DNA from: Candidatus Peregrinibacteria bacterium GW2011_GWA2_33_10
GTDB taxonomy: Bacteria; Patescibacteriota; Gracilibacteria; UBA1369; GWC2-33-13
DNA: 36,964 nt
Reading direction: 5' to 3'
Assembly: GCA_000989565.1 (NCBI GenBank)
Contig: LBOO01000008.1
Location: 13,951-50,914 of the forward strand
The notes under the pieces were generated by a model. That model made no database searches. It had not been told where the DNA came from and saw nothing but the letters and a program-made list of their open reading frames with translations. The stretch's first letter is position 1. Each line of letters opens with the position of its first letter. Both the position numbers and the translations under genes were made by a program. Below, one piece after another: positions 1-36,964 of the stretch.

Positions 1-141
1 GGCGGATCAAGTAGCGGTTCCAACGCAAACTCAAGTTCAGGTGGCGGATCAAGTAGCGGTTCCAACGCAAACTCAAGTTCAGGTGGCGGATCAAGTAGCG
101 GTTCCAACGCAAACTCAAGTTCAGGTGGCGGATCAAGTAGC
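1..141 (+). repeat. 42-bp in-frame tandem repeat (Gly/Ser/Asn linker)
   Basis: Three identical 42-bp units lie at 1-42, 43-84 and 85-126, with a 15-base partial copy at 127-141. Each codes 14 residues, GGSSSGSNANSSSG. The array runs off the left edge, so the copy number is unknown. Zero mismatches between units imply recent expansion or homogenisation. It is a coding minisatellite. Confidence 0.95.
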
Positions 142-702
142 AATACAAACAACAATAATTCAGGCAAGGATCCTGTAAGTGTAAAACCTCGTGAGGATGA
201 TGTGAGTATTCAAGCAAGTTTTTCGGATTCACAAAAACACCGTTTTAGAATAGCCATAGCGTTCGCAAAACAAAATGGCTTTGTTAAGGGATTTTCTGAT
301 AATACTTACAGGCCGGATTTAAATATTAATCGAGCTGAATTTTTGAAGGTATTTATTGAATCACAATATTCCGATAAATCATCGGGTGAGAATTGTTTTA
401 TAGATATTAGAAATGAATGGTTTTCTCCTTATGTCTGCGCGGCTAAAAGGTTAAGAATTGTGGATGGATATCCTGATGATACTTTTAAGCCGGATCATCA
501 TATTAATCAGGCAGAAGCATTAAAAATTGTCTTAAATTCTTTTAATTATAAAATCAGATCACCAAAGAAAAATGAAGAGTGGTATGTTCCTTATGTAGAG
601 GTAGGGCGTGAACAAGGTATGTTTACGAGGATGAGAGAGAACCCGGAGAGAAAAATAACGAGAGCGGAAATGGCCGAGATTATATATCGGTTGAATAAAT
701 AA
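1..702 (+). CDS. SLH-domain surface protein, C-terminal part (5' truncated by window edge)
   Basis: The frame is open from base 1, so the GTG at 202 is not the real start; about 233 C-terminal residues are visible. Residues 1-47 are a Gly/Ser/Asn-rich linker coded by perfect 42-bp repeats, followed by a short Asn-rich stretch. Three S-layer homology (SLH) repeats follow. The first contains GFSDNTYRPD and NRAEF, the second is WFSPYVCAAKRLRIVDGY...F-KPD...NQAEA, and the third ends in ITRAEMAEIIYRLN. SLH triplets normally bind secondary cell-wall polymers and hold exported proteins at the cell surface. The linker would separate this anchor from an upstream domain that is not visible. Two more SLH genes follow on the same strand. 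The SLH call is firm; the function of the missing N-terminal part is unknown. Confidence 0.88.
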   Translation, partial: GGSSSGSNANSSSGGGSSSGSNANSSSGGGSSSGSNANSSSGGGSSSNTNNNNSGKDPVSVKPREDDVSIQASFSDSQKHRFRIAIAFAKQNGFVKGFSDNTYRPDLNINRAEFLKVFIESQYSDKSSGENCFIDIRNEWFSPYVCAAKRLRIVDGYPDDTFKPDHHINQAEALKIVLNSFNYKIRSPKKNEEWYVPYVEVGREQGMFTRMRENPERKITRAEMAEIIYRLNK

Positions 703-710
703 AATCAAAT

Positions 711-755
711 GTGACCGGTGACTTGGAATAAATTTTATTTCAGGTTACCGGCCAC
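711..755. other. Imperfect hairpin downstream of first SLH gene
   Basis: A 12-base arm at 711-722 pairs with 744-755, with one mismatch and one G-U pair. The A/T-rich bases between them can extend the stem. It starts 8 bases after the stop codon, but no U-run follows, so it is at best a weak terminator or a 3'-end stabilising structure. Confidence 0.4.
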
Positions 756-942
756 CAACTGAATATCCACTTGAACTTTAACGATTAAATATATGAAATT
801 ACATCAACAATTTTCAAGTACATAACTTTAATATGGACCAAAAAAGGATCTGAGATTAGCGATTAAATCAATCAGCTTTTGATGTTAAAAATTTTCATTC
901 AAGTTTTTCAAAATAAATTATGTAAATTTTTTTTCTTTTTTC

Positions 943-951
943 TGTTATACT
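943..951 (+). promoter_or_regulatory. Extended -10 promoter of the second SLH gene
   Basis: The motif TGTTATACT fits an extended -10 element (TGn plus TATACT at 946-951). No good -35 is seen; the nearest is TGTAAA at 921-926, with a long 19-base spacer. A start near 958 would give a leader of about 20 bases. Confidence 0.5.
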
Positions 952-979
952 TTGTGAGTATTAATTTAACTTTAAATTT

Positions 980-1873
980 ATGAAAAAGTTTTCTTATGGA
1001 ATAGCTTTAGGGTTGCTTATAAGCTTTATTCCGGCAACAATCGCAGCAACCACTTTTTTTGATGTTCAATTAAATTCCTGGTACAACGATTCCGTAATGA
1101 AATTATCCGGTTTGGGAATTATACAAGGTTATAGCGATGGATCTTATAAACCTGATAAAAATGTGAATAGAGCGGAGTTGGCTGTTATTATTGATCGTCT
1201 TTTAACTTATGTTGAAAATGAGAAACAAAATAAAAAATCGGAAATAACTAAAATCGATGAAGAATGGAATGAATATATCAATTATGAATATGATTTTTCC
1301 ATTAAATTTCCGGCGAATATTGATCATGCCAATGGCTCTTGCACATGGGAAAATGAGTCTTATCGTCCGGAAACAGTAGCTCTTCCGGTTAAAATTTTTG
1401 AAGGTAATAATGACTTTTTTATTGCGAATGAGTTTTATTTCAAATTAACAAAAGAAACAATAAAAGGTGATGTAAATTATTTTGAAGGTTGTGAAAGGGT
1501 TAATAATTCTTATGAAAATTTGAAAAATGAATCTGAACGAAGTTATCAAAATTCATGGAATTTAAAAATGAGACTTGTTAAAAATGATCAGGAATTGGAG
1601 ACTTTTATTCATGAAAATTATGGACAAGGCTGTAAAATTAAGGGAAAAACCGGAACGACTCAAAATGGTGTTTATAAAGTGGAGATATTGACTGACGGAA
1701 AAGATTTGGATATGTCGACATGCGTGTTAAATGGCGCGTATTCTCTTTTTTATAATAGTAATACCAATGCAGCCGTAACTTGGGGTATGGGGCAAAGTTA
1801 TTCATTTAGCAAACAAGGGATTAAGTATGATGAAGAAATGCTGACAAGCTTTAAATTTATTGATAGTAAATGA
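980..1873 (+). CDS. Secreted SLH-domain protein, paralogue of the next gene
   Basis: A 297-aa protein. Residues 1-22 are a Sec signal peptide (MKKF..., hydrophobic core, ATIAA). One SLH repeat follows at about 24-75 (FFDV...WYNDSVMKLSGLGIIQGYSDGSYKPDKNVNRAELAVIIDRLL). The remaining residues, about 88-297, form an unrecognised extracytoplasmic domain with six cysteines. The start is ATG at 980, with an AT-only upstream region and no Shine-Dalgarno motif. The signal peptide and SLH repeat are close to those of the gene at 1943, so the pair arose by tandem duplication followed by divergence of the C-terminal domain. A single SLH repeat is weak for wall binding alone, so oligomerisation is possible. 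Secretion and the SLH call are firm; the role is unknown. Confidence 0.85.
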   Translation: MKKFSYGIALGLLISFIPATIAATTFFDVQLNSWYNDSVMKLSGLGIIQGYSDGSYKPDKNVNRAELAVIIDRLLTYVENEKQNKKSEITKIDEEWNEYINYEYDFSIKFPANIDHANGSCTWENESYRPETVALPVKIFEGNNDFFIANEFYFKLTKETIKGDVNYFEGCERVNNSYENLKNESERSYQNSWNLKMRLVKNDQELETFIHENYGQGCKIKGKTGTTQNGVYKVEILTDGKDLDMSTCVLNGAYSLFYNSNTNAAVTWGMGQSYSFSKQGIKYDEEMLTSFKFIDSK

Positions 1874-1942
1874 TTTATTGTAAGAAAGCTCTAAATTAAT
1901 CGTTATTATATTTGAATTCAAAATAATTAACTTTATAGAAAA

Positions 1943-3199
1943 ATGAAAAAATTTACTTATGGAATTATAATCGGATTGCTTGTTGGATTTATTCCGGCAA
2001 CAATCGCGGCAACTAAATTTTATGATGTAATAGAAAATTCGTGGTATAGCGATGCTGTAACAAGGCTTTCTGATCTAAATATTATTCAAGGCTATGAAGA
2101 TGGATCTTTCAAACCGGATAAAAATGTAAATAGGGCAGAAATGGCTGTGATTATTGATCGACTTTTGACTTATATTCAAACAGGAAAAGCTCCCGAGAAA
2201 AAGCCGGTTTCTGAAAAGTTAATCTACTCTGATGATAGCTTGAATATTTCATTTTTATATCCAAAAACATGGGGAGAAATAACAAAAAATAAAGATTTGG
2301 ATCAAATACAGGTTAATGTAAAGGGTTTAGATAAAAATCCTGTTACTTTTCTTGTTGCTGACAATCCCAATTTCGAACCATTAGGACGCGGGGGATATTG
2401 GGGTGATTGGGGATCTCAAATTGAAAACGAGAGCGATGTTAATAATTTTTGTTTAGATAAAAGCAATTGTCAGACTTTTACCAATAATAATGGAATTAAA
2501 TTCGCTAAATATGTTAATACTGAACAAATAATGATGAATGAACCTAAAACTCATATTGATTATTATTTATTTAATAAGCACAGTCTTTATCAAGGAGTAA
2601 TAATTTCCACAATAGCTTTTTCAGAATATGATTACTCAAAATTAACCAAAGAAATTGAAGAATTGGTTTTTTCAATTGATTTTGTTAAAGATTCCGGTTA
2701 CGCCAAAAAAACTCATTTTGATGATAAATTAAAAATCAGTTTTGATTATCCGGAAACTTTTGGAGAATTAAAATCAAATACTAATTGGGAAATTTATACT
2801 CTTGCTGAAAATAGCGGGAAAAGCTTTCTAGCAGCTAATAATCCGAATATTGAATCTCCGGGACGTGGCGGATTTTGGGGAGACACAGGTAAAAATATTA
2901 AAAGTAAAAATGATGTTGTTGAATATTGCAGCGATAAAATAAATGAAACCAATGCAGGCAAAAATGAATGTCAAATATTAGTGAATAAAGCAGGTATTAC
3001 TTTGGCAAAATATTTAAATAATATTTGTTTAAGCGAGGGTTGCAGTGAACCGAAACAACATATTGAATATTATTTCTTTAATGAAAAAAGCGACTTTAGC
3101 GGATCTGTTCTTTCAACGACTGAACTTTTAAATTTATCTTTAACTCAGGCTGAAGAATATTTGGATATGCTTTCCGGCACAATCGAGTATGAAGAATAA
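1943..3199 (+). CDS. Secreted SLH-domain protein with a duplicated C-terminal domain
   Basis: A 418-aa protein with a signal peptide (1-22, ending ATIAA), one SLH repeat (about 25-76, GIIQGY-like core and NRAEMAVIIDRLL), then two homologous domains at about 92-245 and 255-415. The two copies share an opening SF.YP.T.GE motif, a GRGG.WGD block (GRGGYWGDWG and GRGGFWGDTG), a following D-V-N/E-x-C cysteine, IKFAKY/ITLAKYL, and HIDYYLFN/HIEYYFFN. The opening resembles the PsbP/DUF1795-like fold (a strand followed by YPxxW), but this is only a resemblance. The gene lies 69 bases after its paralogue, probably in the same transcript, and ends at a strong bidirectional terminator. Cell-surface location is inferred; the ligand is unknown. 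Confidence 0.85.
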   Translation: MKKFTYGIIIGLLVGFIPATIAATKFYDVIENSWYSDAVTRLSDLNIIQGYEDGSFKPDKNVNRAEMAVIIDRLLTYIQTGKAPEKKPVSEKLIYSDDSLNISFLYPKTWGEITKNKDLDQIQVNVKGLDKNPVTFLVADNPNFEPLGRGGYWGDWGSQIENESDVNNFCLDKSNCQTFTNNNGIKFAKYVNTEQIMMNEPKTHIDYYLFNKHSLYQGVIISTIAFSEYDYSKLTKEIEELVFSIDFVKDSGYAKKTHFDDKLKISFDYPETFGELKSNTNWEIYTLAENSGKSFLAANNPNIESPGRGGFWGDTGKNIKSKNDVVEYCSDKINETNAGKNECQILVNKAGITLAKYLNNICLSEGCSEPKQHIEYYFFNEKSDFSGSVLSTTELLNLSLTQAEEYLDMLSGTIEYEE

Positions 3200-3219
3200 A
3201 ACCATTGATGTTGTATAAC

Positions 3220-3248
3220 AAAAAAGTCCGAAATTATCGGACTTTTTT
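3220..3248. terminator. Bidirectional intrinsic terminator
   Basis: The 11-bp perfect stem pairs 3220-3230 (A-run then GTCCG) with 3238-3248 (CGGAC then T-run) around a 7-base loop. A-run and T-run on the two sides let it work in both directions. It serves the SLH genes on the plus strand and the HD gene on the minus strand; the minus-strand stop codon lies in the loop (3234-3236). Confidence 0.88.
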
Positions 3249-4385
3249 GTTGGGTGCGAATAATATTGATATTTCTTTTCCGGTTAAATCCACAATGGAT
3301 TTATGAGCGTTCTTTTTATTAAACAATTGTGGATAGTTTTGTGAATTGATTTTTCTTAAATTAATTTTATTGGAAGCAATTTTAATATTTTTTTGATTTT
3401 TTCTGATTTTTTTTATTATATTACTTATAGGAAGCCTTAAAATATTTTCTTTGATTATATATTTATTTGTTTTTCGATTTTTTTTTATTGAAGTGTACAT
3501 TAAATAATGGATGTAATTTAAAATATCATGATGAATGGTTATTATTTTATGAAACTCTTTTTCCGACTTCAATAAAATATATTTCCCATATTTTTCCAAT
3601 TTACTTGGAAATTTATCACTATTATTCGGCGTAATTAAAATATACTTTTCATTCGCCTTTAATGAAAATTTTGTATCTTTTTGATAACTTTTCTTATGTA
3701 TTTTCCCCACAATAAATTTAACGAATAATTCTCTGTGAAGTTTAGCCGAGCAGAAGCGGGGAAATTTCCCGGACAATAAATTTTCCCAATAATTTGTAAA
3801 ATTATTTTTTAATATACTGTCTTTTTTTAAAGATCCAAATATATCGGCATTTTTTATGATCCAGCTTTCTGTATTACACATTAAAGAAATAATTTTTTGC
3901 TGATCTGTTTTTATATTATATTTTTTTAAAAGTTTTAAGGTTTTTAATATATATTTTTGATTTTTTAATAAAGCGGCATCACAGTACCGATCATGAAAAA
4001 CAGTTGAAAGTATTGATGATGAAATCTGTAAAATATCGGATTTTAATAGTTTTTTTAATAATGGAACTTTAATTGTATCTTTTAGAAATGAATTAACCGA
4101 TTCATATTCATCTATTCCTGCTTTTGGATATTTTCCATTACCTATATCGTGATAAAGTGAAGAGATAATCAGTCTTAAATATTTTTTCGAAGATATTTTT
4201 TCTTCCAAACACGATGTCAATTTCAATGAATCCATGGCTACATTCAAAGCATGTTCAGCATTATGATATTGATAATGGTGTTTATATTTCTTTAGACAAT
4301 TAACTGATAAACCTGTAATTTCATTTGCAACTAAATTTGTATCGGCAATTTTTTTTTGTATTGCGCTATTAAATTTTCTAAACAT
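3234..4385 (-). CDS. HD-domain phosphohydrolase-like protein
   Basis: A 383-aa cytoplasmic protein. Its N-terminal half carries an HD-superfamily signature: H41 and H45 in YHNAEHALNV, the H79-D80 doublet in LYHDIGNG, a further histidine in STVFHDRY, and a late Asp in KNADIFG. These are the expected metal ligands of HD phosphohydrolases and cyclic-nucleotide phosphodiesterases. The C-terminal part, about residues 230-383, is Lys/Asn/Ile-rich and unrecognised. It follows the fibronectin-III gene by 11 bases and is probably cotranscribed. The stop lies in the loop of the shared terminator, so the transcript is very tightly trimmed. The substrate cannot be told from sequence; a nucleotide or a phosphorylated second messenger is possible. 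Confidence 0.72.
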   Translation of the reverse strand: MFRKFNSAIQKKIADTNLVANEITGLSVNCLKKYKHHYQYHNAEHALNVAMDSLKLTSCLEEKISSKKYLRLIISSLYHDIGNGKYPKAGIDEYESVNSFLKDTIKVPLLKKLLKSDILQISSSILSTVFHDRYCDAALLKNQKYILKTLKLLKKYNIKTDQQKIISLMCNTESWIIKNADIFGSLKKDSILKNNFTNYWENLLSGKFPRFCSAKLHRELFVKFIVGKIHKKSYQKDTKFSLKANEKYILITPNNSDKFPSKLEKYGKYILLKSEKEFHKIITIHHDILNYIHYLMYTSIKKNRKTNKYIIKENILRLPISNIIKKIRKNQKNIKIASNKINLRKINSQNYPQLFNKKNAHKSIVDLTGKEISILFAPNKKVR

Positions 4386-4396
4386 ATTTGAATTAA

Positions 4397-5869
4397 TTAT
4401 TTTTTAATTTTTATTATACCGGCAGTAAAGGCACTTATAGCCAATAAAATAAGGGGGGTACCCGAGGTAGGTATCTTAGGAGGTTCATTGACCGGGGGTT
4501 GCGTAACAGGCGGCTGCTGATTTTCCATTGGTGCTTGCGGTTCAGCGGTATAGGGAATATTTTCCGGTTCCTGATATGGAGGGTTAATCGGGGTCGGTTC
4601 TTCTATAGGATCTTTTTTGTTGTTTTCGCTAAATGCAGGTGTAATGATATTGATAGTATCATGTTTCCCTTCTTCTATTTTATTCCCGCTGCTGTCCGTA
4701 ATATTTTGAGTTTCAATAACATAATCCTTTTTAGAATCCATTTTTTCAGTTGATAAATAAACAAGATGAGGACTATTAGAATTAACATAAACATCTTTTA
4801 TCAACAATTCGTCTGAAGGGTCATCAGATTCATAAATTGTGAAATTGTTTTTTGGCTGGCTACTTAGAATAATTTTTTCAGAAAAAGTCAATTTGATTTT
4901 TTCTTCTGTCAAGACTTGAGCACTTTTTATATATGGTGATTCAGAATCCATGGATGAATTTTTTAATGATTCAGAATCTTCAGAAGTATCAATGGTTGTG
5001 TCATTATTGTCGTTATTACCATATTGATCTTCTGAATTTGAATCAGTATTATCTTCATTGTTTAAAGGAAGTTGTTCCTCTTCATCATTATCCGGTATAT
5101 AAGGAGGATCTATTATTGTAGGAATTTTGGTTTCAACAGGATCTTCAGAAGGTTCTACAGTATCAGTATTTTGCGTTTCTCCGGAAGTAGCTGAAACTTC
5201 ATCACTGTAATAATCACTTTCGTTATTGGAAGTATCTACGGCAGTGAGAGCGAAATAATATTTAGTTCCATTAATCAGTCCGGTAATTTCATAGGAAGTT
5301 ACGTTTTCCGCTGATATGGATACGGTATATGCTCCAGAGGTTTCATTTACTGTTTCTGTGCCGTAATAAATATTGTATCCTTTAATTTGTTGATTATCAG
5401 TTGAGGCATCCCATGTTAAGGTTATTTTTTGGTTTCCGGCTTCAGCTTTCAAATTTTCCACGTCTGAAGGAGTAGTTGTGTCAGCGATAAAATCAGGTGG
5501 TCTGGCAGAGACTTCGTTGCTGTAATATTCACTTTCATTTCCTACTGCATCCAAAGCTGAAATTGAGAAGAAATAGGTTCTATTATTTGTTAGATTTGAA
5601 AGCGTATATGTAGTTACGTTCCCAACATTAACTACTGATGTATATTGTCCATTCGCAGAGTGAATTGACACCTCCCCGTAATAAATATTGTAATTTGCCA
5701 CTCCGGTATCATCGGTGGCGGCATTCCATTTTAATTTTACTGTCTTGTCTGATACTTCGGTTATTTCGAAGTTTTCCACAGTTGAAGGGCTTACTGTATC
5801 AGCCGCGTAAACCTTTGGGATGAATAAAAGATTTACGAGAACCAGAAAAGCTGTGATTTTTTTTAGCAT
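4397..5869 (-). CDS. Secreted fibronectin type III / Ig-like surface protein with C-terminal membrane anchor
   Basis: A 490-aa protein. The signal peptide is about 1-22 (KKITAFLVLVNLLFIPKVYA). Two fibronectin type III domains lie at about 28-122 and 130-228; each has P-S-x-VEN near the start, a W-A/D-A-S/T-TDD/TDN loop, Y-NIYYG and a YYSDEVSA-like end. An Asp/Glu/Asn-rich linker (about 229-310) leads to an SbsA-type Ig-like domain (about 311-410, with KIKLTFSEKI). Then come a Pro-rich stalk (about 411-465) and a C-terminal hydrophobic segment ending in KIKK, preceded by PTSGTP. This is the layout of a wall- or membrane-anchored adhesin or scaffold with no catalytic domain. It heads a two-gene operon with the HD protein. 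The link between the two is unexplained. Confidence 0.82.
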   Translation of the reverse strand: MLKKITAFLVLVNLLFIPKVYAADTVSPSTVENFEITEVSDKTVKLKWNAATDDTGVANYNIYYGEVSIHSANGQYTSVVNVGNVTTYTLSNLTNNRTYFFSISALDAVGNESEYYSNEVSARPPDFIADTTTPSDVENLKAEAGNQKITLTWDASTDNQQIKGYNIYYGTETVNETSGAYTVSISAENVTSYEITGLINGTKYYFALTAVDTSNNESDYYSDEVSATSGETQNTDTVEPSEDPVETKIPTIIDPPYIPDNDEEEQLPLNNEDNTDSNSEDQYGNNDNNDTTIDTSEDSESLKNSSMDSESPYIKSAQVLTEEKIKLTFSEKIILSSQPKNNFTIYESDDPSDELLIKDVYVNSNSPHLVYLSTEKMDSKKDYVIETQNITDSSGNKIEEGKHDTINIITPAFSENNKKDPIEEPTPINPPYQEPENIPYTAEPQAPMENQQPPVTQPPVNEPPKIPTSGTPLILLAISAFTAGIIKIKK

Positions 5870-5906
5870 ATTGATTTTTATTTTTATCTTTATATTTTAC
5901 AGTACC

Positions 5907-5936
5907 TTGACATATTTAGCAATTATTTTGTATGTA
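5907..5936 (+). promoter_or_regulatory. Possible promoter of the EndoQ-uvrD-antiporter operon
   Basis: TTGACA at 5907-5912 is a perfect -35. A weak -10, TATGTA at 931-936 of this line (5931-5936), lies 18 bases on. It would leave a leader of about 110 bases before the ATG at 6053. The -10 is poor, so this is tentative. Confidence 0.35.
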
Positions 5937-6052
5937 ATCATTCACTGAGGTCCGTGGCAATAAGGGGTAAAGAATTTAATTCTTCATTAATTTTATTATA
6001 TGTTATTATTAAATTAAGAGGCTGGAAACTATTTAATATTAATTTAAATTTT

Positions 6053-7333
6053 ATGACTTTAGTCGCGGATTTACATATACATTCAAGATTTTCCAGGGCT
6101 TGCAGTAGAAATTTAACTATGCCAAATCTTTGGGCATGGGCGCAGATTAAAGGGATTGATCTTTTAACAGTCGCGGATTTCACTCATCCCTTTTGGTTTA
6201 AAGAAATATGTGAGCAGCTTGAGGAAATTGATTCCGGAGTTTATCATTTAAAGGAATCTTTTAAAAAAAATACAGATATAATAATCCCGAAATCCTGTCA
6301 AAAGGAAATGAGATTTTTTTTATCGACGGAGATAAGTCTGATTTACAAAAAAGGTGAAAAGGTACGAAAAATCCACCATATAATTATGTCGCCGAATTTG
6401 GATATCGCGGCAAAAATCAATGTCGCACTCGAAAAAAGAGGTAATATTCGATCCGATGGCAGACCTATTTTGGGTTTGGACAGTAAAGAACTTCTAAAAA
6501 TGTTATTGAATATTTCACCTGACATTCAATTGATACCGGCTCATGTTTGGACACCTCATTTCGCGATTTTTGGTTCTAAAACGGGATTTGACAGTGTAGA
6601 AGAATGCTTTGAAGAACTTTCGGATCATATATGCGCTTTAGAAACAGGCCTTTCTTCAGATCCGGCTATGAATTATAGAATCAGTAAAAATGATAAATAT
6701 GTTCTTGTTTCAAACAGCGACGCGCATTCATTACAAAAACTCGGGCGTGAGGCAACTTTGTTTGATACAGAAGCCACATATCCGTCAATTTTAAACGCTC
6801 TTCGAAAAGATCATCAAAAAGTAAAAGGAACAATTGAATTTTTTCCCGAGGAAGGAAAATATCATGCGGATGGTTTAAGAGATGAACAATTATGTTTAGA
6901 TCCCAAAGAAACAAAAGAATTAAATTTTACTTCTCCTTATAGCGGAAAAAAAATTACCGTGGGAGTTTTGCATAGAATTGATGATTTGGCTGATAGAAGG
7001 CAGGATAAAAAATCAGCAAGTGTAAAACCTTATTGGAGCATTATACCTTTGCAAGAAATTATTGGAGAAATATTGGGAGTAGGTGTTAATAGTAAAAAAG
7101 CGCAAGCAAAATATTTTGATTTGATTGAAAAGATCGGTTCTGAATTTTATATTTTAAAAGATGCCACAATTTCGGAAATCAGTAAGTTTGATGAAATTAT
7201 GGGTCTGGCAATTAAACGAATGCGTGAAGGCAATGTAATTATAAAGCCGGGTTATGATGGTGAATTCGGGGTTATCAAGTTGTTTTCAGAAGGAGAAATT
7301 GGAGAAAGAAGTCAGATGAAGTTAAAATTATAA
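6053..7333 (+). CDS. PHP-domain endonuclease Q-like protein (TIGR00375 type)
   Basis: Start chosen at ATG 6053 (MTLVADLHIHS), giving 426 aa. The frame is open 33 codons further upstream, but those residues resemble no family N-terminus. The PHP metal-site motifs are present: DLHIHS (D6, H8, H10), the PAHVWTPHFAIFG block and SNSDAH. The C-terminal half matches endonuclease Q in order: Y-H-x-DG, D-P-K-ET, GKKITVGVLHRIDDLADR. EndoQ enzymes cut DNA 5' to deaminated bases such as uracil and hypoxanthine. In the family as I recall it, a zinc finger lies just before GKxxTxGVLHR. Here the CPxCG position reads SPYSG and the earlier Cys is replaced, so the zinc site looks lost. The gene is followed after 47 bases by a UvrD-type helicase. 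Family membership is firm; activity is uncertain. Confidence 0.83.
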   Translation: MTLVADLHIHSRFSRACSRNLTMPNLWAWAQIKGIDLLTVADFTHPFWFKEICEQLEEIDSGVYHLKESFKKNTDIIIPKSCQKEMRFFLSTEISLIYKKGEKVRKIHHIIMSPNLDIAAKINVALEKRGNIRSDGRPILGLDSKELLKMLLNISPDIQLIPAHVWTPHFAIFGSKTGFDSVEECFEELSDHICALETGLSSDPAMNYRISKNDKYVLVSNSDAHSLQKLGREATLFDTEATYPSILNALRKDHQKVKGTIEFFPEEGKYHADGLRDEQLCLDPKETKELNFTSPYSGKKITVGVLHRIDDLADRRQDKKSASVKPYWSIIPLQEIIGEILGVGVNSKKAQAKYFDLIEKIGSEFYILKDATISEISKFDEIMGLAIKRMREGNVIIKPGYDGEFGVIKLFSEGEIGERSQMKLKL

Positions 7334-7349
7334 GAAAAATTGAGACTTT

Positions 7350-7367
7350 GTAATCCGTAATTCGTAA
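7350..7367 (+). repeat. R1 heptad repeat, short copy
   Basis: This copy carries the core GTAATCCGTAATTCGTAA, two 7-base GTAATNC units plus GTAA. The same core recurs at 18038-18055 and 36801-36818, and inverted at 36850-36867. It lies between the EndoQ-like and helicase genes. Confidence 0.85.
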
Positions 7368-7380
7368 ATGAAATATTATT

Positions 7381-9096
7381 ATGATAAATTCAAATCAAGA
7401 AAAAGCGGTTAAAACTACAGATGGACCAGTACGAATAATTGCCGGACCGGGAACGGGAAAGACATTTACTTTAATTTCCAGAGTCGAATATTTAATCAGG
7501 GAACATAAAGTAATGCCATGGAAAATTTTAGTTATATCTTTTACCAATAAAGCGGCCAACGAGCTCTCTTTTCGACTATCCGAAAAAGAAATAAATAATG
7601 TTAATGTGACAACATTTCATTCTTTAGCCGCGCAAATGTTACGAAAATTTTTGAATTCGGATTTTAAAATCATTGATGCTGAAACGCAAAAAGAGATATT
7701 AAAAAATATTTTAACTGAAGATGAATTTAAAGAAGTAAATGATATTTTAAGAAAATTGCAGGATTCAAAGGAAAGTCTTGCTAATATTGAAGAGAATCGT
7801 TTAGCGGAAATTAAAAAATCATATCAGAAAAATTTAGATAAAAATAATTTTCTTGATTTCTATCAACTTTTAAAAACTTTCCATTTTCTACTGAAAAATG
7901 ATGAAATTGTGAGATCAAAGTGCCGTGAACTTTTTGACTATATAATGGTTGACGAATACCAAGACGTGAATCAAATACAAATGGATATTGTGAATATTTT
8001 ATCGGAAATTCATCAAAATATTTGTATTGTCGGAGATCCGGATCAGACTATTTATTCTTGGAGAGGTTCTGACGTAGCCAATATGTCGAATTTTTTAATT
8101 AAATATAATAACGCGAAAACTATTTTTTTGTCTGAAAATTATCGTACTCCAAAATTGATTTTAGAAGGTGCTTCAAATTTAATCAAAAACAATAAAAATC
8201 GTTTAAATACTAATATAAACGCTGTAAAAGAGGATGAGCACAAAATTAATATTTGGAATAGTTTATATGAAAATCAATTATATGAAATACTTTCAACGGT
8301 TTTGGAAAATACTTTCGGCAGCCATAGCAATATGCAAGAAGCTGATGTCTTGGATCATAATTGTAAAGAATTATTTTGTTTCAAAGATATGGCTATTTTA
8401 TTCAGAACCGGTCATCAAGCAACGCGAGTCGCTTCATTTTTAAGTAGAAAAGGATATCCATACCAAATAGCCAAAGATGATAATTTCCGGGCTAAAAAAG
8501 AGATAATGGATTTTGTGAAAATTTTGGAATATTTACTGGATTTTGAAAAATTTTCCGCTGATAATTTCGAAATTTGGCTGCATAAAAAAATTGACGACTA
8601 TAATTCAAAAAATAAATTTTCTGAAGAGAAGCGAAAAAATGTGCTTAATCTTCTTTCCTTCGGATTTCAATTCAGAGATTTTCCTCCGAAAGAAGGATTG
8701 ATAAATTTTTTGGATTCAATAAAAAACATGCAGGACTCCGATAATATAATTGAAGCTGACAAAATAAATCTTCTAACTTTACATGCATCTAAAGGATTGG
8801 AATTCCCAATTGTGATTTTATGGGGTTTGGAAGAAAACAATTTGCCTTTGAAAAAACATATTGATGATAGTTATTTTCTGGAAGAAGAAAGAAGATTAAT
8901 GTATGTAGGCATGACCAGAACAAAGCAATATTTGCATATTTTCAGCAATAAACGTTATGGAGATAAAATTTTTAAAAAATCAAGATTCATCAATGAGATT
9001 GGAGATATGTGTTTTGAAGAAAGGATTTTAGAACAAAAACGTGAAAATAAAATTCGAAAAAAAGAGATGGAAAAAGCACAGATGAAAATGTTTTAA
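7381..9096 (+). CDS. Compact UvrD/Rep/PcrA-family (SF1A) DNA helicase
   Basis: A 571-aa protein, shorter than the roughly 700-aa UvrD/PcrA norm. Superfamily 1 motifs appear in order: Q motif (NSNQEKAV), Walker A AGPGTGKT (21-28), Ia (VISFTNKAANEL), Walker B DEYQD (near 190), motif III (GDPDQTIYSWRGSD), IV (LSENYRTP), V (LLTLHASKGLEF) and VI (EERRLMYVGMTR). It is a 3'-5' ATP-dependent DNA translocase. The missing length lies in the 1B/2B accessory regions and the C-terminal tail. It sits 47 bases after the EndoQ-like gene, which suggests unwinding after incision at a deaminated base. No Shine-Dalgarno motif precedes the ATG. Assignment to UvrD rather than PcrA or Rep is not possible. Confidence 0.93.
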   Translation: MINSNQEKAVKTTDGPVRIIAGPGTGKTFTLISRVEYLIREHKVMPWKILVISFTNKAANELSFRLSEKEINNVNVTTFHSLAAQMLRKFLNSDFKIIDAETQKEILKNILTEDEFKEVNDILRKLQDSKESLANIEENRLAEIKKSYQKNLDKNNFLDFYQLLKTFHFLLKNDEIVRSKCRELFDYIMVDEYQDVNQIQMDIVNILSEIHQNICIVGDPDQTIYSWRGSDVANMSNFLIKYNNAKTIFLSENYRTPKLILEGASNLIKNNKNRLNTNINAVKEDEHKINIWNSLYENQLYEILSTVLENTFGSHSNMQEADVLDHNCKELFCFKDMAILFRTGHQATRVASFLSRKGYPYQIAKDDNFRAKKEIMDFVKILEYLLDFEKFSADNFEIWLHKKIDDYNSKNKFSEEKRKNVLNLLSFGFQFRDFPPKEGLINFLDSIKNMQDSDNIIEADKINLLTLHASKGLEFPIVILWGLEENNLPLKKHIDDSYFLEEERRLMYVGMTRTKQYLHIFSNKRYGDKIFKKSRFINEIGDMCFEERILEQKRENKIRKKEMEKAQMKMF

Positions 9097-9125
9097 AACC
9101 AATATTTATTTTAATTTTTTAATTT

Positions 9126-10268
9126 ATGCCTTATTTAGAAATTTTTTTACTTTTACTTGCTGTTTGGCTTTTTGGAAGATTTTTCAAAAGAATCGGATGG
9201 CCGGCTATTTTTGGAGAGATATTGGCGGGAATATTGATGGGACCTGTTTTGCTTGGGGTGGTTCATGACAGTGAATATATAAAAATTTTGGCTGAATTGG
9301 GCATTTTCTTCTTAATGTTTCACGCAGGATTAGAAACAAGTCCAAGTGATTTATTCAAAGCCTCAAAATATTCTCTTTTAGTCGCATTGGGAGGTGTGAT
9401 TTTGCCATTTGCTTCCGGTTTTTTGATTTCAAAAGCTTTTGATTTCAATTCTATTGAATCTTTATTTATTGGCATGGGATTGTCGATTTCTTCAGTTGCT
9501 GTAAGCGCCAGAATTTTTAAAGATTGTAATATATTAAATTCGAAGGCGGCGCATATTACTTTGGGAGCGGCCATAATAGACGATATACTTGGCTTGATTT
9601 TATTTTCCATTGTTCTGAATATCGCCGAAAATGGGAGCATCAGTATCAATGAAATCTCATTTTTGACAGCTAGAATCATTATCTTTTTTGCTTTAACTTT
9701 GTTTATTGGACAAAAATTTTTCACTCAATTACACAAGATCTTATATGAAGGCAATAAAGGTTTTACTTTTACCATTATCTTGGCATTGTTCTTTGGAATT
9801 TTAGCTGAATTCATGGGTATACACGTTATAATCGGAGCTTTTATGGCAGGATTATTCATTAAGGAAGAAATTATCGAAAAAAAATTATTCAGTAAAATTG
9901 AAGATCGTATTTACGGTTTGAGCTACAGTTTCTTGGGACCGATTTTTTTCGCGTCTCTGGCTTTTCATTTAGATTTTAAAGCCATATTAAGCCTTCCTTT
10001 ATTCACTTTTTCAGTAGTAATCATTGCTGTTGCAAGCAAAGTTTTAGGAGCGGGTTTGATGACTTATCTCATGGGGATGAAAAAAATTGAAGCTTTAACT
10101 GTCGGCTTGGCCATGAACAGCAGGGGGGCCGTGGAAATGATTATCGCGGTTATTGGTTTAGAAAAAAATATTATCAGTAAAGAAGTTTTTTCAATACTTA
10201 TTATCGTGGCCTTTGTAACAACAATCATTTCAATAATAACATTAAAACCCGTAGCCAAGAGGCTTTAA
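9126..10268 (+). CDS. CPA2-family Na+/H+ antiporter (NapA/Kef-like, no RCK domain)
   Basis: A 380-aa integral membrane protein with about 12 hydrophobic segments over its full length. It has the GEILAGILMGP motif near the N-terminus, the LGIFFLMFHAGLE segment, and an adjacent Asp pair (D152-D153 in AAIIDDILGL). That pair is typical of electrogenic sodium/proton antiporters such as NapA; pure K+/H+ Kef proteins generally lack it. The C-terminal half has GIHVIIGAFMAGLF and the conserved MNSRGAVEMI motif. There is no cytosolic RCK/TrkA-N domain. It lies 29 bases downstream of the helicase gene and is probably cotranscribed, with no obvious functional link. The likely role is Na+ extrusion and pH control. 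Ion specificity is inferred. Confidence 0.88.
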   Translation: MPYLEIFLLLLAVWLFGRFFKRIGWPAIFGEILAGILMGPVLLGVVHDSEYIKILAELGIFFLMFHAGLETSPSDLFKASKYSLLVALGGVILPFASGFLISKAFDFNSIESLFIGMGLSISSVAVSARIFKDCNILNSKAAHITLGAAIIDDILGLILFSIVLNIAENGSISINEISFLTARIIIFFALTLFIGQKFFTQLHKILYEGNKGFTFTIILALFFGILAEFMGIHVIIGAFMAGLFIKEEIIEKKLFSKIEDRIYGLSYSFLGPIFFASLAFHLDFKAILSLPLFTFSVVIIAVASKVLGAGLMTYLMGMKKIEALTVGLAMNSRGAVEMIIAVIGLEKNIISKEVFSILIIVAFVTTIISIITLKPVAKRL

Positions 10269-10295
10269 TCCATCTGAGATAATCTTTTTGAAAAT

Positions 10296-11234
10296 TTAAA
10301 GCAGCTTTTTTTGTTTTTGCCGTTCTTTAAATTTTTCATCATAATTTTTTTTCAATTCAGAAGCTGTAAAATTGCCTTCTTCAGTTATTATTATATCAAA
10401 AAGTTTCGAGGGTACGCGATCATGAGAAAATTTCAATCTTTTATATTCAATTTTTTGTCTTGAATGCAGTCTGTTCTGAGGATGATGATAAACTTCAGTA
10501 CCCCTCTTTGATTTCCATAATGAAAATTTTGATGTGGTTATAAACATCACAGTTTTCTTTTTGGTCAAATGAAATTCGGAAATAATCGCCAAACTGCCGG
10601 GATCAAGTACAAAGTCATATGTGTTCTTTAATGTAACAGCTCCAAAAAACAACATGTCAACATTTTGTTCGTAGTGTGAAAGCATGTAAGACGGGATCAC
10701 TTCAAAAGGGATATTTGATTTATGAAGACTTGCTATTATGTCTTCAGTTTTATATATATCTTGTTCCGCAACTATAACTTTGAATTTCTCGCCGGAGTTA
10801 TGCAAATAAGTAAGTACGTCCTGTACAGTATGACTATGATCGAAAATTAAAATGCTTTTTCCTTCAATATTTACATATTTTTTGGCATTTTTAAGCAATT
10901 GTTGTTTTTTATTTTTTTGATCTTTGATAACTTCATCAATTTTTTTTAATAATTTACTTTTTATTTTTTCTTGATTTTCTTTTGAATCATATTGAAAAAC
11001 TTTTAATAACTCTTCATATACATCAAACATATGATCCATTAATATTGCTATTTTTGGTTCAGTTTGACAAATTAACGCAATGATTTCTTTAAAAATTTCT
11101 TGAAACTTTTTTATGTCAGTGATCGGATATTGTTTTATCGCATCAACCAAGGCTGATAAAACGATTGTGTCCAATTCCGTTGTTCCTTTATCAAGTTCTA
11201 TTTGTCTAAATAAAGTTGAAATTGTATCTTGCAT
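10296..11234 (-). CDS. eIF2B-alpha-like (IF-2B/MtnA/R15P-isomerase superfamily) protein
   Basis: A 312-aa protein. Residues 1-120 are helical; 125-300 resemble the Rossmann-like domain of the eIF2B alpha/beta/delta, MtnA and ribose-1,5-bisphosphate isomerase superfamily. Recognisable blocks are ILIFDHSHTVQDVL, FKVIVAEQD, a GIP-like SNIPFEVIP, the MLFFGAVTL strand and VMFITTSKFSLW. Catalytic members have GAD at the position where this protein reads GAV (198-200), so the catalytic Asp appears absent; the usual N-G-x-x-N-K-x-GT loop is also missing. A non-isomerase, perhaps sugar- or nucleotide-phosphate-binding role is more likely. It is the last gene of a three-gene operon, 11 bases after the transporter. 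The name is by fold family only. Confidence 0.68.
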   Translation of the reverse strand: MQDTISTLFRQIELDKGTTELDTIVLSALVDAIKQYPITDIKKFQEIFKEIIALICQTEPKIAILMDHMFDVYEELLKVFQYDSKENQEKIKSKLLKKIDEVIKDQKNKKQQLLKNAKKYVNIEGKSILIFDHSHTVQDVLTYLHNSGEKFKVIVAEQDIYKTEDIIASLHKSNIPFEVIPSYMLSHYEQNVDMLFFGAVTLKNTYDFVLDPGSLAIISEFHLTKKKTVMFITTSKFSLWKSKRGTEVYHHPQNRLHSRQKIEYKRLKFSHDRVPSKLFDIIITEEGNFTASELKKNYDEKFKERQKQKKLL

Positions 11235-11245
11235 ATTAAATTACA

Positions 11246-12562
11246 TTATAAAAAATAATATCGAATTGATATATAAACAGTTGAAACCATAAGAGCTAAA
11301 ATGGTTATAGGAAGGCTGTATTTTAGAAAACCCGTAAAGGTAATATTTAAACCGTGTTTTTTGGCTACCCCTGATCCCACTACATTAGCGGAAGCACCGA
11401 TTAAAGTTCCGTTTCCACCCAGGATCGCGCCTAAAGCCAATGACCACCATAATAAATCCATATGTTCCTGCCGGCCGTTCAAATGAGTCTGCATATTTAA
11501 AATTATCGGTACCATTACTGTAACCAAAGCAACATTATCCAATAGCATTGAAAATATTGCCGCACCCCAAATTATGACAATCAATAATGTTAAAAAGCTG
11601 ACATCCAAGCCGGCCAAATATGTACCGATCAGTTCCAGTACACCCAAGTGCTCGAGAGCGCCAACCATAATAAATAAACCTCCGAAAAAGAATAATGTCG
11701 CCCATTCAACGCTTTCCAACACTCTATGCAGTTGAATATCCTTTATCGAAATAATCACCACTAATGTCGCGCCCATTAACGCGATAACAGCCAATGGTAA
11801 GCCTAAAGCATTTTGGAATATAAATCCCAGAATAGTCAGAACCAATACAAATACTGCTTTTGCGATTCTTTTAGCATCTATATGCTCTGATAAAAATGTA
11901 TATTGAACTTTTTTTATCAATATATTGGATAGAAATAATTTTTGAAAATCTTTTGTGATAGGTTTCAGTTGATCCCATTTTACGATATAAAGAGCAATCA
12001 AAATCATTACCAGCACGGTTAATGTTGGTACGGCCATATTGAAAATAACTTGGTTGAAAGTCAATTTGGCCGCGGTACCGATGATCACGTTTGTAGGATC
12101 TCCAATAATCGTCATCGCACCTCCAACGTTCGAGAGCATGATTTCAGCTATTACGTAAGGTTTCGGATCCTTTCCCATTCCTCTTAAAAGCTCTATGGTA
12201 ATGGGTATCATAATAATAATGGTCGTAACATTGTCCAAGAATGCGGAAATAAAAAATGTGAGAGTACAAAAAAGTAAAAAAATCAAGAAAGGATTGCCTT
12301 TTGAAATCGTGGTTATTTTGACATTTAACCATGAAAAAAAGCCGGAGGCGCGAGTGACATCAACGAGCATCATCATGCCTGCCAGTAAAAAAATAATTTC
12401 AAAGTTAATGGATTCAATTGCCTGATCAAAAGTAATTACTTTAGTTAAAAGCAAAATCAAAGCTCCGGACAAAGCAATTATTGATTTATCCATAACTTCA
12501 AAAACTATCAGAAACAGAGCAATTGAGAATACTGAAAGAGCGATAATAACAGATAGTGACAC
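11246..12562 (-). CDS. ArsB/NhaD-superfamily (SLC13-like) ion transporter
   Basis: A 438-aa membrane protein with 11-12 hydrophobic segments and the two-fold repeat of the ion transporter superfamily. The first half has SAFLDNVTTIIIMIP, followed by SNVGGAMTIIGDPTNVIIG. The second half repeats this as SMLLDNVALVTVMVPII and LGGNGTLIGASANVV. Each DNV-T/A plus G-x-x-T/S-x-x-G pair forms half of the substrate site. Family members exchange Na+ for H+, extrude arsenite, or move dicarboxylates or citrate. No ars regulator or reductase lies nearby, so NhaD-like Na+/H+ exchange is as likely as anything else. The gene is between the RNase HII-QueH fusion (38-base gap) and the eIF2B-like gene (11-base gap). 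Family is firm; substrate is open. Confidence 0.86.
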   Translation of the reverse strand: MSLSVIIALSVFSIALFLIVFEVMDKSIIALSGALILLLTKVITFDQAIESINFEIIFLLAGMMMLVDVTRASGFFSWLNVKITTISKGNPFLIFLLFCTLTFFISAFLDNVTTIIIMIPITIELLRGMGKDPKPYVIAEIMLSNVGGAMTIIGDPTNVIIGTAAKLTFNQVIFNMAVPTLTVLVMILIALYIVKWDQLKPITKDFQKLFLSNILIKKVQYTFLSEHIDAKRIAKAVFVLVLTILGFIFQNALGLPLAVIALMGATLVVIISIKDIQLHRVLESVEWATLFFFGGLFIMVGALEHLGVLELIGTYLAGLDVSFLTLLIVIIWGAAIFSMLLDNVALVTVMVPIILNMQTHLNGRQEHMDLLWWSLALGAILGGNGTLIGASANVVGSGVAKKHGLNITFTGFLKYSLPITILALMVSTVYISIRYYFL

Positions 12563-12600
12563 GTTTGAAAAAAATTAAAAAATTGAAATCATATTTTAAA

Positions 12601-13857
12601 TTAATTGTTTTTTAAAATTAATTCTTTAAATTTACTATGCTTAAGATTTAAAGTCGCGGTCTTCTTTTCATGAATTTTAAAAGGATAAGTATCGCTGTAT
12701 ATACACCCGCAATAATTTTGTCTATAAATATCATACTCTTTACAATAATCGACTGAACGTAAAAATCCATTTTTTTTGCGAAAAATTAGAGGAAGATATT
12801 TTAAATTATATTTTTCAGATATTTCTTCGCCTATTCGGGTTAATTTTTCTATGTCTTTTAAGGGCGACATATATAATGTGGTAGTTAGGTATTCACAATT
12901 CAATTCATTAGCCTTTTTCGCAGATTCTTGCAATCTTAATCGATAACATTGGAAGCATTTTTCACCTTTTTCCGGTGTATTTTCAAATCCTTTTATACTT
13001 GTTAAAAATTTTTTCACTTCATATGGACCTTCAATTAAATCCACTTTTTCAATTTTACATATTTTCTTAAACGCATTGAGACGTTTTAAATATTCTTTTC
13101 GTGGATGAATGTTGGGATCGTACCAATAAGCAATAATCTCATACTTATCTTTATAATCCACAATAGGCACACACGCGTCCGGACCGCAGCAAATATGCAA
13201 GAGTAATTTTGATTTTTTATTCAATACTTCTTTTACGGGTTTGAAACTTAAGCGATGAATGCCTGTTAAATCTTCTTTCATAATAATTTTTTCTCTGTGT
13301 TTATCTGTACCATAACCCGCGTTTTTTTCAAACCCATATTCGGGATATAATGAACTATAAACACACATTAATTTATCACGAAACACTTTCGCAATTATGC
13401 TGGCGGCTTGAATTTCCAATACTTTTTCATCTCCATCAATAATGAATACCGGTTTTTTAATCAAATTAGTAAAAACAAAATTATCTTTTCCATCAACCAA
13501 GACAGATTGGATATTGTTTGGATTTATTTTTAATAAAAGTTCATCTAAAGCTCTTTGCATAGCTAGTTTTGTTGCTTCGCGAATATTTTTTTCATCTATA
13601 TAAAAATTGTCCACAACTCCCATTCCGAATTTCAGTAATGGTTTCTTCTTATTAGCAAATTTGATCAATTGAGTAAAAATTATTTCTCTTTTTTTCCTTG
13701 TTAATTTTTTGGAGTCATCAAGGCTTGATAAAAATTTTCCATTTTCAATAATATTTTCTTTATCAAAACAAACCGCGCACGCAACTACGGGTCCGGCAAA
13801 ACATCCGCGGCCAACTTCGTCAATTCCTATTTTAATTTTTTCGGGATTCACAATCAC
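12601..13857 (-). CDS. rnhB-queH: RNase HII - epoxyqueuosine reductase QueH fusion protein
   Basis: A 418-aa single frame with two complete enzymes. Residues 1-210 are RNase HII: GIDEVGRG (D13, E14), SLDDSKKLT, VLVDG (D121), IDGDEKV (D142), AASIIAKVFRD, and the YPEYGF...GYGTDKH block. It removes ribonucleotides and RNA primers from DNA. Residues 215-390 are QueH (DUF208): LLLHICCGPD (C222, C223), YDPNIHP, KGEKCFQCYRLRL (C300, C303), TTTLYMSPLKD and NYCGCIYSD (C382, C384). QueH reduces epoxyqueuosine to queuosine at tRNA position 34 using an Fe-S cluster. The linker is only a few residues. No stop or frame change separates the halves. The gene heads a minus-strand operon. Both domain calls are strong; why they are joined is unknown. 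Confidence 0.93.
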   Translation of the reverse strand: MIVNPEKIKIGIDEVGRGCFAGPVVACAVCFDKENIIENGKFLSSLDDSKKLTRKKREIIFTQLIKFANKKKPLLKFGMGVVDNFYIDEKNIREATKLAMQRALDELLLKINPNNIQSVLVDGKDNFVFTNLIKKPVFIIDGDEKVLEIQAASIIAKVFRDKLMCVYSSLYPEYGFEKNAGYGTDKHREKIIMKEDLTGIHRLSFKPVKEVLNKKSKLLLHICCGPDACVPIVDYKDKYEIIAYWYDPNIHPRKEYLKRLNAFKKICKIEKVDLIEGPYEVKKFLTSIKGFENTPEKGEKCFQCYRLRLQESAKKANELNCEYLTTTLYMSPLKDIEKLTRIGEEISEKYNLKYLPLIFRKKNGFLRSVDYCKEYDIYRQNYCGCIYSDTYPFKIHEKKTATLNLKHSKFKELILKNN

Positions 13858-13878
13858 TTAAAATTATGAAGTGCCAAA

Positions 13879-13887
13879 ATTATACCA
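13879..13887 (-). promoter_or_regulatory. Extended -10 promoter of the RNase HII-QueH operon
   Basis: Read on the minus strand this is TGGTATAAT, a perfect extended -10 with the TATAAT hexamer at 13884-13879. No -35 is needed or seen. A start near 13872 leaves about 15 bases before the ATG at 13857. Confidence 0.65.
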
Positions 13888-13916
13888 TTTTTATTTTCTT
13901 TTAATAGATTATTTTG

Positions 13917-13922
13917 TATAGT
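13917..13922 (+). promoter_or_regulatory. Possible -10 of the 1332-aa surface protein gene
   Basis: TATAGT lies 32 bases ahead of the ATG at 13955. No convincing -35 is seen. It is divergent to the promoter at 13879-13887, with which it shares the 97-base gap. Confidence 0.3.
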
Positions 13923-13954
13923 GAAATTAAATGTATTTTCTTAATTTATAAAAA

Positions 13955-16900
13955 ATGAAAGAAAAGTTTTTGTTGCTTATTTTTAAATTGAAAATTTTTA
14001 TGAAGAAAATCTCTCATAAAAGGTATTTTACAGCAAGGGTCAGTGTTCTTATTTTAGTACTCTTGTTGAGTAGTTTTTATTTTTCTCATGACCTGAGTAA
14101 TTTTGCCGCGAAACTAAAAAGAACTAAAATTGTAAAAAGAGTGGTGCGAACGATATCCAATATGAACGATGAGAGTTTAACGGGAATCAAGCCGGTAAGT
14201 TATTTTAATTTTATTAAAGTTAATGATGAAATAAAAGCCGGTGAATGCACTGATAATTGTATGCGAATCACAAAAAAACAAAATATTCAATTTCCGGATG
14301 ATGGTACCGCTTTATTCAAAGTTAATAAAAAATCCATTACTGCTTTAGGATTATCCCATTACCCGCTTGAAGAATCTTTCTCCATTGAATTTTTATTAAA
14401 AGTAAATGACAAAAAAACTTTTATGAATAATATTGGCGAGGGGGCGGTCAAATCTGTGCCTATAATTCAAAAATCAGCTTCTTATACAAGTAAGACTTTT
14501 GAATTATTATTTTATAATTATCCGTTTAATTCCATAAATTTTAATGTATATTTAAAAGATTTTAAGGATTGTAAAAACAAACTCGGAAATACTTGTAAAA
14601 TTACGGCAAAAATACCATTAGATGGTTATAATCAGAATTCCTTTGATTATTATTTTGATAAGCAGTGGCATCATTTTATTTTAAGTTATGATCAAAGCAG
14701 CGGGCTGGCTCAAATATGTGTTGATGGTCTTTGTCCGGAAAAATTCAGTAACAAAGATAGTATAATCAAAGGCCGTTTAAATAATATTGATAGCGATTTT
14801 TTGGTTGGTTATTTGAAGAACTCTTCGGGAATAGAAGATTCGGATGTTATGTTTATGGACCAAATAGCATTTTATAATAAACCATTAAGTAAGGGCCAAA
14901 TATCAAAACATTATTTGGATGCGGTTAAAAACAAATTAGATTATAGTTTTCAAGAACTTAAGGAGATTAATAATCCGAGTTCTATAAGCGAGGAGTTAAG
15001 ATGCGAGGATTATTATCCCGGCTTTAAATCAGATAAACTCAATTGCGGACAGGAAGTGAATCATATCGCGCAGTTAAATTATTTCCCTGACGCTCGTTTT
15101 AAAGAGGATTTATTACTTGGAAAATTACATGTCTGGAGTTCATACCAATATCCAACCATTACTCCTTTTTTAGATCGAAATATCGATGATCAAGCAGTAA
15201 ATCAAACCAGAATCGATTTTTTCACAAATCTGGCAAAAAAATGGAATTATTTCTTTCCTCTCCCAACTTCGTCGTATCCGGATAATTTTGGAAATTTAAA
15301 TAATGCTGATTATCATTTTTTCAATGAGGCAAAGAGAAATCCGGATTTCAAATTAGGCATTTCATCCAATTGGGCTCAGCTTCAAAACAGTAACCGTTAT
15401 AATTGGGAATTACCGGATGAATATTATGTTCGCGACTTTAACGGTAAACTTAAAGTAGCTTTTGTTGAGGGGAAAGCCATAGGAACTCCGATTTCTCCGG
15501 GAGCACCTTTAGACTATGTTTTGGGTAACACGGCTAATGGTGTTTATGGAGACGGAAAAAAATTCAGAGATAATTTAGAAATTATTTATAAATTGATTGG
15601 TGAAAAAAGCCGTATTTCTTATTTAATTGAAAATGATGAAGTACCTCCGGCATCTGATGGGAAACCGGATGATTTTATTTATGATAAAAATGTGAGAGAT
15701 AAAATCATTGATTTTTATAAATTAAATGTTGATAAGCAAATACTTGATAATATTGATTATTCCAAAATCATTTGGGAAAATTTTTCCACAAATCCTACTT
15801 CAAGCGGAATATCTCAAGAAAATGCCCAGATATTAAAACAGGTTTATGATTTGGATTGGAATCACTTTTTATTAGTTAACAAAACAGATAATTTTAGAAA
15901 TAAATTTCTTGGAGCAATAAAAAATCATCCTGTTTTCACTTCAAATGCTGCAATAAACAATTATGAAATCGGCGAGCATAGAAAAGATCAATGGGATGTT
16001 ATTCACACCTCCAGCGACAAAGCGAATCTATCGCTGTACCCTCATGATAAATTCAATTGGAGATATTGGCCGGGATGGATTCAAGTGGCAATTAGAAGCA
16101 ATACAGCCGCTAAAAGTCAATTTAGCCAGTCAACTTATTGGCCTCTTATTTCCACAGGTTTTTATGAACACACTACAGACGTAGAAAAAGATTTTACTCC
16201 GGCTCAATGGTTAGGATGGCTTAAGTCCATGGTTGTAAGTGGAGCGGAACATTTTACATATATTACAAACCAAAATGATAATGATTATCCAATTATTAAG
16301 TGGGCATGGAAATTCGCAGTACCGGCTTATGCTCAAGCAATAGGATCGCAAGCAGGCGAGGAATTTTTTTACTGTAAAGATGGCCGATGCCCTAAATTAT
16401 TGGAAGGAGACATTGATATTCCTTATCATAATATAAAAGAATTCTCATTTTTTTATAATGATTATAGTTATTTGAATGTTGTAAAAAAATCAAGGAATGG
16501 GGATAAATTATTAATTTCCACAACAAAGCAGACCGGAATTGTAAGCCCAAACGAAACAGTTACTATTAATAATGTTGATGGAATTTCTTCTCTAACATTA
16601 CCAACACGAAGGCAAGGTTCCGTTTATATTTACAACAAGAATAATCAAAGTCTCATACAGCTAGATTCTTGGCATAAGGATACCCACCCATGGTATTGGT
16701 CAAGAAGTCCGATCATGTGGGAAGCGGAACTGCCCGCCATGATTGAAAACAGATGTAATAATATAGAAATATCCACTGATCATTCGGCAAATGATTACTC
16801 TGATTTTCGAACTTATTTAACAATTAAAAAACCGGAAAATGAATGTGAGTCTTCAATAAAATATAAATTCAATTTAGATGAAAATCAGTTATCAAAATAT

Positions 16901-17953
16901 GCTCTTTTATTAACAACCAAAAATGAAGTAAATGCTTCATTAAAAATAAAATTAAACAGTTCTTTTATTGGAAATCTGGATTTGAAAAATGAAAATAAAT
17001 TGAGTAACTTAAATGATTTGGCGAACAGATATGACATTAATACCAAAGATTTGGAAGATGTTAAAAGCAATTGGAATAATTACATCAATAATGATTTGTT
17101 GTTGCAAAACTTACGACCGGGTTTAAATGAATTGGAAATCAGCGCAAGTGGTCCTAATTTGGACGCGGATATTAATCTGGATAAGATCATATTTTTAAAA
17201 CAGAGAAAAGGAGAAACTGAAATCGCTGATTTTTATTTACGAGGATTAAATAGTAGCGGAAAAATTTATAAAACATTAATTCTTGAAAATCCAAGTAAAA
17301 ATTCCGTAGATGAAAATATCAATATTTATTTGCGAAAAAAGGGCGCTGATTGGCAGTTGGAAAATTCAAAAAGTATTAACATTAAGAGTCAAAATTTTGA
17401 AAATATTGAATTTCCGGAAGGTAACACCTTTATGGATTACAATGCTTCATCTTTAAACCCTGACGTTTCCATTAGCCAACAAATAGTTGGCAATGATCCT
17501 TATAATTATAAATTTCAGGAATATGAAATAAAAATTGATTTAGGTTCCGGAAAAAGCGCTTGTTATAAATTTGATTATTATCCTTTGGAGGATTGTACTA
17601 AAAAGAAATTTACAGCTGAATGTAATAATCAGAATAAAGATGGAGCTGAATGTGTTCTACAAGCCCAGGAGAAAAATACTAAATGTAAGCAAAATATTGA
17701 TAATAGAATATGTATTCCCGGAAAAAACGATAGTGATTGTAGCAGATTAAAAGATTTTAAATGCGAGAGAGATTATAAAAGTGATAGAAGCGCGTGTGTT
17801 TTTAATTGTTATAAAGAAAAATATACGAATTCTTTAAAAGACTATATTGAAAAAAATGATATTGAAAATTTGAAAAAAGAATGCGGCGATGATTATAATA
17901 AAAATTATAAGAATGATATTATTCAGGGACTGAGAAGAATGGAATGTAATTGA
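13955..17953 (+). CDS. Large membrane-anchored LamG / glycoside hydrolase-like surface protein with Cys-rich tail
   Basis: A 1332-aa protein. An N-terminal hydrophobic segment at about 29-45 is an anchor or uncleaved signal. Residues about 109-322 form a LamG/concanavalin-like jelly roll (SIEFLLKVNDKK..., WHHFILSYD, AQICVDG, FMDQIAFYNKPLSKGQI). Residues about 350-815 resemble a TIM-barrel glycosidase region with many aromatic residues (HVWSSYQYP, WENFSTNP, WLGWLKSMVVSGAEHFTYI). A beta-sandwich follows at about 820-900 (GDKLLISTT, then GSVYIYNKNNQ). About 925-1100 is CBM-like, and residues 1185-1332 hold many cysteines (for example CYKFDYYPLEDC). ATG at 14000 (MKKISHKRYF) is an alternative start. 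It is followed by a strong terminator and is probably transcribed alone. Enzymatic activity is inferred from layout only. Confidence 0.7.
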   Translation: MKEKFLLLIFKLKIFMKKISHKRYFTARVSVLILVLLLSSFYFSHDLSNFAAKLKRTKIVKRVVRTISNMNDESLTGIKPVSYFNFIKVNDEIKAGECTDNCMRITKKQNIQFPDDGTALFKVNKKSITALGLSHYPLEESFSIEFLLKVNDKKTFMNNIGEGAVKSVPIIQKSASYTSKTFELLFYNYPFNSINFNVYLKDFKDCKNKLGNTCKITAKIPLDGYNQNSFDYYFDKQWHHFILSYDQSSGLAQICVDGLCPEKFSNKDSIIKGRLNNIDSDFLVGYLKNSSGIEDSDVMFMDQIAFYNKPLSKGQISKHYLDAVKNKLDYSFQELKEINNPSSISEELRCEDYYPGFKSDKLNCGQEVNHIAQLNYFPDARFKEDLLLGKLHVWSSYQYPTITPFLDRNIDDQAVNQTRIDFFTNLAKKWNYFFPLPTSSYPDNFGNLNNADYHFFNEAKRNPDFKLGISSNWAQLQNSNRYNWELPDEYYVRDFNGKLKVAFVEGKAIGTPISPGAPLDYVLGNTANGVYGDGKKFRDNLEIIYKLIGEKSRISYLIENDEVPPASDGKPDDFIYDKNVRDKIIDFYKLNVDKQILDNIDYSKIIWENFSTNPTSSGISQENAQILKQVYDLDWNHFLLVNKTDNFRNKFLGAIKNHPVFTSNAAINNYEIGEHRKDQWDVIHTSSDKANLSLYPHDKFNWRYWPGWIQVAIRSNTAAKSQFSQSTYWPLISTGFYEHTTDVEKDFTPAQWLGWLKSMVVSGAEHFTYITNQNDNDYPIIKWAWKFAVPAYAQAIGSQAGEEFFYCKDGRCPKLLEGDIDIPYHNIKEFSFFYNDYSYLNVVKKSRNGDKLLISTTKQTGIVSPNETVTINNVDGISSLTLPTRRQGSVYIYNKNNQSLIQLDSWHKDTHPWYWSRSPIMWEAELPAMIENRCNNIEISTDHSANDYSDFRTYLTIKKPENECESSIKYKFNLDENQLSKYALLLTTKNEVNASLKIKLNSSFIGNLDLKNENKLSNLNDLANRYDINTKDLEDVKSNWNNYINNDLLLQNLRPGLNELEISASGPNLDADINLDKIIFLKQRKGETEIADFYLRGLNSSGKIYKTLILENPSKNSVDENINIYLRKKGADWQLENSKSINIKSQNFENIEFPEGNTFMDYNASSLNPDVSISQQIVGNDPYNYKFQEYEIKIDLGSGKSACYKFDYYPLEDCTKKKFTAECNNQNKDGAECVLQAQEKNTKCKQNIDNRICIPGKNDSDCSRLKDFKCERDYKSDRSACVFNCYKEKYTNSLKDYIEKNDIENLKKECGDDYNKNYKNDIIQGLRRMECN

Positions 17954-17961
17954 TTTTGATC

Positions 17962-17992
17962 AAAGAGCGTCTGTAAATTAGACGCTCTTTTT
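17962..17992 (+). terminator. Intrinsic terminator after the large surface protein
   Basis: A perfect 11-bp stem (17962-17972 with 17980-17990, core GAGCGTCT) encloses a 7-base loop and ends in a short T-run. It begins 9 bases after the stop codon. Confidence 0.9.
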
Positions 17993-18023
17993 ATATTTAT
18001 TTATTTTTGATAATGTAGAAGTC

Positions 18024-18058
18024 GTAATTGGTAATTCGTAATCCGTAATTCGTAATGG
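18024..18058 (+). repeat. R1 heptad repeat containing the elp3 start codon
   Basis: Five consecutive 7-base units begin with GTAAT: GTAATTG, GTAATTC, GTAATCC, GTAATTC and GTAATGG. The elp3 ATG (18055-18057) is inside the fifth unit. The central core is identical to the copies at 7350 and 36801. Confidence 0.9.
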
Positions 18059-19740
18059 ATTTTTCAAAATTAAATTTGGATGAGAATCAAGTTTTGGCAA
18101 GAAAAATTGTTTTGGAGGCTATCAACAAAAATGTTCGTAATAGAAATGAATTTCAAAAATTCAGAAATAAAATTGTTAAAGAAAGCAAAGGTTCAATTTT
18201 TCACAATTTATATTTTATTAAAGCCTATAATGATCTTATAGATGAAGGAAAAATTATTGAGAATCCTGAGTTTTTATCATTAATTCAAAAAAGAAGCATA
18301 AGAACCATGAGCGGAGTCGCGCCGGTTACGGTTTTAACAAAAGCTTATCCATGCCCCGGCAGGTGTATTTATTGTCCTACGGATGTGAGAATGCCAAAAA
18401 GTTATTTGCCCAGCCAGCCTGCGGCGCAAAGAGGATTTCGCCAACGATTCAATCCTTATACACAAGTTTTTGTCAGATTAAAAGCTATGAGGCTTACCGG
18501 CCATGAAATTTCCAAAGTTGAATTAAGAGTGATTGGAGGGACATTCAGCTCTTATCCTAAGAGATATCAAAAATGGTTTATAAAAAGGTGCATTCAGGCC
18601 ATGAATGAATTTTCCCAAGCAATAACAAGTAAAATCAGGACTTCAAAAATTAAAAGCATTTATGGAATCGATACTGTTAATACTTTGATCATAAACAGTA
18701 ATGAAAAAAAATCTAAAAGATTTGAAGATGTTATTAAAGAAAATGAAAAATCCAAAGTGAAATGTATTGGAATCAACATTGAAACCAGACCTGATTATAT
18801 TGATAAGAATGAGATTAAAAGATTAAGAAGTTTGGGCGTGACAAAAGTTGAGATGGGTGTTCAGACTGTTTATCCTGAAGTACAGGCTTTTACAAGAAGA
18901 GGCCATACTACTGAGCAAGTAATGTTGGCCACTAAATTATTAAAAGATTCCGGATTTAAAATAGGCTACCATATGATGCCAAACCTGCCCGGTTCCACTC
19001 CGGAGTTGGATAAAGAAATGATGAGAGTTATTTTTAAAGACGAAAATTATTGTCCTGATTATTTAAAAATATACCCCTGTGTGGTACTCCCGAAGACGGT
19101 TTTAAGCCAAATGTTTAAAAAAAATGAATATAAAAGTTATAGTGATGAAATTTTACAAGACATCTTGTTGGATAATTTAAAAATTATTCCTGAATATTGC
19201 AGAGTTGACCGGGTAGCTCGAGATCTGCCTTCAGATGAGATTGAGTCCGGATTTAAAGCTTCCAATATGAGGCAGATTTTAGAAAAAAAATTGTTTGATC
19301 TTGGAACTCCTCCTCGAGACATTAGATCGAGAGAAATTAAAGATCAAATATTTGATATTAAGGATTTGAAATTAATTAAAAGAGAATATTCTTCCAATAA
19401 AGGGAGAGAATTTTTTATATCTTTTGAGGATAGTAAAAAGGATAAACTCATTGCTTTATTGCGGCTTCGATTTCCGGCAAATACATTTATTAAGGAGTTA
19501 AAAAATGCTGCCTTAATTAGAGAAGTGCATGTCTATGGTAAGCAGATCGCAGTAGGAAAATCAGGTAAAGACAAGAAACAACATGTTGGTTGGGGAACCA
19601 AATTAATGAAAGAAGCCGAAAAGATTGCTAAAAAAGAGGGATTTAAAAAAATAGCTGTAATTGCAGGAATCGGTACCCGGGAGTGGTATAGAAAGTTGGG
19701 TTATAGATTGGAGGGTACTTATATGGTGAGGTATCTTTAA
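18055..19740 (+). CDS. elp3: Elp3-like radical SAM / GNAT tRNA uridine-34 modification enzyme
   Basis: A 561-aa protein, close to the length of archaeal, eukaryotic and Dehalococcoides Elp3. The N-terminal helical region (about 1-90) ends in SIRTMSGVAPVTVLTK. The radical-SAM cluster motif is CxxxCxxC (C100, C104, C107 in PCPGRCIYCP). Family blocks SYLPSQPAAQRG, GGTFSSYP, INIETRPDY, VEMGVQT and GYHMMPNLPG follow. The C-terminal GNAT acetyltransferase domain has REVHVYG, HVGWGTKLMKEAE and REWYRKLGYRLEGTYM. Elp3 starts carboxymethyl-type modification of wobble uridine from acetyl-CoA. No other Elongator subunits are nearby, as is normal for bacterial and archaeal versions. The start codon lies inside an R1 repeat. 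Identity is strong; the exact product on the tRNA is not shown. Confidence 0.92.
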   Translation: MDFSKLNLDENQVLARKIVLEAINKNVRNRNEFQKFRNKIVKESKGSIFHNLYFIKAYNDLIDEGKIIENPEFLSLIQKRSIRTMSGVAPVTVLTKAYPCPGRCIYCPTDVRMPKSYLPSQPAAQRGFRQRFNPYTQVFVRLKAMRLTGHEISKVELRVIGGTFSSYPKRYQKWFIKRCIQAMNEFSQAITSKIRTSKIKSIYGIDTVNTLIINSNEKKSKRFEDVIKENEKSKVKCIGINIETRPDYIDKNEIKRLRSLGVTKVEMGVQTVYPEVQAFTRRGHTTEQVMLATKLLKDSGFKIGYHMMPNLPGSTPELDKEMMRVIFKDENYCPDYLKIYPCVVLPKTVLSQMFKKNEYKSYSDEILQDILLDNLKIIPEYCRVDRVARDLPSDEIESGFKASNMRQILEKKLFDLGTPPRDIRSREIKDQIFDIKDLKLIKREYSSNKGREFFISFEDSKKDKLIALLRLRFPANTFIKELKNAALIREVHVYGKQIAVGKSGKDKKQHVGWGTKLMKEAEKIAKKEGFKKIAVIAGIGTREWYRKLGYRLEGTYMVRYL

Positions 19741-19768
19741 TCCGCAACCTGTAGCTTGGAAAAATTTG

Positions 19769-20686
19769 TTAATTCTGAACGAGCATTTTTTTTCTTGTTT
19801 CTTCTTGGGTTTTAGTTAATATTTTTTGACCTTGAGGAGTGGAGATGTTTTTTTTGAATTGCAGGAGAATTTCCGGGAGTCTTTTTTCCATACTATGCAA
19901 ATTAATACCTGCTTTTTTTAATTTTGTGGTATCCAGTACGCAATCAATTCTTTTTGCTAAAGTCATTTTATTCAGTTCTTGTTTACTGATTTTTTTTACT
20001 TCCATGTCCTGATCTACAATTTTTTGAATTAATTTGGCAATTTTAAAAGGAGAAGATATCCCCGGATTAGCAATGTTATAAATTCCTAATGCTTTTTTTC
20101 GGATTAAATGTTCTGTTGCCTCCATTAAATCCTCTATAATAGTGCAGGAGTTTGGGGTATCAATAAAACGATTATATGTCAACATTTTCGTGATTGCGTT
20201 TCTAGGACTTGCTTTTGCTGAGAGCAATTGTCGCGGACGTAAAATTAAAACTTTCAGTTTGCCAAATTCTTTTCGATCCATTAGTAATTCCTCTGCCCAA
20301 ACTTTTGTCCAAGCATAAAAACATAATGGATGAACCTGATCTGTTTCTTTTTTAACTTCTTTCGCGGTTTTACTTTCCTGAATGCAGCCGCTTGATAAAT
20401 GAACAAGATAAATCCCCTGCTCTTCACATATTTTTCCAATATTGTCAGCGCCCAATGTATTAATTTCAAAAGATTGCAATTTGTTTTTCTCACACCAATC
20501 TATATTTGTTTTTGCAGCGGCATTAATTACTGTTTGAGGTTTATATTTTTTTATTGTTTTTTTAATTTGATCTTCTTTAGTGATGTCTATTCGCGGGAAA
20601 TGAATTTGGTATTTTTCTTGAAAGTACTCATGATAGAAATTTCCAAGCTGGCCTTGGCCGAGGATAAGGAGAGATTTTTTTTTCAT
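19769..20686 (-). CDS. RmlD-like NAD(P)-dependent sugar-nucleotide reductase/epimerase
   Basis: A 305-aa extended short-chain dehydrogenase/reductase. The N-terminal Rossmann motif is GxGxxG (G10, G12, G15 in LILGQGQLG). ID(I)T at about residue 33 and TVINAAAKTNIDWCE match the dTDP-4-dehydrorhamnose reductase pattern. The catalytic YxxxK is Y124-K128 (FYAWTK), and LSSG precedes it. RmlD makes dTDP-rhamnose for surface polysaccharide; related enzymes act on other sugar nucleotides or as the MAT2B-like group. No rmlA, B or C genes are nearby, so the substrate is open. It stands alone on the minus strand, tail to tail with elp3 (28-base gap). No own terminator is seen in that gap. Confidence 0.78.
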   Translation of the reverse strand: MKKKSLLILGQGQLGNFYHEYFQEKYQIHFPRIDITKEDQIKKTIKKYKPQTVINAAAKTNIDWCEKNKLQSFEINTLGADNIGKICEEQGIYLVHLSSGCIQESKTAKEVKKETDQVHPLCFYAWTKVWAEELLMDRKEFGKLKVLILRPRQLLSAKASPRNAITKMLTYNRFIDTPNSCTIIEDLMEATEHLIRKKALGIYNIANPGISSPFKIAKLIQKIVDQDMEVKKISKQELNKMTLAKRIDCVLDTTKLKKAGINLHSMEKRLPEILLQFKKNISTPQGQKILTKTQEETRKKMLVQN

Positions 20687-20753
20687 CGTATTTTTAAAAT
20701 AATTCAGGCATGAAATATTATAGGCCTAATGTTCAAAAATTTAAAGAATTCTT

Positions 20754-20780
20754 TTGATATTTAGTCCTCTACGCTATAAT
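20754..20780 (+). promoter_or_regulatory. Distal promoter candidate upstream of ispG
   Basis: A perfect -10 TATAAT lies at 20775-20780; the upstream -35 is weak (TTGATA at 20754-20759, short 15-base spacer). A leader from here would be about 120 bases and would start with an 8-bp hairpin, 20786-20793 pairing with 20809-20816. Confidence 0.4.
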
Positions 20781-20863
20781 ATTTTTGTCTTCTCCATCTA
20801 AATTAATCAGAAGACACCGTAAGTCTTTATACCCATCTTTTAACCTTTTTTACCAATTGGTAT

Positions 20864-20872
20864 TGATATAGT
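20864..20872 (+). promoter_or_regulatory. Proximal extended -10 promoter candidate of ispG
   Basis: TGATATAGT fits TGn plus a TATAGT hexamer (20867-20872) and lies about 33 bases before the ispG ATG. It is inside a small inverted repeat (20863-20868 with 20872-20877) and just after the perfect 12-base palindrome TACCAATTGGTA (20851-20862), which could be an operator. Confidence 0.4.
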
Positions 20873-20905
20873 ATCAAAAAATCATTAAAAAATTCTAAAA
20901 ATTTT

Positions 20906-22072
20906 ATGAAATATTCATTGAAAAACAGGAGAAAAAGCTTGGAGGTTTCAATTGGTGCTTTGGGCATCGGCGGAAATAATCCGATCAGAGTGCAGACTAT
21001 GACTAATACTGACACGTTAGATATTTTTGGGACTGTAAATCAAATTACTAAATGTGTTAAAAAGGGAGCGGAATTAGTCAGGATTTCCACCAGAACTTTA
21101 AAAGATATTGAGGCTTTTAAAAAAATCAAAGAGGAATTATCTAAAAAAAAGATATACGTTCCTTTGATCGCGGATGTACATTTTGTGCCGGAAGTTGCGT
21201 TTGAGGCTTTGAAATGCGCTGATAAGGTGAGGATCAATCCGGGAAATTTTTTAGACAGAAAAACTTTTAAAAATATTGATTTTTCAAATAAATCTTACAA
21301 AGAAGAATTAAAGAGATTGGAAGATGGTTTTCATCCTTTTATAAAAGCCGCAAAAAAAGCCCAAAAACCTCTTAGAATAGGGGCAAATCATGGTTCGCTT
21401 TCGGATCGAATTTTAAGCATGTTTGGAGATACCCCTCGGGGTATGGTGGAATCTGTGATGGAATATTTAAGACTGTTTAAAAAACATGATTTTAATCAGA
21501 TTATTGTGGCTATTAAAGCTTCTGATCCTTTGATTATGATAGATTCAAACAGATTAATGGTAAAAATGATGGATGAAGAAAAAATGAATTTTCCTTTACA
21601 TTTAGGAGTTACTGAATCCGGAAACGCAGATAGCGGGAGGGTTAAATCGACGATTGGCATCGGTACGCTCTTAATGGAGGGTATCGGGGATACTGTGAGG
21701 GTTTCATTAACTGAAGAACCGGAAAAAGAAGTTTCCTTAGCTTATGATATTCTACAATCAACTCATCGGAGAATTACAAAAACTGAATTTATTTCATGTC
21801 CTTCTTGCGCTCGGACCTTATTTGATATTGAGAAAGTGACGAATGAGGTGAAAAAAAAATTAGGTAATTATAAAGGAATAAAAATAGCAATAATGGGATG
21901 TTCGGTTAATGGATTGGGAGAAATGGCTGATTCTGATTTTGCTTACATTGGTGGGAAAAAGGGAAAGGTCAATCTTTATTATAAAAGAAAGTTAATAAAA
22001 AATGACGTTGATCAAAGTGAAGCTTTAAATGAGCTTGAGAATATAGTTAAAGATAAAACTAAAAAATATTAG
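20906..22072 (+). CDS. ispG: 4-hydroxy-3-methylbut-2-enyl diphosphate synthase IspG (GcpE)
   Basis: A 388-aa protein of normal bacterial IspG length. The N-terminal TIM barrel has VSIGALGIGGNNPIRVQTMTNTDT, ELVRISTRT, PLIADVHF, DKVRINPGNF, RIGANHGSL, HLGVTESG and STIGIGTLLMEGIGDTVRVSLTEEP. The C-terminal Fe-S domain carries CPSCART (about 298-304) and IAIMGCSVNGLGEM with the third cluster cysteine and its following Glu. It converts MEcPP to HMBPP in the methylerythritol phosphate route to isoprenoids, using a [4Fe-4S] cluster. MiaA in this window uses an isoprenoid donor, so the two are metabolically connected. No other pathway genes are present here. Identity is strong. Confidence 0.96.
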   Translation: MKYSLKNRRKSLEVSIGALGIGGNNPIRVQTMTNTDTLDIFGTVNQITKCVKKGAELVRISTRTLKDIEAFKKIKEELSKKKIYVPLIADVHFVPEVAFEALKCADKVRINPGNFLDRKTFKNIDFSNKSYKEELKRLEDGFHPFIKAAKKAQKPLRIGANHGSLSDRILSMFGDTPRGMVESVMEYLRLFKKHDFNQIIVAIKASDPLIMIDSNRLMVKMMDEEKMNFPLHLGVTESGNADSGRVKSTIGIGTLLMEGIGDTVRVSLTEEPEKEVSLAYDILQSTHRRITKTEFISCPSCARTLFDIEKVTNEVKKKLGNYKGIKIAIMGCSVNGLGEMADSDFAYIGGKKGKVNLYYKRKLIKNDVDQSEALNELENIVKDKTKKY

Positions 22073-22175
22073 AACTTTTTTGTCAAACAATTTTAAACTG
22101 ATAAGTATTTACGAAATTGATAGTTATAATGTAATATTGAAATCATATGTATTTAGTATGAATTATTAATTTTGT

Positions 22176-22198
22176 AAGTTCAATTCATTGAACTTTTT
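22176..22198 (+). terminator. Terminator-like hairpin between ispG and dus
   Basis: A perfect 8-bp stem (AAGTTCAA at 22176-22183 with TTGAACTT at 22188-22195), 4-base loop, then T-run to 22198. It is 104 bases after the ispG stop and 50 before dus. A TATAAT at 22125-22130 lies upstream of it, so it could also act on a dus leader. Confidence 0.6.
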
Positions 22199-22247
22199 CA
22201 GTAATTATGTTTAAAATAATTCGTTTTTTAGTGAATTAAAAAATTTA

Positions 22248-23204
22248 ATGATTAATAATTTTTGGATTGAATTAGAAAAACCAATAAAAATTTTAGCTCC
22301 AATGGCTTCAGTTACTGATAGCGCATTCAGGCAAATCTTGTGCAAATATGGGAAACCTGATGTTTTTTTAACTGAATTTGTGCCGGCTGATGCTTTAATG
22401 AATGATAAAGGCAGAGAGGTAAAAATGATTGATTTATATTTTGATAAAAAAGAAAAGCCGATTGTTGCTCAAATTTTTACTTCTAACGCAAAACATATTT
22501 TTAAAACGGCAAATTTATTAAAAGATATGGGTTTTGATGGAATTGATATCAATATGGGTTGTCCGGAAAAAAATATTCAAAAACAAGGCGCCGGAGCGTC
22601 GCTCATCAGAACGCCGGAATTGGCTAAGGAATTGATCAGCGCTTGTCAGGAGGGCGCGCCAAATTTGCCTATTTCCGTAAAAACGAGGATCGGATATTTA
22701 AAAAATGAAGTAGAGAGTTGGTTTAAATGTTTAGGCCAAACAAACTTAGCCGCTTTGATCGTGCATGGGCGGACAAAAAAACAGATGTATCAAGGTTTTG
22801 CTGATTGGGAAGCAATTAAAAATGCCGGAGATATTGTAAAAAGTTTAAATAAAAATATTATTTTTATTGGTAACGGTGATATAAAATCATTGGAAGAAGG
22901 TTTGGGAAAAACCGAGAAATATGATTTGGATGGTTTTGCTGTGGGGAGAGCAGTTTTAGGGAATCCGTGGTTTTTTAATAAGAAAGAAAAAAAAGAAGAT
23001 AAATCGCTGGAAAAAATTATTGCAACCCTAAAAGAACATGCGGAAACTTTTGATAAATTATATTCAGGGAAAAAGAATTTTTTAATTATGCGAGGCCATT
23101 TCAGTGGGTATATCAGTGGTTTTCCCGGGGCGAAAGAGTTAAGAATGAAGTTGATGCAGGTGAAAAATATTAAGGATCTTGAGTCGGCAATAAATAATAT
23201 GTGA
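22248..23204 (+). CDS. dus: tRNA-dihydrouridine synthase (Dus family)
   Basis: A 318-aa FMN-dependent enzyme. The TIM-barrel start is ILAPMASVTDSAFRQI; TEFVPADAL, KPIVAQIF and the active-site block GIDINMGCPEKNIQKQGAGA follow, with catalytic C105. SVKTRIGY has the FMN-contacting Lys, and VHGRTKKQMYQGFADW, IFIGNGDIKS and GFAVGRAVLGNPWFF complete the FMN site. The C-terminal helical domain is the tRNA-binding part. The enzyme reduces uridines in tRNA to dihydrouridine. Family members DusA, DusB and DusC differ in target position; length and motifs are nearest DusB, but this is not certain. It is separated from ispG by a terminator-like hairpin and followed by a glycosyltransferase gene after 72 bases. 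Confidence 0.94.
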   Translation: MINNFWIELEKPIKILAPMASVTDSAFRQILCKYGKPDVFLTEFVPADALMNDKGREVKMIDLYFDKKEKPIVAQIFTSNAKHIFKTANLLKDMGFDGIDINMGCPEKNIQKQGAGASLIRTPELAKELISACQEGAPNLPISVKTRIGYLKNEVESWFKCLGQTNLAALIVHGRTKKQMYQGFADWEAIKNAGDIVKSLNKNIIFIGNGDIKSLEEGLGKTEKYDLDGFAVGRAVLGNPWFFNKKEKKEDKSLEKIIATLKEHAETFDKLYSGKKNFLIMRGHFSGYISGFPGAKELRMKLMQVKNIKDLESAINNM

Positions 23205-23276
23205 TTAATTACTCACTTTTTTCTTGATTTTTATTTTAAAAAAGGCTTTAGTTGATAATTATACATTTTTTAAAAT

Positions 23277-23948
23277 ATGAAAATTTCAGCAATATTATGC
23301 GCTTATAATGAAGGAGAAAGAATTGAAAAGGTTTTAGAAATATTAACTTCTTATTTTAAATTTGAAGATATTATCATTGTTAATGATGGTTCTACGGACA
23401 ATACTGATGAAAAGATATTAAAATTTACTGATCCCAGGATTAAATATTTAAAAAATGAAAAAAATATGGGGAAAGGATTTTCTATGGATAGAGCCATGGA
23501 AGAAGCGGCATCAAATATAATATTTTTTGCTGATGCTGATATCAAGGGGTTAAGCCATAATCATATTGATAAAATTTTAGAACCGGTAATAACTCAAGAA
23601 AAAGATATGTGTATTGGTATGAGAGATAGAAATATTTACGCAATTCCGGGTGTATTAAAATATTTTACGCCTTTGCTTGGTGGGGAAAGAGCTATAATTA
23701 AAGATTTATGGAAAAAGATACCTTATAATTATAAAAGGCGTTTCCAAATAGAAGTGGCTTTAAATTTTTACGCTAAATATTTTGGTAAAGGTTACACGTA
23801 TTTTACTATAAATGTCAGACATTTATTTAAAGAAAAAAAATATGGTTTCATTAAAGGCTCTATTTATAGAATTTGGATGTATTTTGATATGATTTTTGCT
23901 TATTTTAATTTATATTCCAAGTTTTTATTCAAGAAATATTTTAAATAA
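23277..23948 (+). CDS. Family 2 glycosyltransferase (GT-A fold)
   Basis: A short 223-aa GT2 protein. Residues 3-12 (ISAILCAYNE) are the nucleotide-binding first strand, IIIVNDGSTDNTDE (32-45) the donor motif and FFADADIKG (83-91) the DxD-type metal site. An acceptor-site block with Arg/Glu is at about 150-165 (YKRRFQIEVALNFYAKYFGKGY). The C-terminal segment is hydrophobic and basic (RIWMYFDMIFAYFNLY) and may lie on the membrane, but there is no clear transmembrane pair as in DPM1-like enzymes. It would transfer a sugar from a nucleotide-sugar to a lipid or polymer. No polysaccharide cluster surrounds it, so the acceptor is unknown. Confidence 0.85.
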   Translation: MKISAILCAYNEGERIEKVLEILTSYFKFEDIIIVNDGSTDNTDEKILKFTDPRIKYLKNEKNMGKGFSMDRAMEEAASNIIFFADADIKGLSHNHIDKILEPVITQEKDMCIGMRDRNIYAIPGVLKYFTPLLGGERAIIKDLWKKIPYNYKRRFQIEVALNFYAKYFGKGYTYFTINVRHLFKEKKYGFIKGSIYRIWMYFDMIFAYFNLYSKFLFKKYFK

Positions 23949-24010
23949 ATAATTTTATTTTTATTGATTTATTGTATATTTTACACTCAAATTATTAAGA
24001 TTTTTTAAAA

Positions 24011-25084
24011 ATGAATTTGGCAAATATTGATTTTGATAAAATTTTGAATTTTGAACTTTTCAATAATAATGTTGAACAATGGTTAATTGTTATTGCTTTA
24101 TTTATAGTTTTTTTTGCTGTTTTTAAAGTCCTAAAATTTTTATTTGGAAAGAAAATCAAAAAAGCAGCGACCATGACTCCCTCGCGAATTGATGATATTT
24201 TAGTGGATTTGTTTTCAAGTATTCCCAATTATTTTTTCACTTTTATTGCGTTATATATTGCTCTAAAATTCGTTATTTTACCGAAAAGCGTGAATAGAAT
24301 ATTGGAGGGTTTATTTATTATTATCATTATTTTTCAAGTCATTAAATTCATTCAAGCTTTTATCATTTATTTTTTCAATAAAATTTCAGAAAAAGAACAG
24401 GAGTCCGAGCGTAACAGTGAGATGGCCATAAAAGGCATTACTCTGGTGATTAAAATTATTCTTTGGACAATCGGTTTTCTATTAATATTATCAAACTTGG
24501 GTCTTAATGTATCAACCTTGGTGGCGAGCTTGGGAATTGGAGGCATTGCCGTGGCTTTAGCTGTACAGAGTATTTTGAGTGATATTTTCAGCAGTTTTTC
24601 CATATATTTTGACCGGCCATTTGAAATTGGAGATTTTATCATAGTTGGAGAACATATGGGAACTGTCAAAGATATCGGCATTAAAACAACCAGAATTCAA
24701 TCTTTACAGGGCGAAGAGGTGATAATTTCCAACAAAGAATTAACTTCTACAAGAATTCAAAATTTTAAAAGGATGCAACAACGTAGAATTGTTTTTAAAA
24801 TCGGTGTAAATTTTGAAACGAGTTTGGAAAAATTAAAAAGAGCCGGAGAAATAATAAAAGAGACAATAAAAATACAGGAAAATGTGCAATTGGAGAGAGT
24901 TCATTTTGTTAATTTCGGAGATTATAGTTTGAATTTTGAAGCAGTATATTTTGTTTTGAATAGTGATTATAATTTATATATGGATATTCAGCAGAATATT
25001 AATTTTGAGATAAAGGAGAGTTTTGAAAGGGAAGGCATAAATATGGCTTATCCGACGCAGATGGTGTATGTCACTAATCATTGA
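24011..25084 (+). CDS. mscS: Small-conductance mechanosensitive channel (MscS family)
   Basis: A 357-aa membrane protein. Hydrophobic segments lie at about 22-45, 72-92, 98-120 and 146-165. The pore helix region has the Gly/Ala-rich pattern of MscS TM3 (VSTLVASLGIGGIAVALAVQSILSD). The beta-domain follows (FEIGDFIIVGEHMGTVKDIGIKTTRIQSLQGEEVIISNKEL), then a mixed alpha/beta C-terminal domain. It opens on membrane tension to release solutes during osmotic downshock. It has two more N-terminal membrane segments than E. coli MscS, common in YnaI- or MscM-like proteins. It lies between the glycosyltransferase (62 bases) and yebC (60 bases) on the same strand. Confidence 0.93.
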   Translation: MNLANIDFDKILNFELFNNNVEQWLIVIALFIVFFAVFKVLKFLFGKKIKKAATMTPSRIDDILVDLFSSIPNYFFTFIALYIALKFVILPKSVNRILEGLFIIIIIFQVIKFIQAFIIYFFNKISEKEQESERNSEMAIKGITLVIKIILWTIGFLLILSNLGLNVSTLVASLGIGGIAVALAVQSILSDIFSSFSIYFDRPFEIGDFIIVGEHMGTVKDIGIKTTRIQSLQGEEVIISNKELTSTRIQNFKRMQQRRIVFKIGVNFETSLEKLKRAGEIIKETIKIQENVQLERVHFVNFGDYSLNFEAVYFVLNSDYNLYMDIQQNINFEIKESFEREGINMAYPTQMVYVTNH

Positions 25085-25144
25085 TATTCTTCCATTTTTC
25101 CTATAACATGAAATCACCTTTTTACATTTTTTAAATTTTTTTTT

Positions 25145-25903
25145 ATGTCCGGTCATTCAAAATGGCATTCCATTAAACACAAAAAAGGTTTAGCTGACGC
25201 AAAGAAAGGAGCTGTATTTACGAAGCATGCAAAATTAATCGCATTAGCCGCAAAGTCAGGCGGCGATCCGGAAACCAATCCGGGGTTGAGAGTAGCCATT
25301 GATGACGCGAAAGTTGATAATGTGCCAAATTTAAATATTGAAAGAGCGATAAAAAGAGGCACAGGCGAATTAAAAGATGAAATGGAAATTACGGAAGGAT
25401 TTTATGACGCTTATGGCCCATCAGGAACAGCATTTTTTATTCAGTATCTTACAGACAATAAAAATCGAACTTTAGCCAGTATAAAAACTCTTTTAAATAA
25501 ACATGGCGGCAGGATGGGAGAGGCGGGAACTGTCGCATGGATGTTTGAACATAAAGGAATTATACAAATTGAAGCGGATAAAGAGAAGCATGAGGAAATA
25601 GAACTTGCATCAATTGACGCGGGAGCCGAAGACTTTGAAAGCGAGGAAAATTCAATTAATATTTATACTGAGTCGGCAAATCTGCATGAGGTAAAGAAAC
25701 GACTGGAAGAAAACGGATATAAAATTGAAATGTGCAAATTAATTTTCAAACCTAAAAATTCCATAAAAATTTCCGATAAAGAAGAGGCTGCCAAAGTAAT
25801 TAAACTGGTTTCTTTATTGGAAGATGATGAAGACGTGGTGAATGTTTTCAGTAATTTCGATATTGAAGAAAACCTTTTAAATGAAATTATGGGAGAAGAA
25901 TAA
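25145..25903 (+). CDS. yebC: YebC/PmpR family protein
   Basis: A 252-aa protein of the usual YebC length. The N-terminus is diagnostic: MSGHSKWHSIKHKKGLADAKKG, then FTKHAKLI, GGDPETNPGLR and NIERAIKRGTG. The middle and C-terminal parts follow the family: YDAYGPSGTAFFIQYLTDNKNRT, GGRMGEAGTVAWMFEHKG and a C-terminal DEDVVNVFSNFDI. YebC proteins were described as DNA-binding regulators and more recently as factors that help ribosomes through proline-rich or otherwise difficult peptides. It ends one base before the convergent DHH gene. The upstream region is T-rich with no Shine-Dalgarno motif. Confidence 0.95.
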   Translation: MSGHSKWHSIKHKKGLADAKKGAVFTKHAKLIALAAKSGGDPETNPGLRVAIDDAKVDNVPNLNIERAIKRGTGELKDEMEITEGFYDAYGPSGTAFFIQYLTDNKNRTLASIKTLLNKHGGRMGEAGTVAWMFEHKGIIQIEADKEKHEEIELASIDAGAEDFESEENSINIYTESANLHEVKKRLEENGYKIEMCKLIFKPKNSIKISDKEEAAKVIKLVSLLEDDEDVVNVFSNFDIEENLLNEIMGEE

Positions 25904-25904
25904 A

Positions 25905-27458
25905 CTAATTATTCGGCTCTTTATCATTTGGTTTATCTGGTTGAATTTGCTCTTTGATTTTGTGATCAACATCAAAATTCTCTTTATTATTTTTGGAAAA
26001 CGGACGAGAAATTTTTTCTTCAATGTGAAATTCAATCGGAGGTGATTGGCGGGTATCAGCCTTGGGTTCAATTACATTCGGTTGTTCTTCATTGGCTTTT
26101 TCTTTGGAAAAAAATTTTTGAGTTAATTTTTTTATTTGTTCTTCACGATGTTTATCTTTGTTTTCAGTATGTTTATTAATATTAGTTTGAGTTTTGGATG
26201 GGATGTCTTTTTCTCCGGAAATTTGAGTATTATTTGTAAGTGTTTTTTCTAAAATCGGTGTGGTTTTTTTTTCTTCCGCTTCATCAATAAAAGGTACTGA
26301 TTCGCCAAATAATCGTTGATGCTGGTATTCTTTGATTTTTTGAATTACTCTATTTTCGACCTCATGAATATTTGTACTCTCAACACGGAAGCCGGAAGCG
26401 CGCGGGTGTCCTCCTCCTCCAAACATTTCCGCAATATGAGACGCGTCCACCGCATTTGTGGTTGTTCTTATTGAACCGGAAATAAGTCCTTTTTTCTTTT
26501 CTTTTAATAATAAAATCACTTCCGCATCAGGATCATTTGTCAGCAAATCATCAATTATACTGCCTACTTCATCAGGATGGCTTTCTGTTTCTTGAAAATC
26601 CTTGGATTCTATCACCGACCAAATTATTTTATATTTTCTATCTGTATGTATTTTTGACAATACTCTTCCCCATAATTTTAATGTGCTTAATTGTTTGGTT
26701 TTATACACGTTTTTAATGATTTCTTGTTGACGGGCTCCCATAATTACCAATTCAGATGAAATTTCCAATGATTTGGGAGTTGTATTGGCATTTTGAAAAC
26801 TACTTGTATCCGTGATTATGCCGGCAAGAAGAGATGTGGCGATGTCTTCATCGAAAAGAGGCATTTTATTTGATAATTCTTTAATGAATTGATACAAAAT
26901 TTCAGTTGTTGATGCGGCGGTAATGTCAATGATATTTACGCGGCCAAAATAGGAATTGGAGGCGTGATGATCAATATTAATGACCGGAACAGTGTAAAAA
27001 ATTTCCGGATTGTTGGCGTAAATCGGTCCTAATTGCTGTAAATCCCCTGTATCCACTGTAACAATTACATCATATTTAACCGGTCCGTGATGAAACGTGA
27101 CATCTTTATCTGTAAAATCCCCAACTTTTGGGGTAATCACTATATTGACTTTATTATGTTCAACTTCATAGCGAATGTGATCAACAGAAGCGTTGGTGGA
27201 ATCCAATGTAACGATAAAATCGCGATTGATGCTAATATTTTCCTTTATGTAATCCCGAGGATGCAAAAATTCATATATATTTGGAATCGGATCATGGCAA
27301 ACGGCTGTTACCTCTTTACCCAATTTTTTTAACACAAAAAACAGGGCAAGCGTGCTGCCTATAGAATCCCCATCAGGTGGAGTTGAAGGCAGAATAAGAA
27401 ATTTTTGATTCCGTTTTATTATATTAAGGGCATTTTGTAGTTCTTCATTTATTCCCAT
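25905..27458 (-). CDS. DHH/DHHA1 phosphoesterase (NrnA-like) with long charged C-terminal extension
   Basis: A 517-aa protein. The DHH domain has PDGDSIGS (28-35), VTVDTGDLQQLG (134-144) and DHH itself (163-165 in NIDHHASN). The DHHA1 domain ends in the GGGGHPRASGF substrate motif. NrnA proteins degrade 2-5 nt RNA and dephosphorylate pAp. The usual H three residues before PDGD is a Ser here (LPSTPPDGD), so one metal ligand seems changed. About 130 residues after the catalytic part are Lys/Glu/Asn/Pro-rich and probably disordered (for example NKHTENKDKHREEQIKK); ordinary NrnA proteins stop near 320-340 aa. It has its own near-ideal promoter and ends 1 base from convergent yebC. DHH family is firm; substrate is inferred. 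Confidence 0.85.
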   Translation of the reverse strand: MGINEELQNALNIIKRNQKFLILPSTPPDGDSIGSTLALFFVLKKLGKEVTAVCHDPIPNIYEFLHPRDYIKENISINRDFIVTLDSTNASVDHIRYEVEHNKVNIVITPKVGDFTDKDVTFHHGPVKYDVIVTVDTGDLQQLGPIYANNPEIFYTVPVINIDHHASNSYFGRVNIIDITAASTTEILYQFIKELSNKMPLFDEDIATSLLAGIITDTSSFQNANTTPKSLEISSELVIMGARQQEIIKNVYKTKQLSTLKLWGRVLSKIHTDRKYKIIWSVIESKDFQETESHPDEVGSIIDDLLTNDPDAEVILLLKEKKKGLISGSIRTTTNAVDASHIAEMFGGGGHPRASGFRVESTNIHEVENRVIQKIKEYQHQRLFGESVPFIDEAEEKKTTPILEKTLTNNTQISGEKDIPSKTQTNINKHTENKDKHREEQIKKLTQKFFSKEKANEEQPNVIEPKADTRQSPPIEFHIEEKISRPFSKNNKENFDVDHKIKEQIQPDKPNDKEPNN

Positions 27459-27507
27459 AAAAAATTTAGGGTAGTTAATTTATTTGATATCCAAAACAAT
27501 TCTGTTA

Positions 27508-27536
27508 ATTATAAAATTAAGTTGGCATTATGTCAA
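27508..27536 (-). promoter_or_regulatory. Consensus sigma-70 promoter of the DHH gene
   Basis: On the minus strand TTGACA (27536-27531), a 17-base spacer and TATAAT (27513-27508) match the housekeeping consensus exactly. Transcription would start near 27501, about 43 bases before the ATG at 27458. It is the best promoter in the window. Confidence 0.85.
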
Positions 27537-27605
27537 TTAAAGCCTTTGCAGTGAAGGAGATTATATTACATAGTTGATAATTTTTCGCAAGGGATTTTTT
27601 GAAAG

Positions 27606-27638
27606 TCAGTGATTAGTGATCACTGAGTACTGATCGCT
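27606..27638 (-). repeat. R2 GATC-rich repeat at the 3' end of recJ
   Basis: The bases are TCAGTGATTAGTGATCACTG then AGTACTGATCGCT, with the perfect palindrome AGTGATCACT at 27615-27624. Related copies lie at 29720-29738 and 35401-35494. The last codons and the TGA stop of recJ (27620-27622) are inside it. Confidence 0.8.
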
Positions 27639-29308
27639 GCGTCTATTAATTGGAATTCCAGATTTTCATTATTTTGCCAGGTATTTTTATTGAGTTTAAT
27701 CACCAGATCCATTTTTTTATCTTCTAAAAAAAGATTTGAATATTGGGCAAAATTAAAAGCTATGCATCGAAAACTTTTACTGTCTTTAATTGAATTAAAG
27801 CTAATATGCTTGCCTGTGCTTCCCAATTCTCTCAGATTGGAAACGCGTGTATTTCTAAAAAGGAAAATCGGCTCGTTATTCGCTACTCCGAATGGTTCGA
27901 ATTTTTCAATTACCGAGTATGTGTCGAAATTAATTTCCGGAGTTTCAATTTCGCAATCTATTTCCAATTTTGGAGAAATATTTTTATTTTTTAATTCATT
28001 CGAAGCATATTCCCGTAAAGAATTTTTGAATTCTTCAAAATCTTTCAGTTCCAAGCTAAATCCGGCAGCTTGTTTATGTCCGCCGAAATGAGGAAGTAAT
28101 TTTTTGTGATAGGTCAGAGCTTGAATTATATTAAAAATCTCCGGACTTCTGGCTGAACCCACTAATTGATTATTGTTTTGGGTCATTATAATTGAAGGAA
28201 TATTATATTTTTCATTCAGCTTTCCGGCAACAAGTCCAATTATTCCCAAGTGCCAATCTTTAGACCAAGCAATTAATATTTTTTCTTTTTTTATATCTTC
28301 AAGTAATAGATTTTCCGCTTCTTCCATACACTTTTGCGTTTCCATTCGGCGCGTTTGATTTAATTTATTCAAATATAATGCTAATTTTTCAGCATCTTTT
28401 TCAGTGCTTAAGAGTAATTGTAAAGCGTAATATGGAGACTGAATTCGGCCTGCGGCATTTAAACGAGGAGCCAAATAAAAAGATACATCCGTGCTTTTCA
28501 GTTCTTTATCAATATTTTTCCAGGCTGCCTTGATCAAGGATTTGATCCCGTGGCGAGGCGATCTATTTATGTGATATAATCCATTTTTCACGATAATGCG
28601 ATTTTCACCGGTCAGAGGAGCCAGATCAGATAAAGTTCCCAAACCGGCCAGATCAAAATAATTTTGAATAAATAAATGTTTATCAGGGAGGTCAGAATTC
28701 ATAATTATTGCCTGCGCAAATTTAAATGCCACTCCGGCGCCTGTCAATTCTTTATAGGGATAAGTGCAATCTTTTTGTTGCGGATGCAAAACAGCATAAG
28801 CGGAATCGGGAAATTCCTCGGGAACAGTATGGTGATCCGTAACAATCACATCAATGCCATTTTCAGCAGCGGTTTGGATTAATTCTTTATTAGCTATTCC
28901 ACAATCCACAGTTATTAAAATTTTAACGTCCAAAGCGATTATTTCTTGAATGAATCGTAAATTCAAGCCGTATCCATCATTTAAGCGATCAGGAAGGCGA
29001 TATGAAACCTTCGCCCCCAATGTTTTTAAAAGATCATATAAAATAGCGGATGAGGTTACTCCGTCGACATCATAATCTCCAAAAATTATTATTCTTTCCT
29101 GTTCTTTAATGGCTTTTAATATTCTTTGAACAGACAATTCCATATTTTTCATTAAAAAAGGGTCGTGGAGATCTTCCAATTGTTTCTTATTAAAAAAATC
29201 ATCCACACTTTCTTCGCAAGTCAAATTGCGATTTTCACAAAGTTTTTTGAATAAATTTTTAGTGTTGTCTTGATTAAGTATTTTCCATTTTTTTCCGATA
29301 ATAGACAT
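27620..29308 (-). CDS. recJ: Single-stranded-DNA-specific exonuclease RecJ
   Basis: A 562-aa protein counted from the ATG at 29308 (MSIIGKKWKIL). An in-frame ATG at 29362 would overlap mazG by 43 bases and adds no family residues. DHH-domain motifs: FGDYDVDGVTSSAIL (motif I), LITVDCGI (II), VIVTDHHTVPEE (III), LTGAGVAFKFAQ and GLGTLSDLAPLTGENR (IV). Then come LAPRLNAAGRI and the DHHA1 motif HFGGHKQAAGFSLE. The C-terminal OB-like part contains FEPFGVANNEPIF. RecJ digests single-stranded DNA 5' to 3' in RecF-type recombination, mismatch repair and base excision repair. It follows mazG by 11 bases. The last residues and stop come from an R2 repeat. Confidence 0.95.
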   Translation of the reverse strand: MSIIGKKWKILNQDNTKNLFKKLCENRNLTCEESVDDFFNKKQLEDLHDPFLMKNMELSVQRILKAIKEQERIIIFGDYDVDGVTSSAILYDLLKTLGAKVSYRLPDRLNDGYGLNLRFIQEIIALDVKILITVDCGIANKELIQTAAENGIDVIVTDHHTVPEEFPDSAYAVLHPQQKDCTYPYKELTGAGVAFKFAQAIIMNSDLPDKHLFIQNYFDLAGLGTLSDLAPLTGENRIIVKNGLYHINRSPRHGIKSLIKAAWKNIDKELKSTDVSFYLAPRLNAAGRIQSPYYALQLLLSTEKDAEKLALYLNKLNQTRRMETQKCMEEAENLLLEDIKKEKILIAWSKDWHLGIIGLVAGKLNEKYNIPSIIMTQNNNQLVGSARSPEIFNIIQALTYHKKLLPHFGGHKQAAGFSLELKDFEEFKNSLREYASNELKNKNISPKLEIDCEIETPEINFDTYSVIEKFEPFGVANNEPIFLFRNTRVSNLRELGSTGKHISFNSIKDSKSFRCIAFNFAQYSNLFLEDKKMDLVIKLNKNTWQNNENLEFQLIDAAISTQ

Positions 29309-29319
29309 AATTCTTATTT

Positions 29320-29703
29320 TTATTGATTGGATTCTTTCTCTTTTTGCTTGTTCTTTTCCCAAAGATCCAAGGCATGATCAGCATTTAAGGCTGTATCAGA
29401 TCCGAATACCCAAGTATGGCGGGAAATGATTTTATTTTCAATATTTTTTATTACATCATCCATATTAAAAATTTTTTGTTCTGAGGCAATTTGAGCAATC
29501 ATTATAATTTGAAATAATAAATCTCCGAGTTCTTCTTTTAAATTTTTATAATCTTCTTTGTTTATGGCCTCTTTTACCTCTAAAGCCTCTTCTTCCAAAT
29601 GGTTTTTCATACTTTCAATAGTCTGTTTTCGATCCCAAGGACAGCCTTTTTCGGAGCGGAGGCGGGAAGCGAGTGAGAGGAGAGAGAGAAATGAGGGGTT
29701 CAT
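29320..29703 (-). CDS. mazG: MazG-type nucleoside triphosphate pyrophosphohydrolase
   Basis: A 127-aa single-domain MazG, about half the length of two-domain E. coli MazG. The family signature is intact: LASRLRSEKGCPWDRKQT, then the metal-binding pattern EEEALEVKEAI (E38/E39, E42) and LKEELGDLLFQIIMIA (E58, D61), and RHTWVFGSD near the C-terminus. It hydrolyses NTPs or dNTPs to monophosphates and pyrophosphate, which clears damaged nucleotides or restrains (p)ppGpp. It sits between miaA (24-base gap) and recJ (11-base gap) in one minus-strand operon. Its position next to recJ fits a DNA-precursor quality role. The first codons come from a GA-rich stretch, but the N-terminal residues still match the family. 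Confidence 0.93.
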   Translation of the reverse strand: MNPSFLSLLSLASRLRSEKGCPWDRKQTIESMKNHLEEEALEVKEAINKEDYKNLKEELGDLLFQIIMIAQIASEQKIFNMDDVIKNIENKIISRHTWVFGSDTALNADHALDLWEKNKQKEKESNQ

Positions 29704-29719
29704 TGGAAAATTGTTATAT

Positions 29720-29738
29720 GTCAGTGATCACTGATCAC
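29720..29738 (-). repeat. R2 GATC-rich repeat at the 3' end of miaA
   Basis: It contains the perfect 14-base palindrome TCAGTGATCACTGA (29721-29734) followed by TCAC. The miaA stop (29728-29730) and its last three codons lie inside, and the mazG start is only 17 bases beyond. The related copies are at 27606 and 35401. Confidence 0.8.
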
Positions 29739-30648
29739 TTGAATTTTGAAACCAATTTATTTCTTTATCCCGTCTATACCATGTCAATTGTCTTTTGGCG
29801 TAATTTCTGGTTTCTTTTTGGAGCAGATCAATGGCTTCTTCAATTGATAATTCACCCTTCAAGTATTTGGCAATTTGAGGATACCCCAAAGACGACATTG
29901 AGGGAAGTTTTTCGCTGTATTTGTGCAATAATTGTTGTGTTTCAGTAATCAACCCCGATTCAACTTGCTTTAAAACACGTTCATTTATTTTTTGGTATAA
30001 TAAATCTCTTTCGCATTCCAATCCTATTTTTAAAATGTGATATTTAGAATTTCCTTTATCGTTTTGTTTGTTTTTTCCTGTTTCCAAATTTATTTCCAAA
30101 GCTCGCAGAAGGTATCTGTGATTGCGCGGATCGATATTTTGCGCACTTGCCGGATCCAATTCTTTTAATTTTTCATACATATAATCCTGACCATGATTAT
30201 TTAATTCTTCAATTAACTCATATCTTAAAGCAAAATTCGGACCTGTTTGGGGAATTTGATAATTTTCAGTAATTGCTGTTGTATAAAGGCCTGTTCCTCC
30301 TATTAAAACCGGCATTTTTCTTTTCCAAACAATTTGCTGAATAGCTTTTTCCGCCAATCTTTTATATTCAGACAAGGTGATTACCTCATGAGGCCATGCA
30401 ATATCAATTAAATGGTGAGATATTTTCGAGCGAATTTCTTGCGGAATTTTGTCTGTACCGATATCCATTTCACGATATATTTGCCTTGAATCAGCGGAAA
30501 TAATTTCGATATCATAAATTTTAGCCAATTCCAAACTTAAAGAGGTTTTTCCACTGCAAGTCGGGCCAACTATAACGATTAAAGAAGGTTTTTCACTTTC
30601 TTCATTTAAAAAGTTGTCTATGAGGGATTTTAGAGAGGGATGGAGCAT
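29728..30648 (-). CDS. miaA: tRNA dimethylallyltransferase MiaA
   Basis: A 306-aa protein of normal length. P-loop GPTCSGKT (28-35), EIISADSRQIYREMDIGT (D53, substrate-handling block), HHLIDI, LIGGTGLY, and the C-terminal family motifs SLGYPQI and TRNYAKRQLTWYRRDK. It transfers a dimethylallyl group from DMAPP to the N6 of A37 in tRNAs that read UNN codons. The isoprenoid donor can come from the MEP route of which ispG lies in this window. It is the first gene of a minus-strand operon with mazG and recJ. The C-terminal NSSDQ is encoded by an R2 repeat and is not family-conserved. Confidence 0.96.
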   Translation of the reverse strand: MLHPSLKSLIDNFLNEESEKPSLIVIVGPTCSGKTSLSLELAKIYDIEIISADSRQIYREMDIGTDKIPQEIRSKISHHLIDIAWPHEVITLSEYKRLAEKAIQQIVWKRKMPVLIGGTGLYTTAITENYQIPQTGPNFALRYELIEELNNHGQDYMYEKLKELDPASAQNIDPRNHRYLLRALEINLETGKNKQNDKGNSKYHILKIGLECERDLLYQKINERVLKQVESGLITETQQLLHKYSEKLPSMSSLGYPQIAKYLKGELSIEEAIDLLQKETRNYAKRQLTWYRRDKEINWFQNSSDQ

Positions 30649-30671
30649 TTGGGATGATTAGTGATATTTCC

Positions 30672-30699
30672 ATATTATTTTTATTAATATTTTTTTCAA
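30672..30699 (-). promoter_or_regulatory. Possible miaA operon promoter
   Basis: Minus strand TTGAAA (30699-30694), a 16-base spacer and TAATAT (30677-30672). It is back to back with the rplJ promoter. The -10 is imperfect, so this is tentative. Confidence 0.35.
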
Positions 30700-30707
30700 T
30701 CTTTTTC

Positions 30708-30736
30708 TTGACTTTCTCCTTACTCTTTGTTTAAAT
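30708..30736 (+). promoter_or_regulatory. Promoter of the rplJ-rplL operon
   Basis: TTGACT (30708-30713), a 17-base spacer and TTAAAT (30731-30736) preceded by TGT, an extended -10. The predicted start near 30743 coincides with the first base of the L10 leader. Confidence 0.75.
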
Positions 30737-30743
30737 TGGCAAT

Positions 30744-30850
30744 GTCGTAGACAGTAGGTTGTCTTTATTAAAGAGGCTGTAAATCCTGCCGAGACTAAAT
30801 TTAGGAAAAACTTTTTTCTATTTGTCTACGCGTTGTGTAGATTTTTTATT
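30744..30850 (+). promoter_or_regulatory. Ribosomal protein L10 leader with transcription attenuator
   Basis: The conserved core GTAGACAGTAGGT and later AATCCTGCCGAGA matches the L10 leader (the RNA site bound by L10 with L7/L12). The closing helix pairs CGTAGACA (30746-30753) with TGTCTACG (30823-30830). An alternative hairpin, CTACGC (30826-30831) with GTGTAG (30835-30840), is followed by a T-run (30842-30847) and would be a terminator. The two share bases 30826-30830 and exclude each other. When L10 is in excess, binding to the leader should favour one fold; the direction is inferred from known attenuation in other leaders. Confidence 0.85.
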
Positions 30851-30865
30851 ATTTAATATAATTTT

Positions 30866-31399
30866 ATGGTAATCAGCCGAAATAAAAAAGTAAATATTTT
30901 GGAAGAATTGAAAGAAAAAGCCAAGAATGCAAAAGTAATAATTTTTAGCCAATATAAAGGATTATCGGTTCATAATTCCAGTAAAATCAAGAAAGAAATC
31001 AGAAACAATGGAGCTGAATACAAAATCGCGAAAAAAAGTTTAATTAAAATTTCTTTGAAAGAATGCGGTTATAGCGAACCGGAAGATAAAATTATGGAAG
31101 GACCCGTATCTGTTACTTATGGATTTGAGGATGAGATTATGCCGGTAAAGAAAATTTATGAATTCTCCAAGCAGATGGAAGGCTTGAAAATTCTTGGAGG
31201 ATATATGAATAAAAGGTTAATGTCTTATAATGAGGTTATAGAATTGGCACAAATACCTTCAAAAGAAGAATTATACGCTAAATTCTTGGGAATTATTTCC
31301 GCTCCTTTGACTAATTTCGCTTCAGCTTTGAATAATCCCCTATCGTCTTTTGCCAGAGCCTGCAAGGCTTACTCCGAGACTGTTTTAGATAAAAAATAA
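30866..31399 (+). CDS. rplJ: 50S ribosomal protein L10
   Basis: A 177-aa protein. The N-terminal rRNA-binding part has the L10 pattern: V-N-ILEELKEKAKNAKVIIFSQYKGLS, then IKKEIRNNGAEYKIAKKSLIKIS. GPVSVTYGFED and ILGGYMNKR come in the middle, and an LA-x-IPSKEELYAKFLGII-APL end leads to the helix that carries L7/L12 dimers. It forms the base of the ribosomal stalk. The upstream leader shows autoregulation. rplK and rplA are not adjacent, and no rpoB follows rplL, unlike the usual rplKAJL-rpoBC order. Confidence 0.95.
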   Translation: MVISRNKKVNILEELKEKAKNAKVIIFSQYKGLSVHNSSKIKKEIRNNGAEYKIAKKSLIKISLKECGYSEPEDKIMEGPVSVTYGFEDEIMPVKKIYEFSKQMEGLKILGGYMNKRLMSYNEVIELAQIPSKEELYAKFLGIISAPLTNFASALNNPLSSFARACKAYSETVLDKK

Positions 31400-31443
31400 T
31401 ACTTTTTTAATATTAATTATATTTATTTCTTAACATAATTGTT

Positions 31444-31842
31444 ATGTCAGATGAAAAAATAGAACTCTCCAAAGAGGAACAAGCCGTAGTTGATGCTTTA
31501 ACAAAGCTAAACATTGTTCAGGTAAATAATGTAGTGAAATTCCTTGAACAAGAATACGGTATTAGCGCTTCAGCACCGGTTGCAGTCGCAGCAGCAGCAC
31601 CCGCAGCAGCAGCAGCAGCTGAGGAACTATCAGCTTTTGTAACCATTGAATTAACTTCAGCAGGAGCTCAGAAAATTTCGGTTATCAAGGTTGTACGCGA
31701 ATTAACAGGTTTAGGTTTAAAAGAAGCTAAAGACCTAGTTGATGCCGCACCAAAAACTTTGAAGGAAAATGTAAAGAGAGAAGAAGCTGAAGAAATGAAG
31801 AAAAAATTAGCTGAAGTCGGCGCAACTGTAGAGTTTAAATAA
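31444..31842 (+). CDS. rplL: 50S ribosomal protein L7/L12
   Basis: A 132-aa protein. The N-terminal dimerisation helices ([32 protein letters not shown]) are followed by an Ala-rich hinge (about 38-60, largely GCA codons) and the C-terminal domain. That domain has the factor-binding block [34 protein letters not shown] and [17 protein letters not shown]. It recruits translation GTPases to the stalk. It lies 44 bases after rplJ in the same transcript, with a strong terminator after it. The hinge is somewhat more alanine-rich than the usual Ala/Gly mix. Confidence 0.97.
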
Positions 31843-31860
31843 GCGCTAAAAAACGAAATA

Positions 31861-31892
31861 AAAAAAGCGATCGATATCGGTCGCTTTTTTTT
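31861..31892 (+). terminator. Intrinsic terminator of the rplJ-rplL operon
   Basis: A 13-bp stem, with one G-U pair, joins 31861-31873 to 31878-31890 around the loop ATAT, with a T-run of nine bases to the end. It starts 18 bases after the rplL stop. Confidence 0.92.
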
Positions 31893-31921
31893 TGTATATT
31901 TCGCAAAGTTTTCCCATTTTC

Positions 31922-31950
31922 TTTACCTTCTTTGGTTTCTCTGTTAAAAT
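31922..31950 (+). promoter_or_regulatory. Promoter of the pilus operon
   Basis: An extended -10 TGTTAAAAT (31942-31950) with TTTACC (31922-31927) 17 bases ahead of its TAAAAT hexamer. The predicted start near 31957 gives a leader of about 24 bases before the ATG at 31981. Confidence 0.55.
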
Positions 31951-31980
31951 ATTAAGAATACTTTTAAAAAACTCATATTT

Positions 31981-33459
31981 ATGGAAAATAATATAAATAA
32001 CCAAAATCCTCAAAATCAAGATCAAAGTAAGAGTTCCGAATCTATTTTTGATAATTTAATTGCCAAAGCCAATGCAGAGAAACAGCAAGAAAAAGAAAAT
32101 AAGAATGAAAATAAGATTTTGGATGGGATTTTGGAAAAAAAGGCTTCTGAAAATGTTTTGAATATTCCGAATAAAAAGGATTTATCCTTGACCAGAATGC
32201 TAAACACGCGCAAGCAATTAAGTCTTGGCTGGACAATTTTAAAAGTTGTGGTTTTGGTCGCGTTTTTAAGTTTTGGCTATTTTTCATATGAGTTATCCCC
32301 TTCTTTTACATATTTGGACAATACTTCTTTGGGTAAAAACTCAATAAATACCCTTACAAGCACAAAAGAAAAAATTCAAGATTTGCAATCGGAGACAAAT
32401 GCCAACAACATTGTCGCGGCGCAAATAAAGATTGATCGTTTCGCTTATTTATATGATTTATTCAATTATTATCAAGAAAAAATTGAAAATTTGGAGGAAA
32501 AAATCAAATATGAAAAAAACGAAGCAGCCAAAGCAAAACTGGAAAAGAAAATCAATGATGTATATGTGACTGAACAAAAAAAAGCTGCGGAGGAAATTTT
32601 TTCTTCACTGGAATTTGTTAAATCGAGAATGCAAAAATCTCTTTATCCGGAAAATATCAATTTGAGTGAAGAAGAAAAAACCGCTTTGATTCAGGATATT
32701 GACAATAGAACAAAAAATAAAATCAGCGAGATGAAAACCAAAAAAGAGAATGGTTTGGACATTTTAACTCTAAGTGATGAATTAACGTATGATGGTGCTT
32801 CACGATTGCTTATTGATAAGGCATTAATCATCAAATTAAAAACTATGAACATTGACTCTCTTAAATCAGAATATAAGAAGTATCTTGCGGAAAAAAATTC
32901 CAAGAAAAAAACTCTTTTCCGTGAAAGCGATTTTTATCTGACCTTAAAGGATTTATCCAAAGACATTAACGGTTTCGCCAAGAATGACTTTTCCGTTGTC
33001 GCCAAAATAAAAGAAAATCGTATTAAATGGACTGAATTTATTACCAATATTAATAATTTAACTCAGGATTTGGATGCTTATTATTATGATGATAAAGTTC
33101 GAAGAATTTTTTATTCCAGCTTTTCATTTGATTCAAAACAAAAAACAATATCAGTAACAGGCATGAGTCGCAGATTCGAACCTTATAATTTTACTTTATT
33201 AGCTGATTTGATTGATACTTTTGAGAAATCCGGAGTTTTTCAGGATGTTGTAATGAGCGGATTTAATAAAAGCAAGCAAGGAGATTATTATACTGCTCCA
33301 ATCAATATGACTTTTAAAATTCAGAATGGCATTGACTCGCGAGATACAATGGTTTCTTTTAAAGAATATTTGGAAAATTTCAATATAGACACACAAGATT
33401 CAAGTGATGATGATAAAAAAACGGATGATTCCAAAACAGCAAAAGTTAACAAGAAATAA
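31981..33459 (+). CDS. Pilus assembly PilN-like inner-membrane protein
   Basis: A 492-aa bitopic protein, much longer than typical PilN (about 180 aa). A disordered Asn/Gln/Lys-rich cytosolic N-terminus (1-75) leads to a transmembrane segment at about 82-105 (SLGWTILKVVVLVAFLSFGYF). Then comes a long periplasmic coiled coil (about 115-215, rich in EKIENLEEKI-type heptads) and a C-terminal domain of about 100 residues. That domain resembles the ferredoxin-like fold of PilN/PilO/GspL (DSKQKTISVTGMSRRFEPYNFTLL). The gene is 25 bases ahead of a PilO-like gene, with pilB and pilC following, which supports a role in the alignment subcomplex. No pilM is present, and the N-terminal helix that PilM binds is not evident. 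Confidence 0.6.
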   Translation: MENNINNQNPQNQDQSKSSESIFDNLIAKANAEKQQEKENKNENKILDGILEKKASENVLNIPNKKDLSLTRMLNTRKQLSLGWTILKVVVLVAFLSFGYFSYELSPSFTYLDNTSLGKNSINTLTSTKEKIQDLQSETNANNIVAAQIKIDRFAYLYDLFNYYQEKIENLEEKIKYEKNEAAKAKLEKKINDVYVTEQKKAAEEIFSSLEFVKSRMQKSLYPENINLSEEEKTALIQDIDNRTKNKISEMKTKKENGLDILTLSDELTYDGASRLLIDKALIIKLKTMNIDSLKSEYKKYLAEKNSKKKTLFRESDFYLTLKDLSKDINGFAKNDFSVVAKIKENRIKWTEFITNINNLTQDLDAYYYDDKVRRIFYSSFSFDSKQKTISVTGMSRRFEPYNFTLLADLIDTFEKSGVFQDVVMSGFNKSKQGDYYTAPINMTFKIQNGIDSRDTMVSFKEYLENFNIDTQDSSDDDKKTDDSKTAKVNKK

Positions 33460-33483
33460 TAAATTTAAATTTTAATAAATAAT

Positions 33484-34122
33484 ATGAAAAATCGTACTTT
33501 CTCAATATCATTATTAATATCCATAATTCTTTTCGCGGGGATATCCTATTATAGTTATACGAAATATTCCGCGTTAAAAGGTATAAAAGCAAATATCGCG
33601 CAAGGAAATGAAATAATCGCGAATTTTGAAAAAAATGAAATTGAAGACTCCAAATCAGCTTTAATTGAAGCCAAAAATACAAAAGGAAAAATTGAACAAA
33701 GAGAACATATTGAAAGAATTTTACCTCCCTTGCCTTTTACCACTGATTTATATCGGGAATTGGAAGATTTCTTTGAATCTTTGAATACGGCCAAATCACC
33801 TATGATTGTCAGTACTTTGAATGTTCCGGCTCCGGCATTTGATGAAGAATTGGGAGCGGGTGTAATTACAATTCCTTTGAATATCGAGAGTACGGAAGAA
33901 AATTTTTATAAATTTATGGAATGGGTGGAGAATTCAGGATATATTGATTTGGAATCAAAAAATAAAAAAGTTGCCAGATTAATGAGCATTGAATCGATAA
34001 ACATCAGTTTTCCCGATGAATTTCAGGAATCTACAAGTAAAGAAAAACCAACTGAAATTATTGAGGGGCCAAAAACATTGCAATATAATGTAACTCTCAA
34101 AACTTATATTAAAAAAATATAA
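33484..34122 (+). CDS. Pilus assembly PilO-like protein
   Basis: A 212-aa protein with the PilO layout: a short cytosolic start, transmembrane segment at about 7-25 (SISLLISIILFAGISYYSY), a coiled coil (about 30-85) and a C-terminal ferredoxin-like domain (about 90-212, with LPFTTDLYRELEDFFESL, VITIPLNIESTEENFYKFMEWVEN). PilO pairs with PilN to couple the inner-membrane motor to the outer part of the machine. It lies between the PilN-like gene (25 bases) and pilB (31 bases). The call rests on layout and context more than on sequence motifs. Confidence 0.65.
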   Translation: MKNRTFSISLLISIILFAGISYYSYTKYSALKGIKANIAQGNEIIANFEKNEIEDSKSALIEAKNTKGKIEQREHIERILPPLPFTTDLYRELEDFFESLNTAKSPMIVSTLNVPAPAFDEELGAGVITIPLNIESTEENFYKFMEWVENSGYIDLESKNKKVARLMSIESINISFPDEFQESTSKEKPTEIIEGPKTLQYNVTLKTYIKKI

Positions 34123-34152
34123 GATTTTTCTTTATAATTTGCCTGAATTTAA

Positions 34153-35400
34153 ATGACGGATCAGAAACTAAAATTATTGCAGGATGCTATTTTAGCGGGA
34201 AACATACCGTCAATGGTTATGAATATTATCAGTTACGCGATTTCGATCCGTTCTTCGGATATTCATATTGAACCTCAAAAAAATACCATTCGTCTGAGAT
34301 GCCGTGTTGATGGTGTTTTAAGAGAGATTGTGGAATATCCTCATAACTTGCATCCGGCTGTGGTTTCGAGAATAAAAATTATGTCCAATTTAAAAATTGA
34401 TGAGCAAAGAATTCCGCAAGATGGCAGATGTCATGTAACGACCGAGGAAGCAAAAGAAATGGATCTTCGCGTCTCCACACTGCCAACACCGAACGGCGAG
34501 AAAGTTGTAATGAGAATTCAAGATGAATCCAAGGAAATTCCCAAGCTGGAAGATCTTGGAATTGAAGGAGCAAGTTTAAAAAATATTTTATACGGCTTGA
34601 GTGTTCCAAATGGTATCATGCTTACTTCAGGACCTACGGGATCAGGAAAAACAACTACGCTTTATTCATGTTTAAATATTTTAAATAAACCTGAAGTAAA
34701 TATTATGACGATTGAAGATCCGATTGAAATTCAGATGGATGGACTGAATCAAAGTCAAGTTCATCCGGATATTGAGTATACTTTCGCTACGGGTTTGAGA
34801 ACAGCTTTACGTCAGGATCCGAATATTATAATGGTGGGAGAAATTCGAGACCGCGAGACAATTAATATTGCCATTGAAGCGGCTTTAACAGGACATTTGG
34901 TGTTATCCACAATTCATACGAACAGTGCGGTTGAGACTTTGACCAGAATTGATAATATGGGTATTCCGCCATTTTTGATGACTGGCGCGATAAACGCGAT
35001 TATAGCGCAAAGATTGGTCAGACGGATATGTTCCAAATGCGCGGCTCCGGAAACTCCTGATCCTCGTACTTTTGAATTATTGAAAAAAGAATCGGCTTTG
35101 ATTCCGACAACTGAGAATATTGATCAGGAAAAACTGCAAAAACTCCAATTTTTAAAAGGCAAGGGATGCGACGAATGTCAGGGAAGCGGTTATCACGGAA
35201 GAGTCGGTCTTTATGAAGTGATGAAACTTACAGACAATATCAAACAAATGATTATCGATAAAAAATCCACTTTAGAAATTGAAAAACAAGCCATTTCAGA
35301 GGGTATGGTAAATCTTTTTCAAAGCGGAATCATTAAGGCTTTGCGCGGCGAAACCACGATGGAGGAGATATTCAGGGTTGCGAAGAGTAGGAGCCAATGA
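34153..35400 (+). CDS. pilB: Type IV pilus / type II secretion assembly ATPase PilB (GspE family), short form
   Basis: A 415-aa protein. An in-frame stop at 34150-34152 fixes the start at or after 34153. Present are the N2 domain (RSSDIHIEPQKNTIRLRCRVDGVLRE), Walker A GPTGSGKT (160-167), the Asp box IMTIEDPIE, Walker B NIIMVGEIRD, the His box (LVLSTIHTN), and a zinc-type tetracysteine (CSKC near 293, CDEC near 339). It powers pilin assembly. The N1/MshEN domain of longer PilB (about 560 aa) is missing. It is followed by pilC after an R2 repeat. PilB rather than GspE is chosen because PilN/O-like and PilC genes flank it. The last codons run directly into R2. Confidence 0.92.
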   Translation: MTDQKLKLLQDAILAGNIPSMVMNIISYAISIRSSDIHIEPQKNTIRLRCRVDGVLREIVEYPHNLHPAVVSRIKIMSNLKIDEQRIPQDGRCHVTTEEAKEMDLRVSTLPTPNGEKVVMRIQDESKEIPKLEDLGIEGASLKNILYGLSVPNGIMLTSGPTGSGKTTTLYSCLNILNKPEVNIMTIEDPIEIQMDGLNQSQVHPDIEYTFATGLRTALRQDPNIIMVGEIRDRETINIAIEAALTGHLVLSTIHTNSAVETLTRIDNMGIPPFLMTGAINAIIAQRLVRRICSKCAAPETPDPRTFELLKKESALIPTTENIDQEKLQKLQFLKGKGCDECQGSGYHGRVGLYEVMKLTDNIKQMIIDKKSTLEIEKQAISEGMVNLFQSGIIKALRGETTMEEIFRVAKSRSQ

Positions 35401-35494
35401 GAGTGATCAGACATCAACGATCAGTGATCAGGAATGAAATGCATCGTTCCTGATCACTGATCGCTGATTCCTGATCACTGATTCCTGATCACTC
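35401..35494 (+). repeat. R2 repeat: nested inverted and tandem GATC-rich element after pilB
   Basis: It begins on the base after the pilB stop. An inner 17-bp perfect stem (35418-35434 with 35447-35463) has a 12-base loop; an outer 10-bp stem pairs 35401-35410 with 35485-35494. CTGATTCCTGATCA is repeated head to tail at 35464-35477 and 35478-35491. Other R2 copies are at 27606 and 29720. It may act as a terminator or stabiliser between pilB and pilC. Confidence 0.85.
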
Positions 35495-35498
35495 TCTT

Positions 35499-35527
35499 TT
35501 GCATTTTCTCTCTATTTTATGTATAAT
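35499..35527 (+). promoter_or_regulatory. Possible own promoter of pilC
   Basis: TATAAT lies at 35522-35527, with the weak TTGCAT 17 bases ahead (35499-35504). It would restart transcription after the R2 structure, about 23 bases before the ATG at 35557. Confidence 0.5.
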
Positions 35528-35556
35528 ATAAAGATTTATTGTAACTTTTTTTATTT

Positions 35557-36777
35557 ATGGTTGAAAATAAAGCTAATTTGGATCAGAATTTGAAAGATCG
35601 GATCGAATTGGATATTGGAGAAATCAGCGACATGATGAGCAAAAGGACTGTTGTTGATAGCACCTTCAAATCAAGCGGGAATAAGGTAATTGATTTTTAT
35701 CATAAAGTTAATAATAAGTTTGCGGAAAGCGCGAAAATAAAATTAAGAGATAAAATGGTGTTTTATAATTTGCTCGCGACAATGGTGAAAGCCGGCATTT
35801 CTTTGGTTAAATCGCTGCAAATTTTGACAAGTCAGACTCAGAATCCAAAATTAAAGAGAATCATTGAGCAAGTTAAGCTGAAAATCGAACAGGGGCAAAG
35901 TTTTTCCTCTGCTTTGGCGGATTATGGCGATACTTTTTCAGAAGCTGAAGTTGGGATGATCGGTTCCGGAGAAATCGCGGGTAATTTGAATGTGATTTTA
36001 CGCCAAATTTCTACGGGAATGGAGAAATCTTATTCGGTTCAGCAAAAAGTGAAAGGAGCGATGATGTATCCGATTATTATATTTACCGCAGTTGGTTTGG
36101 TTGTTTATGCGATGCTGGCTTTTATTATGCCGAAATTAAAAAGTTTATTCGGTTCGACAGGTAAGGATTTGCCTATTTTAACGGAATATATGATAAAATT
36201 GGGCGAGTTTTTGAAAAGTTATTGGTATATTGTTTTTGGCGGATTGGTTCTAACTTTCGTGCTTTTTAATGTTTGGAAAAAAACACCGAAAGGCAAATAT
36301 GCTTTGGATGCTTTTATTTTAAAACTGCCTATTTTTGGCGAAATGAACAGAAAAATGGCAATCGCGAGATTTACAAGAAGTTTGGGAAATTTGATTAAAA
36401 GCGGAATTTCAATTGTTAAAGCATTGGAAATCGCGGCTTATTCAATTGGCAATGAAATTTATAAGGAAAGAATTATGTCCGCTTCCGAGGATGTGCAAAG
36501 AGGTATTCCTCTCGCGGAAAACCTTTCCGGATCAGTATCTCTTTTTGATCCGATGGTGGTTTACATGATCTCAATCGGGGAACAAAGCGCGCAGCTTGAT
36601 ACGATGTGCGAGAAGCTGGCGGATTTTTTTGAAGAGGAAGTTGATGAGAAAACTAAAGGATTTTCAAAAGCATTGGAACCGATGATTATGATTATTGTCG
36701 GCGGAATCGTGGCAGTGATTGTTTACGCGATCATGGGGCCGATTATGAATTTGGCGGATATTGGAAGTATGGGGTGA
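35557..36777 (+). CDS. pilC: Type IV pilus inner-membrane platform protein PilC (GspF family)
   Basis: A 406-aa protein of normal length. Residues 1-60 are a polar cytosolic lead. The first GspF domain (about 66-190) has LLATMVKAGISLVKSLQIL, GQSFSSALA and EVGMIGSGEIAGNL; the second (about 270-395) repeats this as FTRSLGNLIKSGISIVKALEIA, GIPLAENL and MVVYMISIGEQSAQLD. Transmembrane segments are near 168-190, 222-242 and 375-397. PilC is the inner-membrane rotor platform that works with PilB. It is separated from pilB by 156 bases with an R2 element and a promoter candidate, so it may be transcribed on its own. A 10-base gap leads to the R1 repeat. Confidence 0.94.
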   Translation: MVENKANLDQNLKDRIELDIGEISDMMSKRTVVDSTFKSSGNKVIDFYHKVNNKFAESAKIKLRDKMVFYNLLATMVKAGISLVKSLQILTSQTQNPKLKRIIEQVKLKIEQGQSFSSALADYGDTFSEAEVGMIGSGEIAGNLNVILRQISTGMEKSYSVQQKVKGAMMYPIIIFTAVGLVVYAMLAFIMPKLKSLFGSTGKDLPILTEYMIKLGEFLKSYWYIVFGGLVLTFVLFNVWKKTPKGKYALDAFILKLPIFGEMNRKMAIARFTRSLGNLIKSGISIVKALEIAAYSIGNEIYKERIMSASEDVQRGIPLAENLSGSVSLFDPMVVYMISIGEQSAQLDTMCEKLADFFEEEVDEKTKGFSKALEPMIMIIVGGIVAVIVYAIMGPIMNLADIGSMG

Positions 36778-36786
36778 GGAGGAAGA

Positions 36787-36868
36787 GTAATTCGTAATAC
36801 GTAATCCGTAATTCGTAAAAGGAATAATTTTATAATATTAAAATTCAATTTACGAATTACGGATTACG
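36787..36868 (+). repeat. R1 heptad repeat forming a 20-bp hairpin after pilC
   Basis: Units GTAATTC, GTAATAC, GTAATCC and GTAATTC, plus GTAA, run at 36787-36818. The inverted core lies at 36849-36868 and pairs perfectly with 36800-36819 (20 bp, loop 29 bases). It begins 9 bases after the pilC stop. This is the only copy with both orientations. Confidence 0.9.
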
Positions 36869-36881
36869 CACTAGTGTTGCG

Positions 36882-36964
36882 TCAAGGAATGGCTAGGGGA
36901 AGCGGTTCTTGAAGATCCGATTCGGGTTTCTGTAGTTTAGCTTCGTTCAAAAGGCTTTCTAAAG
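36882..36964 (-). CDS. Possible C-terminal end of a minus-strand gene (window-edge fragment)
   Basis: On the minus strand, from 36962, 26 open codons end in TGA (36884-36882). The peptide, ending in PLPLAIP, is Glu/Leu/Pro-rich. The other two minus frames close within nine codons. The region is visibly richer in G and C than its surroundings, with codons unlike the neighbours. It could be the 3' end of a mobile-element gene, an unrelated convergent gene or chance. No family is recognised. Confidence 0.3.
   Translation of the reverse strand, partial: LESLLNEAKLQKPESDLQEPLPLAIP

Follow-up and report, generated by a model that had tools for sequence, protein, structure and literature searches.

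RNase HII is a DNA-repair nuclease that cuts at ribonucleotides in DNA, and QueH is an epoxyqueuosine reductase that converts oQ to Q in the last step of tRNA queuosine synthesis. In the solved structures, both are stand-alone proteins, as exemplified by RNase HII of E. coli (7UWE chain C) and T. maritima (3O3G) and by QueH of T. maritima (PDB 7LC5, 7LC7, and 9DEU). The nearest described case to a protein that joins the two is RNase HI-CobC of Actinomycetales (MSMEG_4305/Rv2228c/SCO2299), in which an RNase H domain likewise lies N-terminal to an unrelated cofactor-pathway enzyme throughout a lineage. Its domains were found to be dissociable in vivo in M. smegmatis, and the fusion was attributed by its authors to drift (PMC7466739). 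The protein reported here differs in that it contains RNase HII instead of RNase HI and QueH instead of CobC, while RNase HI-CobC has a longer, variable linker; neither a second origin nor a transfer between genetic codes was reported for the latter.

The DNA analyzed, referred to as the window, is a stretch of 36,964 nucleotides. A preliminary description had proposed that it encodes an in-frame fusion of RNase HII and QueH separated by a linker of a few residues. The features at the locus were as follows:

12601 to 13857, minus strand: gene for the RNase HII-QueH fusion, a single open frame of 418 aa that starts with GTG and ends with TAA
13237 to 13830, minus strand: RNase HII domain, residues 10 to 207, with catalytic D13, E14, D122, D143, and Y182
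13207 to 13236, minus strand: junction, residues 208 to 217, with a free linker of ∼4 residues
12691 to 13206, minus strand: QueH domain, residues 218 to 389, with C223 C224, C301 C304, and C383 C385
11246 to 12562, minus strand: CitMHS-type transporter gene, downstream of the fusion gene and co-oriented

The proposal was borne out. Read from 13857 to 12601, the minus strand comprised 418 codons in one frame with zero internal stops, and neither a stop nor a frameshift was present at residues 205 to 215. The RNase HII half scored 124.2 bits against a cut-off of 25.8 (Pfam RNase_HII, PF01351) and 184.6 against a cut-off of 167 (NCBIfam NF000595, the ribonuclease HII equivalog), and the QueH half scored 204.8 bits against a cut-off of 23.5 (Pfam PF02677). 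Two intact enzymes were thereby confirmed to be encoded by one bacterial gene, joined end to end. Across 35 aligned fusions that were 36 to 61% identical to the window protein, D13, E14, D122, D143, and Y182 (the conserved tyrosine of the GYGT motif) were invariant, as were the metal-centre cysteines of the QueH CC, CxxC, and CxC motifs. The preliminary description had recognized these motifs, apart from Y182, and the complete cysteine set correctly, but beyond D13 and E14 each of its residue numbers was too low by one (D121/D142 for D122/D143, and likewise for the cysteines). Since all of the catalytic residues of RNase HII were kept, there was no sign of repurposing, and both domains are predicted from their sequences to be catalytically active.

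The predicted structure agreed with this domain assignment. An AlphaFold2 model built from the 35-fusion alignment had a mean pLDDT of 85 and a pTM of 0.70, and each half superposed on solved structures: the N-terminal half on E. coli RNase HII (7uwe_C; TM(target) 0.89, 2.5 Å), with the same fold and catalytic residues, and the C-terminal half on T. maritima QueH (7lc7; TM(target) 0.88, 1.7 Å). For T. maritima QueH, TM(target) was 0.87 to 0.88 at 1.7 to 1.9 Å; over the PDB entries named above, the superposition ranged from 1.7 to 2.1 Å, with 33 to 34% identity. At the junction, whose sequence is '...SFKPVKEVLNKKS-KLLLHICCGPD', a helix at residues 206 to 212 closes the RNase HII fold and a strand at residues 216 to 222 opens QueH, with ∼4 residues separating them. 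Stand-alone relatives of the RNase HII domain end at this same place.

The fusion was not confined to the window. Among 353 genomes of the class searched, it was found at full length in 40 genomes of family f21 (40 of the 48 searched) and in two of f20. When GTDB genomes were scanned, 41 records with the fusion were obtained; most bore the title Candidatus Gracilibacteria, some were the same genomes as in the class set, and one was the complete chromosome CP042461.1. The recurrence that the preliminary description had suggested looking for was therefore evident, and chance pairing was excluded by the domain scores together with the same architecture in >40 genomes. Outside the class, a 380-genome sample of the phylum yielded no fusion at an E value of ≤1e-40 and only three stand-alone QueH proteins, and the two matches on viral contigs were both QueH only. 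The f21 and f20 fusion frames held 3 to ∼20 in-frame TGA codons, and every one translated was open under genetic code 25; in Gracilibacteria and Absconditabacteria, TGA is known to be read as glycine (PMC6851277, PMC8629427). Read-through or reassignment of a TGA stop was considered as the cause of the fusion but found no support, as the code-25 junctions had no conserved glycine and TGA serves as a stop codon in the window organism. In 27 of the 41 Gracilibacteria loci, a 232-aa protein with no Pfam match was encoded on the same strand downstream of the fusion (e.g., L068:9314-10012 and L084:9253-9951).

The authors of the preliminary description knew of no described fusion of this pair, and likewise none was found in open-access papers, none of which mentioned RNase HII in combination with either QueH or epoxyqueuosine; two Gracilibacteria genome papers mentioned neither queuosine nor RNase H. 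This lineage-wide bifunctional protein is apparently undescribed, but priority is not certain since the search covered the open-access literature.

The reading that we favor, with a probability of about 0.72, is that an active RNase HII is tethered to an active QueH, each domain acting on its own substrate. The link would keep the two enzymes coexpressed and would perhaps stabilize QueH. A first fusion would have arisen in Gracilibacteria using code 25 (TGA = glycine) and a second in family f18, and the lineage of the window would have acquired the gene by horizontal transfer, displacing the stand-alone RNase HII and the QueG that are usual in its order, with TGA glycine codons changed to GGN thereafter.

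In f18, which is also TGA rich, the fusion was found in five genomes of three genera. There, RNase HII carries an insertion and the linker is ∼30 residues, as opposed to ∼4 in the window protein. The RNase HII of the f18 fusions grouped with the family's own stand-alone RNase HII (support 100/100), and their QueH grouped with the stand-alone QueH of two f18 genomes, G120 and G121 (100/99), in which the two enzymes are encoded in separate frames. A single ancestral fusion for all lineages was rejected, with a p-AU of 8.4e-6 when the f18 and f21/f20 RNase HII sequences were forced into one clade. From these trees, the pair seems to have been joined at least twice.

Convergent origin of such an unlikely pair is unusual, and it could point against the favored reading, toward a real coupling of the two enzymes and not an incidental tethering. 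RNase HII might help QueH, for example by holding the tRNA, or queuosine status might be tied to the removal of ribonucleotides or RNA/DNA hybrids, with selection for the link. The preliminary description had likewise suggested that QueH may bind nucleic acid by means of the RNase H fold. The pair was fused in different RNase HII lineages with linkers of different length, the fusion was kept in most f21 genomes, and the junction was short in the AlphaFold2 model. The convergence gives the hypothesis of a functional link a fair test and keeps it alive as a minority reading, although a rather unlikely one: the catalytic residues of RNase HII bear no mark of a changed role, G120 and G121 keep the enzymes apart, and the relatives described below have lost QueH or joined it to something else. 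It is distinctly unlikely that the repeated fusion reflects a link in Patescibacteria between queuosine modification and the metabolism of RNA or RNA/DNA hybrids, in which the RNase H fold would present tRNA to QueH or queuosine status would gate RNase HII.

The relatives that have lost the QueH domain make its independence directly testable. QueA was present in 40/40 f21 genomes with the fusion, and all five f21 genomes with a stand-alone RNase HII (G174, G176, G177, G204, and G213) were without QueH and without a QueA match (Fisher p = 8e-7, a value that ignores kinship, with ∼4 changes of state on the tree). The stand-alone f21 RNase HII remained intact and ended at the junction ('...SYKPIKRLLEK-stop'), and no decayed QueH was found downstream of these genes. 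As QueH was lost together with QueA while RNase HII stayed, the domain behaves as a part of the queuosine pathway, and RNase HII can persist in its absence. QueH was also observed with other partners. In f20 Gracilibacteria (L103 to L109 and L161 to L168), it lies behind a NadD-like nucleotidyltransferase domain (CTP_transf_like, PF01467, ∼40 bits). This apparently undescribed protein resembles the window protein in that its QueH, which nests among the RNase HII-fused QueH domains, is likewise fused at its N terminus, but to a nucleotidyltransferase-like partner and not to RNase HII. In Bacteriovoracaceae and one CG_2015 bacterium (L110:7476-8603, L111:7503-8678, and L112:3793-5040), QueH follows an N-terminal domain of ∼170 residues for which no Pfam match was found in L111. 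The QueH part of these proteins nested inside Gracilibacteria QueH, which suggests a transfer to predatory bacteria.

The loss pattern and the alternative partners are more readily explained if independent enzymes are tethered or coexpressed than if they share a process. The domains are thus most likely independent enzymes linked for coexpression or stability, as in the favored reading. The idea in the preliminary description that the pair might be a Rosetta-stone pairing gains from the independent fusion of the same two enzymes, but it is weakened by the clean loss of QueH with QueA and by the other partners of QueH.

The queuosine genes of the window genome (G000; 1.26 Mb) were compared with those of its order. 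The fusion gene was the only match to either family in its own genome. Both Tgt (on contig C13) and QueA (G000:C4:22520-23572) were present, and QueG (PF08331) was not found, which leaves the QueH domain as the sole known oQ reductase identified there; at 86.8% completeness, however, a QueG or a second RNase H could be missing from the assembly. For de novo preQ0 synthesis, QueC gave weak partial matches that were not convincing, and the YhhQ-type transporter (PF02592) was absent from G000. Among 89 genomes of the order, the window protein was the only fusion and the only QueH, with QueH absent from 88/88 relatives sampled. In most of these relatives, RNase HII was a separate protein whose match to the fusion was limited to residues ∼5 to 225, and QueG was present in 19 of the 22 order genomes tested. 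The window copy is a candidate for replacing both the housekeeping RNase HII and the queuosine reductase. In five genomes (G003, G040, G086, G126, and G157), QueA was present and neither QueG nor QueH was detected; either the tRNA stays at epoxyqueuosine in these organisms or a third reductase exists.

Trees of RNase HII placed the window protein with the f21/f20 fusions (clade support 97/89), and the stand-alone f20 RNase HII proteins branched outside the clade of the window and f21. Holding the window RNase HII with its own order was rejected (p = 0.0015), and the QueH tree agreed, placing the window QueH with the fusion clade (98/93). The neighboring ELP3 gene, in turn, was more similar to the order than to f21, as detailed below, which also speaks for transfer of the fusion gene. 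The window branch was long, and its exact place within that clade was not fixed by the trees. This leaves some room for a fusion that was already present in the ancestor of the class and disappeared from the other members of the window's order, with no transfer; such a history is nevertheless highly unlikely given the position of the stand-alone f20 proteins, the rejected grouping with the order, and the lack of QueH in all 88 relatives.

The window organism reads TGA as a stop, since TGA ends 8 of the 29 ORFs in the window. In 29 relatives, 60% of the glycines were TGA encoded, while all 20 glycines of the window fusion were encoded by GGN, 19 of them in alignment columns where at least one relative has TGA. 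With the gene grouping with f21 and the window organism reading TGA as a stop, transfer with replacement of TGA is the most likely account, and the gene was probably transferred from a code-25 lineage, its TGA codons then being replaced. Such a probable crossing between genetic codes was beyond what the preliminary description could see. The donor may have been a code-25 organism, with later codon replacement, or a low-TGA donor that needed little; donors of the latter kind exist, as one fusion (L058) has only three TGA codons. The same fusion bears on a point against transfer, namely, that in-frame TGA codons are hard to replace in one step. The window copy is also a candidate for a gene that crossed from a lineage with TGA as glycine into one with TGA as a stop.

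The isolation of the window protein as the sole fusion and sole QueH of its order might also raise the suspicion of an artefact of assembly, binning, or gene calling. This is scarcely credible in view of the independent recurrence of the fusion in many assemblies, including a complete chromosome. The flanking genes use TGA stops, and the neighboring ELP3 gene was order-like (42 to 52% identity to the order versus 37 to 42% to f21, only a modest separation). Unlike its code-25 relatives, the window frame contained no TGA, which argues against a misplaced contig from one of those organisms.

The downstream CitMHS-type transporter gene (Pfam PF03600, 267 bits) follows the fusion gene after a gap of 38 bp, and the two possibly form an operon; the transporter showed no sign of membership in the queuosine pathway. 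Divergent from the fusion gene, a 1,332-aa protein with no Pfam match at an E value of 0.01 is encoded at 13955 to 17953. At the start of the window, three successive ORFs (202 to 702, 980 to 1873, and 1943 to 3199) contained SLH-like repeats (FxDVxxxSWYxDAVxxLxxLxIIxGYxDGSFKPDKxVNRAE) and constitute a small array of surface-layer-type proteins.
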